Origin: Bacillota bacterium
GTDB lineage: Bacteria > Bacillota > Sulfobacillia > JABLXB01
Assembly: GCA_013178305.1 (NCBI GenBank)
Contig: JABLXB010000002.1
Location: 310,001 to 374,000, forward strand
DNA: 64,000 bases
Direction: 5' to 3'
Made by a program: the position numbers and the translations under genes. How positions within the stretch are numbered: position 1 is the first letter of the stretch; each line of letters starts with the position of its first letter. Shown here one piece after another: positions 1 through 64,000 of this stretch. The notes beneath the pieces were generated by a model. The model saw nothing but the letters and a program-made list of their open reading frames with translations. It did no database searches and had not been told where the DNA came from.

Positions 1-1699
1 CGGTCAGCAGGATCCCGTCATCCGGCACACCGAGCCTGAGGCCGTCCGGGTCGACGATCACCTGCATCCTCGAACCGGCGGGGAGGCCTTTCAGCGATAC
101 GTCCTCTTCGACCAACCCCGACCTGAGCCTCGCCGCATACTGGCTGTACATCTCCACACCGGTCACACCGGGCAAACCGCGGAGGAAATGATACGTCTCG
201 CGCCCCACAGGCTTCCCAAGGGTGACGGCGAGGTCGTACTTCTGCCTCCCAAGAATCCCTTCCACAAACAGGTAGTCCACGGCGTCCACGTTGAACATGG
301 CCATTACCAGCAAGACCACCGCGAGCGTCGCGCCCATAACGGTCAGCGCCGCCCTGCCCTTGTGCCGGCTGAGGTTTCGCATCGCCATCTTCCAGGAAAA
401 CGACAGTCTCCGCCAGAGCGCGGGGATGACCTCCAGCAACGCCTTCACGGCCCCCGGCGGGGCCGGCGGCCGCATTGCTTCAGCCGGTATCAGCCGGAGC
501 ACACTTCCGGCCCCGAAATACCCCGCAACCACCGAGACCGCCACAGTCATAGCGATGGCGCCGGCGATCTCCCCCCAGGCCAGCCGCCCGGTACCGAGGG
601 GGAGGCTGTAGTACACGCGATATGCCGTCATCATCCCCCTGATCCCCCACGAGGCGCCGAGCACGCCCAGGATAGACCCAGCAAGGCCGCCGAGGACGGC
701 AAAGCCTGTGTAGTGAGCCAGCACCTGGAGGCTCGAGTATCCAAGCGCCTTCATCACGCCTATCTGGGTGCGCTGATCCCTAACCATCCTGGATATGCTG
801 ATGTACATGATCGCCGCCCCAACCGCCAGGAATATGGCGGGAAGGGTGGTCGACATCGTCTTGACCTGCTCGAACTCGGATGTTATCACCTGGTGGCTGA
901 ACTGGTCCTTTCGCTCCAGTGACGATACGCGCCCGTACGGGTCCAGCGCCTTGTCCACGGCGGCCTTGACACTCGAGGTGTCGGCCCCGGGAGAATACCT
1001 CACCAGCACCTGGTTCACTTCGCCCTCGTACCCGAACAGCGAGGCCATGTCCTTTTGAGACATGAACAGAATCCCGAAGGTAAACGGGTCAGGCAGCAGC
1101 GTCGAGGCGTCCTTGGTCGCGTATATGAACTCGGGGCTGGTCGCGGTGCCGCACACCCTCACCCTCGCGACCTTGCCGTGAACGTACATGACGAGCTCGT
1201 CACCCGGTTTAAGGTCGTGTGCCGCCGCGAACTTGGGATCGACGGCGACCTCGCCCGTCGCCACGCGCGGCCTCCGGCCCGAAACGAGTTCTATCTCGTT
1301 CACCGTAACCTGGTGAACATCGGGAACACCGACGACCCGGCCCGTGATCGAGCTTTCCTTACCCTGTGCGGCCGCGCCCCCCGTAGACTTCGGGACGTCG
1401 AGCCGCGCGTCCAGCATCAGGCGCCCCTCGGCCGCGGCCACCCCGTCGATCCGGCGGACGCGGTCCACCGCTGCAGCGGGGGCGCGCCTCACCTGCACCA
1501 TCAGGTCGTTGAACCTGCACCGGTCGTAATAGCGGTACAACGATTCGTGGAGCTCGCGGTACGTCGCGTTCATGGTCGCGAACGCCATGATCCCGATGGC
1601 TACGACCGCCACCATCGAGAGGAACTGCCCGCGCGTCTTCCCGATCTGGCGGAACAGCTTCCTGTAGAGGGTCCCTTTCGCCGTCCTCGCCGGTGCCAC
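1..1699 (-). CDS. MacB/FtsX-type ABC transporter permease, partial (C-terminus beyond left edge)
   Basis: About 566 residues are visible, read leftwards from a GTG at 1699 that shares its G with the stop of the ATPase gene upstream. The protein begins with a short basic segment and a first membrane helix near residues 20-40, followed by a large extracytoplasmic MacB-PCD-like domain, then a cluster of helices (about residues 280-430) and the start of a second repeat with another helix. This two-repeat FtsX plan is that of large permeases of lipid, peptide or drug export. Because the gene runs off the window its end is unknown. Overlap with the ATPase and abutment of the ATPase with a TolC-family gene argue for one efflux operon under the TetR regulator upstream. 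The substrate cannot be told from sequence. Confidence 0.85.
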   Translation of the reverse strand, partial: MAPARTAKGTLYRKLFRQIGKTRGQFLSMVAVVAIGIMAFATMNATYRELHESLYRYYDRCRFNDLMVQVRRAPAAAVDRVRRIDGVAAAEGRLMLDARLDVPKSTGGAAAQGKESSITGRVVGVPDVHQVTVNEIELVSGRRPRVATGEVAVDPKFAAAHDLKPGDELVMYVHGKVARVRVCGTATSPEFIYATKDASTLLPDPFTFGILFMSQKDMASLFGYEGEVNQVLVRYSPGADTSSVKAAVDKALDPYGRVSSLERKDQFSHQVITSEFEQVKTMSTTLPAIFLAVGAAIMYISISRMVRDQRTQIGVMKALGYSSLQVLAHYTGFAVLGGLAGSILGVLGASWGIRGMMTAYRVYYSLPLGTGRLAWGEIAGAIAMTVAVSVVAGYFGAGSVLRLIPAEAMRPPAPPGAVKALLEVIPALWRRLSFSWKMAMRNLSRHKGRAALTVMGATLAVVLLVMAMFNVDAVDYLFVEGILGRQKYDLAVTLGKPVGRETYHFLRGLPGVTGVEMYSQYAARLRSGLVEEDVSLKGLPAGSRMQVIVDPDGLRLGVPDDGILLT

Positions 1700-2439
1700 T
1701 ACCATTCAATCCTTTCGGGATCAACCGGATTCTCGTTCCGCTTCAACGAGACGACCTCGCCGCTTCGAAGCCTAAGCACCCTGTCGCCCATCGCCGCAAC
1801 CGGCTGATTGTGCGTGATCAAGAGCACAGTCCTGCCGTATTCCCTGTTCACTTCCCTGAGGAGCTTCAGCACCTGCCTGCCGGTCTCGTGGTCGAGCGCG
1901 CCGGTTGGCTCATCGCACAGCAGGAGGTCGGGATTCTTGGCAACAGCCCTGGCTATCGCCACCCTCTGTTGCTCGCCGCCGCTGATCTGCGAAGGGAAGT
2001 GGTCGCCCCTCTCACCCAGCCCGACCTTCCTGAGGACCTCGTCGGTAGGAAGCGGGTTCTCAGCCAGTTCTCGGGCGAGGTCGACGTTCTCCCTGGCCGT
2101 CAGGTCGGGCAACAGGTTATAGGATTGAAATATGAACCCGACAGCGTGCCTCCTGTATCTCGTGATCTCCGCCTCATTGAACCGCGTCATGTCGGCCCCG
2201 TTGTACACGATGCTCCCCGACGTCGGGCGGTCGAGGCCGCCCAGCAGGTTGAGGAGCGTGCTCTTGCCCGACCCGCTGGGGCCGAGGATGACGAGCAACT
2301 CCCCGCGCTGCACGTCGAACGTCACGCCGCGGAGCGCGTTGACCGTGACCTCGCCGGTCCTGTATTGCTTGCACACGTTCTTGAACGAGACCACGACCCC
2401 GTTCGAGCCGTGGGCCTGGAGGCCGTTAGCGCTACGCAT
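1699..2439 (-). CDS. ABC transporter ATP-binding protein, MacB/LolD-like
   Basis: 246 residues. It shows a canonical nucleotide-binding domain: Walker A GPSGSGKST, Q-loop in FIFQSYNLLP, signature ISGGEQQRV, Walker B LLLCDEPTGALD and the switch histidine in LLITHNQ. The spacing and the EPTGALD form match the LolD/MacB/FtsE group that drives FtsX-type permeases. The ATG directly follows the stop of the TolC-family gene, and the stop overlaps the permease start, so the three are probably co-translated. It would energise the permease at the cytoplasmic face. Family assignment is firm; the substrate is unknown. Confidence 0.93.
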   Translation of the reverse strand: MRSANGLQAHGSNGVVVSFKNVCKQYRTGEVTVNALRGVTFDVQRGELLVILGPSGSGKSTLLNLLGGLDRPTSGSIVYNGADMTRFNEAEITRYRRHAVGFIFQSYNLLPDLTARENVDLARELAENPLPTDEVLRKVGLGERGDHFPSQISGGEQQRVAIARAVAKNPDLLLCDEPTGALDHETGRQVLKLLREVNREYGRTVLLITHNQPVAAMGDRVLRLRSGEVVSLKRNENPVDPERIEW

Positions 2440-3597
2440 CTACTTCAACTGGCCACCTTCCGTGATGAAGTCGAACCTCGCTCCCGCGAACCCCAAATCG
2501 AATCTCGACTGTATCACCGACGCCTCGACGCCCTTAAGCAAGGCCTCCGCGGTCGTTATCTCGAGAAACGTGCCGAAGCCCGATTCGTATCGTAGACTGG
2601 CAAGGCGCAGGTTCTCCTTCGCCTGGTCAAGCGCTTTCGAGTTCATCTCGTAACGCTGCGCCGCTTCCACCAGCGCCTGGTATGACGTCCGAACATCGAG
2701 GACCGCCGCATCCTCAGCCTGCTGTAGGCCGATCCCGGCCGACTCGACGTCCAGGGCCGCCTGCCTGACAGTCCAGACGTTGGGGCTGAAGAACTCCGAT
2801 GCGAGGCGTTGTCTCAGTTCAGCCTCGGAAAGACGGTCCCTTGCGGCGCGCACATCAGGCCTCGCCGCCAGGACAGGGTCCATGACCTTCGAGATGTCAA
2901 GCGGTTCCACCGCGCCCCCGTCCGGGCTGAGCCCCTCCTCGGTCACCCGGAACGCCGTCGAATCCTCAATGCCGGCAACCTGCTTCAGGGTGACCAGCGC
3001 CAGTTCACGCAGGTTCCGGGCGGAAGTGAGATCCACCTTCGCCGACGCGAGGGCGACCTCCGCCGAAAGTACCTCCGTCCTCGGCACAGTGCCCGCGTCG
3101 TACCTCGCCCGCGCGACCGCGAGGTGACCCTGCGATCGCTCCACTGCCGCCGAGGCTGCCGCAACCGTGCCTTCCGCCTTCAACACATCGTAATACGATT
3201 TTGAAACCAGAAGGTAGAGGGATTTTTCGGAATTCTTCAAACCGGCCCGGGCCTGTTCAACGGCGTTCAACGCCACCACCGGGCTGTAGTACTTGACGAG
3301 GCGCAGATCCCAGGTTGTGGCGTTCTTGTCCTCGACGGCGTCTGCCGTGCGCGAGGCCTGGTCGTACGCGAGCTCGGCCTGCTTCACCGCGAGCCTCGCC
3401 TGGGCCATCGACAGGCTCGACGCCTGGGCGCGGTTGTAGACCTCCTCCAGCGTGATCAGCTGGGAAGTCTTAGGGGCCTCCCCCTGCCCGGCCCCGCCCG
3501 TTTCCCCGAAGGCCGGCGGGGACCAAGCGATGAGCGCCGTTGCCACGATAACCACGACGGTTCCACGAGACAGTCCACTCCGGATTCTCCTCAACAA
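2440..3597 (-). CDS. TolC-family outer-membrane efflux-like protein
   Basis: 385 residues from a TTG start preceded by a G-rich ribosome site within the TetR-TolC gap. Residues 1-32 form a signal peptide ending near AFGE. The rest is almost entirely helical with two internally similar halves, each with the long amphipathic helices typical of TolC (for example YDAGTVPRTEVLSAEVAL and YESGFGTFLEITTAEALL, the classic TolC repeat positions). It sits 18 bases after tetR and abuts the ABC ATPase, giving a regulator-channel-ATPase-permease order. In didermal bacteria TolC forms the outer-membrane channel of MacAB-type pumps; no MacA adaptor is visible. In a monoderm it would have to be a divergent periplasmic/cell-wall homologue. 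Confidence 0.85.
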   Translation of the reverse strand: MLRRIRSGLSRGTVVVIVATALIAWSPPAFGETGGAGQGEAPKTSQLITLEEVYNRAQASSLSMAQARLAVKQAELAYDQASRTADAVEDKNATTWDLRLVKYYSPVVALNAVEQARAGLKNSEKSLYLLVSKSYYDVLKAEGTVAAASAAVERSQGHLAVARARYDAGTVPRTEVLSAEVALASAKVDLTSARNLRELALVTLKQVAGIEDSTAFRVTEEGLSPDGGAVEPLDISKVMDPVLAARPDVRAARDRLSEAELRQRLASEFFSPNVWTVRQAALDVESAGIGLQQAEDAAVLDVRTSYQALVEAAQRYEMNSKALDQAKENLRLASLRYESGFGTFLEITTAEALLKGVEASVIQSRFDLGFAGARFDFITEGGQLK

Positions 3598-3615
3598 CCG
3601 CCACGCCCCCCGACT

Positions 3616-4263
3616 CTACCCGTGTTGGGCGCCGCCATTACCCTGCCCGGCGGGCGGCTCGCCGATGATACCATATAGGATGAAGTCCGTGAGATCGTCC
3701 AGAAGGTTCGAGGTTGAGCACTCGACCCCCAGGTGTTCCTTCATGCCCTGACAGAACTTGTCGCCGAGATTCAAGATCGCCCACATCGCCGCGTTGATCC
3801 CGAGGCTGAAGATCAGAAAGTTGAGTGGGCGCACCAGTCTTCCTGATTCAACCACGCTGTTGAACAGCGGCAGGTTCCTCTTTGCCCGCTCCAGCATGTG
3901 CTCGCCGAGCAAGATGTCGGCCACTTCGGGATGGCGCAGGGACTCCGTGAACAGGATATTGAACAAGTCCCGCTCCCTGTCATACATCTTGAGCCGGATC
4001 TCCAGCACCTTCCTCATGAAACCCCGCAGGTCCCGCTCTCCCCGGAGCTTCGCATGACTCGCCTCATAAGCCTCCTCAACGGCCGGCTCCACGCACGCCA
4101 TCAGCAGGTCCTTCTTGTCCTTGAAATGCCGGTAGATGGTCCCCTCCGCGATACCGGCCCGCCGCGCTATCTCACCGATCGTGGCCCCGTCGAAACCCCT
4201 CTCGGCAAACAGGCCCCGCGCCTCGGCGACGATCCGGTCTCGGGTACTAGGTCCATCAGCCAC
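3616..4263 (-). CDS. TetR/AcrR-family transcriptional repressor of the efflux operon
   Basis: About 215 residues from the GTG at 4263, which lies six bases after AAGGGGTG; a GTG nine bases further upstream (4272) is possible but overlaps that ribosome site. The N-terminus carries the TetR helix-turn-helix (TIGEIARRAGIAEGTIYRHF, about residues 30-50). The C-terminal helical ligand domain is divergent as usual. An 18-bp near-palindrome just downstream of its putative -10 is the probable autoregulatory operator. As first gene of the operon it most likely represses itself and the TolC-ABC genes until an exported compound binds. Confidence 0.92.
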   Translation of the reverse strand: MADGPSTRDRIVAEARGLFAERGFDGATIGEIARRAGIAEGTIYRHFKDKKDLLMACVEPAVEEAYEASHAKLRGERDLRGFMRKVLEIRLKMYDRERDLFNILFTESLRHPEVADILLGEHMLERAKRNLPLFNSVVESGRLVRPLNFLIFSLGINAAMWAILNLGDKFCQGMKEHLGVECSTSNLLDDLTDFILYGIIGEPPAGQGNGGAQHG

Positions 4264-4290
4264 AGGAACCACCCCTTGCTCGGACGAGTG

Positions 4291-4308
4291 TGTGAGCGTT
4301 CACTCACA
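4291..4308. promoter_or_regulatory. Probable TetR operator (imperfect palindrome)
   Basis: TGTGAGCGTTCACTCACA pairs with its reverse complement at 16 of 18 positions. It lies about 30-45 bases upstream of the tetR start and just downstream of a putative promoter, the usual place for an autorepressor site. The GTGAG..CTCAC half-sites resemble operators of TetR/AcrR proteins. Confidence 0.75.
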
Positions 4309-4314
4309 TGCTAG

Positions 4315-4343
4315 ACTCTACCATGCTCTATGCAAACCTGCAA
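4315..4343 (-). promoter_or_regulatory. Putative promoter of the tetR-tolC-ABC operon
   Basis: On the minus strand TTGCAG and TAGAGT are separated by exactly 17 bases, upstream of the palindromic operator. The match to the sigma-A consensus is moderate, so this is a suggestion supported mainly by position. Confidence 0.4.
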
Positions 4344-4431
4344 GATATTCCGTGAGATGTTTCGTCGGGCAGCGGTATGTCACCCTGTGAGCAGATTGAG
4401 GATGTGTTGCGCGATTCTGTGGTCACACGCC

Positions 4432-4660
4432 AGGTGTTACGTGTGGTCAAATCCCACGGGACAGTCGAAAACCTGTAGGCGTTGCCCACAGATCTCCATC
4501 GAAAGCGTTGTTCTTGCCGACGAACCAACCGCAAGCGAGGCTCTTACCTACAGGTGAGCGCGGCTCCTGTAGGTCTTACCTACAGACGGGCGCCGCCGGT
4601 GCGGGTTTCGCCTACAGATGGGCGCCACGAGTGTGGCTCACACCGACAGGTTGAACGCGA
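4432..4660. repeat. Gene-free stretch with short CCTACAG-type repeats and a hairpin
   Basis: No coding region is convincing between tetR and the ligase gene. CTTACCTACAG occurs at 4543 and 4575; CCTACAGAYGGGCGCC occurs at 4579-4594 and 4611-4626. ACCTACAGG (4546-4554) can pair with CCTGTAGGT (4566-4574). Spacing is irregular, so this is not a CRISPR array. It may be a tandem-decayed repeat or part of the terminator/leader space downstream of the ligase gene. Confidence 0.4.
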
Positions 4661-4667
4661 ACATACC

Positions 4668-5972
4668 TCACTTCGGGCGGTTGTCGATCACCCGTTTCGC
4701 CTTACCCATACTGCGTTCGAGTGACCTGTATTCGACCAGCTTTACTTTTGGCTGTATTGACAGCGCGTTCTGGAGCTTCGAGGCTATCCTCCGTTCGAAC
4801 GCTTCGAGGTCACGGAAACTTCCGGTGAACTTCTCGCTCGTGAGTTCGACGTGCACCTCGAGTTCGTCGAGATAGCCGCGACGGTTTACCACCACCATAT
4901 AGTGCGGGGCGAGGCCATTGATGTTCATGAGCACGTTTTCTATCTGCGAGGGGAAAACGTTGACGCCCCTGATTACCAGCATGTCGTCGCTGCGCCCCAG
5001 CACCTTCTGCATGCGGGCGGTCGTGCGCCCGCACTTGCAGGGTTCGGGGTTGAGCGCCGTCACGTCCTTCGTGCGGTACCTGATGAGTGGCAACGCCTCC
5101 TTGGTAAGGGTCGTGATGACCAGCTCACCCTTCTCACCGTACGGGAGCGGTTCGCCCGTCCCGGGGTTGATGATCTCCGCGAGAAAATGGTCCTCGGAGA
5201 TGTGCATCCCCCCGCCCACCTCGCACTCGCCGGCGACGCCCGGGCCGATTATCTCGCTGAGGCCGTAGTTGTCGGTGGCCCTCAAGCCCCACGTCTTCTC
5301 GATCTCCTTGCGCATGCTCTCGGTCCAGGGTTCGGCGCCAAACAGCCCTACCCGCACCTTCAGGTCGTGGGGGTCTATTCCCTCGTCCCGCGCGACCTCG
5401 GCCATGTGTAACGAGTACGACGGTGTCGAGACGAGCGCTGTAACCCCAAAATCCTTCATGAGCATTATCTGGCGCGCCGTGTTTCCGCTCGAGGCGGGGA
5501 CGACCGCGGCGCCGACCCTCTCGAGGCCGTAGTGGAGTCCGAAACCGCCGGTGAACAGGCCGTAGCCGAAGCACACCTGCGCCACGTCTCTGGACGTCAC
5601 GCCCGCCTGGGTGACAACCCTGGCCACCAGGTTTGACCACGTTTCCAGGTCGTTCCGCGTATACCCGACAACGGTCGGCTTCCCCGTTGTGCCCGACGAC
5701 GCGTGCAGTCTCACGACCTGGTCCATGGATACAGCGAACATCCCGTAGGGGTAACTGTCGCGCAGGTCGCTCTTCGTGGTAAACGGAAGGAGCCTGACGT
5801 CCTCGAGGCTGTTAATGTGCTCGGGTCTTACCCCGCGCTCCTCCATGAGACGACGGTACGCGGGCCTGCGCTCCCAGACCCGCGCTACCGTATCCTTCAG
5901 GCGCCTCAGCTGGAGGTCCCGCCTCTCCTTCCCGTCCATGCACTCGAATTGCGGTTCCCAGATCACTAGCAT
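4668..5972 (-). CDS. paaK: Phenylacetate-CoA ligase family protein (arylacetate-CoA ligase)
   Basis: 434 residues, the normal PaaK length (about 430-440). It activates phenylacetate or another aryl acetate with ATP and CoA through an acyl-adenylate. Motifs include the P-loop [16 protein letters not shown] near residue 90, the GLSEIIGPG motif, and the C-terminal lysine region KAKRVID. It is the last gene of the T-box operon, about 110 bases downstream of the ACT gene, and resembles the second ligase of the operon closely. A GTG two codons inside is an alternative start with better ribosome-site spacing. In amino-acid fermenters such ligases usually recover or activate aryl acids derived from Phe, Tyr or Trp. 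Exact substrate is inferred. Confidence 0.93.
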
Positions 5973-6083
5973 CAGCTCCCGTCCTGACCGTACTACCCGT
6001 CTTCGTCCGTTGTCTCAGCCGGAGGTGAAAGGCTATGTCCACAACATTACCACCTGTTACGCCGACGGTAAATAGGGAAGGCG

Positions 6084-6524
6084 CTACAGCCGGTACATCT
6101 CCTCGGCCCTGAGCACCCTCACCCCGTTGTCCTGAAGCACCTTCACGGCGCGGTCCATGTCGTCCACTCTGAACAGCACCAGCGCGTCGATGGACGCCTT
6201 GCCCAGGAACGCGTACAGGTACTCGATGTTGATTTTGGCGTCCGCCATGTGCTTGAGCACGCCGGCCAGCCCGCCAGGCTTATCGGGAATTTCCACCCCG
6301 ATCACGTCGGTCTCGCTCACCGTGAAGCCGCGATGCTGCAACGCTGCGGCGGCGTCCGTGGGGCGATCGACGATCAGGCGGAGGATCCCGAACTCTGTCG
6401 TGTCGGCGATGGAAAGCGCCCTGATATTGATGTTCTGTTCAGCCAGTGCGGACGTGACCTCATGGAGGCGCCCCGGCCTGTTCTCGAGGAACACCGAAAT
6501 CTGCTTGACGCGCATTTCACTCAC
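6084..6524 (-). CDS. Tandem ACT-domain amino-acid-binding protein
   Basis: 146 residues, start GTG at 6524 overlapping the ligase stop (GTGA), with AAGGAG five bases upstream. Two ACT repeats are visible: residues 5-70 ([15 protein letters not shown] start) and 75-140 ([15 protein letters not shown] start). Stand-alone double-ACT proteins are characteristic companions of arylacetate-CoA ligase and indolepyruvate oxidoreductase genes and are thought to sense aromatic or branched amino acids. Here it lies between two ligase genes, so regulation of ligase activity by an aromatic amino acid is plausible. No DNA-binding domain is present. Confidence 0.9.
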
Positions 6525-7858
6525 CCCTGCTCCTTGTAGACTTCGCGCCTGTCGACTACCCGCTTCGCCTTGCCCTCGCTTCTGGGGATGGTCTTCGGTT
6601 CCACCAGCTTGACCCTGACCGATATGCCCAGGGTGCTTTCGATCAGTTCCTCGATCCTGCGACGCAGTCCTTCCAGCCCCTTTACCTGATCCGAGAAGAA
6701 CCGCGCCGAGACTTCAACCCAGATTTCCATCTGGTCGAGGTTGGCCTGCCGGTCGACAACCAGCTGGTAGTGCGGCTCGGCCTCGCTGAATTGGAGGAGT
6801 ACCTCCTCGATCTGCGACGGGAACACGTTGACTCCGCGGATGATGATCATGTCGTCGGTCCGGCCACTGATCCTCGACATCCTGACGTGCGTGCGCCCGC
6901 ACGTGCAGGTCCCGGGTACGATCGACGATATGTCGCGGGTCAGGTACCTGATTATGGGCAAAGCCTCCTTGGTAAGCGAGGTGAACACGAGCTCGCCCTT
7001 TTCCCCGGGCGGGAGGTTCTCGCCGGTCACGGGATCGATTATTTCCGGGATGAAATGGTCCTCCCAGATGTGCAGGCCCGACTTATCCTGGCATTCGCTC
7101 GCCACGCCGGGCCCGATCACCTCGCTCAGGCCGTATATGTCGACCGCGCTGACGCCCAGCTTCCGCTCGATGTCCTCGCGCATGCTGTTCGTCCACGGCT
7201 CGGCTCCCAGGATCGCGTTCCTCAGCCGCAGGTCTTCCTTCTTGATTCCCAGTTCACCCATGACCTCCGCGATGTGTAACGCGTAGCTCGGGGTGCAGGC
7301 AAGCATGGTCGGGCCGAAGTCCTTCAGCAGCATGACCTGGCGCCGGGTGTTTCCCCCGGACACGGGCACGACCGTCACGCCCATCAGTTCGGCGCCGTAG
7401 TGGATGCCGAGACCGCCGGTGAATAGACCGTAGCCGTACGCGTTGTGGAGGACGGTGTCGGGGGTGCCTCCACCGCATCCGATCGTCCTCGCCATCAGCT
7501 CCGCCCACGTGCCGACGTCGTTGCGCGTGTAGCCGACGACCGTGGGCTTGCCGGTCGTCCCCGACGAAGCGTGCACTCGTACCACTTCGCGAAGGGGCAC
7601 GGCAAACATGCCATACGGGTAGTTGTCCCTCAGGTCCTGTTTGGTGGTGAACGGGAGCAACCTGAGGTCATCGATGCCCCTGATGTGCTCGGGGCGCACG
7701 CCACGCTCGTCGAGCGCCTTCCGGTAATGCGGTACACTATCATACGCCCTCCGGACGGTCGCCCGCAGGCGCTCAACCTGGAGCGCCCGCAGTTCGTCTC
7801 GCGACATGCATTCGGCCTTCCTGTTCCAGTACAAATCCATCACTCCTTGCGAGGTCAT
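6521..7858 (-). CDS. paaK: Phenylacetate-CoA ligase family protein, second copy
   Basis: 445 residues from ATG 7858, which overlaps the stop of the upstream symporter remnant as ATGA. The longer open frame reaching 8152 is rejected because it lies on top of that gene and lacks family similarity. Motifs match the first ligase: [39 protein letters not shown]-like CoA-side region and C-terminal KAKRVVD. It is the first of two ligases in the T-box operon and overlaps the ACT gene. Two ligases in one unit suggest different aryl acids (for example phenylacetate and 4-hydroxyphenyl- or indoleacetate); substrates are inferred. Confidence 0.93.
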
Positions 7859-8121
7859 ATGCCCTCGAAGCACCTGTCGACATGGCCGGGTTCCGGCGGC
7901 GCTGTCAGCATCGACACGATCACGAAAACCAGCGCAGGCAGGGGCAGCGAATACACCAGTGGGTCGATGTGGGTCCAGGGATACGGCAGTAACGCGTCCT
8001 TCCCGAAGACCAACCTGGCGATCCCAAACGGCTTCGACTCGGACAGGTGCAGGAAAACGTAACCCAGTATGCTGATCGACACGTAAACGACCATCATGAC
8101 GATGAGCACACCGAGGTACAT
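7855..8121 (-). pseudogene. Sodium:solute symporter with large internal deletion (88-codon remnant)
   Basis: An open frame of 88 codons starts at ATG 8121 behind AGGA. It joins a typical symporter N-terminus (one helix, [17 protein letters not shown]) to a typical extreme C-terminus ([20 protein letters not shown], then [15 protein letters not shown]). Full-length family members have about 480-520 residues with 12-13 helices, so some 400 codons are missing while the frame is kept. It overlaps the small accessory gene upstream and the ligase downstream (ATGA), as an intact symporter would. Either a deletion remnant kept as a spacer or a miniaturised product; transport function is unlikely. Confidence 0.7.
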
Positions 8122-8231
8122 AGTTTTTCCTGCTTGTTCCACATCGCGGCACCGTACGCTACGCAAAGCCCTGCGGAAGCGATCGTCAGAATCCATGCCA
8201 GCGATATCCAGGGGTCCGCCATACCCAGCAT
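8094..8231 (-). CDS. Symporter small accessory protein
   Basis: 45 residues, ATG 8231 behind GGGAGGG. The peptide begins [17 protein letters not shown], a single membrane helix, then a short WNK-type cytoplasmic tail. This is the signature of the tiny proteins encoded just before sodium:solute symporters in many anaerobic Bacillota. Its stop overlaps the start region of the deleted symporter by 28 bases, the normal arrangement. It is the first gene after the T-box. With its partner reduced to an 88-codon remnant, it may no longer have a function or may serve another symporter. Confidence 0.8.
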
Positions 8232-8299
8232 TGCAGTCCCTCCCGTTTGTAGCCAGGCGAATACCGTGTGAGCAGGGTCCCCGGACACCTTTGAAAACA

Positions 8300-8635
8300 C
8301 GAATGCCTTTCGTCCCTAGGGACGAAAGGCATTGCTTCCGTGGTACCACCCTGGTTGGCGAGCCCCCCGAACCTGTCGCGGGGCCGCCCTCTCGGACGGG
8401 TACGGGCCGAATGCGTCGTTCCTGTGGCCTTATACCCGCTCCCTTGTAACGGCAGGAGATCCGCCGGGGCCTACGCCGGAGCGCGATGTAGCGCGCAACC
8501 CTTTCAGCCTCGAAGCTCCGGGGAGAACTTCAACCGGTGGTCCCGGGCGGTGCTTTCAGTCCGCGGCTCCGCCTCCCTGAACGGTCCCAGCCCAGCCTAC
8601 TTTTCCCCTTCATCACGGTAAACGCGGCAATGTAT
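8300..8635 (-). promoter_or_regulatory. T-box leader (tRNA-sensing riboswitch), probable Phe specifier
   Basis: Read on the minus strand. The T-box proper, AGGGTGGTACCACGG, lies at 8338-8352 and is followed at once by a long terminator hairpin. Upstream are the Stem I landmarks: GGGGAAAAGTAGGC (loop-E/AGTA region, about 8595-8608), the GGGAGGCGGAG apical region, and GAAG-TTC-TCC in the specifier-loop position, making UUC (bases 8525-8527, Phe) the likely specifier. The leader precedes the small symporter protein, symporter remnant, two aryl-CoA ligases and the ACT gene. The operon would therefore be expressed when the cognate aminoacyl-tRNA is uncharged. The class is firm; the specifier codon is read by eye. 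Confidence 0.92.
8302..8333 (-). terminator. T-box-controlled intrinsic terminator
   Basis: AATGCCTTTCGTCCC and GGGACGAAAGGCATT form a perfect 15-bp stem with a TA loop, followed on the minus strand by CGTGTTTTC. It immediately follows the T-box sequence, so it is the terminator alternative of the antiterminator. Confidence 0.92.
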
Positions 8636-8806
8636 TTGCCGCCGATTGTATCACGCCTTAACACCACACGCAACAACGATTTGAAAAGGTCGCCGCGATC
8701 CTCGCCGCAGAAGGTGTGCTGAGTTCCCCTGAGAATGGATCTACCGGTAGACCCCGGCGGTCAGGACGATCACATCCGGCAGGGGCAATCAGGGGAGGGA
8801 GCTGTG

Positions 8807-9121
8807 ATGCTCGGTGAGACTGCCCTAAAAGGTTGGACGAGAATGCGGCGCATATGACAGGGATGGCCGATGAGATCTGGCGCCTGGCCGAAGTAGGTCT
8901 GAGGGAGTTCAAGTCCGCTGGAATCATCACCTCGAGTCTCGAACAGGAAGGGTTTTCGGTTCAGCGAGGTGTGAGCGGCATACCCACCGCGTTTGTAGCC
9001 GCCTGGGGTTCGGGAAGGCCGGTGATCGATTCTCGGCGAATACGACGCGCTGCCGGGAATGTCCCAGAAGGTGCAACCTGCCAATGCAGCCGGTAGGATA
9101 GTCTATGCCCCAGGTGAATGA
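8807..9121 (+). pseudogene. M20/AbgB-like amidohydrolase, truncated and frameshifted
   Basis: An ATG at 8807 with a good ribosome site (GGGGAGGGA) opens a frame that shifts after about nine codons into LDENAAHMTGMADEIWRLAE, continues to PTAFVAAWGSGRPVI, then shifts again into ILGEYDALPGMSQK and ends at 9121. The order (metal-peptidase N-terminus, WGSG..P, GEYDALPG) is that of AbgB/indole-acetyl-amino-acid hydrolase type M20 amidohydrolases of about 450-480 residues. Only roughly the first 100 residues remain, so two frameshifts and a deletion have destroyed the gene. It lies between the T-box operon and rnpB. Confidence 0.75.
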
Positions 9122-9123
9122 AC

Positions 9124-9150
9124 GAGCGTGGCGCACACTGCGCCACGCTC
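9124..9150 (-). terminator. Hairpin downstream of RNase P RNA
   Basis: GAGCGTGGCGCA and TGCGCCACGCTC form a perfect 12-bp stem with a CAC loop, placed about 10 bases beyond the 3' end of rnpB on the minus strand and followed by GTTCATT. Likely the rnpB terminator; it may also serve the pseudogene from the other side. Confidence 0.65.
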
Positions 9151-9159
9151 CACGCCCAC

Positions 9160-9600
9160 TGATCAGTTCGAGCAGACCTGTAAGCCGGGTTCTGTCGTGG
9201 ATGGCCATCTATCTAGGACAGCCGGTTGCCCGGCGCCTCCAGCGACCTTACCCGAGGGGTTCAGCGGGCCGCGTCATCCCCCTCCTATTTGGTCTTTCTC
9301 CAGGCGGGGTTTACCTGGCCGGCCGGTCGCCCGGCCGCCGGTGGTCTCTTACACCACCTTTTCACCCTTACCGGAAAAAACGGGAAACCGGGGTTGTAAG
9401 CGTTTGTTCCCCCACCTCGTAGAGGCGTCCCACTACGATACCCCTGGCTTCCCGCCGGCGGACTGTTTCTGTGGCACTCTCCCTGGGGTTGCCCCCGCTG
9501 GGCGTTACCCAGCGCCTTGCCCTGTGGAGCCCGGACTTTCCTCGGACGCCACCTTTCGGCGATCGCGCCCGCAGCCATCCGGCCTGCTCGAACACATACT
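9160..9600 (-). ncRNA. rnpB: RNase P RNA
   Basis: The minus strand contains the universally conserved blocks of bacterial RNase P RNA: GAGGAAAGTCCGGGCTCC (about 9526-9543) near the 5' end, GGTAAACCCC and GGGGTATC-like internal blocks, and AGAACCCGGCTTACAG near the 3' end. The ends pair: GTTCGAGCAG near 9585-9594 with CTGCTCGAAC at 9166-9175, forming P1. It is the ribozyme that matures tRNA 5' ends. Exact ends are estimated from P1. A near-consensus promoter precedes it. Confidence 0.95.
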
Positions 9601-9622
9601 CAACCAGACAGTAGCACAACTA

Positions 9623-9651
9623 ATCTTACAATGACCCGAAGGTATTGTCAA
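9623..9651 (-). promoter_or_regulatory. Sigma-A-type promoter of rnpB
   Basis: On the minus strand TTGACA, 17 bases, then TAAGAT, about 25 bases upstream of the P1 helix of RNase P RNA. This is the best consensus promoter in the window and fits a strongly expressed stable RNA. Confidence 0.85.
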
Positions 9652-9720
9652 ACAATTCGGCCGGACTGTACCAGGCGCGCGAATCCGGCCATTTTGCTGC
9701 GACGATGCGCTCCAGCCGTG

Positions 9721-10287
9721 CTAGAAACTCACCTTCGGCGCGGTCTTTGCGCCCTGCTCGATCTGGAAATACGGCTTCTCCTTGAAACCCATCATGCCGG
9801 CTATGAACGCCATCGGGAACTTCTTTACCGTCTGGTTGAACTCCTTGACTGCGTCGTTGTAGCGCATCCTCTCGACGGTCAGGCGGTTCTCCGTGCCGGC
9901 CAGCTCGTCCATGAGCCTCGTGAACTGTACGTCGGCCTTCAGGTTGGGGTACTGTTCAACTACCACCAGAAGCCTCGACAGGGCGCCCTCGAGCTGTCCT
10001 GCCGCCTGGATGCGCTGCTCCGGCGTCAACCCACCGCCGGCGAGTTTCGCGCGCGCCTGGACAACATCGTTGATAACCTTCTCCTCATGCGCAGCGTACC
10101 CCTTTACGGTCGCGACGAGGTTCGGGATCAAGTCGTACCGGCGCTGCATCTGGTTCTCGACCTGCGCCCACTTGCCGTTGATGTCCTCGTTGAGCAGGAC
10201 GAGCCGGTTGTATGTCGACGTCAGTGATCCGGCGAACACCGCCAGTATCAGCACCAAGATCCCGACGCCTACAAGCACGTTCCTCAT
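9721..10287 (-). CDS. LemA family protein
   Basis: 188 residues, ATG 10287 behind GGGGGAGGAG. One N-terminal membrane helix (residues 4-24) with the rest cytoplasmic or extracytoplasmic helical bundle. LemA hallmarks are YNRLVLLNEDINGKWAQVE, QRRYDLIPNLVATVKGYA and RYNDAVKEFNQTVKKFP. The gene follows, 30 bases on, a TPM-domain protein; LemA-TPM pairs are common. Molecular function of LemA is unsettled; membrane-stress roles have been suggested. Confidence 0.95.
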   Translation of the reverse strand: MRNVLVGVGILVLILAVFAGSLTSTYNRLVLLNEDINGKWAQVENQMQRRYDLIPNLVATVKGYAAHEEKVINDVVQARAKLAGGGLTPEQRIQAAGQLEGALSRLLVVVEQYPNLKADVQFTRLMDELAGTENRLTVERMRYNDAVKEFNQTVKKFPMAFIAGMMGFKEKPYFQIEQGAKTAPKVSF

Positions 10288-10317
10288 AGTCTCCTCCCCC
10301 TTTCTATAGCAGGCGGT

Positions 10318-11331
10318 CTACCAGCTGCGACCCGAGCCTCCTCCGCCGCTCGAACCCCCGCCGAAACCGCCGAATCCTCCACCAGATCCCCCAGAACCCC
10401 CGAACCCTCCGGAGCCAAAGCCGCCGCGCCCACCCCTCGGCCAACCGATGAACGGGCCTCCAATGTAAGGCCCCGTGCGATACTCGCATTCTTCAGTGAA
10501 CCCGCAGCTTGAGCACCTGTATACCTTGACGGCGAGTCCGGGTGCGAACGCCGTGCCGTGGCGGACGATCCTGTCCGTCACGTACAGGGGGTTACTGCAT
10601 CTCGGGCAACGTCGCCGCGTGTGCAGGCCCGACATCGCACGACTCAGCGCTTTCCCGAACACACCCGTAATGAAGACCAAGCCAACAGCTATCAGGACGA
10701 ACCCAAGCAGAGCGTTAAACCCAAACCCCGTGGACGAGGGCGCGGGGGCCTTCTCGCCTTCCTTGCCCCGGGGGAGTCCTTGCCCCTGGTCAGCAGCTAT
10801 CAGCCGGTACATCGACTGAATACCCGCGTACAGGCCATCGCCGAACCTGCCGCCCTTGAACTGTGGCACCACGTCGCGGTCGAGGATCTCGCCGATCCTG
10901 CCGTCGGTCAGCACCTTCTCGAGGCCGTAACCGACCTCCACTTCGACGCGGCGCTGCTCCATGTCGAGAAGTACGAGGACGCCGTTGTCCTTCCCCTTCT
11001 GGCCCACGCCCCATTTCTTGAAGAGGTTGACGGCGTATATCTTCGGCGTCTCGGGCTGCGTTGTGGGCATGATCGCCACAACAACCGCCGCGCCCGTGCG
11101 CTTCTCTATCTCAATGCTGAGAGCCTCAATCTTCGATTTGTCCTGCGGTGATAGAACCTTCGCAAAGTCGTTGACCGGACCGGTCGCATCGGGGTAGGCC
11201 GGCGCGGCACTCGCCAAGGATGCTGCAAGGCATATGACCGCGAGCGCGACGACCAGTACCGTAACGCTCCCCGAGCGGCGTTCTCCCGGCTGACGAAACC
11301 TGACTGCGCACGCCCCTGACACCGGGTCCAT
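10318..11331 (-). CDS. TPM-domain membrane protein with zinc ribbon and Gly/Ser-rich tail
   Basis: 337 residues from ATG 11331, chosen because AAGGGGGG stands just before it; the frame extends upstream without a ribosome site. After a signal peptide (about residues 20-43) comes the TPM domain (PDATGPVNDFAKVLSPQ to the GDGLYAGI region), then a membrane helix near residue 205, a zinc-ribbon-like region with CPRCSNPL and YRCSSCGF pairs, and a terminal Gly-Ser tail (GGSGGSGGGFGGFGGGSS). The Gly-Ser tail is typical of the YgcG-like branch. It is likely co-transcribed with lemA. A TATAAT (plus-strand 11371-11376) about 40 bases upstream is a plausible -10, but no good -35 is seen. Confidence 0.9.
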   Translation of the reverse strand: MDPVSGACAVRFRQPGERRSGSVTVLVVALAVICLAASLASAAPAYPDATGPVNDFAKVLSPQDKSKIEALSIEIEKRTGAAVVVAIMPTTQPETPKIYAVNLFKKWGVGQKGKDNGVLVLLDMEQRRVEVEVGYGLEKVLTDGRIGEILDRDVVPQFKGGRFGDGLYAGIQSMYRLIAADQGQGLPRGKEGEKAPAPSSTGFGFNALLGFVLIAVGLVFITGVFGKALSRAMSGLHTRRRCPRCSNPLYVTDRIVRHGTAFAPGLAVKVYRCSSCGFTEECEYRTGPYIGGPFIGWPRGGRGGFGSGGFGGSGGSGGGFGGFGGGSSGGGGSGRSW

Positions 11332-11414
11332 AACCCCCCTTCGTGTGTGTCGCCACACTGAGACCATTGTATTATAACACCTCGAGGAAACGGTGTGCGC
11401 CGGGTTTTGTTCCA

Positions 11415-11438
11415 CTGAGGAATACGCCTATTCCTGAG
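11415..11438. terminator. Hairpin after the lipoate-ligase-like gene
   Basis: CTGAGGAATA and TATTCCTGAG pair at nine of ten positions around CGCC, directly after the stop of the gene ending at 11440. There is no T-run, so terminator function is tentative. Confidence 0.45.
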
Positions 11439-11439
11439 G

Positions 11440-12117
11440 TTATGTCTGAAGCAGGTCAGACGTCAACCACACGCCGTAGGCGAGGGCTATTTGCCGCTCG
11501 AGCAGCTTGACGTCCGTGGCATAGCCCTGTTCCTCGAGGCTCGTCATGAACTCGCCGTGCGCGCGCCCCGCCCTGTAGGCTGGCTCGCGCGAGGGGTGAG
11601 CGAGGTAGCGGCGGACTACTCCGGCGCAATCCATGACCAGGAGGCTCGCCTGGAACAACCCGACCTCGCGCCTGAGGTAAAGACTCGACCCGAGGATCTT
11701 CCTGTCACCAACGCATACGTCCCCGAATCCCCGCACGCCGAGCGGCGCCGCCGCAGCGCTGCACGTACCGGGGGCGAGTGGTTCGAGAGCCCGGACGACG
11801 ACCCCGGACAGCTCTCTCATGAGGACTTCGACATCGGGGAGACTGCCGATCGGGAAACACACCGTGATCACGATCATCCCGGGGGCCAGCACCACGGCCC
11901 CCCCGCCGCCCTTGCGGCGGAATACGGTGACGCCGTCCTCGGCGCACGCCTCCAGGAGCACGTCCGCAAGGGGCGTCGTCCTGCCCAGCACCACCGAAAC
12001 CACGTCGGGGCCGCTCAGCTCAACGAACCCCCGCCGCTCGCGCTCGAATCTTGCCAGCGCGAGCGCGTCGCCGGGGTACGGCTGCACGCCAGGCGGGTCG
12101 GGCGGGCGAAGACTCAA
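11440..12117 (-). CDS. Lipoate-protein ligase A-like protein (BPL/LPL catalytic domain)
   Basis: 225 residues from TTG 12117, which overlaps the stop of the Nif3-RNase HI gene (TTGA) and has GGAGGG six bases upstream; the frame continuing to 12204 lies inside that gene. Recognisable are the RRKGGGGAVVLAPGMI loop (RRxGGG/T-x-hh of lipoate ligases, near residue 70) and GDRKILGSSLYLRR with the conserved lysine (near residue 140). The family transfers lipoyl, octanoyl or biotinyl groups to protein lysines. The length is short for LplA (about 330), closer to single-domain octanoyltransferases. No lipoyl-dependent complex is encoded here, so the target is unknown. Confidence 0.8.
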   Translation of the reverse strand: MSLRPPDPPGVQPYPGDALALARFERERRGFVELSGPDVVSVVLGRTTPLADVLLEACAEDGVTVFRRKGGGGAVVLAPGMIVITVCFPIGSLPDVEVLMRELSGVVVRALEPLAPGTCSAAAAPLGVRGFGDVCVGDRKILGSSLYLRREVGLFQASLLVMDCAGVVRRYLAHPSREPAYRAGRAHGEFMTSLEEQGYATDVKLLERQIALAYGVWLTSDLLQT

Positions 12118-13748
12118 GCCGATCCCTCCGCGGAATCGAGCGCCTTGTTCACCAGCCGGTCGGCGCGCCTGTTCTCCTCCCTGGGGATGTGACGGACCTC
12201 CCACGACTCGAACTCCCGAAGCGCGGCCAGCGCCTGTTCGTAGAGCCCGGAAAGCCCCGCGTTCTTCACCCTGTATTCGCCGCTTATCTGCCGGGCGACG
12301 AGTTCGCTGTCGGTGTTTATGATCAGGCGGGAGGCGCCGGCGACGCGCGCCCGCTTCGCAGCCTCTATGACGGCACGGTATTCCGCAACGTTGTTCGTCG
12401 CCTGAGAGAGCGCAATGCCCTCTTCAACAAGCGTATTGCCCGACCCGTCCAGCAACACGACAGCGTAAGCAGCCGGCCCGGGATTGCCTCTCGATCCCCC
12501 GTCCACGTATGCGACAACAGTACCGGTTGACCGGACCGTGGGCTTGCTGCCGCGGCCGTCCTCAGCCGGCTCCTCACGGGCCGGCGCCCCGCTGCTCGCG
12601 GCGCTGACAACGACGAACGGCTCCGCCTCGGCTCCGGAGGCGCGCGCGCAGAAGCGCGGTTGGACCGGCTTGAATCGCTGGTTCAGGCGCCGTACGATCT
12701 CCACAACCACAGGTCTCTCGCTGGAGAAATGCCCGACGTCGATGAGCGCCAGGTTGAGGGCCGCCGCGGCCACCGCGTGGGTATACTTAATGTCCCCGGT
12801 GACCAGCACGTCCGCGCCCGCGCCCGCCGCAGCGTACAGGTGGTCGCCGCCGCTCCCGACAGACGTCGCCACCTTCGCGATCCTCCTCGAAGGGTCACCG
12901 AACACGCGGACGCACGGGGCATTAAGGATGCCGGCCAGCCTGGATGCGAGGTCTCCGAGAGAGACGGGCTCGTGCAAATCCCCGACCCGGCCGCTCCCCC
13001 TGGCCCTCCCGGGGTTGCGCAGAGGGTAGAGGTCGAACGCGACCTCTTCGTATGGATGCGACTCGAACATCGCCTTCAACACGCGCGCTTTCGCGGACTC
13101 GGGCAGTATCGTTTCGAGCCTGAGCTCCTCCGCCTTCTCGATCTGGCCCACAGTGCCCAGGAACGGGTTCGCGCCCTCGAGCGGTTTGAACGTGCCCGTG
13201 CCCGGGGCCTGGAACGTGCAGTGGCTGTAGTTGCCTATCCACCCCGCGCCGGCCGCCGCGATTGCGTCGCGCACCTTGTCCTCGTGTCCCTTCGGGACGA
13301 ACACGACGAGTTTGATTAGCGAATCCTCCCCGGTGGGCTCGAGAACCCGCGGTCCGTCGCCCGGGCCGGAGCCGTCCCGCCCTTCGATCCCAACGGCCGC
13401 AGCCAGGGTGTCGTCGACACCACCCATGGCCACGTCCAGGTTCGTGTGCGCTGAGAACACCGAAATGCCGGAGGAAATGAGTCTCGCGAGCAATCCGCCG
13501 GGCCCGGCCGCAGTGTTTATAGAGTTCACAGGCTTGAATATGAGAGGATGGTGGGTGATTATGAGCTGCGCGCCAAGCCCCACGGCCTCATCCACAACCG
13601 CGGGCGTTGCGTCGACAGCCACGAGGACTGTTTCGACGGCGGACGCCGGATCGCCAACCTGCAACCCGGGGTTGTCCCACGAACCCGCGTACGACGGCGG
13701 GGCCCATTCGTCCATGAACTCGATGATGTCGGCTATCCTTACAGGCAT
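12114..13748 (-). CDS. Nif3/DUF34 metal-binding protein fused to RNase HI
   Basis: 544 residues from ATG 13748 with GGAGGT seven bases upstream, overlapping trmK by 10 bases. Residues 1-375 form a Nif3-like dinuclear-metal protein with the HHPLIF motif, the AHTNLDVAMGG motif, an internal YqfO-type insert (VVFVPKGHEDKVRDAI... YSHCTF) and a C-terminal GDIKYTHA and DVGHFSSE metal region. After a linker (about 375-415) comes an RNase HI domain (AYVDGGSRGNPGPAAYA, NVAEYRAVI, NTDSELVARQISG, ENRRADRLVNKA) with the catalytic D-E-D-D set visible. trmK-nif3 linkage is standard in Bacillota; the fusion to RNase HI is unusual. Likely functions: RNA-DNA hybrid cleavage plus an unresolved metal/NTP role. 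Confidence 0.9.
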   Translation of the reverse strand: MPVRIADIIEFMDEWAPPSYAGSWDNPGLQVGDPASAVETVLVAVDATPAVVDEAVGLGAQLIITHHPLIFKPVNSINTAAGPGGLLARLISSGISVFSAHTNLDVAMGGVDDTLAAAVGIEGRDGSGPGDGPRVLEPTGEDSLIKLVVFVPKGHEDKVRDAIAAAGAGWIGNYSHCTFQAPGTGTFKPLEGANPFLGTVGQIEKAEELRLETILPESAKARVLKAMFESHPYEEVAFDLYPLRNPGRARGSGRVGDLHEPVSLGDLASRLAGILNAPCVRVFGDPSRRIAKVATSVGSGGDHLYAAAGAGADVLVTGDIKYTHAVAAAALNLALIDVGHFSSERPVVVEIVRRLNQRFKPVQPRFCARASGAEAEPFVVVSAASSGAPAREEPAEDGRGSKPTVRSTGTVVAYVDGGSRGNPGPAAYAVVLLDGSGNTLVEEGIALSQATNNVAEYRAVIEAAKRARVAGASRLIINTDSELVARQISGEYRVKNAGLSGLYEQALAALREFESWEVRHIPREENRRADRLVNKALDSAEGSA

Positions 13749-14449
13749 CTCAGGACCTCCTCGAGGCGGCGTTTCCGTTCTATCCACCGGTTGAGTCTCG
13801 GGTCACCGCGATCGGCGACGCCCTCCTCCATCTTGCGAATGACGCCCTCGCACTCGGATATCTTCAACTCGACGTACGCCGCGAGCAACGGATGCCGTTT
13901 TCGAAGCAGCGCAGCGCCGATCTCGTATTCCAGGCCATCGCCTGTTCCGCCTGCGGACCCGTCCCTTTCCCCGGGAGGGTCGAGGCAGATCACCTCGTAA
14001 AACCTGCCGCCCTCCGCGACGAGGTCCTCGTCGGCGACCGGCAGTCCTGCGCCTGCAGCCCAGCGCCTGACCTCCTCCGGTTCGCTCATGGGCTGCAGCA
14101 CGAGCCTCCGCTGCAAAACGACAGTGCCCATCGCCGCGGACAGTATCGAGCAGATCGTGAGGCCACCCATGCCCGCAACGACGATCGCGCCGGTTTCGCC
14201 CGGTGAAATCACCTCGAGCCCGTCGCCAAGCCGGAGGTCGACGCAGCCGGCTAGTCCGTATGTCTCCACCGTGCGCTTCGCCGCCGCCAGGGCCCCCCGG
14301 CTCGAATCGGTGGCGATGACCCGCGGGCATTTTCCCGTGGCCACGAGCCACACTGGAAGGTACGCGTGGTCGGTGCCCACGTCGGCCGCCACCACGCCGG
14401 AAGGCACCAGCGACGCGACCGCCGCAAGGCGAGGGCCCAGTTCGGGCAG
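13739..14449 (-). CDS. trmK: tRNA (adenine22-N1)-methyltransferase
   Basis: About 236 residues if translation starts at the CTG at 14449 (close to the about 238 of B. subtilis TrmK). The open frame reaches 14788 but its first 110 codons lie inside kbl and show no family similarity, and no ATG/GTG/TTG is available near the true N-terminus, so the start is uncertain. The Rossmann SAM site is VVAADVGTDHAYLPVWLV, followed by VIATDSSRGAL and the catalytic-region motif VVAGMGGLTICSIL, with the QPM motif (LVLQPMSEPEEVRRW). It methylates N1 of A22 in tRNA. Position directly before nif3 matches other Bacillota. Confidence 0.88.
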   Translation of the reverse strand: MPELGPRLAAVASLVPSGVVAADVGTDHAYLPVWLVATGKCPRVIATDSSRGALAAAKRTVETYGLAGCVDLRLGDGLEVISPGETGAIVVAGMGGLTICSILSAAMGTVVLQRRLVLQPMSEPEEVRRWAAGAGLPVADEDLVAEGGRFYEVICLDPPGERDGSAGGTGDGLEYEIGAALLRKRHPLLAAYVELKISECEGVIRKMEEGVADRGDPRLNRWIERKRRLEEVLRCL

Positions 14450-14499
14450 GCCCGCCTTTCGAAGGACCGGCGTTTCAGGGGATCGTCCTGTCGAACGCT

Positions 14500-15672
14500 C
14501 TATATTACGGCCAACTCCTTGCCGACCTTCTCGAACTTCTCGAGGCCATAGTCCAGGTCCTGTCGCGAGTGCGCGGCGCTGATCATAACCCTGATCCTCG
14601 CCTTGCCTTTGGCAACAGTGGGATACCCGATCGACTGTGCGAACACGCCCTCTGCGAAAAGCTCCTTCGAAAACTCGGACGCCTTCACCGCGTCGCCTAT
14701 CATCACCGGCGTGATCGGCGTCTGGCTCACACCCGTGTCGAAGCCCAGCCGTTTCATGCCCGCCTTGAAGTACGCGGCGTTGTCCCACAGCCTGCGCACG
14801 AGCTCGTCGCTGTCCTGCAGTACCCTCACCGCGGCGATGGACGCCACAACATCAGCGGGGCTGAGCCCCGTGCTGAACAGGAACGGCCTCGCGCGCTGCT
14901 TGAACCATTGCACGAGCTTCGCCGCGCCCGCGGCGTACCCGCCCACCACGCCGAACGCCTTGGACAGCGTGCCGATCTCGACATCGAATCTCCCCCCGAG
15001 GCCGAAGTGATTGACGATGCCGCGCCCACCGCGCCCCAGCACGCCCTCGCCGTGGGCGTCGTCCACCACCGTTATCAGGTCATACCTCTCCGCGACCTCG
15101 ACTATATCCGCGAGCGGCGCGATGTCGCCATCCATACTGAACACACCATCGGATACGACCAGCCGCCTGCGGCCGGTGTTGGATTTGACCGCGTCTTCCA
15201 GGGCGTTGGCGTCGTTGTGAGCGTACCTGACTGTGAGCGCCCCGCTAAGGCGGCAGCCGTCGATGATGCTCGCGTGGTTCAGCTCGTCGCTGAAGATGAC
15301 GTCGCCCTGCCCAACCAGGGCGGGTATCACAGCCTGGTTGGCCACGAAGCCGGACTGGAGGAATATCGTGTCCTCGGTCTCCTTGAACTCGGAAAGGGCG
15401 CGTTCCACCTCCACGTGGGGGGTCATGGTGCCTGCGATGGTCCTGACCGCGCCGGGCCCGACGCCGAACTCATCGAGCGCCTTCCGCGCGGCGTCCTTGA
15501 GCCGCGGGTCGTTGGCGAATCCGAGGTAATTGTTGGAGCAGAGGTTCAGCACCCGCCTGCCGTCGGCCACGAACCACGGCCCCTGGGCACTGGAAATCGT
15601 GCGGATGTTGATGAGCAGCCCCTGCTCCTCAAGGGATCCGAGCTCCTGGTCTATGAAATCAAGCCTGGACAA
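14500..15672 (-). CDS. kbl: Glycine C-acetyltransferase / 2-amino-3-ketobutyrate CoA ligase family
   Basis: 390 residues from a TTG at 15672 with GAGGAGGAG upstream. An alpha-oxoamine synthase: [15 protein letters not shown] near residue 45, SGFVANQAV, the [10 protein letters not shown] motif and the PLP lysine in [13 protein letters not shown] (about residue 245). The N-terminal and active-site wording match KBL/AONS enzymes of Bacillota that condense glycine with acetyl-CoA or act as BioF. No threonine dehydrogenase or biotin genes are adjacent, so KBL versus BioF cannot be settled. It follows mobB by about 50 bases. Confidence 0.88.
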
Positions 15673-15723
15673 GAGAGTCTCCTCCTCGAAGAGGTTTCCT
15701 TGAGATTTCCTTCCTGAAGGAGC

Positions 15724-16260
15724 TCATATTCTCCGGCTGCGGGTATGTTCCTCCAGTATCTTCCTGACGATGAGGTCCGCGATTCCCGCGTGATCATCGC
15801 GGCGGTACACCGGGCGGGGTAGGGCCCCGGCATGGCCGGAATCGCCGGCCGCCCCGGGGGCGACGACCGCGAGCAGTCCGGGGTCGTCGCCGCAAACCAG
15901 ATCAGCGGCGTCGGGACTGCCGGTTACTTCTATCTTCGATGCACGCGCCCCCTTGAATCCCTCGACGAGCACGAGGTCGGCGCCCTCGAAATGGCGGAGG
16001 ACGTCCCCGAGCGACGCCTCGCCGGCTTTCGGCCTGTAGATCGCGTATCCTTCCGGAGTCACCAGGCAGGTCGAGGACGCTCCCGCCTCGCTGAACCTCC
16101 ACGTGTCCTTGCCGGGGTGGTCGAATTCGACATGGTGACCGGTGTGCTTCACCACGCCCACACAGAGGCCGCGGGCGCAGAGCTCGCGGAGTAGACCCTC
16201 GATGAGCGTGGTCTTTCCCGTACCCGACCGCCCGCAGATCACGACGTAAGGAACCGGCAC
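15724..16260 (-). CDS. mobB: Molybdopterin-guanine dinucleotide biosynthesis adaptor protein MobB
   Basis: About 178 residues from GTG 16260, seven bases after GGAGGT (in-frame starts at 16266 and 16269 crowd the ribosome site). The P-loop is CGRSGTGKTTLIEGLL near the N-terminus, followed by VGVVKHTGHHVEFDHPGKDTWRF and DLVLVEGFKGA, the standard MobB signature. MobB is a GTP-binding helper of MobA in making the dinucleotide form of molybdopterin. The many molybdenum/tungsten enzymes in the window supply a reason for it, although it lies in a housekeeping stretch. Confidence 0.93.
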   Translation of the reverse strand: MPVPYVVICGRSGTGKTTLIEGLLRELCARGLCVGVVKHTGHHVEFDHPGKDTWRFSEAGASSTCLVTPEGYAIYRPKAGEASLGDVLRHFEGADLVLVEGFKGARASKIEVTGSPDAADLVCGDDPGLLAVVAPGAAGDSGHAGALPRPVYRRDDHAGIADLIVRKILEEHTRSRRI

Positions 16261-16334
16261 CGGCATCACCTCCGTTGCAGCACGACCGGGTCAGCCTTCG
16301 CCGTCCCGGCCTCCGGCCCCTCCCTGCCTCCTCC

Positions 16335-17099
16335 CTACCCTTTCCTTATAACATATAGTGCCTCCTCGGCGAGGACGTTATCGGTCGGGGTCAGAGTCCT
16401 GACGCCCCCGCCGGCGTACGCGAGGCGCTCCTCGACTACCACGCCGTTATTGGCGCACCACGTTTCGAAGTCGCGGATGGTAAGCAGGTGGATGTTGGGG
16501 GTTTCGGCCCAGGAATATGGGAGGTGCGGCGTTACCGGCATCCGCCCGAGCGCAAGCAGCTGGGCCCGCACGGGGAGGTAGCCGAAGTTGGGGAAACTGA
16601 CGATGCCGAGGCGCCCCACGCGGATCATCTCGTCGAGCACCTTGAGCGGCCTGCGAACCGTCTGTAGCGTCGTCTCCAGCACCACGTAGTCGAAGCTTCC
16701 ATCGGGGTATGTTGCGAGGCCCTGGTCGATGTCGGCCTGGATGACGGGGACGCCCCTTCCGATGCACCTTGACACGCTCTCCTGGTGCACGTCTATACCC
16801 TGGCCTGTGACAGCCTTCGTATCCATGAGGTGGGCCAGCAGGTCCCCGGACCCGCAACCGAGGTCCAGTACAGACGCCCCGTGCGGTATGAGCCCCGAGA
16901 TAACGCGGTGGTCCCAGCGCTCGGCGCCGGGCAAGCCGGCCTGCTGCGGAGCCGGTCCTGTGCGCCCGCTGGCGGAATCCCTGGCCATCCTGGTCAGGGT
17001 CTCGACGGGATCTCCTGAGCCGTAAGCCTTGAGGGCCTGCATGATCGTGGCGAGTTCGAGTTCCTCATCCCAGGCGAATTCCGGCACGGCGGGCGACAC
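16335..17099 (-). CDS. metW: MetW-like class I SAM-dependent methyltransferase
   Basis: 254 residues from GTG 17099; GTG 17087 is an alternative eleven bases after GGGAGG. It overlaps the end of metX by 35 bases. The SAM site is VLDLGCGSGDLLAHL near residue 80, then GIDVHQESV and FDYVVLETTLQTVRRP, a MetW hallmark, and SFPNFGYLPVRAQLL. MetW (usually about 200 residues) is the partner of homoserine O-acetyltransferase in methionine synthesis in many bacteria and is needed for MetX activity in some. An N-terminal extension of about 60 residues is present here. Confidence 0.92.
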   Translation of the reverse strand: MSPAVPEFAWDEELELATIMQALKAYGSGDPVETLTRMARDSASGRTGPAPQQAGLPGAERWDHRVISGLIPHGASVLDLGCGSGDLLAHLMDTKAVTGQGIDVHQESVSRCIGRGVPVIQADIDQGLATYPDGSFDYVVLETTLQTVRRPLKVLDEMIRVGRLGIVSFPNFGYLPVRAQLLALGRMPVTPHLPYSWAETPNIHLLTIRDFETWCANNGVVVEERLAYAGGGVRTLTPTDNVLAEEALYVIRKG

Positions 17100-18297
17100 C
17101 TCCCACGAAGCTCCTCACCATGTGACCCACGGCGTCGACCTCCAGCAGAAACGCGTCGTGTCCGTATGACGACTGGATGTTGGCGTAGGTCACCTCCAGC
17201 CTGTTGGCGGACAGCGCGTCAACCCATTCCTTGCACTGGGCGGGGGTGTACAGCCAGTCGCTCGAGAACGAGACGACGAGCCAGGCGCATTCGGAACGCG
17301 CTGCGGACTCGACCAGATCGCCCCCTCCCCACACCGACGCGTCGAAGTAGTCCATGGCCTTGCTGATGTATATATAGCTATTGGCGTCGAAGCGCTCGCT
17401 GAACGCCTTGCCCTGATGCCTGAGGTAGCTTTCGACCTCGAATTCGGGGTCGAGGTTGAACGACGGGACGTCGCCGTTCTTCAATCGACGTCCGAACTTC
17501 CGGCCCATGCTGACTTCGGATAAATAGGTGATGTGCCCGATCATGCGCGCCACGCCCAGCCCCCTGGCGGGTGGGTCATCATCGTAGTAATCACCGCTGC
17601 GGAAGTTGGGATCCGTCGTTATCGCCCGGCGCCCGACGGCGTTGAACGCGACCCCCTGCGCGCTCAGCCGCGGCGATGCGGCCAGCACCACTGCGGACCG
17701 GACGCGGTCGGGATACGCCAGCGCCCACTCGATGGCCTGCTGCCCGCCCAGCGACCCGCCTGCAACGGCCAGCAGCCTCCGGATCCCCAGGTACGTCACG
17801 AGCCTCTCCTGCAGTCGTACCCAGTCCCCGACCGTAGTGACGGGGAAGCGGAGCCCGTACGGCTTTCCCGTTTCGGGGTCCGTGGAGGACGGTCCCGTCG
17901 TCCCGTAGCAGCTCCCGAGGACATTCGAGCAGATTACGAAGTAAAGGTTCGTGTCAAACGCCTTGCCGGGGCCGACCATGGTGTCCCACCAGCCGGGCCG
18001 GCCCACCCTCCAGTGCCTGCCGTCCTGCTCGGCCTGCGCGTCCCAGCCCGCCACGTGAGCGTCGCCGCTGAGGGCGTGCAGGATGAGTATCGCGTTGTCT
18101 CGCTTCTCATTGAGCCGGCCATACGTCTCGAACTCGACCGTCACCGGCCAGAGGCTCCTGCCGCAATCGAGCGGCAGGGGGTTGGATTCGTCCGCAATCT
18201 GCAGGCGCTGCGGTCGCGTCCATCCCACGGAACCGGGTGAGTCGGGCGCGTCATACTCTTTCTGCGCCCTCGTAAGCACGTTCAACGGGTCACTCAT
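17065..18297 (-). CDS. metX: Homoserine O-acetyltransferase (MetX)
   Basis: 410 residues from ATG 18297; the open frame extends to 18357 but that part is inside the riboswitch terminator. It is an alpha/beta-hydrolase-fold acyltransferase: HALSGDAHVAGW oxyanion region near residue 75, the nucleophile elbow VAGGSLGGQQAIEWA (Ser near 175) and the C-terminal SSYGHDAFLLE with the catalytic His; the Asp is in the SSDWLYTP region. It acetylates (or succinylates) homoserine in the first step of methionine synthesis. The upstream SAM-I riboswitch and the overlapping metW settle the pathway. Confidence 0.96.
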   Translation of the reverse strand: MSDPLNVLTRAQKEYDAPDSPGSVGWTRPQRLQIADESNPLPLDCGRSLWPVTVEFETYGRLNEKRDNAILILHALSGDAHVAGWDAQAEQDGRHWRVGRPGWWDTMVGPGKAFDTNLYFVICSNVLGSCYGTTGPSSTDPETGKPYGLRFPVTTVGDWVRLQERLVTYLGIRRLLAVAGGSLGGQQAIEWALAYPDRVRSAVVLAASPRLSAQGVAFNAVGRRAITTDPNFRSGDYYDDDPPARGLGVARMIGHITYLSEVSMGRKFGRRLKNGDVPSFNLDPEFEVESYLRHQGKAFSERFDANSYIYISKAMDYFDASVWGGGDLVESAARSECAWLVVSFSSDWLYTPAQCKEWVDALSANRLEVTYANIQSSYGHDAFLLEVDAVGHMVRSFVGGVARRAGIRLG

Positions 18298-18328
18298 AGG
18301 CCTTACGGGTTCCCCTCCCAAATGGCAA

Positions 18329-18351
18329 CGCCCCTTCGAGTGGAAGGGGCG
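18329..18351 (-). terminator. Riboswitch-controlled terminator before metX
   Basis: CGCCCCTTC and GAAGGGGCG form a perfect 9-bp stem with a five-base loop, just downstream of the SAM-I aptamer and about 30 bases upstream of metX, followed by TTGCCATTT on the minus strand. It is the off-state terminator of the riboswitch. Confidence 0.88.
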
Positions 18352-18371
18352 CAACATGTTTGATCGTTGGC

Positions 18372-18490
18372 CTCCACTCTCATCTCTCAGGGTTCACCCT
18401 GCAGGAGTTGGCACCTTTACGGCTAATGGAACCGCGAGGTTGCCGGGCTTCATCGGGCCAGTCCCTCCGCCGCTCTGGATAAGAGGAGTT
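18372..18490 (-). promoter_or_regulatory. SAM-I (S-box) riboswitch aptamer
   Basis: The minus strand reads CTCTTATCCAGAGCGGCGGAG, then GGGACTGGCCCGATGAAGCC, CGGCAACC and, at the 3' side, GATGAGAG, pairing with the 5' CTCTTATC as P1. These are the S-box consensus elements in order with the GCCC-GATGAAGCC kink-turn region. A terminator hairpin and metX-metW follow, so SAM abundance should switch the genes off. Confidence 0.96.
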
Positions 18491-18649
18491 GCCTCTCCGT
18501 TTTTCCAGCATGTGCTGGTTTTGCGGCTATCGTAGCACGCTGCAATCCGCCGTGTCAACAGCGGGTGCCAGGGTAGTGTGGGCCGGGCAGCGAAGACTAC
18601 AGGGTAAGAGCCCGATTATACACCGCAGACAAGGAGGCGGAATTCGCTG

Positions 18650-19051
18650 ATGGCACACGCGCTCGATCTGAAGGTGAAAGGCACCGAATTGTGGGTGCTC
18701 GAAGCGGGGGACGACCTGCAGGAGGGTATCGCCAGGATGGCGGCCGAGCGCGGCGTCAACCGGGGCATCGTGGTGTCGGCTTTTGGCTCCCTATCCACGC
18801 TCTGCGTGGCGAACCCCGCCGGTCCCTCCCAGCCACCGCCCATGCAGGTGACCACGGAGTCCGGGCCGTTCGAGATATTAAACGTGACGGGGACCATCGG
18901 GAGCGTGGCTGTGCCCACGGACTCTCTCCACGGGCAAGTCCACGTACACGTGGCCGCTTCGGGCAAGGACGGCAGGGTGCTGGGCGGGTCGCTCAGGCCG
19001 GGGACGAAGGTTTTCTGGAAGGCCCAGCTCAACGTGCTGGTACTCGAGTAA
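18650..19051 (+). CDS. PPC (DUF296) domain protein
   Basis: 133 residues, ATG 18650 behind AAGGAGG. The entire protein is one PPC/DUF296 domain; the diagnostic motif is HGQVHVHVAASGKDGRVLGGSL near residues 95-116, where the two His of HVHV and the GG bind metal or form the trimer core. Bacterial PPC proteins are small trimers of uncertain function; plant ones carry added AT-hooks and bind DNA. None is seen here. It converges with the MFS gene, whose stop lies three bases downstream. Confidence 0.9.
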   Translation: MAHALDLKVKGTELWVLEAGDDLQEGIARMAAERGVNRGIVVSAFGSLSTLCVANPAGPSQPPPMQVTTESGPFEILNVTGTIGSVAVPTDSLHGQVHVHVAASGKDGRVLGGSLRPGTKVFWKAQLNVLVLE

Positions 19052-19054
19052 TCC

Positions 19055-20338
19055 TCAGGAATCCTGCGCGGCCGCGGCGCCCCTTCGCGGGAACAGCGGC
19101 AGCAGCAGGCCGATGCTGAGGAACGGCAACAGTGCCATGGCGCCGTAGATTAGCGCGAAGGACGTATACTGGCTGAGCCCGGCGCAGGCCTGTCCAAGGG
19201 CGACGCCGAGGTCATTCGCCGCAGTATACAGGCCGAACGCTTTGCCGCGCGCGGCCGGCGGGGTCCTTCCCATTACGGTGGCGGTTAGCGATGGGAACGA
19301 GGCGCCGTATCCCACGCCGTAAAGCACCGCCGACAGGACCAGCGTCTCGAGAGTTCGCGCCAGCGCCAGCGTGGCCACGGAGCCCGACAGGCACACCAGC
19401 GCGACCGTTATCACCCAGAACGCGCCCGCACGGTCGACGATCCGGCCTGAGAACATCCTTACGAGGACGACGACCGAGGTCTGAATCACGAAGAAATAGC
19501 CGTAACCCTCGAGCCCGCGTTCCTTTGCCATGATGGGCAGGAATGTCATGATGCCCCCAAACGAAAGCGTTATTGATATCAGAATGAGCGCCGAGAGCCC
19601 AACCACGACAGGGTCCAGGCGCGCGGCCTGCCCCGCGGCCCCCCTTACCGCGGCTTTCCCGGCCGTCCCCGGCCGCCCGGCGCCACCACCACTGGCGGCC
19701 CCACGCGCCGCGCCACCAGGCCAGGCGGCAACGGCAACTTCGTCGTCCTGCGCGCGTACGACCCGCCTCGTAGCCGCCAGGATCGCGATCGACGCCGGCC
19801 CGACCGCGGCGGACAGCAGTAAGGCGAGGCCGTAGCCACCATTCTCGTACAGCCACGACCCGACCGCGGAGCCGAACCCCTTCGCCATGACCAGCGCTAT
19901 GCTGAACCACGCCACCATCTCGCCCATGTGCTCTGCCGGAGCCCACGAAACCAGGTAGCTGTTGGACCCGACGGTGAACGTGCCGACACACGCGCCTGCC
20001 AGCAGCTGGCCGGCCGCGAGCATGAGGAACGCGTTGCTAAAGAAGAACAGCGCGGGCACCGCGCAGAACACGATTCCGCACGCCGTGAGCACCCTCGTGG
20101 GGCCCGACCTGTCGGTGAGCACGCCGGCGAGAGGTCTGAATACCAGCGAGCTGATGGAGAACACCGAGGCGAGCGCGCCTATGGTGTTCTTCTGCCAGCC
20201 CAGCTCCCGGAGGTACATTGGAAGCACGGGCAGCAGGACGTAGTACCCCAGCAAGAACACGGTGGCCGCAAGCGTGGCGCCCGCCGTGATGGTGAAAGCG
20301 CGCCCGCGCGCACCCCTCAGCCTATCGAGAATCCCCAC
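19055..20338 (-). CDS. Major facilitator superfamily transporter
   Basis: 427 residues, GTG 20338. Twelve predicted membrane helices in two halves, with the MFS A-motif variant GVLTDRSGPTRVL between helices 2 and 3 and GRIVDRAGAFWV at the matching position of the second half. The central loop (about residues 190-225) is an Ala/Gly-rich low-complexity stretch. The start GYYVLLPVLPMYLRELG resembles drug/sugar efflux MFS proteins such as the YfcJ/MFS_1 group. Substrate unknown. It is transcribed alone, divergent from the gene at 20623. Confidence 0.9.
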   Translation of the reverse strand: MGILDRLRGARGRAFTITAGATLAATVFLLGYYVLLPVLPMYLRELGWQKNTIGALASVFSISSLVFRPLAGVLTDRSGPTRVLTACGIVFCAVPALFFFSNAFLMLAAGQLLAGACVGTFTVGSNSYLVSWAPAEHMGEMVAWFSIALVMAKGFGSAVGSWLYENGGYGLALLLSAAVGPASIAILAATRRVVRAQDDEVAVAAWPGGAARGAASGGGAGRPGTAGKAAVRGAAGQAARLDPVVVGLSALILISITLSFGGIMTFLPIMAKERGLEGYGYFFVIQTSVVVLVRMFSGRIVDRAGAFWVITVALVCLSGSVATLALARTLETLVLSAVLYGVGYGASFPSLTATVMGRTPPAARGKAFGLYTAANDLGVALGQACAGLSQYTSFALIYGAMALLPFLSIGLLLPLFPRRGAAAAQDS

Positions 20339-20622
20339 CGTTTCGCCCCCCGGGACCCTGTCGCCCGCACGAATGCGACATAATGCCGGACAACATCAAA
20401 GGCATCTATTCACCTGACGCGCCTCTCTTCCTGCCACGCCGCCGGAGGAATACCTGGGGAGCGGGACACTATTTGACACGACCACCGAAGAAGGTATGCC
20501 CCCCAGGGCGTCGAATAGATCAGCGGTCCAGCAGGAGTTCGTCATCCCCATAGACAGGATCTTGAACTGACGCCCGAAGAGCGGTACTCTTGCCTTATAG
20601 CACGGTAGGAGATGGTCGGTCA

Positions 20623-21177
20623 GTGGTCAAGGTGGTGGTGGCCACGCCGTATCCGAGGTCGCAGATGCTCCTCGAGAGATACGTCGGTGGGTGCCTGAAG
20701 GGGATAGCCAGTGTACGCGCTACCTCGACAGACAGTGTTGATGGGTCCGAATGCGACATAATTGTCGTGTACCAGAGGGGCCCCAACGAAACGATATTCA
20801 GACAGCGTTTCCCGGACGTCCGGGTGATAGGCATAAGCTTTGAGATACAGGCGTGCGGCGTCCGCCAGCTGGCGGCGCTACCCCGGGGGATGACCCTCGG
20901 CGTGGTCGCCGGCCATAGAACGTGCGCGAACATGTTCCTGAGGGAGATCCTTGACAGCGGGATCTACCAACCCCGGTTCCTCACGGGGGCGTTTGGTGAC
21001 ATGCCGTCGATGACTGTGGACGCGTTCGCCGTGGCGGAAGAGATGGAGGAGACGCTCAGAGCGGTCTATCCTGTGGACAAGGACAAGTTGCTGGTTCTCC
21101 CGAGAAGCCTCAGCAACCCGTCCGTCGTCGAACTGATAAGCGCCGCCAGCGAAGCGAGCAAGGCGAAGCAGCAGTAA
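20623..21177 (+). CDS. Unrecognised protein, possible ligand-sensing domain
   Basis: About 184 residues from GTG 20623; a TTG at 20590 is an alternative. I do not recognise the family. The sequence alternates beta strands and helices (VVKVVVATPYPRS, CDIIVVYQRG, DVRVIGISFEI, TLGVVAGHRT, LLVLPRSLS), like a periplasmic-binding-like or receiver-type sensory domain without a DNA-binding part. It stands alone, 139 bases upstream of the peptide transporter operon with a hairpin between, on the same strand. A role in sensing or regulating that operon is only a guess. Confidence 0.65.
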   Translation: MVKVVVATPYPRSQMLLERYVGGCLKGIASVRATSTDSVDGSECDIIVVYQRGPNETIFRQRFPDVRVIGISFEIQACGVRQLAALPRGMTLGVVAGHRTCANMFLREILDSGIYQPRFLTGAFGDMPSMTVDAFAVAEEMEETLRAVYPVDKDKLLVLPRSLSNPSVVELISAASEASKAKQQ

Positions 21178-21220
21178 CGCTCGCCGCTCAGCGTCCACCA
21201 GCGCCAAGCCGGAAGGGTTA

Positions 21221-21252
21221 GAACGGAGCCCTGTTTCCTGGGGTTCCGTTCT
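21221..21252 (+). terminator. Intrinsic terminator-like hairpin
   Basis: GAACGGAGCCC and GGGGTTCCGTTC pair around TGTTTCCT with one mismatched step, followed by TTGTG. It separates the gene ending at 21177 from the peptide transporter operon. Confidence 0.65.
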
Positions 21253-21315
21253 TGTGCATTAGGGGCGCACTGCCAGAACCATCAAGTTCAGGTAGGCCAA
21301 GGGAGGGGGTACCTC

Positions 21316-22302
21316 ATGAGCAGCACCGGAGAAGAGGAGGTCATCCTGTCAATACGTGACCTGAGGGTATATTTCAGTACCTCACAAGGGTTGATAAGGG
21401 CGGTCGACGGCGTGGACCTCCACGTGAAACGCGGAGAGACCATGGCCCTGGTCGGCGAGTCGGGATCAGGGAAATCGGTCACCGCACTATCCGTGATGAA
21501 ACTGGTCCCGGTCCCTCCGGGGAAGATCGTCTCCGGTAAAATCAAGTTCCTTGGCGAGTCGCTGCTCGATCTGAGCCCCGCGGAGATCCGCGAGAAGAGG
21601 GGCCGCGACATCGCTATGATATTCCAGGAGCCCATGTCGTCGCTCAACCCCACCCTCACGATCGGCGAGCAAATCATGGAGGTAATCAGGCTCCACCAGC
21701 ATCTCGAAGGAAAAGTGGCCCTCGACAAGGCGGTTGAGATGCTCGGGCTCGTCAAGATACCGAGCCCCGAAAAACGCGTCAGGGAGTACCCCCACGAGCT
21801 GTCCGGCGGGATGAAGCAGCGCATCATGATCGCCATGGGGTTGTCTTGCCGTCCGAAGCTGCTGATAGCGGACGAGCCGACCGCCTCGCTGGACGTCACC
21901 ATTCAGGCCCAGATCCTGAACCTGATGAAGGAGCTCCACGAGCAAGTGGGTACGACGACCCTGCTCATCACGCACTCGCTGGGCGTCGTCGCGGAGATGG
22001 CCGACCGTGTGTCCATCATGTACGCCGGTCAGATCGTGGAGGTCGCTCCGGTGGAGGACCTGTTCCACGACGCCAGGCATCCGTACACCCAGGGACTGAT
22101 GAAAACGATCGTCAACATCCGTGAGGACGCGAAGCGCCTCGACGTCATCCCGGGGGCGCCGCCGAACCCGGGGAGACTCCCACCGGGTTGCCGGTTCCAC
22201 CCGAGGTGTCACCTCGCGGACGAAAGGTGCAAGACGCAGGAATCCAGCTACGTCGCCGTCGGGAAAGGAAGATGGGTGAGGTGCTGGTACGCCAGGCCAT
22301 GA
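21316..22302 (+). CDS. dppD: Oligopeptide/dipeptide ABC transporter ATP-binding protein (DppD/OppD type)
   Basis: 328 residues, ATG 21316 behind GGGAGGGGG. Walker A is GESGSGKSV, Q-loop MIFQEPMSSLNP, signature LSGGMKQR, Walker B LLIADEPTASLD and H-loop TLLITHSLG. The C-terminus carries the oligo_HPY extension typical of peptide/nickel ATPases, with HPYTQGLMKT and the cysteines of CRFHPRCHLADERC, which bind an iron-sulfur cluster in some homologues. It pairs with the second ATPase gene at the end of this five-gene operon. The transporter imports short peptides; exact specificity is unknown. Confidence 0.95.
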   Translation: MSSTGEEEVILSIRDLRVYFSTSQGLIRAVDGVDLHVKRGETMALVGESGSGKSVTALSVMKLVPVPPGKIVSGKIKFLGESLLDLSPAEIREKRGRDIAMIFQEPMSSLNPTLTIGEQIMEVIRLHQHLEGKVALDKAVEMLGLVKIPSPEKRVREYPHELSGGMKQRIMIAMGLSCRPKLLIADEPTASLDVTIQAQILNLMKELHEQVGTTTLLITHSLGVVAEMADRVSIMYAGQIVEVAPVEDLFHDARHPYTQGLMKTIVNIREDAKRLDVIPGAPPNPGRLPPGCRFHPRCHLADERCKTQESSYVAVGKGRWVRCWYARP

Positions 22303-22391
22303 CTTGAAGGGAGGTGCATGGGCAGGAGATTAGAGAGACCGCATTGGGAACCTCGTGTTAAGGCTTCGAGACATCAAGGAGGGGATCATCA

Positions 22392-23957
22392 GTGAGAATC
22401 CGGTCGAAGGCAATAGCGCTGTGCATGGTCATGGCGCTGGTCCTCGCCATCGGGGTCGCAGGCTGCGGCAAGGCCCCCGAGAAGAAGGCCGAACCGGCGC
22501 CCACGCCCGCACCTGCGCCGTCGCCGGCACCCAAGCCCGTGAAAGAGACCATAGTCATCGCTCTTCAGGGTGAGCCAAGTACGCTTGACCCGCAGTTCGC
22601 CGACGACGGCAACATGCGCGCTGTCACCGAGAACGTGTTCGAGCCGTTGCTCACCATCGACGGCAAAACGCTGAAGCCCATTCTGGCGCTGGCCGAAAGT
22701 TACAAGACCGTGAACCCGACGACGTGGGAGTTCAAGATCAGGAAGGGCATCAAGTGGCAGAACGGCGACGCGCTCACTGTGGACGACGTCGTGTTCAGTG
22801 TCCTCCGGCAGATCGATCCCAAGTTCAAGTCGCAGATCGCCAGCAACTTCAGGACTATCAAAGATGCCAGGAAAGTCGACGAATCCACGGTTAACATCAT
22901 CACCGACGGTCCCGATCCGGCTCTTCCGGTCCGCCTCACCGGCCTCATGATCGTCAACAAGAAGCACGTGGAGGCCGTGGGCGACACTGTTGGATCCAAA
23001 CCCATCGGCACCGGCCCCTACAAGGTCATCGAGTGGAAGAAGGGTGTCTCGATCTCCGTCGAGGCGTTCGACGGCTACTGGGGGAACAAGCCCAGCGTGA
23101 AGAAGGGCCTCTTCAGATTCATCGAAGAGGGCTCGACGAGGCTGTCGGCGCTCAAGGCGAACGAGATCGACGTGGCCGTCAACATGCTCCCCGAATACAT
23201 CAAGGACGTCCCGAAGGTAGCGTCCGTTGAAGGGCTCGAGTTCCCGCTCGTCCGCTTCCTCCAGTTCAAGGGCGTAATGAAGAACCCGCTGATCAGGCAG
23301 GCGGCCAACTACGCCATCGACAAGGAAGCCATCGCGAAGAGCCTTTACGGTGGCTATGCGTCACCGGCGCTCGGCCAGATGTTCAAGCCCGGTTACGTCG
23401 GGTTCAATTCTGAGCTCAAGCCCTATCCCTATGACCCGAATAAGGCGAAGGAACTCCTGAAGCAGGCCGGATACAAGGGCGAGAAGATCCAGATGGTCGC
23501 CCAGCGCGGTCGCTGGCTGAAGGACGGCGAGCTCGCCGAGGCAGTCTCCATGCTACTCAGGGATGCCGGCATGAACGTAGAGCTCAAGTACTACGACTGG
23601 AACGGCTGGCTCAAGGTGCTGTTCGACAGGAACCTCGCACCCGACATGATCGTGAGTTTCCACTCGAACGACCTGTTCGACGCCGACAGGACGTTCTCCG
23701 CGTTGGTTCACAGCAAGGGCACGATGTCCTCGTACCTCAGCGCCGACCTCGACAAGAAGATCGACGCCGCCAGGACAGAGATGGACAGCGCGAAGCGTCA
23801 GAAGATGTACGAGGAAGTCGGCAAGGTCATCTACGATGATCCTGCATTTATCTTCCTCGTGAACATCAAGGACATCTACGGTCTCTCGAAGAGCCTCGAT
23901 TGGCAGCCGCGACAGGACGGCAAGAAGCTCCTGTCGGAGATGAGAATCGTCCAGTAG
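22392..23957 (+). CDS. Peptide ABC transporter substrate-binding lipoprotein (family 5)
   Basis: 521 residues from GTG 22392, seven bases after AAGGAGGGG. The signal ends in a lipobox (IGVAGCGKA, Cys near residue 25), followed by a Pro/Ala-rich linker (about 30-50). Family-5 features include TIVIALQGEPSTLDPQFADDG at the mature start, TWEFKIRKGIKWQNGDALTVDDVVFS and GTGPYKVIEWKKG. It is tethered outside the membrane and delivers peptides to the permeases encoded next. Located second in the operon, after the first ATPase. Confidence 0.95.
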   Translation: MRIRSKAIALCMVMALVLAIGVAGCGKAPEKKAEPAPTPAPAPSPAPKPVKETIVIALQGEPSTLDPQFADDGNMRAVTENVFEPLLTIDGKTLKPILALAESYKTVNPTTWEFKIRKGIKWQNGDALTVDDVVFSVLRQIDPKFKSQIASNFRTIKDARKVDESTVNIITDGPDPALPVRLTGLMIVNKKHVEAVGDTVGSKPIGTGPYKVIEWKKGVSISVEAFDGYWGNKPSVKKGLFRFIEEGSTRLSALKANEIDVAVNMLPEYIKDVPKVASVEGLEFPLVRFLQFKGVMKNPLIRQAANYAIDKEAIAKSLYGGYASPALGQMFKPGYVGFNSELKPYPYDPNKAKELLKQAGYKGEKIQMVAQRGRWLKDGELAEAVSMLLRDAGMNVELKYYDWNGWLKVLFDRNLAPDMIVSFHSNDLFDADRTFSALVHSKGTMSSYLSADLDKKIDAARTEMDSAKRQKMYEEVGKVIYDDPAFIFLVNIKDIYGLSKSLDWQPRQDGKKLLSEMRIVQ

Positions 23958-24020
23958 CAGCACCGGTTCGGTAATCTGCAGGGGAGGGGTCACACCCTCC
24001 CCTGCGGGGGAGGATCAGCG

Positions 24021-24938
24021 ATGCTCAGATATGTGACCCTTCGGATTGCATATTCGCTACTTGTCATAATTGGGGTGTCGCTCCTGGTATTCGTCATACT
24101 CCATCTCATCGGTAACCCGGTGGACATCATGCTCCCCTTATCGGCAACCGATGAAGAAAGGGCGCAGCTTGAGCACCAGCTGGGCCTCGATAGACCGCTG
24201 CTCGAGCAACTGAAGGATTTCATGGCGGGGCTCATCCGGCTGGACTTCGGCATGTCGTGGTGGCAGAAAGAACCCGCGCTGGGGATCGTGCTCGAGCGAA
24301 TGCCGGCGACTTTCCAGCTCGTCCTGTTCTCGTTCGTGGTCGCGGCGGCGATATCGGTACCACTCGGGATCATTGCCGCCTACAGGCCGGGCTCCACGCT
24401 CGACCGAATCCTGACCGCGGCGGCCCTGACGGGAATATGCCTGCCTACGTTCTGGGTGGGCCTCATGCTGGTAACGGTGTTCGCCGTGAACCTCGGATGG
24501 TTCTACACCTCCGGCTACGGAACCGTCCGCCACCTCGTCCTGCCGGTCCTTGCGCTGTCGATCGTACCTGCGGGCCGTATTGCCCAGGTCCTCAGATTCT
24601 CGATGCTCGACCAGCTCAACCAGCAGTACGTCACGACAGCCCGGGCCAAAGGGCTCGATGAGAAGACCGTCATATTCAAGCACGCTCTCAAGAACGCGGC
24701 CCCGGCCGTCGTTACGACTATTGGCGTGGACCTGGGAAGGATGCTCGGCGGAATCAGCTCACCAGTGGAGCACGTGTTCGCCTGGCCGGGCTTCGGCAAT
24801 CTGATCATCGACACGATCCAGCACCAGGACTTCCCGCTCTTGCAGGCATGTGTGTTCGTCGTGGCGGTTATCATCACAGGGATAAACCTGCTCACAGACT
24901 TGTCCTACGCCCTGTTCGACCCGAGGATCAAGCTCTGA
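24021..24938 (+). CDS. dppB: Peptide ABC transporter permease (DppB type)
   Basis: 305 residues, ATG 24021 behind GGGGGAGG. Six membrane helices, with the N-terminal LRYVTLRIAYSLLVIIGVS start characteristic of DppB/OppB and the EAA loop ARAKGLDEKTVIFKHALKNA that docks with the ATPase. Follows the substrate-binding gene by 63 bases and precedes dppC by 29. Confidence 0.95.
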   Translation: MLRYVTLRIAYSLLVIIGVSLLVFVILHLIGNPVDIMLPLSATDEERAQLEHQLGLDRPLLEQLKDFMAGLIRLDFGMSWWQKEPALGIVLERMPATFQLVLFSFVVAAAISVPLGIIAAYRPGSTLDRILTAAALTGICLPTFWVGLMLVTVFAVNLGWFYTSGYGTVRHLVLPVLALSIVPAGRIAQVLRFSMLDQLNQQYVTTARAKGLDEKTVIFKHALKNAAPAVVTTIGVDLGRMLGGISSPVEHVFAWPGFGNLIIDTIQHQDFPLLQACVFVVAVIITGINLLTDLSYALFDPRIKL

Positions 24939-24967
24939 GCCGGACCAGTGGATTGGGGGTCTAACGC

Positions 24968-25903
24968 ATGAGTAATCAGCTACAGGAGAAACCCCGGGCG
25001 GGCGATAAGCCGGCCGCGGTGTTCGTCCCTCAAAGCCGCCGGTCGCGTCTCCAGGGCTCGCTTCGCCGCCTGTGGAAGGACAAGGTCACGCTGATATCGC
25101 TCATAGTGGTGTTGCTGGTCGTCTTGTCCGCCGTGGCGGCTCCCATAGTCTCGCCACAGGATCCGACGAAGGGCAACCTTCTGAACAGGCTGAAGCCTCC
25201 GGCCTGGGCGGAGGGTGGAAACCCGAAGTATCTCCTCGGGACCGACCAGCAGGGGCGTGACGTGCTCAGCAGGATAATCTGGGGCGGGCGCGTGTCGCTG
25301 ATGGTCGGCTTCATCTGCGTCGCCATATCCGGCGCATTCGGTACCCTCCTGGGTCTCGTTTCAGGTTACTTTGGAAAATGGGTTGATACGTTCCTGATGC
25401 GTATCGTTGACATACAGTCATCCTTCCCGGGACTCCTGATCGCGCTGATGTTCGTGATGGTGCTGGGTCCGGGGAAGTGGAACCTGATCGCCGCGCTGAC
25501 GTTCAACGGCTGGATGGTCCACGCCAGGATGGCGCGCAGCCAGGTGCTTTCGATGAGGGAAACCACGATGGTGGAGGCGGCGCGGGCGATCGGTTCTTCG
25601 ACGACGCGTACGCTGTTCGGCCACATATTCCCCAACATCATCTCTCCGCTCATCACGACGTACGTCCTCGAGATCGCCCGTATCATCGGCGCCGAGGCTA
25701 CGATGAGCTTCCTGGGCTACGGGATACAGCCGCCGGAGTCATCGTGGGGACTCATGATCGGCGAGGGCCGCGTGTACATGACCCAGGCGTGGTGGCTGGT
25801 GACGTTCCCCGGCGTTGCGATAGCTCTGACTATCCTGTGCCTTAACCTTGTCGGCAACTGGGTGCGCACCGAAATGGACCCGTTGCACCGTACAAGGCAT
25901 TGA
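24968..25903 (+). CDS. dppC: Peptide ABC transporter permease (DppC type)
   Basis: 311 residues, ATG 24968. A cytoplasmic N-terminal segment of about 35 residues precedes six helices; [22 protein letters not shown] is the classic DppC/OppC motif and [21 protein letters not shown] the EAA loop. It forms the heterodimeric channel with DppB. Its stop lies 14 bases before the last ATPase gene. Confidence 0.95.
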
Positions 25904-25917
25904 GGGAGGGACTCTCG

Positions 25918-26880
25918 ATGAACGACCTCATCGTAGTCGACAGATTGGTGAAGTACTTCCCCGTGGGTGGAGGGTTCCTCGCCGGTCCGAGGCACTTCGT
26001 GCACGCCGTGGATGACGTCAGCTTCGTCATCAGAAAGGGCGAGACGTTCGGGCTCGTCGGCGAAAGCGGTTGCGGCAAGACGACCACGGGGCGGTTGATA
26101 CTGCGCCTGATCGAGCCGACGAGTGGAGAGATCCTGTACAACGGGAGAAATGTACTCGAGCTCGGCAACGAGGAAATGCGCAAGATGCGGCGGAAGATGC
26201 AGCTCATCTTCCAGGACGCGTTCAGCTCCTTCGACCCACGAAAGACGGTATTCGACATCGTCGCGGAACCGCTGCAGGTTCACAGGCTGGCGGCAGGCGC
26301 GCAACTGTACGAACGGGTGAGCGAGCTCCTGGTTACGGTGGGCCTCGAGCAGAGGCACGCGTCCGAGTACCCGCACGTCCTTTCGAGCGGCCAAAAGCAG
26401 TGCGTGGGTATAGCGAGGGCGCTTTCGCTCAACCCCGAGTTCATGGTGGCGGACGAGCCAATCTCCGCCGTGGACGTCTCGGTGCGCGCCCAGGTACTCA
26501 ACCTGATGAAAGAGTTGCAGGAGAAGCTCGGGCTGACGTACCTGTTCATCTCCCACGACATGAGCGTCATCAAGTTCCTGTCCGACAGGGTGGGCGTCAT
26601 GTACGTCGGCAAACTCGTGGAGTACGCCAACAAGCCGGAGCTGTTCCGGAACCCAGTGCACCCATATTCGCGTGCGCTCCTCGCGGCGGTGCCGATAGAG
26701 GACCCGGACGAGCGAAAACCGAGGCAGATCCTCGAGGGTGACGTGCCCAGCCCCATCAACCCGCCGGGCGGGTGCAGGTTCCACACGCGATGCACGTACG
26801 CAAAGCCCGTGTGCAGTGAGGAGGAACCCCCACTCACCGACAGGGGTGGCGGGCACTACGTGGCCTGCCACGTGTTCTGA
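25918..26880 (+). CDS. dppF: Oligopeptide/dipeptide ABC transporter ATP-binding protein (DppF/OppF type)
   Basis: 320 residues from ATG 25918 behind GGGAGGGA; the frame opens six codons earlier inside dppC. Walker [10 protein letters not shown], Walker [14 protein letters not shown]-loop LFISHDMS. The signature is LSSGQKQC rather than the common LSGGQ(R/K)QR: Gly2 is Ser and the terminal Arg is Cys. The C-terminal oligo_HPY extension ([26 protein letters not shown]) is present. It completes a full importer with DppD, receptor, B and C. Confidence 0.94.
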
Positions 26881-26935
26881 TCTGGTTAACACTCGCAAAA
26901 GCAAGGCGCAAGATGGATAATGAGCGGACGCACAT

Positions 26936-26967
26936 GCACGGGCGGGAACTCAGTACACCGCCCGTGC
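26936..26967. terminator. Bidirectional terminator between dppF and the defence island
   Basis: GCACGGGCGG and CCGCCCGTGC form a perfect 10-bp stem with a 12-base loop, followed on the plus strand by GTATTATTGG. It lies in the convergent gap between the peptide operon and the helicase gene. Confidence 0.7.
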
Positions 26968-27005
26968 GTATTATTGGTAGGACAAGGTTCGAGGCTATCA
27001 GGTGA

Positions 27006-30000
27006 CTATTCTCCGAGACCATTCAGCCTACGCCAAACCCGCAAGCAGTCACCACCCGTCATTGGGTAGCCTGATGGGGCTATGCGACCCCACTGCCCAG
27101 CATCTAATGCAGACAACCAGTCGAAGGCGTCCCTCGGCCTAGCCGGCGACAGCCCGTACTGGCGCCTGAACTCGGCAGCCGTATTGTGGGCTAGTGTCCT
27201 CGATACTCCGGCCATACGCATCAAGACAGCATCCTCTGTGTTTACGCCATAGTACACCATACTGGGAAGAGTGTTGAGCAAGCGACGTTCGTCTGGGTCC
27301 AGCTGTTCAAAATCAATGCCGAGCTTTTGGAGTGCTGCGATTCCCCAAGTAACATTAGTCACGAGATTGCCATAAATGGCATCACAGCATTTGGTCAGGG
27401 CATGCATATCCGTGCCATCAAAATACGCCTGTGCCAGTTCTCGAAGGGTCCGACCATTCACCCAATCGACTGTGAGTGCAGCTAGCCATCTGTGGCTCAC
27501 TCCGGTTGCTGGTATTTCTCTCAACTGGGAAAGCTCGGGGATCCGAAGCATCACACCCATGAGGTCCCTCAGGGTGGTCGTGCCCTTTGAAAACAATTGA
27601 TCCGGTTTCCAATCGGATAATCGGAGGTCTTCGTTGCCTAAGCCTGCCAAGGCTATCCGTACATTATCAGGCGCAAAACCAGTGTCCTCGGCTAGTTTCG
27701 CGCTACCCGGATCCTTTTCAAGTCTCCTGACATAGCGGCGAGCAGCCTCAACGAGCTTTCTGGCTGCATCTGGATTAGATCTCTCCAGCGACATATAGCC
27801 GTACGTATCCCTCAGAATCAGCTCCAACCGCGTCTCCAAGCGCGAGTCTTGCCCGGATTGGTTGAACAGATGGGCGAGATATTGCATAAAGGCAGACCAA
27901 GTGGGCAAAGGTGCCAAAAGATGGAGGTCCAGTTCAGATCCACTCTTGCTGGCCTCGTCGTAGAGGGCTAGGAGTGACGATAGCAGCTCCTTGTGGGCGT
28001 CTTGAACGTATTTCCTCAATTCTTCGTCCTGACCTGCATAATCTGAGGTTGAGGCAATTCCAATCAGCAGCCCCACACCGGGTTGACCTAGACGACCTGC
28101 TCTCCCTGCTAGGTTCCAGAACTCGCGAAAACCCATCTCCTTACCTCTGGGGTACTTGAGTGAGGAAATGAGTATGGAGTTCACGGGGAAGTTGATTCCT
28201 TGCGCAATCGTTGTGGTTGCACAAAGCACCTTTAGGTGCGACTGTTCGGTAAGCCACTCGATAAGGAATCTGCATTCATCTGAAAGCCCCGCATGGTGGA
28301 CCGCTATGCCATGCTGTAGCAGCTTACACAACTCATGACCCTTACCGTATTCCGCCTCAATGAACCGCATTACCATTTCTACGTCTGGCGCGACTCGATC
28401 GAGTCTCGGCAGCACTTCTTTGAGCTGAACCGCAGCAGACCACGCGTGAGGTTTCTGCTGGGTGATCACCAATGAGGTCCCACGACGACAGAGCTCGACT
28501 GCCATTGCACAGGACATCGTTGTGAGGCAACCCCTGACCTTGCTGAACGACTTAGGCAATGGTCCTGGGTCCCCAACGTAGACCGGGCTGTCCAGCCCGA
28601 GGCTTGGATGGCTGGTGGCGATCGATTCGAACTGCATTTGCCATCCCCTTGGAGTAGTCCCGGGAACAGCATAGAACCTACCAATGACCCGATCGTTCGG
28701 CTGCCAATCAAGGCTCATTGAGATGGCATTAGGCGATTGAGGGTCCAACCAGCGAGCCAGTTCCATGCCATTTGAAACAAACGGAGTAAGCAGTAGGAAT
28801 TTGGCCAAGGGGCAATCGCGTTTAACCATCGCAAGAAGGAGCTCATGCTTAAGACCACGGCTTTCATCTTCTATGCTATGAGCCTCATCCATGATTAGAA
28901 GCACCAAATCCCTCTTGACTCGCCCCTGCCGTATTATCACATCCAGTTTCTCAGGGGTACAGACGAGCACGTCAAACGCACTTTCGTCTCCAAGGACTTC
29001 TTCTTCGAGTTGGTCCACATCAAGTGCTGCACTGATATGTTCAACACGCACGTTCACGCAGGCCAGTTCCCGCCGTAATCGGGCCGTTATCTGGTTGACT
29101 AGGGCCCTTGTCGGCGCGGTATATGCTATCCAGCCCTTTTGTTGGCCGAAATGGTTTACAGCTTCCAGTATCCGGAAGACGGCCAGCTGAGTCTTACCGC
29201 TGGACGTTGGGAGACTCACGACAACGGCGTTGTGTGTTCTGTCCAAGAGGCCGCACTCGAAGATCGCCCGTCGCTGAGGCGGCAACAGTTCGAGCGTTGT
29301 CTTTTGAGAGCTTGTTAGGCTGCGAACGTACTCGGTTATGCTAGAGTTGAACCGTTGTGATACATTCCACACTGCATTTTTCAATAGCCTGTGCGAGGCC
29401 AAATGCAGCCAGCGAAGTAGGTTACCGAGTTCGAAGGAACCAGATACGTCTGCCCCTGTTACTGCCTTTTCAAAGTGGAGGTCTATTTGAGGCCCAGCAT
29501 CCGCGGGTGTTCCTTGCAGCATATATGCAGCAAGCACATCCGTAGCCTTGGCCCAGTGGTAGAATGACACCAGCTGTATGGCAGCGGAAGTAACGGCATT
29601 CCGATCTAAGGCGCCAAGATACTCCCTCTCATATTCGTGCTGTTGATGGCGGAGAAAGGAAATGATGCCCGCAATCTGGTTCACTTCGTCCCAGCTTTCC
29701 CTTCTGACAAGCCTCACCCACGTCTCAAGTATCTTGCTGGCTAGCAGTCCATCCCAGCCTTCCAGGCTCAGAGTCATATCATCACCGATTGTGTCGCATA
29801 TCCAGCGTTGAACATCAGTATGTCTATCAGCTAGATACCCGAGGGCGATGCAACGGAGTATGTGCGAGGCCCTTGCTTCGGGCAGGTTAGGAACCGGCAG
29901 AGACCGCACTAAAGTGAAGGCTATCGTACAGGCGTCGGAGAACTTGCGCAATTCTTCGGTCTGGTCTTCGCTTGGGTACCTAGCAGCTTGCCACCACTCC

Positions 30001-30206
30001 AAAGCAGCAATTTCACAAGCATGAACCGCTTCATCAACTAGCTCGCACTCTCTATCAGAAAGAAAGCAACTGGGCTTCAACAACTCACCAAATGAGCGCT
30101 GAAGGATCTGACGTTCGGCAATGTGCAGGGCCTCTACGAGCCGACCTTTGCCGAACGCCTCAATTGCCCAGCTTTGTGGTATCCGTAGCTGCTCATACAG
30201 CCTCAT
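27006..30206 (-). CDS. Superfamily 2 (Ski2-like) helicase, HamB-like defence protein
   Basis: 1066 residues from ATG 30206, four bases after GGGAGGAG and overlapping the nuclease stop (ATGA). The first about 320 residues are helical with no motif I recognise. The helicase core follows: motif I SLPTSSGKT (about 333), Ia YTAPTRALVNQI, motif II IMDEAHSIED (DEAH about 440), motif III-like LLLTPF, and in RecA2 CATTTIAQGIN (V) and NLAGRAGRLGQPG (VI). The GINFP and AGRAGR forms are those of Ski2/Brr2-like helicases used by Hachiman (HamB) and similar nuclease-helicase phage defences. Codon use and base composition are visibly less GC-rich than neighbours, implying transfer. The partner gene upstream supplies a GEVK-type nuclease. 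Confidence 0.85.
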   Translation of the reverse strand: MRLYEQLRIPQSWAIEAFGKGRLVEALHIAERQILQRSFGELLKPSCFLSDRECELVDEAVHACEIAALEWWQAARYPSEDQTEELRKFSDACTIAFTLVRSLPVPNLPEARASHILRCIALGYLADRHTDVQRWICDTIGDDMTLSLEGWDGLLASKILETWVRLVRRESWDEVNQIAGIISFLRHQQHEYEREYLGALDRNAVTSAAIQLVSFYHWAKATDVLAAYMLQGTPADAGPQIDLHFEKAVTGADVSGSFELGNLLRWLHLASHRLLKNAVWNVSQRFNSSITEYVRSLTSSQKTTLELLPPQRRAIFECGLLDRTHNAVVVSLPTSSGKTQLAVFRILEAVNHFGQQKGWIAYTAPTRALVNQITARLRRELACVNVRVEHISAALDVDQLEEEVLGDESAFDVLVCTPEKLDVIIRQGRVKRDLVLLIMDEAHSIEDESRGLKHELLLAMVKRDCPLAKFLLLTPFVSNGMELARWLDPQSPNAISMSLDWQPNDRVIGRFYAVPGTTPRGWQMQFESIATSHPSLGLDSPVYVGDPGPLPKSFSKVRGCLTTMSCAMAVELCRRGTSLVITQQKPHAWSAAVQLKEVLPRLDRVAPDVEMVMRFIEAEYGKGHELCKLLQHGIAVHHAGLSDECRFLIEWLTEQSHLKVLCATTTIAQGINFPVNSILISSLKYPRGKEMGFREFWNLAGRAGRLGQPGVGLLIGIASTSDYAGQDEELRKYVQDAHKELLSSLLALYDEASKSGSELDLHLLAPLPTWSAFMQYLAHLFNQSGQDSRLETRLELILRDTYGYMSLERSNPDAARKLVEAARRYVRRLEKDPGSAKLAEDTGFAPDNVRIALAGLGNEDLRLSDWKPDQLFSKGTTTLRDLMGVMLRIPELSQLREIPATGVSHRWLAALTVDWVNGRTLRELAQAYFDGTDMHALTKCCDAIYGNLVTNVTWGIAALQKLGIDFEQLDPDERRLLNTLPSMVYYGVNTEDAVLMRMAGVSRTLAHNTAAEFRRQYGLSPARPRDAFDWLSALDAGQWGRIAPSGYPMTGGDCLRVWRRLNGLGE

Positions 30207-30997
30207 GATGCTCCTCCCGCACTGCATAAGGCCGCCCATTTGCCCGCAGGCAGGTCCGTATGCAGCGAAATAAACTCGATCGGAGCGTTCTCGCGGGCAA
30301 CTTCAGATGCCGTATCGACAGAACTCTCAAGGTCTCTTGGAGAGGGCCGAGTGTCTCGCATTAGTACGCCCCAGTAGCAGTATTCATTGGACAAATGCGC
30401 TACGAACGCAGCCCTGTACCGCGAGAACCACCACTGGTTCAGGGATCTGACGCCCAAGTTCTGGACTAGCTGCCTACGCCTATTACGCGAGACAACGAGT
30501 TCCTTAACCTGGAACGGAAGGCCTTTAGGTCCGTATACAACTCGTGGGGGTGTGTCGGCATCACTCGAAGTCTTCACCTCACCGAAAGCGAAGAATACTT
30601 GTTCATCGATGGTAACTAGCCCGACCAGATCCGTCCCTGGCAGGCTTGCGGTGAGTGAGCGTAGGTCATGTTGCGTTTGCCACGGGAAGAGGCAGCCTCG
30701 GTTGTCCTCCAGCCATCATTGTGCAAAAGTCTCCCCGATGCGCCACGTTTCCATGCCGTTGAAACTTGTCAGAGTCGCTCGTATCTCGTCATCCGCGAAA
30801 CCTGTACTCTTTATCGCCAGGTCGTTCTTCAGTCTCTCCAGAACACCCGTCGAATGATGAGTGGGTCCAACTCTCTGGGTTAGCGACGTCTGCGTTTGCT
30901 CGGCGGTAAGCCGATACGCCCGACCAAGGCAGAGACTGGACCCGATGCAATACTGCTCTATTCCTTGTGGAATTCGACGCTCGTTTGCATCGTTCAC
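30203..30997 (-). pseudogene. HamA-like PD-(D/E)XK nuclease, interrupted by one in-frame UGA
   Basis: From GTG 30997 (behind CGGAGGGA) to the stop at 30203, one frame of 265 codons is continuous except for TGA at 30716-30718 (codon 94). Reading through it gives WRIGETFAQ-stop-WLEDNRG and then LPGTDLVGLV and FAFGEVKTSS, i.e. the Asp (about 123) and Glu-x-Lys (140-142) of a PD-(D/E)XK nuclease. Size, position and overlap with the helicase fit HamA of Hachiman systems. Downstream of the UGA everything is intact with no other lesion, so the mutation is recent, a sequence error, or a recoded codon. Internal reinitiation at 30577 would give only the C-terminal half, without the active-site residues complete. 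Confidence 0.72.
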
Positions 30998-31319
30998 GAG
31001 TCCCTCCGGCTACCATTGGACTACCTCTAGCCTAGGTTGTTCGTGGTTTCCTATTCACCTTCCTTGTGCCGCGATCCTTCGGAGATGGCAGTTTCTTTCT
31101 ACAAGAGAAGCTTTGCCTCGATTTCATTAAAGCCAATATGGTCGAAGCAGGCTTCGAGACAGAGGTGCTTCCAGGCATAATGAGTTCCCATTTGGTAGCA
31201 TTATGCCTGGTGCTGAATTCGCGGCGACGCGATTTTATCTTGAGATCTGGTCGTCTCCCCTTCAAAGTCAGCAGAAGGTCGCCCGGCCGGCCCGCCGGAC
31301 TCGTTGGGTGCGCGAACCC
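30998..31319. other. Gap upstream of the defence genes with inverted repeats
   Basis: No convincing gene. CCAGGCATAATG (31171-31182) and CATTATGCCTGG (31199-31210) are perfect 12-base inverted repeats around 16 bases. TCGAAGC-AG-GCTTCGA (31143-31158) is another perfect palindrome. Base composition changes here from the less GC-rich defence insert to the GC-rich catabolic cluster, so this may contain the island boundary. The promoter of the nuclease-helicase pair should also lie here; none is clear. Confidence 0.5.
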
Positions 31320-32040
31320 TTATCGGCCGCGCGGGCCGGGTACCGTACCTGGAGAGCCTTCCAGGCACCCTTTCAGGCCGAGCGAATCCAGTTTCGAGGC
31401 CGTAGGCAGGCCCGTCCTGACGTCCCACCCCCTGGCCTCGTAGTATTCGTCCAGCATGGGTTCGAGTTCAACGACGCTACCCGCTGAGGGGCCGCACTCC
31501 GTCCCCAGCGGCTCTTTCAGGAAACGCCCCGGCAGAGTGTCGTCCTTGCGCGTGAGCCCTTCCCTTGCGTTGAAGCAACGCTCCAGGTTGACTACCCGCT
31601 CGCAGGCCGCGCGGAGGTGGTCCCCTCCCCTGCTCGCAACGGCGAAACCCAACGCGTAGCCCTTGAGGCCCCTGGGGTCGGCCTGGAACACCACGAGGCC
31701 CTTGCGTGCATCGCGAGTCCCTCGCTGCCCCTGCCGATCCTGGCGGCCGCCGACCTGACCCCGTCTGCAAGCACGTCGCCGAAGCCCTCGCGCTGCGCGA
31801 TCTTCTCCACCAGGGCCAGGATAGTGGCGTTTCCCCATCCGAGGTCCAGGCCGTCCGCCTCGTCTCGAGAGATGATTCCTCGCTCGTGGCACTCCATCGC
31901 GAACGAAATGCACTCGGATGTCGATATCACGTCCATCCCATACCTGTTGCACATGTCGACCGCCTTTAGCGCCACACCCAGGTCGCCGTTGCCCACCCTC
32001 GACGAGAACCCCGCCAGCCCCTCGAACTCCGGTCCCTCGA
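31320..32040 (-). pseudogene. Aldehyde ferredoxin oxidoreductase remnant
   Basis: Pieces of an AOR C-terminal half are found in two frames. LEGPEFEGLAGF (near 32040) leads into GVALKAVDMCNRYGMDVIS, FAMECHERGIIS and DLGWGNATILALVEKIA; after a shift near 31700 the other frame gives LKGYALGFAVASRGGDH, then jumps to ERVVNLERCFNAREGLTRKDDTLP and the C-terminus MLDEYYEARGWD. The first about 300 residues and the segment with the last cluster cysteine are missing, so this gene is dead. It is more like the AOR at 61639 than that at 32446 in the NLERCFNVREGLSRKDD region. It lies at the downstream end of the catabolic cluster. Confidence 0.85.
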
Positions 32041-32181
32041 GTTGTCCGCTCGCTCTGGGTCGTACCTATGCTGTTCAGGCAGATTGTATGAGTTGGGAGC
32101 AGGTCAAGGTGTCGGCCCTGCAAGGCCTCCAGGCGCGGACCCGCCCGTTCGGCCGGCCGAACCCGGAGGCTCTACTGCACG

Positions 32182-32406
32182 TCAGCCGCCGATCACAGGC
32201 GGCACAATCATGACCTGGTCACCGTCGTTCAGCGCATGGGCGAGTTCCACCTGTACTCCATTCACAACGGCGAGAGAGATGCCGTTCTCGTCGAGCCCAA
32301 CGGCCGCCAGGAGGTCGGTGACGGTGGAGCGCGGCGTAAGTTCGACACTGCGGCGCTCACCGAGCGTCTCGGTGAGACTCCCGAAGAACCTCACGGATAC
32401 TTTCAT
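32182..32406 (-). CDS. MoaD/ThiS-like sulfur-carrier protein
   Basis: 74 residues from ATG 32406, behind GGGGGTGG; in-frame GTGs upstream are less likely. Ubiquitin-like fold with VSVRFFGSLTETLG at the start, GDQVMIVPPVIGG at the end, and the required C-terminal Gly-Gly. It lies 39 bases after the AOR gene. MoaD-like proteins next to AOR genes are thought to supply dithiolene sulfur for the tungsten-pterin cofactor or to be an AOR-specific variant. Confidence 0.9.
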   Translation of the reverse strand: MKVSVRFFGSLTETLGERRSVELTPRSTVTDLLAAVGLDENGISLAVVNGVQVELAHALNDGDQVMIVPPVIGG

Positions 32407-32445
32407 CACCACCACCCCCGCATTTCCGCCAAAGCGGTGACCCGC

Positions 32446-34314
32446 TCAAAGGCCCGCCAGCCTGGCGTAGCCCTCGAGGCCGAGGTCGCGCAGGCATTCC
32501 TTTGTGGGGATGCCGTTCGCATCCCAGCCCCTGAGTTTGTAGTACTCGTCGAGGTACATCGATACCGGGGTCGGGGTCTTGCCGGCCCTGAACCCCTCTT
32601 TCGCGGCGACAGTCATCTTGTACGGCAGCGTGTCGGTCTCGCGGCTGTGCCCGTCGCGGATGTTGACCAGGCGCTGGATCGTGAATATCCTTGCCCCAGC
32701 CTTCATTGCGTCATCGACGGTCCAATCCCAGCCGGTGATCCCGTTCCACAGTTCGAGCAGCGACGTAAAGGTGAACTCCCCACCGTCGACCATGAACGCG
32801 CAGATTACCATCGAGTTGAGCCAGGCGCAATAGTCCTGGAGCTTTACCGTCAGCGCGCTCTTGTTTTCGGGCGAGAAGAACTTGGACCAGTCCTTCACGA
32901 TGCCGATCTCCGGCACGAAGAACCCGCCCATCTCGACGTCCTCCGTCACGCCCCTCATGTGGCAGGCGCCGCGCGTGCAGGTCGCGTAGTTCACGCCGAG
33001 ACTCCAGCACGCCCTCGCGTCGTGCGCGGGCAGATCCAGGCCCTTCACGTGCGCGACCAGCTTCTCAGCGTCGGGGTGAATCCTGCGGGCCGCCGCCAGC
33101 GCCCCGTCCGCGAACACCGCCCCGAATCCCTCGCAGGTACCGATCTGCCGCGCGAGCTCGATCGCCGAATCCGCGTTGCCCCAGGTGAGGTCCATCCCTG
33201 CCTTCGCCTTCGTGACGTAGCCCTTCTCGAAGCACTCCATCGCCAGGCCCACGCACGCACCGGCTGATATAGTGTCGATGCCTGCGCGGTTGCAGACGTC
33301 GTTGGCCTTCGCCACGGCCCTCGGGTCGGAGATCCACAGGTTCGTGCCCATCATGCCGCAGGTCTCGTACTCCGGGCCCGGACCCTTCATGGCGTAGGGG
33401 CCGTCCTCCACGACGACGTCTCTGTGGCATCCGGCGGGGCAGTTGGCACACGGAAGCGGCTTCGCCTTCAGAACCTCAGTGTAGTTGGGCGCGCCGATCT
33501 GCCTGGCGCCCTCAGGCCACACGTCGCCGCTCCAGTTCTTGAGCGGCATATCCCCGAACGCCTCGGCGGTAATGCAGAGGTTTGGAGTACCGTGGTCGCG
33601 CAGGCCGTTGTTCTTGGCCGCGTTGAATATCTCCCTGAACCGCGTCTTGGCGAGTTCCTTGACCTTCCCGGGATCGTGCACGGGGACAGACTTCTTGCCC
33701 CTCGCGGCTATCGCCTTGAGATTCTTCGACCCCATCACGGCGCCCAGACCACACCTGCCAGCAAAGCTGTGACCATCTGCCACGATGCACGCGATCCTGA
33801 CGAGCTTCTCCCCGGCCGGGCCGATGTTCGTCACAGCGAGGCCCGGGTCGTTCTCCCTGGACTGGATCGCCTTTACCGTCTCAAAGGCGTCGAGGCCCCA
33901 GATCCCCTGGGCGTCCTTGATCTCGACCCTGTCCTCATCGACGAGGAGATACACAGGCTTCGGCGCGGCGCCCTTGATCACGACGGCATCGTAACCGGCC
34001 TTCTTGAGGGCGACGCCCCAGTCCGCTCCCGCCGCCGAATCGCCATACGTCCCTGTGAGCGGGGATTTCGCGGCCACAGTCCACTTTGCGTTACCCGGGC
34101 ACGTTCCGGCCTGGTAAGCGCCGAGCGCGAACACCAGGGGGTTGGCCGGGCCAAGCGGGTCGGCGCCGGCGGCGGCCTCCTCCAGGATCACTTTAGCCGC
34201 GTATCCGGCCCCGCCGGTGAACACCTTCCAGACATCGTCTCCCACGTTCTCGACCCAGATCCTGCCGGCAGTGAGGTCGACCCTCAGCACCCTGTTCCAG
34301 TACCCGTTCGCCAT
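32446..34314 (-). CDS. aor: Aldehyde:ferredoxin oxidoreductase (tungsten enzyme)
   Basis: 622 residues, the usual AOR length. N-terminal domain: RVLRVDLTAGRIWVE, FTGGAGYAAK, and GPANPLVFALGAYQAGT. Cluster ligands are CANCPAGC (about residue 290) with the fourth Cys expected in the SMVICAF region near 495. Pterin-binding motifs GRCGLGAVMGSKNLKAI and the later DHDARACW-like region are present. AORs oxidise aldehydes to acids with ferredoxin as acceptor, with tungsten bis-pyranopterin. Gene order DapA-like lyase then AOR then MoaD suggests that the aldehyde is the lyase product, possibly 2-oxoglutarate semialdehyde. Cytoplasmic. Substrate is inferred. Confidence 0.95.
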   Translation of the reverse strand: MANGYWNRVLRVDLTAGRIWVENVGDDVWKVFTGGAGYAAKVILEEAAAGADPLGPANPLVFALGAYQAGTCPGNAKWTVAAKSPLTGTYGDSAAGADWGVALKKAGYDAVVIKGAAPKPVYLLVDEDRVEIKDAQGIWGLDAFETVKAIQSRENDPGLAVTNIGPAGEKLVRIACIVADGHSFAGRCGLGAVMGSKNLKAIAARGKKSVPVHDPGKVKELAKTRFREIFNAAKNNGLRDHGTPNLCITAEAFGDMPLKNWSGDVWPEGARQIGAPNYTEVLKAKPLPCANCPAGCHRDVVVEDGPYAMKGPGPEYETCGMMGTNLWISDPRAVAKANDVCNRAGIDTISAGACVGLAMECFEKGYVTKAKAGMDLTWGNADSAIELARQIGTCEGFGAVFADGALAAARRIHPDAEKLVAHVKGLDLPAHDARACWSLGVNYATCTRGACHMRGVTEDVEMGGFFVPEIGIVKDWSKFFSPENKSALTVKLQDYCAWLNSMVICAFMVDGGEFTFTSLLELWNGITGWDWTVDDAMKAGARIFTIQRLVNIRDGHSRETDTLPYKMTVAAKEGFRAGKTPTPVSMYLDEYYKLRGWDANGIPTKECLRDLGLEGYARLAGL

Positions 34315-34329
34315 CTCTCCCCTCCCCTT

Positions 34330-35220
34330 TCAGATCAGGCCCATGAGATTGAGCATGCCGTCGATCCTGGTCTTGTCCTCGGTGGTCAGCGGAAGCTTCG
34401 GGCTTCGCACCGCTCCACCGCAGTGGCCCAGCTTGTCGAGGGAGTACTTCAATGTCTGCTGGAGCTTGCCGGAGTACTCGAGCTGCTTGAGCATCGGGAG
34501 CATCTTCTTGTACAGCGCCCAGCCCTTGTCGTAATCCTTCTTCACGGCGACAAGGTCGAACAGCTCCACCGCGAGCTTCGGCGTTATGTTCGCGATCACC
34601 GAAATCCAGCCTTCGGCACCCATGAAGAACGACTCGTACGCGAGGTCCTCCCATCCGCAGAAGATGGTCATCCTGTCCTCGGTGAGTATCCGGATCTCGC
34701 GAAGCCTCTTGATATCCGCCGTACACTCCTTGATGTATCCCAGGTTCGGGTACTTGGCCAGCCTGGCGACGGTCTCCGCCTGCATGTCGACCCCGGAGCT
34801 CCAGGGGTTGTTGTATATGATGATGGGGATGTCCACGGCCTCGGCTATCCGCTTGAAGTGGACAAACATCTCTTCCTGGTTCGGCTTGCAGTAGTACGAC
34901 GGCAGGGTCATGACGCCGGCCGCGCCGATCTCCCTGGCGAACCTGGTGTACTCGATCGCCTTCTCGGTGGTTTCGGCGGTGGCGCCGAGCACAACGGGCA
35001 CCCTGCCGTTGACCTGGGCCATTACGGCCTCGGCGATCTTCTTCTTCTCATCATCCTCCAGCGCCGCGAACTCGCCCGTACTCCCCAGCGGAAGCACGCC
35101 GTGGATACCTTCATTGATGTACCACTCGACGTTCGATTTGAGCCCTGCGTAGTCAACCTCCCCGTTCTGTTTGAAGGGGGTGACCATGACCACGTACACA
35201 CCCTTGAGCCGCGCCATCAA
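34330..35220 (-). CDS. DapA-family lyase/deaminase (dihydrodipicolinate synthase superfamily)
   Basis: 296 residues (Met2 may be the real start). TIM-barrel with GSTGEFAALEDDEK near residue 47, the catalytic Tyr in IIIYNNP (about 137) and the Schiff-base Lys in YIKECTADIKR (about 166). Besides lysine synthesis, this superfamily includes pyrroline-4-hydroxy-2-carboxylate deaminase and 2-keto-3-deoxypentonate dehydratase, both of which release 2-oxoglutarate semialdehyde. Placement between a D-amino-acid-type dehydrogenase and an AOR favours such a catabolic role over lysine synthesis. The dapA assignment by name would mislead. Confidence 0.9.
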   Translation of the reverse strand: MMARLKGVYVVMVTPFKQNGEVDYAGLKSNVEWYINEGIHGVLPLGSTGEFAALEDDEKKKIAEAVMAQVNGRVPVVLGATAETTEKAIEYTRFAREIGAAGVMTLPSYYCKPNQEEMFVHFKRIAEAVDIPIIIYNNPWSSGVDMQAETVARLAKYPNLGYIKECTADIKRLREIRILTEDRMTIFCGWEDLAYESFFMGAEGWISVIANITPKLAVELFDLVAVKKDYDKGWALYKKMLPMLKQLEYSGKLQQTLKYSLDKLGHCGGAVRSPKLPLTTEDKTRIDGMLNLMGLI

Positions 35221-35273
35221 TCTCTTCCTCCTCTTCCTCTTCTGTCTCCTCGATCCCCGGACTCTCGCACTCT

Positions 35274-36473
35274 CTAAAGACCCTGGTGAGGGCCGCGATC
35301 GACCTGATCGAACCTGTCCAACCTGAGCGGATTCAGGTCCATCGACGTGTCCCTGTCCGCGAGCATCTCCGCCACTATCTTGCCTGTTATCGGGGCGAGG
35401 CCGATGCCGTCGCCCTCGTGACCCGCGGCCACGTACAGCCCGCTTACGCCATTTGCCGGCGATATTATCGGCAGGTGATCGGGGGTGTACGGCCTGAGAC
35501 CCGCGTATGACCTCACAATGTGAAGATCCTCCATCGCGGGGTAGAACCTTACCGCCCGTCTCGCGAGGAGCGCGAGAACGCTCTCATTGCAGGTCGTGTC
35601 GAATCCCACGAACTCCCGGCTGGAGCCGATGAGGTAATTGCCCTGCATCGTAGGCTCGAATACCAGCGCCACCCCGTATTTCTCCATGTCCGGCTCGACG
35701 CGGCGCTTCTCCTTGCCGCCAAACTTGGCCATGAGGTAGCCGAACTCCATAACCTTGCGGCGGCCGATCCGGAACGTCGACTCCGTGACCAGGATGTGGC
35801 CCTTCCTCGGCTTGATGGGGACATTCACCCCCGCGGTAGCGGCCACGGCCGGCGTCCACACGCCGGCGGAAATAACCACCCGCGGCGCATGATAAGTCCC
35901 GTCCGACGCCTCGACGCCTTTTACGGCGCCGGTCGAGTCCTTCAATATCGACCGCACCTCGCTGAACTGGTGTACCTCTGCGCCGAGTCTCTGAGCGGCC
36001 AGTGTGAAGCCGTATACCAGGCCCATCGGGTACAGGGAGGAGTCCGACTTGCACTCGACCAGCCCGATGATGTCGGGCGCGATCATCGGCTCGTCCTCGT
36101 GGACCTCGCCACCTTCGATGTACCTCATGGGGAGGCCGGCCTCTCGCTGGCGCCGGGTCCAATCCCTGGCCACGATAGCCTGGCCCTCGTCCTCCACGGC
36201 CAGCGTGCTGCCCGGCTGCCTGTACTCGAAGTCGTACGCGAGTTCGTCCTGGAGTCCCGCCAGTAGCTGCTGGCTCTTGTACGTCATCTGGCTGTCGAAC
36301 CCGGGCATCTTGTCTGTCGCGAGGACGTTGCCGTCACAGGCGGACGACGTGCCCGACGCCAGGTCCCCGCGGTCGAACAGCGCGACCTGAAACCCTTCCT
36401 TCGAGAGGTAATAGGTCACCGACGAACCGATGACTCCGCCGCCGACGACTATGACGTCGAAAGCCTTACTCAT
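35274..36473 (-). CDS. FAD-dependent D-amino-acid/hydroxyproline dehydrogenase subunit (DadA/HcnC-like)
   Basis: 399 residues from ATG 36473, overlapping the previous stop. The dinucleotide motif VIVVGGGVIGSSVTYYLS is at the N-terminus, SGTSSACDGNVL follows at the FAD contact, and the DAO fold ends with YVAAGHEGDGIGLAPITGK. Such subunits oxidise the C-alpha amine of D-amino acids, sarcosine, glycine or proline analogues. It is one of five adjacent redox proteins (2Fe-2S, FAD/NAD, 4Fe-4S, BFD-type, FAD) that correspond to a multisubunit amino-acid dehydrogenase like HcnABC or D-hydroxyproline dehydrogenase. As catalytic subunit it would yield a pyrroline carboxylate. Confidence 0.9.
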   Translation of the reverse strand: MSKAFDVIVVGGGVIGSSVTYYLSKEGFQVALFDRGDLASGTSSACDGNVLATDKMPGFDSQMTYKSQQLLAGLQDELAYDFEYRQPGSTLAVEDEGQAIVARDWTRRQREAGLPMRYIEGGEVHEDEPMIAPDIIGLVECKSDSSLYPMGLVYGFTLAAQRLGAEVHQFSEVRSILKDSTGAVKGVEASDGTYHAPRVVISAGVWTPAVAATAGVNVPIKPRKGHILVTESTFRIGRRKVMEFGYLMAKFGGKEKRRVEPDMEKYGVALVFEPTMQGNYLIGSSREFVGFDTTCNESVLALLARRAVRFYPAMEDLHIVRSYAGLRPYTPDHLPIISPANGVSGLYVAAGHEGDGIGLAPITGKIVAEMLADRDTSMDLNPLRLDRFDQVDRGPHQGL

Positions 36474-36753
36474 TGCCTTCACCGCCGAACGCCAGGACGC
36501 CAAACGGTACGGGCGTCACCGGGGGTCTTACCGACCCCGGCTCCACCTCGCCAGGTTTCTTGCCGAGTTCCTGGCAGAGGATCCTGACGACGAGACTCTC
36601 GCAGGTCCTGCCCTGGCAGAGCCCCATGCCTGCCCTGGTCCTGCGCTTTATTCCAGTGAGGTCCCTGGCCCCCTCGCGGATGGCCTGCCGGATCTCCCCC
36701 ACGGTTATCTCCTCGCACCTGCAAACGATCATGTCATCGTCCAACGTCGCCAC
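36466..36753 (-). CDS. BFD-like [2Fe-2S]-binding protein
   Basis: 95 residues. Start GTG 36753, or TTG 36744 with better ribosome-site spacing. The cysteine pattern is MIVCRCEEITVGEIRQAI then GLCQGRTCESLV (C-x-C ... C-x4-C), the BFD/Fer2_BFD motif. In amino-acid dehydrogenases of the opine/hydroxyproline type this domain is usually fused to the C-terminus of the large FAD subunit; here it is separate. It would pass electrons between the two flavoproteins and the other clusters. It overlaps both neighbours. Confidence 0.9.
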   Translation of the reverse strand: MATLDDDMIVCRCEEITVGEIRQAIREGARDLTGIKRRTRAGMGLCQGRTCESLVVRILCQELGKKPGEVEPGSVRPPVTPVPFGVLAFGGEGNE

Positions 36754-37288
36754 CCCCGCTCTTCCTCGCGATTCCCCGGACCGACTCCGCGAACTCCTTT
36801 GGAATGGCGATCGTGATCACCGGCGTACGGTCGTTCCTCGCCGGATTCGCAACCTTGAGCACCTTCGCCCGGCACACCGGTTGTCCCGCGCGGTCGACCG
36901 CCGTAACAGTCGCCCCGGGTTCGGGCAATGGCAGGTACTCGTGCGGGAACGACAGTGCCGCTTCGGTATCCGAATACGTCATGTCGAGAAGGAATATGGC
37001 AAGCCCCGGGCACCGCGCGAGGCACAGCCCGCACCCGATGCATTTCTCCCCGTCCAGCGCCGGCAAGTTGGTGATTGGCTGCCCGACCTTCACCGCGCCC
37101 CTGGGGCACGCGGCCTCGCACGGGTTGCACGGGATCTCCTGGACGCATTCGATTACCGCGACCGCGCCCTTCGCCATGCGCTCCCTGGAAGGATAGCCGG
37201 GCGAACCCCTGACCTCGTCGAGTGACGGGTAGCCGCTGGTCGCGACCCCCGCTCCGGCGGGCACCGACGTCTTCACACCGCCGCTCAT
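36734..37288 (-). CDS. 4Fe-4S dicluster ferredoxin-like subunit of the amino-acid dehydrogenase
   Basis: 184 residues from ATG 37288, overlapping the upstream stop (ATGA). Two cluster motifs: CNPCEAACP near residue 55 and CIGCGLCLARCP near residue 83. A C-terminal domain of about 90 residues follows (VTAVDRAGQPVCRAKVLKV), beta-rich and not recognised. HcnABC-type dehydrogenases of aerobes have no such subunit, so it may carry electrons from the flavin complex to the ferredoxin pool of an anaerobe. Confidence 0.88.
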   Translation of the reverse strand: MSGGVKTSVPAGAGVATSGYPSLDEVRGSPGYPSRERMAKGAVAVIECVQEIPCNPCEAACPRGAVKVGQPITNLPALDGEKCIGCGLCLARCPGLAIFLLDMTYSDTEAALSFPHEYLPLPEPGATVTAVDRAGQPVCRAKVLKVANPARNDRTPVITIAIPKEFAESVRGIARKSGGGDVGR

Positions 37289-38391
37289 GCGCACTCACCT
37301 GCCTTGTGAAGGGCCTCCTTGGCGTCGTGCCTGGGTTTCCCGAACGGCCCCATCCTGAGCGACGCGAGCCTCGCCTCGACCTCTTCCCTCTGCGCCCGCG
37401 CCTCCGCGGCGCTCACCTTACCGAGCGACGCCGCCGCCGAAACCCCGGCGAGCCTGCCTTCCTCCATGGCGGTGCTCGCCTCCTCGACCCCACCGGCGTC
37501 GCCGGCGACGAATATGCCGGGCACGCTCGTCTGCAACGACCTGTCGTGGAACGGCACCCATCCGCCGAGGATGGGCGAATGCACCATCCTGCAGCCCGCG
37601 AGCATGGCCAGTTTCGCGTACGGCCGGAGGCCTGTTGCGATGCATATCGTGTCGATGTCGAGCCGCTGCTCCGTCCCGGCCACGGGCTTCCACGACGGGT
37701 CGACCCTGACGATCTCCGCCCCCTCCACCGCGGTGTCACCGAACGCCCTCGAGACCGTGTGCGCGGTGAGTATGGGCACGCCCGCCCTGCTGATTTTCGC
37801 GGAGTGCACGCCGTACCCGCCGACCCTCGGCAGGCCCTCAACCAGGGCCACGACGTCCGCCCCCGCCTGCATGAGCTGGTAACTGACTATGAGCCCGACG
37901 TTCCCCGACCCGATCATGAGCACCCGCTTCCCGGGGAGGACGCGCTCGACGTTGATCATCGTCTGGGCCGCTCCGGCCCCCATCACGCCGGGCAGGGTCC
38001 AGCCGGGGAAGTTCACGGCGTTCTCCGAGGCGCCGGTGGCCAGGACCACGCGATCCGCCTTCACGGCGCCGCCGGACGGCTTCATTTCAAGCAGGCCACG
38101 GGCGTAGGCCAACACGTTGCCGGCGAAAATCCCGTACACGCTGGTGTCGAGCCACACGGTGACTCCCGCGTCCAGCGCCTCCCTGTAGAGGTCCCTGGCG
38201 ATGTCTATCCCGCGAGTGCCCGCACGGTGTTCCCTAGAGCCGAAGAACTTGTGGATCTGCTTGATCAGCTGGCCGCCGGGCTTCAAGTTCGAGTCCACGA
38301 GCAGGACACCGCAGCCGCGCCTGGCCGCCTCTATCGACGCCGCCAGGCCGGCCGGCCCCGCTCCAATCACAACCACGTCGTATGTCTTCAT
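37285..38391 (-). CDS. FAD/NAD(P)-binding oxidoreductase subunit (HcnB/OoxA-like)
   Basis: 368 residues from ATG 38391 behind GGGGGATCC, overlapping the upstream stop (ATGA); the frame upstream to 38475 lies inside that gene. FAD motif VVVIGAGPAGLAASIEAAR, second nucleotide site VLMIGSGNVGLIVSYQL, and GIFVAGDAGGVEEASTAMEEGRL near the end. The protein resembles pyridine-nucleotide disulfide oxidoreductase-type alpha subunits of opine, hydrogen-cyanide and D-hydroxyproline dehydrogenases, but ends before the usual BFD domain, which is encoded separately. Likely accepts electrons from the DadA-like subunit. Confidence 0.9.
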   Translation of the reverse strand: MKTYDVVVIGAGPAGLAASIEAARRGCGVLLVDSNLKPGGQLIKQIHKFFGSREHRAGTRGIDIARDLYREALDAGVTVWLDTSVYGIFAGNVLAYARGLLEMKPSGGAVKADRVVLATGASENAVNFPGWTLPGVMGAGAAQTMINVERVLPGKRVLMIGSGNVGLIVSYQLMQAGADVVALVEGLPRVGGYGVHSAKISRAGVPILTAHTVSRAFGDTAVEGAEIVRVDPSWKPVAGTEQRLDIDTICIATGLRPYAKLAMLAGCRMVHSPILGGWVPFHDRSLQTSVPGIFVAGDAGGVEEASTAMEEGRLAGVSAAASLGKVSAAEARAQREEVEARLASLRMGPFGKPRHDAKEALHKAGECA

Positions 38392-38717
38392 CTGGATCCC
38401 CCGGACTTCAGCGGCGCCGGTCCGCCGCCTTTCTGCGTTTCCACGGTCATGCCGTCCGCCACCGGAGTCACGCACGTCCTCACGTTCGGGACGCCGTTAA
38501 CGACCATCACGCAGTCGGTGCACTGCCCAATAGCGCAAAACAAGCCCCTGGGCGTGCCTTGCTTCCGCGTGATACGATTCACCCTGATCCCCGCCGCGAG
38601 AAGGGCCGCTGCGATGGTCTCCCCTTCGCGCGCCGTCACTTTCCTGCCGTCGACCGTGATCTCAACCGTACGCGCAGGGGACTGCTCGCCGAGAATCGGG
38701 TGGTGCGTCACCCTCAC
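38388..38717 (-). CDS. [2Fe-2S] ferredoxin-like subunit (HcnA/gamma type)
   Basis: 109 residues from GTG 38717. Residues 17-95 form a plant-type ferredoxin fold with the cluster cysteines in LFCAIGQCTDCVMVVNG and a later RTCVTP. This is the smallest subunit of HcnABC/hydroxyproline dehydrogenase-type complexes. First of the five redox genes, right after the racemase. Confidence 0.9.
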   Translation of the reverse strand: MRVTHHPILGEQSPARTVEITVDGRKVTAREGETIAAALLAAGIRVNRITRKQGTPRGLFCAIGQCTDCVMVVNGVPNVRTCVTPVADGMTVETQKGGGPAPLKSGGSR

Positions 38718-38735
38718 CTCAATACCCCCTTCACT

Positions 38736-39746
38736 CTACACCCCGAGCAGGAACCCGTCCTTAAGCGGGTCGTCGGGGTCCACGACGAACTGGTGTATGC
38801 CGGTCACGTACGCGCTCCCAGTGACCTCGGGGATGACGGCCTTATATGGGCCGACAGTGGTTTCCCCTACGACTCTAGCCCTGAAACAGGTGCCGATGAT
38901 GCTCTCGTGTACGAACTCCTCGCCCATCTCGAGCTCGCCCTTCGAATACATCAGGGCGACCTTGGCCGAGGTGCCCGTGCCGCACGGCGACCTGTCGATC
39001 TCCCCGGGCGGGAACACGACGGCGTTCTGCGCGTCCGCCCCGGGGTGCTTCGCAGGACCGTAGAACTCGACATGCGTCACCTCGTCGACGTAAGGCTTTT
39101 CGGGGTGGGATATCCCGACCTGCGCGTTCACCGCGTCCTTGATCGTGTTGCCGACGCGGACGATTTCGCCCGCGTTTCGCGGGTCTATCGCCAGGCCCAC
39201 CTTCTTCGCCTCGATGATGGCGTATGGGTTGCCTCCCCACGATATGTCCAGCGTCAGTTCGCCGATGCCCGGGACTCTGACTTTCGCCCCCGGGACCATG
39301 ACGAAAGACGGTACGTTCTTGAATGTCACGCTCCTGGCCACGTTGTTCTCGACGGCCACACGCGCCACGACGAGCCCGGCGGGCGTGTCGAGCTTTATGA
39401 CGGTCTCAGGCTCAGTAATGGGGACGATCCCCGCCTCGACCATCGCCGTACAGCAGCCGATCGTATCGTGGCCGCACATCGGCAGGTACCCGCCCACCTC
39501 GATGTAGAGCACCCCCACGTCGGCGGCAGGGTCGCACGGCTGGGTGATTATCGCGCCCGACATCACGCTGTGGCCCCGCGGCTCATACATCAGCATCGTG
39601 CGGAATGAGTCGCAGTTGTCCCTCAGGTAGAGCATCTTCTCGCTCATGGTCTTCCCGGGGATGTGCGGAATCCCGCCGATGATAGTCCTCGTCGGTTCAC
39701 CGACCGTGTGGGTGTCTATGCTCGTGACCATGCGGGCGAATCTCAT
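38736..39746 (-). CDS. Proline racemase family protein (probable 4-hydroxyproline 2-epimerase)
   Basis: 336 residues from ATG 39746 with GGGGGGGCC upstream, overlapping the regulator gene by 50 bases. Both catalytic cysteines are present: LPMCGHDTIGCC (about residue 90) and IDRSPCGTGTSAK (about 255). Having Cys at the second site rather than Thr/Ser marks a racemase/epimerase and argues against trans-3-hydroxyproline dehydratase. The gene directly precedes a D-amino-acid-type dehydrogenase and a DapA-family lyase, as in trans-4-hydroxy-L-proline pathways, so 4-hydroxyproline epimerase is preferred; plain proline racemase remains possible. Confidence 0.92.
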   Translation of the reverse strand: MRFARMVTSIDTHTVGEPTRTIIGGIPHIPGKTMSEKMLYLRDNCDSFRTMLMYEPRGHSVMSGAIITQPCDPAADVGVLYIEVGGYLPMCGHDTIGCCTAMVEAGIVPITEPETVIKLDTPAGLVVARVAVENNVARSVTFKNVPSFVMVPGAKVRVPGIGELTLDISWGGNPYAIIEAKKVGLAIDPRNAGEIVRVGNTIKDAVNAQVGISHPEKPYVDEVTHVEFYGPAKHPGADAQNAVVFPPGEIDRSPCGTGTSAKVALMYSKGELEMGEEFVHESIIGTCFRARVVGETTVGPYKAVIPEVTGSAYVTGIHQFVVDPDDPLKDGFLLGV

Positions 39747-40497
39747 CTGGGCCCCCCCTGTCCGTCCTGTCCGTTGCGCCGTTCCCGTACGCCTGGTTCT
39801 GCCGCGCCAGTATGAGCCTCACCGACTGCAGGTGCTCTCTCATCAGGTCGCCGGCCTTGACCGGGTCGCCGTCCCTGATCGCGTTGAGAAGGTCGCTGAA
39901 CAGGTTGACAGTGACCACTGACGTCTCGGGGACGGTCCTCATGAACTTCTCCGCGTCGCCGTGGACGCGGAGCATCACCACGTTGACGAGCTCGGATATC
40001 ACGGCGTTGTTGCACGCCCTGGAGATCCCCGAGTGGAAATCGAGTTCCGCACGGAAGAACTTGTCCGTGTCCACGCCCAGGGAAGCCTTCATGGTGGCCA
40101 GGGTGGACTCGAGCCCGCCGATGTCATCGTCAGACGCCCGTTGCGCGGCGAGGCTTGCCACGAGCCCCTCCAGGAACTCCCTCGCCTCCATCAGCTCGAA
40201 CACGGGGGCATTGTCCAGGGCGGCGTTCCAGTTAAGCGAACTCGCAAGCGCCTGAGACTCCTTGCTCAAAAACCGCCCCACTCCCTGCCTCGACTCGATC
40301 AAGCCGAGGTGTTCCAGCGCCTGCAATGCTTCCCGTACGGACGACCGGCCCACCCCGAACGCCTCGCACAGTTCCTTCTCACTCGGCAACCGCTCGCCGG
40401 GTTCAAGCCTCCCCGCCTGGATCAACGACCGGATCTTCCCCGCGATCGTTTCCGCAAGCTTGCTCGGCTTCGGGATCCTGTCAATCGTTTCGAGCAT
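39697..40497 (-). CDS. GntR-family (FadR/FCD subfamily) transcriptional regulator
   Basis: 266 residues from ATG 40497, sharing a base with the aconitase X small-subunit stop (TGATG). Winged HTH residues 10-75 (IRSLIQAGRLEPGERLPSE, FGVGRSSVREALQALEHLGL), then an FCD effector domain with ELDFHSGISRACNN and the metal/ligand His residues. FCD regulators of this kind commonly control hydroxyproline, proline or sugar-acid catabolism. Embedded within the cluster, it probably regulates it; the effector may be hydroxyproline or a pyrroline intermediate. Its C-terminal tail (PHGHEHRHPHG) is His-rich. Confidence 0.93.
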   Translation of the reverse strand: MLETIDRIPKPSKLAETIAGKIRSLIQAGRLEPGERLPSEKELCEAFGVGRSSVREALQALEHLGLIESRQGVGRFLSKESQALASSLNWNAALDNAPVFELMEAREFLEGLVASLAAQRASDDDIGGLESTLATMKASLGVDTDKFFRAELDFHSGISRACNNAVISELVNVVMLRVHGDAEKFMRTVPETSVVTVNLFSDLLNAIRDGDPVKAGDLMREHLQSVRLILARQNQAYGNGATDRTDRGGPDEIRPHGHEHRHPHGR

Positions 40498-40979
40498 CAA
40501 CAGCCCTCCCCGGGATCGCCGCCATCAACCCCGCGCAATTCTATGTACCCGTCTCCGGCCTCGACGTGGTCGCCCGTGCGTACGCGGCGATACCCTTCCT
40601 CGCCGATCACGAACACGGGCACCCACCGGCCGTACAGTTCCTTTCCGATGATAGAGCCTATCGCAAGAATGGCCTCCGCCTTGAGACTGACGATGGCCGC
40701 CGGCGCAGTCCCGCGCCTTATGGCCTCGAGGATTATGCCCGAGCTACTGCTGGATCCCCTGCCGCCGGGGAGGAACAGCACCCTGCCGGTTACGCACCGG
40801 CCGTAGAGGTCGTGCCTGACGTCGATGACTTTCCCCGTCTTGGCGTCCAGGCCGCCCCAGAAGCTCAGGGGGGTCGCCGCCACGAGCGCCTCGCCCGACG
40901 CGTGGCCCGGGATTACGGATTCCACCTGTATCCTCGTGGTCCTTGTGGCCTCCGCGCTCGGACCGTTGCGCCTACTCAC
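40497..40979 (-). CDS. Aconitase X small subunit (DUF126/swivel domain)
   Basis: 160 residues from GTG 40979, overlapping the large-subunit gene by 8 bases. Swivelling-domain motifs: GHASGEALVAATPLSFWGG, VTGRVLFLPGGRGSSSSSG and AIVSLKAEAILAIGSI. In aconitase X the Ser-rich loop closes over the active site of the large subunit. Separate subunits define the type II organisation, known for cis-3-hydroxy-L-proline dehydratases. The protein is intact although its partner gene carries a stop. Confidence 0.9.
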   Translation of the reverse strand: MSRRNGPSAEATRTTRIQVESVIPGHASGEALVAATPLSFWGGLDAKTGKVIDVRHDLYGRCVTGRVLFLPGGRGSSSSSGIILEAIRRGTAPAAIVSLKAEAILAIGSIIGKELYGRWVPVFVIGEEGYRRVRTGDHVEAGDGYIELRGVDGGDPGEGC

Positions 40980-42243
40980 CGCAACGCACCTCCCCCGTCA
41001 CTGCCGCCTCCACGCAGCCGTCGAGGTCCTCGAAATACACCGACGCCTGCGCGTGCCCGGGCGCATAGTGCGCCATCTTGCCCGAATTGGTGACTATCGT
41101 CTTGAACCCCCACCCTGTCAGCGGGAAGTTCAGTATGCAGCCGTCGTGCAGGAGCCGCACTCCCGATTCGTCGAGCCGGTGCTTCAGCCCTGCCCGCCTC
41201 AGGAGCATATCGACAGTCCTGTTTGTTTGAATCCAGAATTGCACCCCGCTCTTGACCCGCCGGCCCGCGAGGCGCTACAGCACGCTTTCGACTTCCATGT
41301 AAGATGAGTGCGGGCAACCGACGATCACGAGGTCGACGGCCTCACCGGCGGTTCGAGAGCCGCCCTCCCTGATGCTGGTCAGCGACCTCGTCGCCGAGCG
41401 GAGGCTGGCGCCGTCGACGACGACCGTCTCCGCGGGGCGCCGGCCCTGGAATGCTTCATCCAGCGACGGCGCTTCCGGCGTGACGCCAACCACGTGGAAC
41501 AGCCCGACGGCGCCGGACGACGCCGAGGCCGCGCTGAGCGCCTTGAGGTTTTCATGCGTGGTGGAAGCCGGCAGCCCGTCGAGTACGGGGACCCTTTCGC
41601 CCGCGATCTCGCCTGCGAGGTAGCCGGCCGCCGCGTAAATGGAATTGTCGTTCCACACTGAAGCCTCGATACCCTCGAACCTGATCAGAACCTGCCCGGC
41701 GCGGTTCTCTTTGAGATGAAGCCCAAATTCGGGGACCCTCCCGGCTATGGCGCAGCATATGTCGACGAGGTCCCCGTAGCGGTGGGTACGCGCCCCCAGC
41801 ACCGAGTTGGCGAAGTTTATCGCGTTCGACTCCGCCCAGGCGATCTGCTGCCCGAAGCCCGGCGCCAGCGCGTACTGGTACGGCGCGCACGTCCACGTCG
41901 GTATGCAGCCCATGGCGTGATACGCCGCCTCCATACGCTCGCACGCCAGCGCATGGTCCTCGGGGATCCTGAACTGCCTCCAGTCCTCGATGTCCCTGGC
42001 GGTTATGTTCAGCGTCGTGGGCACGGCCACCCTGGCGCCAAGCGCGGCGAGCTTCTCGGCGAACTCCAGGCCCGCATCCCACACGGCCGCGTACGAGCAA
42101 CCGTCGATGTGCGCCTGCGTCACGGGTATCATCCTTGTTGCGCCGTACAGCTCGCCCATCGTGGTAATGATGGACATCGCAAGGCGCACCGCCTCGCCGC
42201 GCTTGCCCTCGAGCATGTCTTGCTCGAGCCGGTTCAGGTTCAC
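40972..42243 (-). pseudogene. Aconitase X large subunit (DUF521), interrupted by one in-frame UAG
   Basis: From GTG 42243 (GTGA overlap with the ilvD-like stop) to 40972 the frame is continuous over 424 codons except for TAG at 41275-41277. Before it: VTQAHIDGCSYA, MGCIPTWTCAPYQYA, WAESNAINFANSV, GVTPEAPSLDEAF and DLVIVGCPHSSYMEVESVL; after it: RLAGRRVKSGVQFWIQTNR and NFPLTGWGFKTIVTNSGK. The fused paralogue at 48842 shows the same two parts joined (EVEHLLAGRSIAAGTEFWVNTNR), so the stop splits a normally single domain; the region around it carries about three extra codons. Possibilities are a recent nonsense mutation, an error, or readthrough. Confidence 0.85.
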
Positions 42244-43970
42244 GCCTTGCCGCCTCCCTTCCCCCGCGCCTGTGGCTTGCCAGTCCACGGCTGCATCGCC
42301 CCGCCATCATGGGACGGCAGTGACAGCCTGGAGTAGAGGCCCAGGATCCCGCTGGAGACCTTCGGCGCGGGCGCGATCCACGACGCCAGCCTCCGCCGTA
42401 TTTCATCCTCGGGGATTAGCAGGTCAATCCTCCGCGAGGGTATGTCTATCTTTACGGGATCGCCGTCGCGGACCACCGCGATCGGGCCTCCCGACATCGC
42501 CTCGGGCGATACGTGCCCGATGATAGGCCCGCGGTTGAATCCCGAGAACCTGCCGTCGGTGACCAGCGCGCACGATTCGTCGAGGCCGAGGTCGACCAGG
42601 GCGTCCGTGGCCAGCATGGTCTCGGTCATACCCGGGCCGCCCTTCGGACCCTCGTACCTTATTACGATGACGTCCCCGCGCTTCACGCGGCCGCCGGCGA
42701 TCCCTTCGAGGGCACCGGCATCGCTGTCGAACACCCGAGCGGGGCCGGAGAACACGAGCATCTCGGGTTTCATGGCTGTCTGCCTGACGATCGCCCCGTC
42801 CGGAGCGAGGCTGCCCTTCAACACCGCGAGGCCGCCTTCCGTGCTTACGGGTTCGTTGAGCGTGGCGAGCGGGCCATCCTCTCCCGAGAATGCCGCGGCG
42901 CCGCGGACCACGTCCCGGAGCTTCCGCCCGTCGGCCATGACCGCATCCCCGTGGAGCAGCGGCTCGAGGACCTTCATCACCGCCGGCGCCCCGCCGGCAT
43001 GATGCAGGTCGACGACGGTGTACGGGCCATTCGGGAGCACCCGTGTCACGAGCGGGACCTTGCGGCTTAGCGAATCGAAAACGTCGAGGTCCATGTCGAT
43101 TCCGAGTTCCCTCGCGAACGCCAGCAAGTGGAGCACGGCGTTGGTCGACCCGCCGATGGCCACGTCGACCGTCGCCGCGTTGAGCAGGGATTCAAGAGTC
43201 ACCGTCGAGGAGGACTTGAGCCCTTCCTTCACCATCTCCACGATTCGGGCGCCGGCCTGCCTGGCTGCGATCGTCTTCCCCGCATAAGGCGCGGGAATGG
43301 TCGCCGTACCCGGGAGACACAGACCCAGGGCCTCTGACAGGATCTGCATGGTATTGGCGGTGCCCATCACGGGGCACGCTCCGGCGGTCGGGCAGGCGGC
43401 TTCCTCGATTGCCGCGAGATCCGCGTCATCCATGGAGCCCCTCTTCGCCCTGCCGAACACCGCTTCGTTGACATCGGGCATCAGCACCCGCCGGGCGCCC
43501 GCCGCGCCGCCCGCACCGGGGATATATCCCTCGAGCATCGGGCCGCCCGTGACGACGAGCGACGGCACGTCCAGTCTGAGGGCGCCCAGTATCTGGCCGG
43601 GCACTATGTTATCGCACGATGACAGGAGCACCAGACCGTCGAACAGCTGCACCCGAGCCACCGCCTCGACGCAGGCGGCGACTATGTCGCGGAGCACGAG
43701 CTCGTACTGGAGGGCAGTATCACCTATGGCCACGTTGCCGCAGGTTGAAGGCACCCCGAACTCGAATGGGACCCCGCCGGCCTGCCATATTCCCGCCTTG
43801 ACGGCGTCGGCCAGAGTCCTGAGGTTGTAGTGCCCGGGCGAGCACTCGCTCCAGGCGTTGGCCACCCCAATGTGGGGCCTTGACGCCACGTCCGCCGGGC
43901 CATAGCCGCAGCCCCTGTATATCGCCCTGCGGTGGGCGGCCCCCCTGCCTTCAAACCTCGGATTGGTCAC
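42240..43970 (-). CDS. IlvD/Edd family dehydratase (dihydroxy-acid or sugar-acid dehydratase)
   Basis: 576 residues. Cluster and active-site motifs: [35 protein letters not shown] (Cys), [17 protein letters not shown] (Cys) and the C-terminal [12 protein letters not shown] (catalytic Ser) with [13 protein letters not shown]. The family dehydrates 2,3-dihydroxy acids: branched-chain precursors (IlvD) or aldonates. No branched-chain synthesis genes are near; it sits inside the catabolic cluster between the Liv transporter and aconitase X. With the DapA-type lyase it could complete a pentonate route to 2-oxoglutarate semialdehyde. Substrate unresolved. Confidence 0.9.
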
Positions 43971-43974
43971 TGCG

Positions 43975-44679
43975 TCACTCCCCCAGGTACGCCTTGCGAA
44001 CGCGGTCGTTCTGCAGCACCTCGCGTCCGGGGCCTTCGAGCACTATCGTCCCAGTCTCCAGAACGTACGCGAAGTCGCTGAGTTCGAGCGCCCGCTTCGC
44101 GTTCTGCTCTATAAGAAGGACGGTCTTACCTTCCGAATTGATCTTTTGGATGATCCTGAATATCTCCTCGGCGAGCTGCGGGGCGAGGCCGAGGGACGGC
44201 TCATCCATCATAAGGAGCTTCGGGCTCGACATCAGCCCCCTGCCCACCGCGAGCATCTGTTGCTCGCCGCCGGAGAGGAGCCCCGCCTTCTGGCCGACGC
44301 GCTCCTTGAGGCGCGGGAACAGGGTGAACACCCAATCGAGGTCGCGCTGGATCCCCGCCTGATCCGCGCGAGCATAAGCCCCCAGCCGGAGGTTCTCGAT
44401 GACGGTGAGATTCGAGAACACCCGCCTCCCCTCCGGGACCAGCACTGCGCCGGACCCGACGATCCTGTGGGTGGGCCAACCGGCGATGTCCTTACCCCGA
44501 AAGGCGATGTGCCCTGAGCGCGGCCTGACGACACCGACAACTGTACGCAGGATAGACGTCTTGCCTGCCCCGTTTGCGCCGACCAGGGTCACGATCTTCC
44601 CCTCGGGGACGCTCAGTGAGACGCCGCGGATGGCGTGAATGCCACCGTAGAACACGTTCAGGTCACGGATCTCAAGCAC
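43975..44679 (-). CDS. livF: Branched-chain/amphipathic amino-acid ABC transporter ATP-binding protein LivF
   Basis: 234 residues, the LivF length. Walker [10 protein letters not shown], signature [15 protein letters not shown], Walker [14 protein letters not shown], and H-loop replaced by Q in LIEQNAK, all typical of LivF. Overlaps livG by 8 bases. Part of a complete LivKHMGF importer (order K-H-M-G-F); with the surrounding genes its likely cargo is proline/hydroxyproline or a related acid rather than Leu/Ile/Val. Confidence 0.94.
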
Positions 44680-45442
44680 TTGACCCCACCCCCAGGTAGG
44701 CCTCGATCACCTTGGGATTCTTCTGTATATCCTCGGGACACCCCTCGGCGATCTTCACGCCATAATCGAGCACGGCGACTCGTTCGCATATGCCCATCAC
44801 CAGGCTCATGTGGTGCTCGATGAGCAGGATGGTGAGGTTGAACTCGGCCCGGATCCGGCGAATGAAGCCCATGAGATCGGAGATCTCCTGCGGGTTCATT
44901 CCGGCGGCAGGCTCGTCGAGCAAGAGGAGCCTGGGTTCCGTGGCGAGCGCCCTCGCGATCTCGAGCCTCCGCTGTAGCCCGTAAGGGAGCGACCCGGCCT
45001 TGTAGTCCGTGAACTTCGTGAGACCAACCGCTTCGAGGAGCCTTTCGGACTCTGCGGTCATCTGACGCTCCTCGCGCCTGTAGCCCGGCGTGCCCACTAC
45101 CGCCGCCAACGGCGACGACCTGAGCCTCAGATGCTTGCCGATGAGCACGTTGTCGATCACCGGCAGGTCGCGGAAGAGACGGATGTTCTGGAACGTCCTC
45201 GCTATGCCACCCTTTGCTATCAGGTCGGGGCGCATACCGCTTATGTCCTTACCCTCGAACAGCACCCTACCCGAGGTCGGAGTGTATATCCCCGTTATCA
45301 TGTTGAACACGGTCGTCTTGCCGGCGCCGTTGGGTCCGATAATCCCAACCAGCCCGCCCCTGTCGAGGCACAGGTCGAAGGACGACACCGCGGTGAGACC
45401 CCCGAACCTGATCGTCAGTCCGTCGAGTTCCAGCACAGCCAC
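44672..45442 (-). CDS. livG: Branched-chain amino-acid-type ABC transporter ATP-binding protein LivG
   Basis: 256 residues from GTG 45442; the open frame further upstream is inside livM. Walker A GPNGAGKTT, a diverged signature region (AGSLPYGLQRRLEIARAL, the LivG form), Walker B LLLLDEPAAGMNP and H-loop LIEHHMS. The LFRDLPVIDNVLIG segment after the Q-loop is LivG-specific. Second ATPase of the importer. Confidence 0.94.
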   Translation of the reverse strand: MAVLELDGLTIRFGGLTAVSSFDLCLDRGGLVGIIGPNGAGKTTVFNMITGIYTPTSGRVLFEGKDISGMRPDLIAKGGIARTFQNIRLFRDLPVIDNVLIGKHLRLRSSPLAAVVGTPGYRREERQMTAESERLLEAVGLTKFTDYKAGSLPYGLQRRLEIARALATEPRLLLLDEPAAGMNPQEISDLMGFIRRIRAEFNLTILLIEHHMSLVMGICERVAVLDYGVKIAEGCPEDIQKNPKVIEAYLGVGSSA

Positions 45443-45446
45443 GGCG

Positions 45447-46520
45447 TCAAACCCCCTTCCCCGCACCGGCAGCCGTCCCCGCTTCTTTCCTTCGCAGGAA
45501 GGCATCCCAGGCAAACTCGCGCTGTCCCATCAGCCCCTGGCGGTAGAACACTATCACGACCAGAACGACGATACCGAACAGCACCATGCGCATGCCGACT
45601 ATACCGGGGATCTCAATGGACCCGATCTTCATCGGCGCCTCGATGAACCGTAGCCATTCCATCGCAACCGCATACGCGAATGAAGCAATCACGGTTCCGG
45701 TGAGGCTACCGAGTCCACCGATTACAACGATGGTTAGAATCTGGAAAGTTATCGTAATCGTGAACATCTTCGGGTCGACCGCACTGGACCAATGACCGAG
45801 CAGCGCCCCGCCGACTCCCGCGAAGAACGCCCCAGCCACGAACGCGAGTACCTTGTGGTAGAAAAGGCTCACGCCGACGGACTCGGCGGCGATCTCGTCC
45901 TCACGGATCGCCTTGAGCGCCCGCCCATAACTCGTATTGACCAGCCTCGCCGCGATGAAAACCGAGACAACCGCGCTCCCGACCGCCCAGTACAGGTTCA
46001 CGTAGTCGGGCACTCCCTTGAGGCCCATCGAGCCGTTCGTAATGGTCTGCATGTTGTTTATGAGGACCCGAACCACCTCGGAGAAGCCGAGAGTCGCCAT
46101 TCCCAGGTAATCGCCCCTGAGCCGGAGCACCGGTACGCCGACTATCCAACCCAACAAGGCCGCCATCAGCCCCGCGATGATCAGCGCCGGAAGGTACGGG
46201 ATCTGAAGGTTCTCCAGCGCCGGGTGGATAGGCACGATGAAGAAGTTTCTTGCCTTCTGTGCGACCGGCATGGTGAGAAGCGCCGAAGTGTACGCTCCGA
46301 CGGCCATGAAACCGGCGTGCCCGAGCGAGAACTGCCCTGTGAACCCGTAAACCAGGTTGAGACCCACCGCCAGGGTAACGTATATCGCACCGACGGATAA
46401 CACCCTGAGCCGGTACGGGTCCAGCGTTCTCTGCGCCCAGGTCGTGATCAGTAGTATCACGACGATGCTGCCGAGGGTCAGGAGGTAATTGAGACCTCTT
46501 CCGTTGCTTCGCCCGTTCAT
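45447..46520 (-). CDS. livM: Branched-chain amino-acid-type ABC transporter permease LivM
   Basis: 357 residues with nine or ten membrane helices. GLNLVYGFTGQFSLGHAGFMAVGAY is the LivM hallmark; GRALKAIREDEIAAESVGV is the ATPase-docking loop. ATG 46520 overlaps the livH stop. C-terminal tail charged and cytoplasmic. Confidence 0.94.
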   Translation of the reverse strand: MNGRSNGRGLNYLLTLGSIVVILLITTWAQRTLDPYRLRVLSVGAIYVTLAVGLNLVYGFTGQFSLGHAGFMAVGAYTSALLTMPVAQKARNFFIVPIHPALENLQIPYLPALIIAGLMAALLGWIVGVPVLRLRGDYLGMATLGFSEVVRVLINNMQTITNGSMGLKGVPDYVNLYWAVGSAVVSVFIAARLVNTSYGRALKAIREDEIAAESVGVSLFYHKVLAFVAGAFFAGVGGALLGHWSSAVDPKMFTITITFQILTIVVIGGLGSLTGTVIASFAYAVAMEWLRFIEAPMKIGSIEIPGIVGMRMVLFGIVVLVVIVFYRQGLMGQREFAWDAFLRRKEAGTAAGAGKGV

Positions 46521-47410
46521 ACCTTCACCTGTCCCTTCTCGCCCAGCAGCCCTGTCGGCTTCAGGAGCAGGACGGTAATCAGAGCCACGAAAGCAACCGC
46601 GTCACGGTATCCTGACAGGTTGGGGAGGAACGCGACGAGCATGATCTCGCAGAGGCCAAGAATGAGGCCACCTACTGTTGCCCCTGGGATACTTCCGATC
46701 CCACCCAGGACCGCAGCCACGAATGCCTTCAGGCCAGGAAAGCCACCCATTGTCGGGTTTATCTGGGGGAATTTAAGGGCCCACAGTATGCCCCCCACGG
46801 CGGCGAGAGACGAGCCGACCATGAAGGTGAGGGCCACCGTTTTGTCGACGTCAATGGCCATGAGCCTGGCGGTCTCGAAGTCGTTAGCCAGCGCCCGCAT
46901 GGCCGTTCCAGGTTTCGTTCTGTAAAGCAGGTAAGTGAGGGCCACGAGAAGGATGGCCGACACGATGATGATGGCGAAGCTGAGTACGGGAATCATTATG
47001 GCGCCGATTTCAAGCACCTGTGTGAATATCGGCGGCCTGAAGAACGGCTTCGGCCTGCCCCCGAAGAAGATTATCAGCAGGTTTTCCATCAGGAACGAGA
47101 CCCCGATTGCGGATATGAGGACGGAGATCCTCGGCGCATCGCGCAGCGGCTTGTACGCCACTTTCTCCGTCGCCATGCCGAGTACCGCGGTGAAGCAGAT
47201 GGCCAGGATATACGTTATCCCCCACTGCAAGTTGAATATGGCAATGCCCATGAAAGCGGCGTAGGCGCCGATCGTGAAGATGGTACCGTGGGCGAAGTTG
47301 ATGAGCCTCAGGATACCATATACCATCGTGTACCCTATGGCCACCAGCGCATACAGTGCCCCCAGGGAGACGGCGTTCGTGAGATGTTGTAAGAACATGT
47401 CAAGGGTCAT
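46517..47410 (-). CDS. livH: Branched-chain amino-acid-type ABC transporter permease LivH
   Basis: 297 residues, eight or so helices. Starts with AVSLGALYALVAIGYTMVYGILRLINFAHG, the LivH signature, and has the docking loop ALANDFETARLMAIDVDK. Separated from livK by about 100 bases containing a strong hairpin that may reduce its expression relative to the receptor. Confidence 0.94.
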   Translation of the reverse strand: MTLDMFLQHLTNAVSLGALYALVAIGYTMVYGILRLINFAHGTIFTIGAYAAFMGIAIFNLQWGITYILAICFTAVLGMATEKVAYKPLRDAPRISVLISAIGVSFLMENLLIIFFGGRPKPFFRPPIFTQVLEIGAIMIPVLSFAIIIVSAILLVALTYLLYRTKPGTAMRALANDFETARLMAIDVDKTVALTFMVGSSLAAVGGILWALKFPQINPTMGGFPGLKAFVAAVLGGIGSIPGATVGGLILGLCEIMLVAFLPNLSGYRDAVAFVALITVLLLKPTGLLGEKGQVKV

Positions 47411-47437
47411 CGCCGCATTCCTCCCCCGCGCAAGGTT

Positions 47438-47465
47438 CCCGGAGGGCGCCGAGGCGCCCTCCGGG
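47438..47465 (-). terminator. Hairpin between livK and livH (partial terminator or mRNA stabiliser)
   Basis: CCCGGAGGGCGCC and GGCGCCCTCCGGG form a perfect 13-bp stem with a two-base loop. On the minus strand it follows the livK stop and precedes livH, the usual place for an element that gives excess receptor over membrane components. Confidence 0.7.
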
Positions 47466-47512
47466 CTTTGCGGGAATCTGTGCTACAGGACCCCGTCACC
47501 AGGGTTTTCGCG

Positions 47513-48715
47513 TTACCAGGGCTGGATGGTGTCCATGTATACGAACTTGCCGCCCTTGACCTGGAAGATGATGGCTGGCTTAACCGGGTTGCCGGTCTCG
47601 TCGATAGAGATCGTTCCGGTCACGCCCTCCCAGTTCTTCGTGCTGCGGAGCGCGGTGTTGAGCTTCACCGGGTCGACAACCTTGATCTCCTCGAGCTTGT
47701 CGGCAACGAGGTTGTAGGCGTCGTACGCCAGGGCCGCGTAGCAGTTGGGATCCTTGTTGTACTTCTTCCTGTAATCATCGATGAACTTCTTGGCCTTGTC
47801 CGTCTTGGCGGCCTCAACCGCGAAGTGGCTGCAGAAGATGAGGCCCTCAACGGCCTTCCCACCGATCTGGACGAGCTCGGGGGCTTCCCACGCGTCTCCA
47901 CCGACGAGCGGGGTCTTGATACCCATCTCGCGGGCCTGCTTGGCGAGGAGAGCGCCGTCCGCGCTGTAGCCCGGGACGAAGATCACGTCGGGCTTCTTGG
48001 ACTTCACGAAGGTGAGCTGAGCAGTGAAGTCCTGGTCACCGGTGTTGTACGAGACGAACGCCACGATGGAGTTCGGGTTGTTGGTGAGCTTCGTGAACTC
48101 CTTGCGGAAGAACTGCGCGAGACCAACCGAGTAGTCCTGCGCGACGTCCTGGATGATCGCGGCGGTCTTGGCGCCGAGTTTGTCAACTGCGTACTTCGCC
48201 ATGACCTTGCCAGCGAACGGGTCCTGGTAATTGAGGCGGGTAACGAACTTCCTGCCCTCCGTGACAAGTGGGTTCGAGGCATCGGGAATCATCGGGATCC
48301 CGGCCTTCTCCGACACGTTGAGGCCGGCGATCGCCAGGGAAGAACCGTAGCAGCCGAGGACCGCCACGACCTTGTCCTGTTCGATGAGCCGGGCCATCGA
48401 GTTGGCCGCCTCAACCTTGTCGGACTTGTTGTCCGAGAAGATGACCTTCACGGGCTTACCGAGGATCTTTGGCCTCTGCTCGAACGCCATGTCGATGCCT
48501 TCCTTGTTCATGGCACCACCGGCTGCAAGCGCGCCGGTGAAGGGCTGCCAGGAACCGATCCTGATCTCTTCGGGCTCCGCGGGCTTCGGCGGCTCTGCGG
48601 GTTTCGCCGGCTCCGCGGGCTTGGGTGCCGGCGCGCTCTGCTGTCCGCAGCCTGCGACCATGGCTGCAACCAGGATCACGGCGACGAACAGTGCTGCGAC
48701 TCTCTTCCTCATCAT
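47513..48715 (-). CDS. livK: Liv-type ABC transporter substrate-binding lipoprotein (LivK-like)
   Basis: 400 residues from ATG 48715 with GGAGGG nine bases upstream. Lipobox AAMVAGCGQQ (Cys near residue 20), then a Pro/Glu/Ala linker (KPAEPAKPAEPPKPAEP). The mature protein is a type I periplasmic-binding fold: IRIGSWQPFTGALAAGGAMN at the start, VLGCYGSSLAIAGL and FVTRLNYQDPFAG. Anchored outside, it confers specificity on LivHMGF. Placed directly after the fused aconitase X gene. Confidence 0.94.
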   Translation of the reverse strand: MMRKRVAALFVAVILVAAMVAGCGQQSAPAPKPAEPAKPAEPPKPAEPEEIRIGSWQPFTGALAAGGAMNKEGIDMAFEQRPKILGKPVKVIFSDNKSDKVEAANSMARLIEQDKVVAVLGCYGSSLAIAGLNVSEKAGIPMIPDASNPLVTEGRKFVTRLNYQDPFAGKVMAKYAVDKLGAKTAAIIQDVAQDYSVGLAQFFRKEFTKLTNNPNSIVAFVSYNTGDQDFTAQLTFVKSKKPDVIFVPGYSADGALLAKQAREMGIKTPLVGGDAWEAPELVQIGGKAVEGLIFCSHFAVEAAKTDKAKKFIDDYRKKYNKDPNCYAALAYDAYNLVADKLEEIKVVDPVKLNTALRSTKNWEGVTGTISIDETGNPVKPAIIFQVKGGKFVYMDTIQPW

Positions 48716-48841
48716 GACTTTCCCTCCTCTGGTAATTTGACCTTTGCGCTGCGTGCTCCGCAAATCGCTTGGTCCGGGACAATTCGACAACCGCGCTGCA
48801 GTACCTTCCACCCCCCTGCTCCGAGATTCGTGAAGACGGGC

Positions 48842-50596
48842 CTATGCGGGTCGAACCACGCAAACCGCCCCGGCCTCTCCGTCGACGTCCACCACATCGC
48901 CCGTGCGAATCCGGAAGTACTGCTCCTCCGGTAGCGCCAGGATGGGAATCGTGCGTCCGTACATCTTCTGGGCGACCACACAACCTATCGAGATGATGGG
49001 TTCGGCCACCCTGTTCACTATCGCGAGGGGGGCATGGCCGTTTCGCGCGAGCTCAAGGAGTATGCCGGAGGTGCTGCTAGATCCCTTGCCCTCGGGATAC
49101 ACGAGGACCTTCCCGGTCACGTCCTGGCCGAGGAGCGGGTGGTTCCGCTCGATTATGCGACCGTTGGATATGTCGACGCTGCCCCAAAAGCTGATGGGGG
49201 CGGGGCTGACGAGGGCCTCCCCCCTGGCGCGGCCGCGAACGACCACCTTAACGCCGGCCTGGGGGGCTGGGCCGGGGGCCGGCGACGGGGCCGCTGGCGC
49301 CACGCACACGTCTCCCGCGCTCACTGACGGACTTCCGGCGGAGCGCAGCGCATCCGGGAACGAGAAGCCTCCCGTCACCGCCGCCTCGACGCAATCTCTC
49401 AGCCCTGAGAATATGACCGCTTTACCGGTCTCCATGGGTCCGTAATGGGCGAACTTGCCCGAATCGGTCATTATCGTCTCGAAACCCCAGTTGTCCAGCG
49501 GCCAGTGCATGACGCAGCTGTCGGTAGTGAGCCTGATCCCCAGTGACCTCAGACGGTTGGAGACACCCATTTCGTCCAGCCACGAAAGGACCGCACGGTT
49601 GGTGTTCACCCAGAACTCCGTTCCCGCCGCGATGCTCCGGCCTGCCAGGAGGTGTTCGACCTCGAGACACTCGGCCACCGAGTAGTGGGGGCACCCCACG
49701 GTGACCAGGTCCACGCGTCCGTCGCCGGACGAAGACATGTGGCGGAGGCGCGCCAGTAGCTCCCGTGCGCTCACGCGTACCGCCGGAACGTCCTTGCCAC
49801 CCGTAGCCGCCTCAAGTGACGGGGCCTCGGGCGTGATCCCTACGACGTGGAACATGCCCGTGGCTCCGGACGAAGCCGCCGCCGCGCTGAACGCCTTCAG
49901 ATGGTCGCCGCCGGTGTTCCCGGGAAGCCCCGTGACTACGGGGACTCGGCCGCTGGCGATCAGGCCGCACGCGTAACCCGCGGCCGCGTACGCAGAGCCG
50001 TTCAGGCGGAGGACCTCCTCGAACTCGTCGAATTGGATTTGGATTGTGGCGATTCTTTCCTCGCCGAGGTGGTAGCCAAAGCGTGGCGCCCTCCCCGTAA
50101 GCCCGGAGCAAATGTCGATGTAATCGCCGTACCTTGCCGTCCTTGCGCCAATCACCGAGTTCACGAAGTTGATTGCGTTGGACTCCGCCCAGGCGATCTG
50201 CTCACCGAAGCGCGGGGTCACTGCATATTGATATGGGGCGCACGTCCACGATGGAATACACCCCATGTCCAGATACGCCTTTTCCATTTGAGCGCTCTTG
50301 CGCGAATGCTCTTCGGGAATCCGGAACTCGCGCCATCGAGCGACGTCCCTCGCCGTGATGTTCGTGGTGGTAGGAACCACCACGCGGCCCCCCTGGCCGG
50401 CTAATCTCTGCGCAAATTCTATCCCCGCGTCTCCGGTCGAGGCGTACGTGCATCCGTCGACATGTGCCTGTGTGATCGGGATCAGCTCGCTCGCGCCGTA
50501 TGCCTCGGCGATCTGGACGATGATCTCCATCGCCATCCGGGCTGCGGGGCCGCGTTCTCCGGAGAGAATACCCCTTTCCTCGCGAGTAAGGTCCAT
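48842..50596 (-). CDS. Aconitase X, fused large and small domains (probable cis-3-hydroxy-L-proline dehydratase)
   Basis: 584 residues from ATG 50596 behind GGGGG. Residues 1-415 are the DUF521 large domain: ITQAHVDGCTYAS, MGCIPSWTCAPYQYA, WAESNAINFVNSV, GCPHYSVAECLEVE, EFWVNTNRAVLSW. A Pro/Ala-rich linker (about 435-450) joins the DUF126 swivel domain with GRARGEALVSPAPISFWG and VTGKVLVYPEGKGSSSTSG. The family dehydrates cis-3-hydroxy-L-proline to pyrroline-2-carboxylate in characterised bacteria. The adjacent ProC-like gene could reduce that product to proline. Unlike the second aconitase X in this cluster it is intact. Confidence 0.9.
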   Translation of the reverse strand: MDLTREERGILSGERGPAARMAMEIIVQIAEAYGASELIPITQAHVDGCTYASTGDAGIEFAQRLAGQGGRVVVPTTTNITARDVARWREFRIPEEHSRKSAQMEKAYLDMGCIPSWTCAPYQYAVTPRFGEQIAWAESNAINFVNSVIGARTARYGDYIDICSGLTGRAPRFGYHLGEERIATIQIQFDEFEEVLRLNGSAYAAAGYACGLIASGRVPVVTGLPGNTGGDHLKAFSAAAASSGATGMFHVVGITPEAPSLEAATGGKDVPAVRVSARELLARLRHMSSSGDGRVDLVTVGCPHYSVAECLEVEHLLAGRSIAAGTEFWVNTNRAVLSWLDEMGVSNRLRSLGIRLTTDSCVMHWPLDNWGFETIMTDSGKFAHYGPMETGKAVIFSGLRDCVEAAVTGGFSFPDALRSAGSPSVSAGDVCVAPAAPSPAPGPAPQAGVKVVVRGRARGEALVSPAPISFWGSVDISNGRIIERNHPLLGQDVTGKVLVYPEGKGSSSTSGILLELARNGHAPLAIVNRVAEPIISIGCVVAQKMYGRTIPILALPEEQYFRIRTGDVVDVDGEAGAVCVVRPA

Positions 50597-50693
50597 GAAC
50601 ATCCCCCAGCGACGTATTCTTGTAATCTGCATAGCAGATGTCAGACATGTTTACGGCTCATTTACAGTTCGTCGTCATCCGGCGGATTCCTGC

Positions 50694-51524
50694 TTACGCC
50701 GCGCCGCCCGGCGCCAGCGCCGCAACCACAGTCCTGGCGAGGCGCGCTCCCTTCTCCACCCCCGCGCGGACGCACTCGGCGATGGCGCCGGGGACGCCTC
50801 CACGCTCGAGGACATCCAGCATTTCCACGGAAATCCCGCCGGGCGTACAGGCTCTGGAGCGGAGTTCGGAGGCACTGGCTTTTGACTCATCCCACATCTT
50901 CATGCACCCGCAGGTCGCCTGCTTGACCACCAGCTCGGATTCTTCCGCGGTCAGCCCCGCCCTGACCCCCGCTTCGACGAGACTCTCCACAAAGAGGAAC
51001 ACGGGAGCCGGGCTGAAGAGCGCCAGGATAACGTCCAGTTTCTCCTCGGTCGTTACCATCACGCGGCCGAGGGAAGCCGCCAGATCCTGGGCGGACTCCA
51101 TCTGTTCCGGCGTCACCCACCTGTTGGGCGCCAGCGCAGTGATCGCCGTCCGCACCTGGGCCGGCGGGTTTGGAGCCATGCGTACGACCGGCACGCGCTC
51201 GCCGAGTAGCCCGAGCGCCGCCAGCGGCACCGCCGCCATCACCGATATCACAAGCCTGCCTGGCGGGACACGTCCGGCTAGCGACCGGAGCAGTCCCGCC
51301 GCGTCCTGCGGTCGGACCGCGAGCACCACGACGCCGGATTCCCTCAGCACCTGCTCGTTGTCCGCGGTGGTTCTGACGCCGAACCTCTCTGCCACGCGAC
51401 TTCGCCGCTCCTCGCTGACGTCCGAACACAGGAAGCGGGGCGGCTCCGCGCCTTCCCTGGACAAAAGCCCTGTTAGCAACATTTCGACGATGTGGCCGGA
51501 TCCAATGAACCCATAGGTTGCCAT
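50694..51524 (-). CDS. Pyrroline-carboxylate reductase family protein (ProC-like)
   Basis: 276 residues from ATG 51524 behind GAGGGT. Rossmann start MATYGFIGSGHIVEMLL, then VVVLAVRPQDAAGLL, the VRMAPNPPAQV motif and a ProC dimerisation domain ending CTPGGISVEMLDVLERGG and AIAECVRAGVEKGARLA (ProC normally has TSPGGTT). The changes at CTPGGIS and in the substrate loop suggest a specialised paralogue. First gene of the cluster and next to aconitase X, so reduction of pyrroline-2-carboxylate to proline is a reasonable inference; classical P5C reductase activity is the alternative. Confidence 0.88.
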   Translation of the reverse strand: MATYGFIGSGHIVEMLLTGLLSREGAEPPRFLCSDVSEERRSRVAERFGVRTTADNEQVLRESGVVVLAVRPQDAAGLLRSLAGRVPPGRLVISVMAAVPLAALGLLGERVPVVRMAPNPPAQVRTAITALAPNRWVTPEQMESAQDLAASLGRVMVTTEEKLDVILALFSPAPVFLFVESLVEAGVRAGLTAEESELVVKQATCGCMKMWDESKASASELRSRACTPGGISVEMLDVLERGGVPGAIAECVRAGVEKGARLARTVVAALAPGGAA

Positions 51525-51611
51525 ATCATACCCTCTTTCCCGCGCCGTTCGCCGGCGCCGCGGATTGGAACAACCCAGGTTGAACAATCTACAACTGGGA
51601 GGTGTCGATCC

Positions 51612-51779
51612 GTGAAACCAACTACAACTAGCTGGACGGTAATCGCGATCGGAGCGGCTGTGTCGGGGATCGGTTATACCCTGCTCCCGAGCAACTTCGG
51701 CGCCGGTGTGCTAGGGTTCGGCCTAGCCCACGTAGTGCTCGGCGCGCTGGACTTACTTCGTCCGTCTGTCCGCCAGTAA
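51612..51779 (+). CDS. Small membrane protein, hypothetical
   Basis: 55 residues from GTG 51612 behind GGGAGGT. Two hydrophobic segments (TSWTVIAIGAAVSGIGYTLL and GAGVLGFGLAHVVLGALDLL) separated by a short PSNF loop, so likely a two-helix membrane hairpin. No family recognised. Divergent from the ProC-like gene, with 87 bases between starts holding both promoters. Confidence 0.6.
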   Translation: MKPTTTSWTVIAIGAAVSGIGYTLLPSNFGAGVLGFGLAHVVLGALDLLRPSVRQ

Positions 51780-52287
51780 TCGCGATATCCTACGTGTTAG
51801 GGCGCCGGCGCGGTGGGCCGGCGCCTTGATCGTGCGCCCTGGCAGCCCGACTCCCATCAGGTGTTCGGTCCCGCCGTTCAGTCTCCTGCCCTCGCTCGGT
51901 CCTTCCACCCGCCGCCATGCTCGCCGCCTTGCCAAGTTTTCACATTACTGAGGTAACTCCCCGGTGAACCCTAGCGGGGTAAGGATCTCCTTATCGCGAT
52001 TGTCGAACAATGCCGAGCGATTCATGGCGCCTCGCGGAAGGACACGCATGGAGCACATAGAATTGGGTGGGGTGCCTGGTGAGCGACTGCGTCGGTACCT
52101 TGGTACCGTCGGTACCTTAGTAGCGGGGGGGTACTCAAAACGGGACAGGTCGGCGAAAGGAGTTGTTGTCTTGCGGGTCGAGCAGTTGAAGTCAACACGA
52201 CTGGCAGAGGCGCTTCACATGTCGCACATAGTCTCAGCACCGCGAGATCACGGACACTGTCACGTTTCCTAGAGAGGGGGGGCTCCG
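51780..52287 (+). other. Gene-poor stretch
   Basis: No ORF here looks convincing. CCCCGG...CGGGG (51959-51977) is a possible hairpin and GGTACC recurs three times near 52098-52121. A frame from 52050 (EHIELGGVPGERLRRYLG) has a start but no clear family or codon pattern. The stretch may be decayed sequence between the catabolic cluster and the cofactor genes. Confidence 0.4.
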
Positions 52288-52455
52288 GTGGAACGCGGGG
52301 ACAGCATAGAAGTAGCGGCAGCCATGCGCATCCACTGGATATGCAAGAAAATCGAGAAGGCCGGGCCGACAACGCAGGATTTGACCGACCTGATCGCGGC
52401 CACTGACGAGTTCATCGCGGGTTTGGAAAAACCCGAAAAGGGAACCCTCACGTAA
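52288..52455 (+). CDS. Small hypothetical protein
   Basis: 55 residues from GTG 52288 with GAGGGGGGG five bases upstream and a hairpin terminator directly after its stop. The sequence is a charged two-helix type (AAAMRIHWICKKIEKAG, LTDLIAATDEFIAGLEKPE), soluble. Unknown family; ribosome site plus terminator make a real gene plausible. Confidence 0.5.
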   Translation: MERGDSIEVAAAMRIHWICKKIEKAGPTTQDLTDLIAATDEFIAGLEKPEKGTLT

Positions 52456-52480
52456 AGGCCTCCGGCAATCCCGGGGGCCT
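52456..52480 (+). terminator. Intrinsic terminator-like hairpin after the small ORF
   Basis: AGGCCTCCGG and CCGGGGGCCT pair fully (one G-T) around CAATC, beginning one base after the stop codon of the preceding small ORF. No T-run follows (TCACC). Confidence 0.6.
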
Positions 52481-52836
52481 TCACCAATCCTCCAGCGCCA
52501 ATCGTCAGACAGGAACCGCCCTCTTCCAACACAGTTGTCGAATTATGTAATACCCGGTAACACGATTTTGCAAGGATTGGGCTCGCGTTTCCTGATGGAA
52601 AGGAGACTTGCCATTGAGGGCCAAACGCCGCCTCCCAACGCCTACACCCCAGCCAACCGCTATACTGTTGAAAGTCCACAGCATCTGCCGCCAGGTTATG
52701 GACGACGGCCCAGACAAGAAGGTCATTGAAGACCTTGATCGAGGCCAAAATAAGGATTCACCCGAGGCGAAGGCATTAGATCTTGAGGAGCGCCCTAAGT
52801 GGACCTCATGACGAACGCGGGCTCAGGGGATCAGGC
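52481..52836 (+). other. Gap with one doubtful small ORF (52608-52811)
   Basis: A frame from TTG 52608 behind AAAGGAG encodes 67 residues (MPLRAKRRLPTPTPQ, later VHSICRQVMDDGPDKKV). The composition drifts from a basic Pro-rich part to an acidic one, and no family is evident. I would not call it a gene without expression or conservation. Otherwise nothing is seen before the NTPase gene that converges here. Confidence 0.35.
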
Positions 52837-53388
52837 TCAATGAGGCCGATTTGACAGGAGTTTGGAGAGCAAGGCCGTATACTTGGTTTTAGCAGCCTCG
52901 CGGGCATCGCGGCTGACTTCGACGATCCGCACATCGGCGCGGGATCTGATGCGGTCGAGAAACCAGTTGGATTCCTGCTTGAGTACGCCCGTAACCGGCA
53001 AGGGGAAATCGAGGGCCTCCGTTACGGCTTCGAGGAATAAGGGGGCTGCAAGCTCGAAACGCCCGATCTCGTCCACCACGATCACCAGCCGGTCCGACAT
53101 GGCGCGCCGGATGGCTGAAACGCCGACGGTGAGGAACGCTTCGGGATTTGCCTGCGGCCGGCCGGGGTCCTGGAGGTCGAGCAGGCGGGCGCGCCCGGCT
53201 CCTGCGAGGTCCACGATGTCCATGGCGCAGAGCCGGCCCCGGTGGTATACCCGCTTGACAACGTAACCTCCCGCTACGACATTGAGTTCTTTCAGGGCGC
53301 GGAACAGTACCGTGGTCTTCCCCGCCCCCGAAGGACCGGTAAGGAAGAGGTTTTTCCAGGAGGGAATCGCGATCACAGCCACGACCAC
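52837..53388 (-). CDS. P-loop nucleotide kinase/NTPase of the THEP1 (DUF265) type
   Basis: 183 residues. Walker A is FLTGPSGAGKTTVLFRAL at residues 14-31; Walker B-like RLVIVVDEIGRFEL follows near 100-113, the pairing found in THEP1-like NTPases and cofactor-related P-loop proteins. Also GGYVVKRVYHRGRLCAMDIVD after the P-loop. It is divergent from a MocA-like gene 28 bases away and may serve molybdenum/tungsten cofactor metabolism, as P-loop partners of that kind are often found beside xanthine dehydrogenase-type operons. Function is inferred from context only. Confidence 0.82.
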   Translation of the reverse strand: MVVAVIAIPSWKNLFLTGPSGAGKTTVLFRALKELNVVAGGYVVKRVYHRGRLCAMDIVDLAGAGRARLLDLQDPGRPQANPEAFLTVGVSAIRRAMSDRLVIVVDEIGRFELAAPLFLEAVTEALDFPLPVTGVLKQESNWFLDRIRSRADVRIVEVSRDAREAAKTKYTALLSKLLSNRPH

Positions 53389-53416
53389 AGCCTTTCAGCA
53401 CGAGATACTCAAGCCG

Positions 53417-54007
53417 GTGTGCGCGGTGGTCCTCGCCGCCGGCAGCAGCAAACGCATGGTGCGTCCGAAACTCCTGCTCCCATACGGGGACAGTACGCTT
53501 CTCCAACGCGCCGTGGGCGCCGCCCTTGAAGCGGGGCTCGGCCGGACGATAGTGGTTCTGGGCCACGCCGCGAGTCAGGCCAGGCATCTAATCATGCGGT
53601 CCTGGCCCGGCCGCGACGATCTCGAAATCGTATTCAATCCGGACTACCACTCCGGCATGTCGACCTCGCTGCGCGCGGGACTCGCGGCTGCAGCCGGCAG
53701 AGCGAAGGTGGTCGTATTCTGCCTCGGGGACCAGCCTCTCGTCACGGGCGCGATAATCCGACGGCTGGCGGAGGCCTATCTCGGCACGACGCCGCTCCCG
53801 CTCATCGTCGCTCCGCGCTGCGCCGGTCAGCGCGGGAATCCGGTCCTTATCGACGAACGCCTTTTCCCCGAACTGCTGAAGCTGACGGGCGACGTAGGAG
53901 CACGCGAGGTAGTAGAGGCTCACCTGGGCGAAGCGGTGCTGGTCGACTCTGGACCGGAAGTCCTCGTTGACATGGACACCCCCGAGGATCTTGCGCAGCT
54001 CCGCTGA
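53417..54007 (+). CDS. mocA: MocA/MobA-like molybdopterin cytidylyltransferase
   Basis: About 196 residues from GTG 53417; the ribosome site is weak and the frame is open further upstream, so the start is uncertain. The nucleotidyltransferase signature is VVLAAGSSKRMVRPKLLLPYGDSTLLQRAV, followed by YHSGMSTSLRAGLAA and CLGDQPLV, the form seen in MocA, which makes molybdopterin cytosine dinucleotide for xanthine dehydrogenase/aldehyde oxidoreductase-type enzymes. The large Mo-subunit gene 1.4 kb away is a likely client. MobA-type (guanine) is less likely because of PRCAGQRGNPVLI. Confidence 0.88.
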   Translation: MCAVVLAAGSSKRMVRPKLLLPYGDSTLLQRAVGAALEAGLGRTIVVLGHAASQARHLIMRSWPGRDDLEIVFNPDYHSGMSTSLRAGLAAAAGRAKVVVFCLGDQPLVTGAIIRRLAEAYLGTTPLPLIVAPRCAGQRGNPVLIDERLFPELLKLTGDVGAREVVEAHLGEAVLVDSGPEVLVDMDTPEDLAQLR

Positions 54008-54034
54008 CCTATTGCGTTTTGACCAGCAGTTCGC

Positions 54035-54613
54035 TCAGTTCACAGCCTCCTCTGTAGCCGAACGAGCAGTCGGGCGTAGAAGGCCCGCCACTCGCTGGCC
54101 CACGACGTACGCCAGCCAGCCGCCTCCGGCGCCGGAGATCAGGGACGATGCCACGGCCACCGTGAAAACGGCCCCGCGCAGCGCGAAGAACAGACAGGCG
54201 TTCGTCACCGCCCCCGCCACGTTGCCGAGAGCACCGGCGAGTACCAGGGCCAGGATTCTATCAGCGCCGTCCGGCCGCACGCGCCTGGCGGCGAAGAACA
54301 ATCCTTCAATCACGATGCCCGAGGAGAGATAGGAAAAGAAGGCCGCCGGTCCTAACAGTCCTGTGAAGCCCGTCACCAGTGCAACGAGGCCCTGCATGAG
54401 ACAGGTAAGCATGACCGCGCCTGGCCGGCGTATTGCGACTCCCGCAAGAAGTGGCCAGAACATGTAGATGCCGCCGATGAACACACCTACCGGCATGCCC
54501 AGTGCGTTCTGCACGAAGGCGAACGGGGCCCTTACGTAGGGCTTGGTCAGAATGCTCATCGAGGCGGTGAACGACACAGCGAGCAGCTCGTTCCACCTGA
54601 ACCTTGTCTGCAA
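54035..54613 (-). CDS. ECF transporter S component-like membrane protein
   Basis: 192 residues with about six hydrophobic segments. Pattern RWNELLAVSFTASMSILTKP at the N-terminus, then ALGMPVGVFIGGIYMFWPLLAGVAIRRPGAVMLT and GIVIEGLFFAARR, resembles the YkoE/HMP-related group of substrate-specific ECF components. No EcfA or EcfT gene is nearby, so it would share the cell's common energising module. Substrate unknown; a vitamin or cofactor precursor is likely. Convergent with the mocA-like gene. Confidence 0.72.
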   Translation of the reverse strand: MQTRFRWNELLAVSFTASMSILTKPYVRAPFAFVQNALGMPVGVFIGGIYMFWPLLAGVAIRRPGAVMLTCLMQGLVALVTGFTGLLGPAAFFSYLSSGIVIEGLFFAARRVRPDGADRILALVLAGALGNVAGAVTNACLFFALRGAVFTVAVASSLISGAGGGWLAYVVGQRVAGLLRPTARSATEEAVN

Positions 54614-54710
54614 TGAAATCAGGCCCCTTTCGTTATACCTATTTAGGAATATCGCCCCCGTCCAAATTCATCAACATACTGCGTTTGAGGCGGGCTGTTT
54701 AGCGGATTCC

Positions 54711-54740
54711 GGCGGGGCCCCCGCTCGAGGGGACCCCACC
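54711..54740 (-). promoter_or_regulatory. Strong hairpin upstream of the ECF-type gene
   Basis: On the minus strand GGTGGGGTCCCC and GGGGGCCCCGCC pair around TCGAGC, about 100 bases before the S-component start. It could be part of a leader or riboswitch or a terminator of something upstream; I could not match it to a known aptamer class. Confidence 0.4.
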
Positions 54741-55150
54741 TTCTCACCGATATCGGCTCCGGTGCTGTTTGATTTCCTCTTCTCTACTGGCAAAAGTTAA
54801 GGTAACAATAACAAGCACAAGTGCCAAAGAGACAATGTCAAAATATAGACTACACGGGGAAAAACGCGGCTCGCGCGGGCATCCCTGACCGGGTGAGGGA
54901 GGAGACGGAAGGCCTGGCGCAGATAAAAGTCGTACCCAACGGCACCAGGACAGAAAGGCTGACTTATTACGAAAGGATGGTGGATACGCTGCTTGCCGGG
55001 GAAAAGGAATGCTGCTACACAACAAGGGTTCGGTAAGCAGGCCCGTTGACAAACACAGGCGCGGTTCCAGATGCCCTTCGGCAAGGGCTTAAGCACACTT
55101 GCGCTGAGTCCCAGTCTACTTTTGGGGGACAAACGTTGCAGAGATTCCAT
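54741..55150 (+). other. Intergenic region with a possible gene remnant
   Basis: A frame from 54821 to 55036 encodes GIPDRVREETEGLAQIKVVPNGTRTERLTYYERMVD, which has protein-like composition but no recognisable start or family. It may be the tail of a deleted gene. The rest of the stretch is AT-richer (54770-54850) and holds no gene that I can support. Confidence 0.35.
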
Positions 55151-55357
55151 TCAAGTCGCCGGGGGGGACTCACTTTGAGCGTCAGCCGGCCGCCCGTTCT
55201 CTCCCCAGTTCTCGCGCGGGATTTCCTGAAGGATGACGCATACTGCGGACCTGGGGACCTTTAGAACCCGACATACGACTTCGCTAATCCCGGATATCAA
55301 TTCGCACTTTACCTCCCGCGTGCGTCCCTGCCACATCTGAACCGTCACAATCGGCAC
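55151..55357 (-). CDS. 4-oxalocrotonate tautomerase family protein
   Basis: 68 residues from GTG 55357 behind GGGAGGGA. After removal of Met the N-terminal residue is the catalytic Pro (PIVTVQMWQGRT). The body fits the 4-OT beta-alpha-beta unit (LISGISEVVCRVLKVPRSAVCVILQEIPRENWG), ending with a short tail. Such tautomerases act on 2-hydroxymuconate-like enols and often lie at the end of aromatic or hydroxylase operons. It follows the Mo-subunit gene by 37 bases on the same strand. Confidence 0.88.
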   Translation of the reverse strand: MPIVTVQMWQGRTREVKCELISGISEVVCRVLKVPRSAVCVILQEIPRENWGENGRPADAQSESPPAT

Positions 55358-55394
55358 TCGAAGTCCCTCCCATCAATGTGGAGTCCCATCAAAT

Positions 55395-58109
55395 CTACCT
55401 CGAGCGTAAATGATCGAGTACCTTCTCACGGATAACCGGGATCTCTTCGCAACGATAGCCGGTTGCATTGAAAACTGCGTTACAAATCGCCGCCGGCACC
55501 GAGGCCAGCACATGTTCGGCGAGACCCTTTGCCCCATACGGACCCGTGGGATAGGGGGCCTCCAGCCCCACGACCTCTATTTCCAGAGGTATGTCCGCGG
55601 AGGTTGGGATCAGATAGGAGTCCAAACCCCGCGTCAGAATCCGCCCATCTCGTACCGAGAGATTCTCCAATAATGTGTATCCCAAACCCTGCACCGCCCC
55701 GCCGATGTGTTGCCCTCGGGCACCGAGAGGATTAATTGTACGTCCCGAATCGTGCACGGAGGTAAGCCTGCACACACGCACCTCGCCGGTGGCAAGGTCA
55801 ACATTCACATCAGCCACTGTAGCCACAAATGTGTGTCCCCATCCGGCGTGGGATCCGATGAACCACGATTCCCCCCGAGCCTCTATCCCGTCCCGGTAGC
55901 AGATGGCTGAGATGTCGGCAACGCTCAATTCCCGGCCGGGATCCGAGGCGGCAACTACCTTACCCTCACGGAAACAAAGGTTTCTGGCCGGGAGCGACAT
56001 CTCTTCCGCGGCCTTCGCCAGTAAACGTGCTCTTAGCGCTAACGCTGCGTTTCTGACAGCGTTCCCGGAAGTATATGTTCCGCGGGAGGCGATGGTCGGA
56101 CCCGTTTTCGGTGAGAGGGTAGAATCTCCCGTGATAACCGTTATTCGATCTAAGGGAACTCCCAACTCCTCGGATACTATCTGGCCGAGAACAGTGGACA
56201 ACCCTGTCCCCATATCCGAAGCGCCGTTACGGACAATGACCGTGCCGTCCGGACAGAGCTCCACCGATGCCCCGGTTCCCTTCATGTTCCTGACAGGGAC
56301 CGCGGAAATGTCAAACAGGCACATTGCGCAGCATACGCCACGTCCCACAAGGTGCCCCGCGGTAGGGATAGGTAGTTCTCCTGCAATCTCCAGTGCCTTC
56401 TCCAGTGCCAAACCGACAGTGATAGGGCTATCGAATACCACACCTTTGACACTGGGCTCACTGGCCTGTGTCACAAAATTGTTTCTCCGCAGCTGAACAG
56501 GGTCCATCGAAAGCTCGTGCGCAACGCAGTCCATCATTGATTCCGTAACGAACACAGCTTGAGGGGCTCCGAAGCCCCTGAAGGCCCCGGAGATCGGGTT
56601 GTTCGTATACAGTGTCCTGACCTTGATTCGTACATTAGGGATATCGTACGGTCCGGGCAGGTGCATTCCCAGCCAATTGGTTACCCCCGGGCTCTCTTCG
56701 GCATAGGGCCCCCCATCCATAAGCACATCAACATCTATGCCTGTTACCTTCCCTTCGGGTGTCGCCGCCATTTTGTAGCGAATCGACGCAGGATGCCTCT
56801 TGTGATGGACCATGATCGACTCTTCGCGGCTCCACACCATTTTCACGGGGCAACCCGTCTTCCATGCAAGGAGCGCCAGGTGGACCTGCACCGAATTAAT
56901 CTGTTTCCCCCCAAAACTCCCCCCCGTGGGGGGACATTTGATCCTGATACGGCTTTCCGGGAGCCCCAGAGCGTAGGCAGCAATCTTCCGAACATGGTGC
57001 GGGGCCTGCGTACCTGCGACGACGGTTATTATGCGCTCTTCGATGTAGGCCACTCCCGCCTCAGGTTCAAGGTAGGCGTGTTCCTGTCTTCCTGTCAGAA
57101 AGGTCCGCTCTGCAATGACTCCTGCTACCTCAAACGCTGCGGCTACGTCTCCTCTGCTAAATTCGTAATGGCTACACAGATTTGGGGGTTTTGTCTCATC
57201 TTCCCTCGCTGCGTGTTCAACCGAGGTGACAGCCTCGCCGGCATCGTACCGGACTTGGATCGCTTTCAGGGCTTCCCCAGCAACCTCCTCATCTTCCGCA
57301 GCCACCAATGCAATCGGGTCCCCGATATATTTTGCCAGTCCTCCCACCGGAACCAGGACAGGCTGGTCCAATTTGATACTCCCTTGGATGTTGGGCCCAG
57401 GGATATCCTCAGCCGTCAGCACCACCTTCACCCCGGGAATGGCCTTCGCGCGGGAAGTATCGACGCTCAGTACACGGGCCATGGGATAAGGACTCCGCAG
57501 AGTCCTGCAGTAAAGCATATTAGGAAGCTTCATATCGCTGGCGAACTGCGTCTTCCCCAAAGCCTTTTCGACCGCGTCAAGTAATGGCGTCGGCCGCCCC
57601 ACAACCTTAAAGATTCCCCCATTCCCGCGTAACGTAACATCGCCGTTTTCCGCTTGATCGGCCGCAGCTTGCACCGCCTCTATGATCTGCTCATAGCCGG
57701 TACACCGGCAGAGGTTTCCGGAAAGTGCCTCTGCGATCTCTTCCCGGGAGGGCCTGGGTTTGGCGTCGAGAAGGGCCTTTGCCTGCAGGATCATCCCTGG
57801 AGTGCAGAAACCGCACTGAATAGCGCCGCGTTCGATAAACGACTTCTGCAAAGGGTGAAGATTCTCCCTCGTTCCGATTCCTTCGATGGTGATGACCTCG
57901 GCGTTCTGAGCCTTGAGCGCCGGAACCAGGCAGGAATTGACGGTCCTGCCGTTAAGGATTACGGTGCAGGCTCCACAGTCCCCATGTCTGCATCCGCATT
58001 TTGTCCCGATCATGCCGAGGCGGTCCCGCAATACATCCAGGAGCGTATCCCAGGCTTCAACCTGAACATTGACAATGTTGCCGTTGAGTCTCAAACGAAG
58101 AGGCACCAT
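55395..58109 (-). CDS. Aldehyde oxidoreductase/xanthine dehydrogenase-like subunit: 2Fe-2S plus molybdopterin domains fused
   Basis: 904 residues, close to the 907 of Desulfovibrio aldehyde oxidoreductase (Mop). Residues 1-160 have two [2Fe-2S] motifs: CGCRHGDCGACTVILNG with a later NSCLVP, then IQCGFCTPGM and NLCRCTGY. The Mo part has the GGSFGGKQ pterin motif, GAFRGFGAPQ and the C-terminal catalytic Glu in PYGAKGLAEHVL. These enzymes hydroxylate aldehydes or N-heterocycles using water. A separate FAD subunit lies just upstream, which Mop-type enzymes lack, so it is a hybrid organisation. Substrate unknown. Confidence 0.94.
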   Translation of the reverse strand: MVPLRLRLNGNIVNVQVEAWDTLLDVLRDRLGMIGTKCGCRHGDCGACTVILNGRTVNSCLVPALKAQNAEVITIEGIGTRENLHPLQKSFIERGAIQCGFCTPGMILQAKALLDAKPRPSREEIAEALSGNLCRCTGYEQIIEAVQAAADQAENGDVTLRGNGGIFKVVGRPTPLLDAVEKALGKTQFASDMKLPNMLYCRTLRSPYPMARVLSVDTSRAKAIPGVKVVLTAEDIPGPNIQGSIKLDQPVLVPVGGLAKYIGDPIALVAAEDEEVAGEALKAIQVRYDAGEAVTSVEHAAREDETKPPNLCSHYEFSRGDVAAAFEVAGVIAERTFLTGRQEHAYLEPEAGVAYIEERIITVVAGTQAPHHVRKIAAYALGLPESRIRIKCPPTGGSFGGKQINSVQVHLALLAWKTGCPVKMVWSREESIMVHHKRHPASIRYKMAATPEGKVTGIDVDVLMDGGPYAEESPGVTNWLGMHLPGPYDIPNVRIKVRTLYTNNPISGAFRGFGAPQAVFVTESMMDCVAHELSMDPVQLRRNNFVTQASEPSVKGVVFDSPITVGLALEKALEIAGELPIPTAGHLVGRGVCCAMCLFDISAVPVRNMKGTGASVELCPDGTVIVRNGASDMGTGLSTVLGQIVSEELGVPLDRITVITGDSTLSPKTGPTIASRGTYTSGNAVRNAALALRARLLAKAAEEMSLPARNLCFREGKVVAASDPGRELSVADISAICYRDGIEARGESWFIGSHAGWGHTFVATVADVNVDLATGEVRVCRLTSVHDSGRTINPLGARGQHIGGAVQGLGYTLLENLSVRDGRILTRGLDSYLIPTSADIPLEIEVVGLEAPYPTGPYGAKGLAEHVLASVPAAICNAVFNATGYRCEEIPVIREKVLDHLRSR

Positions 58110-58130
58110 CCCCGCACCTCCACTTTGTAC

Positions 58131-59078
58131 TCAATCATGATGCCCGGCGAATGCCGCCTCGCTTAGGGCTCGTTTCACCAGAGCTTCCACCACCAGCCGC
58201 CGGTATTTGCTAGTGCCGTTCACCACACTGTTCCGGGGAGTAACCACCTCCGAAGCAATTCCGGCTGCGCAGGTGAACACCGACGGTTCCGGGCTCTTCC
58301 CAATAAGGTATTCTTCCACTGGCAGAACACGGAACGGCCGACACACGCGACAGGCAGAAAAACACTGCGTGCATGGTGCCAGAGCCTCACTTCTATACGG
58401 TTCCCGGAGTACGGGGCCCACCGCAATCCTTGCCTCGGTAATCCTGCCCCCATCGATACTGATTACCGCAGCGCAGCTGATTACCGGCCGACTGAAGCCC
58501 CGGCGCCGCCCCATGCGGGCGTAAGCGCTCTTTTGTTGCATGGGCGGTATCTTCACCCGGACTTCCACGGCGATCTCAAGGGTGCTATCGAGCCTCGGCT
58601 GCTCACCCGCTTGATAATAGTCCTTCAGCGAAACCCGTCGGCGACCGTTCCGTGACAATACTACAAGTTCCCCTCCCAAAGCCAGTAGCGCAATCCCTGC
58701 ATCGGCCGAGCCGTGCCCGCTGGCTACGTTCCCGACAACCGTCCCCTGATTCCTGATCTGGGGAGATCCGAGGGCACTTAGCGCCCCTTTCAAAGACGGA
58801 AACTGATCGTTACGCGCCAGGTATTCCAACAGCTCCTGGTGGGTTACGGCCGCGCTGATCGAAAGGGCGCCTTCGTCGACCGTTATTCTTTTGAGCGATT
58901 CGATTTGAGTAATGTCCACGAGCACATCGGCACGTCGCTGCCCGTCCCGGAATTGCACGACAAGGTCAGTGCCGCCGGCGATTACCCGGCCTCGTCCAGA
59001 AGCCTCCGCCAGGACCGCCAGCGCCTCTGCCTCAGACAGGGCCACTACGTACTCTTTCCACCTGTTCACGTCCCACAC
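58131..59078 (-). CDS. FAD-binding subunit of a xanthine dehydrogenase-family enzyme, with an unusual four-cysteine insert
   Basis: 315 residues. The N-terminal FAD site GRVIAGGTDLVVQFRDG and the TVVGNVASGHGSADAGIALLAL motif match CoxM/XdhB subunits, and the C-terminal domain follows. Around residues 234-244 the sequence CTQCFSACRVC (C-x2-C-x3-C-x2-C) is inserted in the C-terminal domain before VEEYLIGKSP, where family members normally read straight on. It could bind an extra iron-sulfur cluster; the known extra cluster of 4-hydroxybenzoyl-CoA reductase sits elsewhere in the fold. It partners the Mo-subunit gene 21 bases downstream. Confidence 0.88.
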   Translation of the reverse strand: MWDVNRWKEYVVALSEAEALAVLAEASGRGRVIAGGTDLVVQFRDGQRRADVLVDITQIESLKRITVDEGALSISAAVTHQELLEYLARNDQFPSLKGALSALGSPQIRNQGTVVGNVASGHGSADAGIALLALGGELVVLSRNGRRRVSLKDYYQAGEQPRLDSTLEIAVEVRVKIPPMQQKSAYARMGRRRGFSRPVISCAAVISIDGGRITEARIAVGPVLREPYRSEALAPCTQCFSACRVCRPFRVLPVEEYLIGKSPEPSVFTCAAGIASEVVTPRNSVVNGTSKYRRLVVEALVKRALSEAAFAGHHD

Positions 59079-59120
59079 CCCAATCCAGAGCCAGGATTCA
59101 GCCTGTCAGGGTTTCGGAGG

Positions 59121-59729
59121 TTACGGATAAGGTACCGAGGCCATCCAATAACCTGACGGCGCCAGGAATACATGGGCCTGCCTGTCGTCCATTCTGTAAC
59201 GCTTGAAGTGAAGGCACGGAAAAGTCTTATCGATTCTCAAAAGCAGATCATCAGTAAACAGACCCCTGTCATAATGAGCGGCTACCACCTCCGCAATGAT
59301 AAGCGTATGGTCGCCGACCGGCAGCATCTGATGGGCGCAGCACTCCAGGTTGGCTCTACATTCGTCTATTCCTGGCGGCTCAACCTTCAACGAAGGGATG
59401 GCTCTGTAACCCATCAAGGAGAATTTGCCGTGACCCTCGGGGTAGTCATATGAAGAAGCTACCAGCCGCTCGGCTAGGTCCAAACCGGGTACGTTCAGAA
59501 CAAACTCGTGGGTCCTCTCGATATTTTGCAGAGTATGCTGCTTCGCGGGTTTCGTCAGGAGTGCAACAGTGAACATCGGAGGATGCTCCGATGCCGGAGA
59601 AATCCAGCTGGCAGGGGCTGCGTTCACCCCCCCATCCGGATTCATAGTCGTAATGAGTATGGGCCTTGAAGGTTGAACGAAAAAATAAGCCAGTCGGAGT
59701 TCCTTTTCTTCAAGAACGGCCTTTGCCAT
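59121..59729 (-). CDS. Flavin reductase-like FMN-binding protein
   Basis: 202 residues from ATG 59729 behind AGGTGGGA. The split-barrel FMN fold is recognisable from RPILITTMNPDGGVNAAPASWISPAS, HTLQNIERTHEFVLNVP and LECCAHQMLPVGDHTLIIAEV. The family includes flavin reductases and small FMN proteins of anaerobes. Lies between the symporter and the FAD-subunit gene in the same direction, so it may feed or accept electrons of the Mo enzyme. A terminator hairpin between it and the symporter makes it the head of the Mo-enzyme subunit group. Confidence 0.87.
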   Translation of the reverse strand: MAKAVLEEKELRLAYFFVQPSRPILITTMNPDGGVNAAPASWISPASEHPPMFTVALLTKPAKQHTLQNIERTHEFVLNVPGLDLAERLVASSYDYPEGHGKFSLMGYRAIPSLKVEPPGIDECRANLECCAHQMLPVGDHTLIIAEVVAAHYDRGLFTDDLLLRIDKTFPCLHFKRYRMDDRQAHVFLAPSGYWMASVPYP

Positions 59730-59750
59730 GCGCGATCCCACCTATATTGG

Positions 59751-59780
59751 GGGGCTTTCGCCTGCGTAGGCGAAAGCCCC
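59751..59780. terminator. Perfect 12-bp hairpin between symporter and flavin reductase genes
   Basis: GGGGCTTTCGCC and GGCGAAAGCCCC pair fully around TGCGTA. On the minus strand it follows the symporter stop by about 25 bases, and CCCAATA follows the hairpin. Likely an attenuating terminator within the gene string. Confidence 0.8.
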
Positions 59781-59806
59781 TCCGAATACCTTGCTGTACA
59801 GTGTTA

Positions 59807-61288
59807 TCAGATATCGTAGAATCTGGTGACAACTTCCGGCGGCTGTGGACTGGAAACAAGGCTAACCACGACGAATATGACAGCGTTTATGGCAACCGCC
59901 CATACCCCCGCCATTGTAGCCCCCCCATAACAGGGAACCATCCTAAGTGTCCAGAGTGAACAAAGGACAGTTCCTACAATAAGACCAGCAATGGCACCTA
60001 GTCTGGAGGACCTCTTCCAGTACAGCGCCCCCAGCAAAGCTGGTGTCATCTGGAGGAATCCACCACCGGCCAGCGTCGTTATGATCACCATAAAGCCCTT
60101 GATGGTTATGGCTGCCCAGAACGAAAGCAGGCCACCGACCACGATCAACCAGCGACCCAGCCTGAAGTATCCCTCCTCCGATATCTTGAGGCCCGGAGCT
60201 CTAGGCACGACATACTTCCGTACGATGTCGTGAGTTACCACCATCGACAGGGCGTGCATCTGTGAGTCAACGGTCGACATCATGGCGGCCAGCGCTCCGC
60301 ATATGATGATCGACGCCAAGACAGTAGGGACGTATTTGAAGAGCAGCTCAGGCATGATCATGTCCGGTACCGGCCATTTGGGGTTCAAGAGCCTGGCTGC
60401 AAGTCCCACGTACGGAGTCATGAAGTGATATGTGGCAAGGAAAACACCCGAGACGAACATCGACCACTTCAGGGTTGCGAGGGACTTGGCGGTGTAAAGA
60501 CGCAGGAACATATGTGGTGACATCAGTAGTCCAACATTCACCGGTAGCCACAGGCCGACGAAAACCAGGGGGGTTATGAAGTTGCTGCCACCCGGCAGGG
60601 TGAGGTACTGCGGTATCTTCTCTGCTGCGACGGCCGATAACGCGAAAATGCCGCCGAAGCCCGTCCAGAGAATGAGGGCAACCGCCGTCAGCATTGCTAC
60701 GTACATAAAGGCACCCTGGAACACGTCTGTCCAGGCGACAGCTCTTAGGCCTCCGGCCACCACGTAAATGATCGTGAGTACGAGGAAGGCGAAAGCTCCA
60801 CCCTCAACCGGGAACAGTCCGTTGGTAACGACGTTGAACACGTATCCCGCGCCCGTCATCTGCGTCCCGATGTAGGGGATTATGAAGACTGCACCGATAA
60901 GAGCGACGAGCAGGCGAATTACGTCGCTCTGGTAGAAATCACCGAGCAGGTCAGCAAGAGAAATGTAGCCATAGCGCTTGCCAAGCACCCAAACTTTTCG
61001 TCCGATAATCCACGCCACAAGGGCCGTGAATCCCGTAGTCAGAGGGGAGACAGTCCAGTAAGCGAGCCCGTGGGCATAGTTCATTGCAGCGACCCCAAGG
61101 AAAGCGAACGAGCTGAAGTACGTGGCTGAGAAGGTGAAACCCTGCGCTATCAAGCCCAAAGACCGGCTCGCGACCGCGTAGTCCTGAAGCTCAGCCTTTG
61201 ATTTCCTTGTTGCCACCCATCCGATGTACAAGGCCACCACGACGTACACAGCCATCGTTCCAAAAAACGCAGCCATTTTCGGGTTCAC
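59807..61288 (-). CDS. Sodium:solute symporter family protein
   Basis: 493 residues from GTG 61288, overlapping the previous stop (GTGA). Thirteen or so helices with ATRKSKAELQDYAVASRSLG after helix 1, FTFSATYFSSFAFLGV in helix 2-3, a GYISLADLLGDFY motif and GALAAMMSTVDSQMHALS, the Na-site region of pantothenate/proline/acetate-type SSS members. It differs from the deleted symporter in the T-box operon in its C-terminus. It follows AOR and precedes the Mo enzyme genes, so it may import the acid or aldehyde precursor they use; substrate unknown. Confidence 0.94.
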   Translation of the reverse strand: MNPKMAAFFGTMAVYVVVALYIGWVATRKSKAELQDYAVASRSLGLIAQGFTFSATYFSSFAFLGVAAMNYAHGLAYWTVSPLTTGFTALVAWIIGRKVWVLGKRYGYISLADLLGDFYQSDVIRLLVALIGAVFIIPYIGTQMTGAGYVFNVVTNGLFPVEGGAFAFLVLTIIYVVAGGLRAVAWTDVFQGAFMYVAMLTAVALILWTGFGGIFALSAVAAEKIPQYLTLPGGSNFITPLVFVGLWLPVNVGLLMSPHMFLRLYTAKSLATLKWSMFVSGVFLATYHFMTPYVGLAARLLNPKWPVPDMIMPELLFKYVPTVLASIIICGALAAMMSTVDSQMHALSMVVTHDIVRKYVVPRAPGLKISEEGYFRLGRWLIVVGGLLSFWAAITIKGFMVIITTLAGGGFLQMTPALLGALYWKRSSRLGAIAGLIVGTVLCSLWTLRMVPCYGGATMAGVWAVAINAVIFVVVSLVSSPQPPEVVTRFYDI

Positions 61289-61551
61289 CGAACGTCACCC
61301 CCCTGCGCGAATTCCCGGTCATACTTGCCTGTGTTCCAGATCTGGGATTTGCTCGCGCAGATTCCAAATCCAACAAACACCACACCCAGCCACAACCACG
61401 TCCACAGCCAGAGGGATGGCAGCCCAAACGTCAGTGGGTGACTCCGAACATAGTAGTCACTGAACCAGTGGAGTATGGGGGGATGACTCATTAGGAAGCA
61501 AACCAGAAAATAGACCGTCCAAAAACGATGCTCCTTCGAAACATTTTTCAT
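61285..61551 (-). CDS. Small membrane protein partner of the symporter (DUF3311-like)
   Basis: 88 residues from ATG 61551 with AAGGAGG eight bases upstream. Two hydrophobic segments (FWTVYFLVCFLMS and LWLWTWLWLGVVFVGFGICA) around HPLTFGLPSLW, which resembles the small DUF3311-type proteins found directly before SSS genes. The stop overlaps the symporter start by four bases, implying translational coupling. Confidence 0.78.
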   Translation of the reverse strand: MKNVSKEHRFWTVYFLVCFLMSHPPILHWFSDYYVRSHPLTFGLPSLWLWTWLWLGVVFVGFGICASKSQIWNTGKYDREFAQGGDVR

Positions 61552-61638
61552 AGATCGGTCCTCCTTTTGTTGGAACAGATTCTTCCGCACCCTGTACACC
61601 GTGATCAGCCTTTTTTCATCACCTCCCTTTCAGAGCTC

Positions 61639-63552
61639 CTAGGCAAGCAACCCTTGCTTTTCAAGAGCATCAGCAACGAAGCCCAAACCAAGGTGATCAA
61701 GAGTGTCCCTTAACGGTCGCCCCGAAACCTTTGACCATGCATGAAGGTCGTAGTACTCATCAAGCATACGGTTCAGATTAGCCTCCGAATTGATCGCGTT
61801 CTGCTCCGACCTTTCAGGAAGGACTTCGTTCATCAGCCTCCAGGGAAGCCTATCGTCTTTGCGACTGAGTCCTTCCCTGACATTGAAGCACCGCTCGAGA
61901 TTGATAGTCCTTCTGCCCACACGCATCAGCTCCTCAGCTGTTATGGGCCTTCCGAAGGCAGCTTCCATGAACTGAGCCATCAATTCAGGGGTGACCCCGT
62001 AGGTAGACGTTGTTGTGAAGCTGCAAAAACCGAGTGAATCCGTAACGGCGAAGACATCCTCGTGCCATCTAACGATCTCCGCCCTTTTCTCAACCAGGAG
62101 CGGGTTAGCGTATTTGGCGTCTCCAGTTATCCTGGTGATCAGGTCTTTCGCGCGGGGGTTCATCCCGAATTCCGCAATCGGTTGCGCGTGAAGATGATCA
62201 GGTCCGCGTGGGTTAACCGCGAAAGCAAGCGCGTAGGAGTTGGCAGACCTCGTCTCAACCCTCGATTGCTCCAAACCTCTGGCCTCGACGGCCCATTTCC
62301 AGGACTCCCGTCCGATAGCCCTGGCAGCCGAACGTACTCCCTCACCCAACACCCTGCCGAGTCCCTCGCGTCTGGCAATCCGGTGGATCATTTCGATAAC
62401 AGCTTCCGCGTTGCCGAACCGAAGGTCCAGGCTGTCGGTGTCCTTAACACTTAGCAACTCCTTTTCGAAGCACTCCATAGCAAACTGGATGACTGATCCA
62501 GTCGAAATTGAATCCAGCCCGTAGTCATTACATAGCTCGTTAGCTTTCAGAACAGCCTCAGGGTCGACTACGCCGCACCCTGGGCCCAGGGCAGCGATCG
62601 TCTCATACTCTGGTCCGCCCGCTTGCCCGGCGTAGGGCCCGTTTGGCACCACGGAATATTTGTGGCAGCAAAGTACACAACTGAAGCACGCGCGCCTGCG
62701 CCTGATATAGCCCTTTTGAATCATGTGCTGACCGCTAACCCTGAACGCGTCGGGAGTGTATCCATGTTGAAAATTCCGGGCCGGTAGGCCTCTGGACTCG
62801 TTCACGGGCATAATGCTTCCGGGCGTACCCGTTATGTAATACTTGGGAGCGCCTGGGTCTCCGTACAGATTCTCTGTCGCGATCCTTACCAGCTTCGAGA
62901 AACGGGCCGGGTCGGCTACCGATAGACTACCGGAGCCTTTGACTACAATGCCCTTCAGATTCTTCGAGGCCATAACCAATCCGACACCACAACGAGCGGC
63001 GGCGCTGTAAGCGTCAAACATTATCCCTGCGAACTTTACCCCCTTCTCAGCCGCAGCTCCGATGCACGCGACGGACGCCGTTCCTCGGCCAGCTCGCCTT
63101 CTTAGCCACGCTGTAGCCTCACGGACATTCTTCCCCCATATAGGCCCGGCATCTTCAAATGAGACTCTACCATCTTCGATAACCAGATACGCAGGAACCT
63201 GGCTCTTCCCCGTAATTACCAGAAGAGAAACGCCCGCCGCCTTCATCATCACGCCGAACGCTGCTCCTGCTGTACTCTTCGCGTACAGCCCCGTGGCAGG
63301 GCTTTTCGTAACTACGCTAATACGTCCTGACGAAGGAGCGTTTGTGCCAGTAAGTGTTCCTGCACCAATAATGAGTGGGACCTCAGGTGAAAGAGGGTCG
63401 ACATGGGGTTGGGTGGTCTCGAACAAAATCTTGGCCCCCAAACCTCGGCTCCCCGCGTACTTGTACACCTCTTCCAACCCAATAGGTACGGCGGCAAATT
63501 GCCGACTGGAAAGGTCTATCCTGAGTTCCTTCATAGCGAGACCCTCACTCAC
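61639..63552 (-). CDS. aor: Aldehyde:ferredoxin oxidoreductase (tungsten enzyme), second intact copy
   Basis: 637 residues from GTG 63552, six bases after AAGGAGGT (an ATG at 63558 is too near that site). Start KELRIDLSSRQFAAV, then GSRGLGAKILFE and LIIGAGTLTGTNAPSSGR. Cluster cysteines: CFSCVLCC (about residue 290, C-x2-C-x3-C pattern with an extra Cys) and the fourth in SLGFCSFT near 500. Pterin region ARCGVGLVMASKNLKG. The NLERCFNVREGLSRKDD C-terminal motif groups it with aromatic/benzoyl-type or FOR-like AORs and with the decayed copy at 31320 rather than with the one at 32446. Substrate unknown. Confidence 0.95.
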   Translation of the reverse strand: MSEGLAMKELRIDLSSRQFAAVPIGLEEVYKYAGSRGLGAKILFETTQPHVDPLSPEVPLIIGAGTLTGTNAPSSGRISVVTKSPATGLYAKSTAGAAFGVMMKAAGVSLLVITGKSQVPAYLVIEDGRVSFEDAGPIWGKNVREATAWLRRRAGRGTASVACIGAAAEKGVKFAGIMFDAYSAAARCGVGLVMASKNLKGIVVKGSGSLSVADPARFSKLVRIATENLYGDPGAPKYYITGTPGSIMPVNESRGLPARNFQHGYTPDAFRVSGQHMIQKGYIRRRRACFSCVLCCHKYSVVPNGPYAGQAGGPEYETIAALGPGCGVVDPEAVLKANELCNDYGLDSISTGSVIQFAMECFEKELLSVKDTDSLDLRFGNAEAVIEMIHRIARREGLGRVLGEGVRSAARAIGRESWKWAVEARGLEQSRVETRSANSYALAFAVNPRGPDHLHAQPIAEFGMNPRAKDLITRITGDAKYANPLLVEKRAEIVRWHEDVFAVTDSLGFCSFTTTSTYGVTPELMAQFMEAAFGRPITAEELMRVGRRTINLERCFNVREGLSRKDDRLPWRLMNEVLPERSEQNAINSEANLNRMLDEYYDLHAWSKVSGRPLRDTLDHLGLGFVADALEKQGLLA

Positions 63553-63566
63553 TGCCATACCTCCTT

Positions 63567-63830
63567 TCAACCGCCACCTAGCATAGGGACTATCGAAACC
63601 TCATCGCCATCATGCAGCAGAGTTCGCTCGGCGGATGGTACCGGAATAATAGTACCGTTTACGACAAAGAAATACTGCGAGAGAGGCTCCCCTTCCATTC
63701 CCAGCCGGGAGGTCTTCAGTCGTTCAAGCAGTTCGCGTATGTCAGCGCCCTTCGGGAGGTGAAAGTCGCAAATCACCGTCTTCCCGATAATCGGGAACGC
63801 TCTAACCTTTATCGTGATTTGCTCCTCCAT
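63567..63830 (-). CDS. MoaD/ThiS-like sulfur-carrier protein
   Basis: 87 residues from ATG 63830 behind GGGGG; the frame open upstream is overlapped by another gene. Ubiquitin-like fold ending HDGDEVSIVPMLGGG with the Gly-Gly tail. It lies 14 bases before AOR, whereas the other MoaD follows its AOR. It would supply sulfur to the pterin of the AOR next to it. Confidence 0.9.
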   Translation of the reverse strand: MEEQITIKVRAFPIIGKTVICDFHLPKGADIRELLERLKTSRLGMEGEPLSQYFFVVNGTIIPVPSAERTLLHDGDEVSIVPMLGGG

Positions 63831-64000
63831 CGGTGCTACCCCCAAGCTCAGACAGCTTCCACTCTCCGAGAGCCAGCAGCGCCGCAGTTCTCCCGACGTT
63901 CTCACCGAGTATCCGGACCGAATTGAGGCCGAAGTCGTCATGACGGACGACATCGTTACCCCTCTCGTGAGCCCAGCCAACACCGCCAATGTACCCGACA
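63802..64000 (-). CDS. Unidentified protein, C-terminal part only (continues beyond right edge)
   Basis: In the third minus-strand frame an open reading frame runs from the edge to TAG at 63802-63804 and overlaps the MoaD start by 29 bases. The last 65 residues read VGYIGGVGWAHERGNDVVRH, then DDFGLNSVRILGENVGRTAA and LLALGEWKLSELGG. The composition and overlap are typical of a real gene upstream in the operon. I do not recognise the family; genes for cofactor-modifying or dehydrogenase proteins often precede MoaD-AOR pairs. Confidence 0.6.
   Translation of the reverse strand, partial: VGYIGGVGWAHERGNDVVRHDDFGLNSVRILGENVGRTAALLALGEWKLSELGGSTDGGANHDKG

Follow-up and report, generated by a model that had tools for sequence, protein, structure and literature searches.

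A phenylalanine-specifier T-box leader upstream of PaaK-family aryl-acid CoA ligase genes and its predicted link to aryl-acid salvage

A T-box leader turns on the genes that it controls when its amino acid runs short. The closest described relatives of the leader reported here are the pheST and pheA T-box leaders (RF00230), with which it shares Stem I, a UUC specifier, the T-box sequence, an antiterminator and a predicted terminator, and the pheST leader of its own genome is its closest paralog there over Stem I (57.5% identity). However, the pheST and pheA leaders control tRNA charging or the shikimate branch, whereas this leader precedes aryl-acid CoA ligases. The Bacillus cereus group offers an example of a T-box on an aromatic amino acid gene that is not part of the standard operons: its phenylalanine-4-hydroxylase, a non-classical aromatic gene, is T-box-controlled (PMC2494555), although both the enzyme and the precursor are different ones.

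Ligases of the PaaK family are best known from phenylacetate degradation, and both PaaK and indolepyruvate ferredoxin oxidoreductase (IorAB) are usually annotated as catabolic. The PaaK proteins encoded in the window, by which we mean the whole stretch of 64,000 nucleotides that was analysed, belong to the same enzyme family as those of aerobic phenylacetate degradation (TIGR02155; PDB 2y4o, 2y27, 4r1l) and probably share their substrate, but differ in having an ACT partner, in an anaerobic setting and in a T-box control that is opposite in sign to degradation. Methanococcus maripaludis can turn aryl acids into aromatic amino acids via IOR, as a second route (Porat et al., as cited in PMC4162585). 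That route has the same aryl-acid precursors and the same indolepyruvate ferredoxin oxidoreductase as the one proposed below; it differs in that it belongs to an archaeon, that T-box control does not enter the passages of PMC4162585 that describe it, and that iorAB is broken in the window's genome.

Each element taken singly (RNA family, specifier, pathway) is of a known kind, and we found no report that combines them. A search of mainly open-licence literature for T-boxes in connection with paaK, indolepyruvate or phenylacetate-CoA ligase gave no relevant paper; PMC3766115 does not mention a link between T-boxes and aryl-acid ligases, and PMC2494555 mentions neither phenylacetate nor CoA ligase. 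The link may have been listed before, for example in Vitreschak et al. 2008 or in TBDB.

We hypothesise that the locus combines attenuation by a phenylalanine T-box with a route from aryl acids to phenylalanine. Taken together, these two elements are the best explanation of the sequence data and, in our judgement, a probable one.

Anatomy of the leader and its specifier codon

The leader runs from Stem I to the terminator at 8302–8640 on the minus strand, as delimited by the RF00230 match and a terminator scan. The match itself (8315–8622, minus strand) covers 219 of 219 model positions (1–219) with 82.0 bits and an E-value of 3.1e-18, and bears out the original prediction of a T-box at 8300–8635. 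Its score is below the RF00230 gathering threshold of 93 bits, and an Rfam search of the window at that threshold did not call the leader as a T-box; it was recovered by E-value after this run had missed it. All 17 T-boxes of the genome fall below the threshold, among them the pheS, valS, leuS, metS, alaS, trpE and ilv leaders (the names of the controlled genes were assigned by eye from translations), so that none of them is caught at the standard Rfam cut-off, and the likely reason is that the genome is GC-rich.

Stem I occupies 8515–8616 (minus strand; Rfam alignment and an alignment of 27 leaders) and has a GA/kink-turn motif at its base, an AGUA/GAA specifier loop with a paired helix below it, and a distal loop. 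The T-box sequence, GGGUGGUACCACG, was read directly at 8339–8351 on the same strand, and its bulge UGGU (8345–8348) pairs with the tRNA 3' end ACCA. A terminator hairpin of 14 pairs with a loop of 4 and the tail CGUGUUUUC follows at 8302–8333 (minus strand; terminator scan and comparison of leader tails), although the U-tract after the hairpin is weak, reading CGUGUUUU, whereas relatives mostly have 4–7 U directly after theirs. Upstream, TTGCGT-17-TACAAT at 8645–8673 (minus strand, read from the sequence) is a possible promoter with a weak −35 element; a consensus promoter scan upstream of the leader found none, this candidate being too weak to pass. The specifier, T-box and antiterminator are intact, and we regard it as near certain that the leader is a T-box, probably a transcriptional one. 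Just upstream of it, on the same strand, lies a class A RNase P RNA (9165–9590, minus), and elsewhere in the window a SAM riboswitch (18377–18485, minus) is found 5' of a homoserine O-acetyltransferase-like gene (17065–18357), which is an ordinary arrangement.

The specifier codon UUC (Phe) is located at 8525–8527 on the minus strand, in the context GAAG-UUC-U and 5' of a CCCC strand. Its register was assigned from the pheST leader and from the helix that adjoins it, using a Stem I alignment of 27 leaders, of which 26 lie upstream of PaaK (24 UUC and 2 UAC) and one is the genome's own pheST leader; the helix structure was taken from the Rfam consensus and is independent of this alignment. Immediately under the specifier loop lies a helix of four pairs in which 99.1% of cells are paired, and each of the four pairs shows changes on its two sides. 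None of 500 shuffles reached the observed percentage paired (six pairs counted), and shifting the partner by one, two or three columns cuts the paired share from 97.5% to at most 62%. Since the adjoining helix covaries in the 27 leaders, the register of the specifier is fixed. The invariance of the codon itself in the alignment is partly due to selection, as the leaders were chosen by requiring T[TA]C there; the Rfam model, which is blind to the specifier, assigns these bases to identical columns in seven leaders of six other genomes as well as in the window's leader and pheST. The pheST leader has UUC at the position equivalent to 8525–8527, and control leaders read by the same rule gave UUC for pheST and pheA, UAC for aroF-tyrA, UGG for trpE, GUC for valS and CUC for leuS. 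The genome's tRNA-Phe has the anticodon GAA, which matches UUC, and the discriminator A73 with a CCA end, matching the UGGU bulge.

A specifier read in another frame, as GUU (Val) or UCU (Ser), has to be considered given that alternative frames occur in a survey of T-boxes (PMC7778990), but we find it very hard to sustain here. Read one base back, most leaders give GUU but L221 gives AUU, and one base forward the third position takes all four letters, whereas UUC does not vary among the leaders of the Phe group; UUC also lies in the default frame of that survey, 2–4 bases before the bulge end, a frame that the pheST leader shares. We therefore take the UUC specifier as confirmed at the level of sequence, with the leader as a predicted sensor of uncharged tRNA-Phe. 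The covariance-model alignment that had been suggested as a check on Stem I and the specifier gave a full-length match and placed the codon on UUC, and the "probable" Phe specifier of the original prediction now stands on the covarying helix, the pheST leader, the tRNA-Phe with GAA and A73, and the occurrence of UUC before PaaK in 28 other genomes.

We also considered whether the leader is a duplicate of the pheST leader, to which its Stem I identity is highest, but the leader tree lacks resolution on this point and we make no such claim. Among the other T-boxes of the genome, the aroF-tyrA (UAC, L001) and pheA (UUC, L004) leaders are 67% identical and form a Tyr/Phe pair that differs in the specifier. 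Two Trp (UGG) T-boxes, L012 and L013, are 64.5% identical, the latter preceding a TrpB2-like gene and the former lying at a contig end. The leuS leader (L007; G000:C9, T-box 1501–1805) contains a complete tRNA-Ala(GGC) gene at 1671–1746, between the CGUUA region and the antiterminator.

Downstream genes and recurrence of the arrangement

The genes that follow the leader are all on the minus strand. The first, at 8094–8231, encodes a small accessory protein of a symporter (NF045580, E 3e-14, 52.9 bits against a cut-off of 35), and its 3' end runs into the remnant of a sodium:solute symporter (7855–8121) of which only the last ~90 residues are left; these align with residues 449–539 of the full-length SSF-family symporter of L056 (E 3e-13, two-sequence comparison). 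PaaK1, an aryl-acid (phenylacetate) CoA ligase, is encoded at 6521–7858 and matches TIGR02155 over the full model (E 1e-187, 623.6 bits). Its substrate is likely, but not settled, to be phenylacetate, because the score is just under the equivalog cut-off of 646.3 and the nearest solved structures are the phenylacetate-CoA ligases 2y4o, 2y27 and 4r1l. An ACT-domain pair protein (6084–6524; PF19571 ACT_8, E 3e-28), probably an amino acid sensor, is followed by a second PaaK-family ligase, PaaK2 (4668–5972; TIGR02155 E 6e-165, 548.9 bits over the full model, below the same cut-off of 646.3), which falls in a 22-row paralog clade with PaaKs under Tyr T-boxes (support 99). The reading frames of the two PaaK genes and of the ACT gene are uninterrupted and of full length. 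The operon of aryl-acid CoA ligases, an ACT protein and a former transporter is thus as first described, and the predicted control of the ligases by the leader is favoured by gene order and by the recurrence that follows.

Of 398 genomes of the phylum, 218 have at least one match to PaaK. A relaxed T-box pattern, applied to up to 700 bases upstream of PaaK at 222 loci with 251 PaaK hits, gave 41 hits. Seven of these (L034, L097, L186, L187, L198, L199 and L234) were dropped since by eye they are no T-box, and one more was removed because its contig is a duplicate, so that 33 distinct leaders remain; 28 were extracted by script and five by eye (the first of L206, L224, L251, the first of L310, and L315), with 12 leaders first inspected in full length and more afterwards. 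Directly upstream of PaaK, 31 leaders have UUC and 2 have UAC. They come from the window, from 28 other genomes of 16 families, each of these genomes with a Phe (UUC) T-box directly upstream of PaaK, and from two further named loci; as the genomes are those that ranked highest for PaaK, the count is no phylum-wide rate. A stricter T-box core pattern, run on the 80 loci ranked nearest by their ACT protein, picked up no T-box upstream of PaaK, which is a limit of the pattern, as the laxer one recovers the PaaK T-boxes of L032, L055 and L070 that the strict one missed. In L319 (upstream of PaaK, minus strand), some 300 bases of imperfect GGGATCTGA-like repeats lie between Stem I and the antiterminator.

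The two Tyr (UAC) leaders, in L206 and L310, precede a second PaaK that stands beside the PaaK-ACT pair under a Phe (UUC) T-box, and the UAC-controlled PaaKs form a clade apart from the Phe-controlled ones, shared with PaaK2 of the window. A search of 37 regions for T-boxes upstream of iorA yielded one convincing case (L332, G106:C5, minus strand), directly upstream of iorA, with a specifier read by eye as UGG (apparent Trp) in a specifier loop that departs from the canonical motif. In L037 a T-box that follows IorB has the specifier GCC (Ala); it precedes an aminotransferase and was set aside as no part of the aromatic system. Anaerobic bacteria may possess a salvage regulon in which Phe T-boxes control the ACT-linked PaaK, Tyr T-boxes a PaaK paralog and Trp T-boxes iorA, the specifier predicting the substrate and the direction being biosynthetic; we give this wider scheme about even chances, and the assignment of the Tyr-controlled paralog as a 4-hydroxyphenylacetate-CoA ligase, as one of its parts, goes with it.

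A predicted route from aryl acids to phenylalanine

Leader anatomy, specifier register, matching tRNA, gene order and recurrence in distant genomes are the observations from which a mechanism can be proposed. Uncharged tRNA-Phe would be sensed through UUC, and in phenylalanine shortage RNA polymerase would read through into the genes for PaaK1, the ACT pair and PaaK2. PaaK would form phenylacetyl-CoA, a 2-oxoacid:ferredoxin oxidoreductase would carboxylate it reductively to phenylpyruvate, and an aminotransferase would convert phenylpyruvate to phenylalanine, with the ACT protein possibly reporting the product. Starvation-induced salvage of this kind, leading from aryl acid through aryl-CoA and arylpyruvate to the aromatic amino acid, is the interpretation of the system's role that fits best, and a likely one.

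The surroundings of PaaK in other genomes are consistent with this. The PaaK-ACT pair is conserved across phyla, and many loci have IorAB before it or a class I/II aminotransferase after it. IorA is intact in 23 of 28 genomes with a T-box before PaaK, as against 6 of 20 that lack PaaK (Fisher p 4e-4), a comparison confounded by shared anaerobic ancestry or lifestyle; no recognisable IorA was found in the other 5 of the 28, one of which is 80% complete. Prephenate dehydratase is kept in 27 of 29 T-box-PaaK genomes, that of the window included, which makes the aryl-acid route an addition rather than a necessity, perhaps a cheaper supply.

PaaK and the ACT protein could instead serve another purpose, such as supplying aryl-CoA to degradation, to fermentation or to a secondary product, with the phenylalanine control just reporting aromatic amino acid status. 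Phenylacetate degradation is after all the best-known setting of PaaK, and in Deltaproteobacteria the PaaK-ACT module adjoins a LivJHMGF-type transporter, which would fit amino acid catabolism. We nevertheless think this improbable, because a T-box that is on in shortage has the wrong sign for degradation, and the Phe T-boxes, the Tyr T-box on the PaaK paralog and the apparent Trp T-box on iorA alike follow a biosynthetic logic. The salvage reading also leaves unbroken the generalisation that T-boxes, as known so far, mostly act on the synthesis, charging or transport of amino acids, since an aryl-acid route would be amino acid synthesis by another way.

The window's own genome fits the salvage reading less well. 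The original prediction had suggested checking it for indolepyruvate ferredoxin oxidoreductase genes, and the check gave no intact IorAB: the locus at G000:C2:158443–159604 (L029) is a pseudogene, with an in-frame TAG stop and an in-frame deletion of ~235 residues in iorA and with iorB cut to 54 residues. Re-synthesis of phenylalanine through this oxidoreductase, as first suggested, is disfavoured here by that check, but holds up as a probable role in relatives, given the frequency of IorA, the IorAB and aminotransferase neighbours and the Tyr and apparent Trp T-boxes described above. In two genomes of the same family IorA is intact, and a search of both for the ACT protein found no match.

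Because both IorAB and the symporter are broken, another oxidoreductase and another importer would be needed for the last steps of the route in this genome, if they still run. Six further loci carry an oxidoreductase gamma-type domain, with matches to PF01558 that span almost all of that model, and could, judging by sequence, stand in for IorAB. The route may therefore either use another 2-oxoacid:ferredoxin oxidoreductase or be decaying. In the latter case the Phe T-box would be real but the operon on its way out, the salvage no longer closing and the ligases persisting for a while, as the lesions of iorAB against the intact IorA of the two relatives, the symporter remnant and the weak U-tract would suggest. 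We rate decay as the less probable outcome, although well worth keeping in view, as both ligase genes and the ACT gene remain open and full length, the regulatory elements of the leader are intact and the six PF01558 loci are at hand. It could also be asked whether the lesions of iorAB and the symporter are errors of assembly, for the genome is a draft of 22 contigs with 3.86% contamination and both large gaps are in frame. The several independent lesions of iorAB (stop, deletion and truncated iorB) make this improbable too.

If the salvage reading is correct, a starvation-induced T-box with a codon for an aromatic amino acid would make the direction of a pathway, and the substrates of PaaK paralogs, predictable from sequence alone. 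Organisms with a Phe T-box before PaaK and an intact IorAB would be expected to convert phenylacetate to phenylalanine and to induce PaaK on phenylalanine limitation. The recurrent wiring suggests that such anaerobes rebuild phenylalanine from aryl acids when they are short of it.
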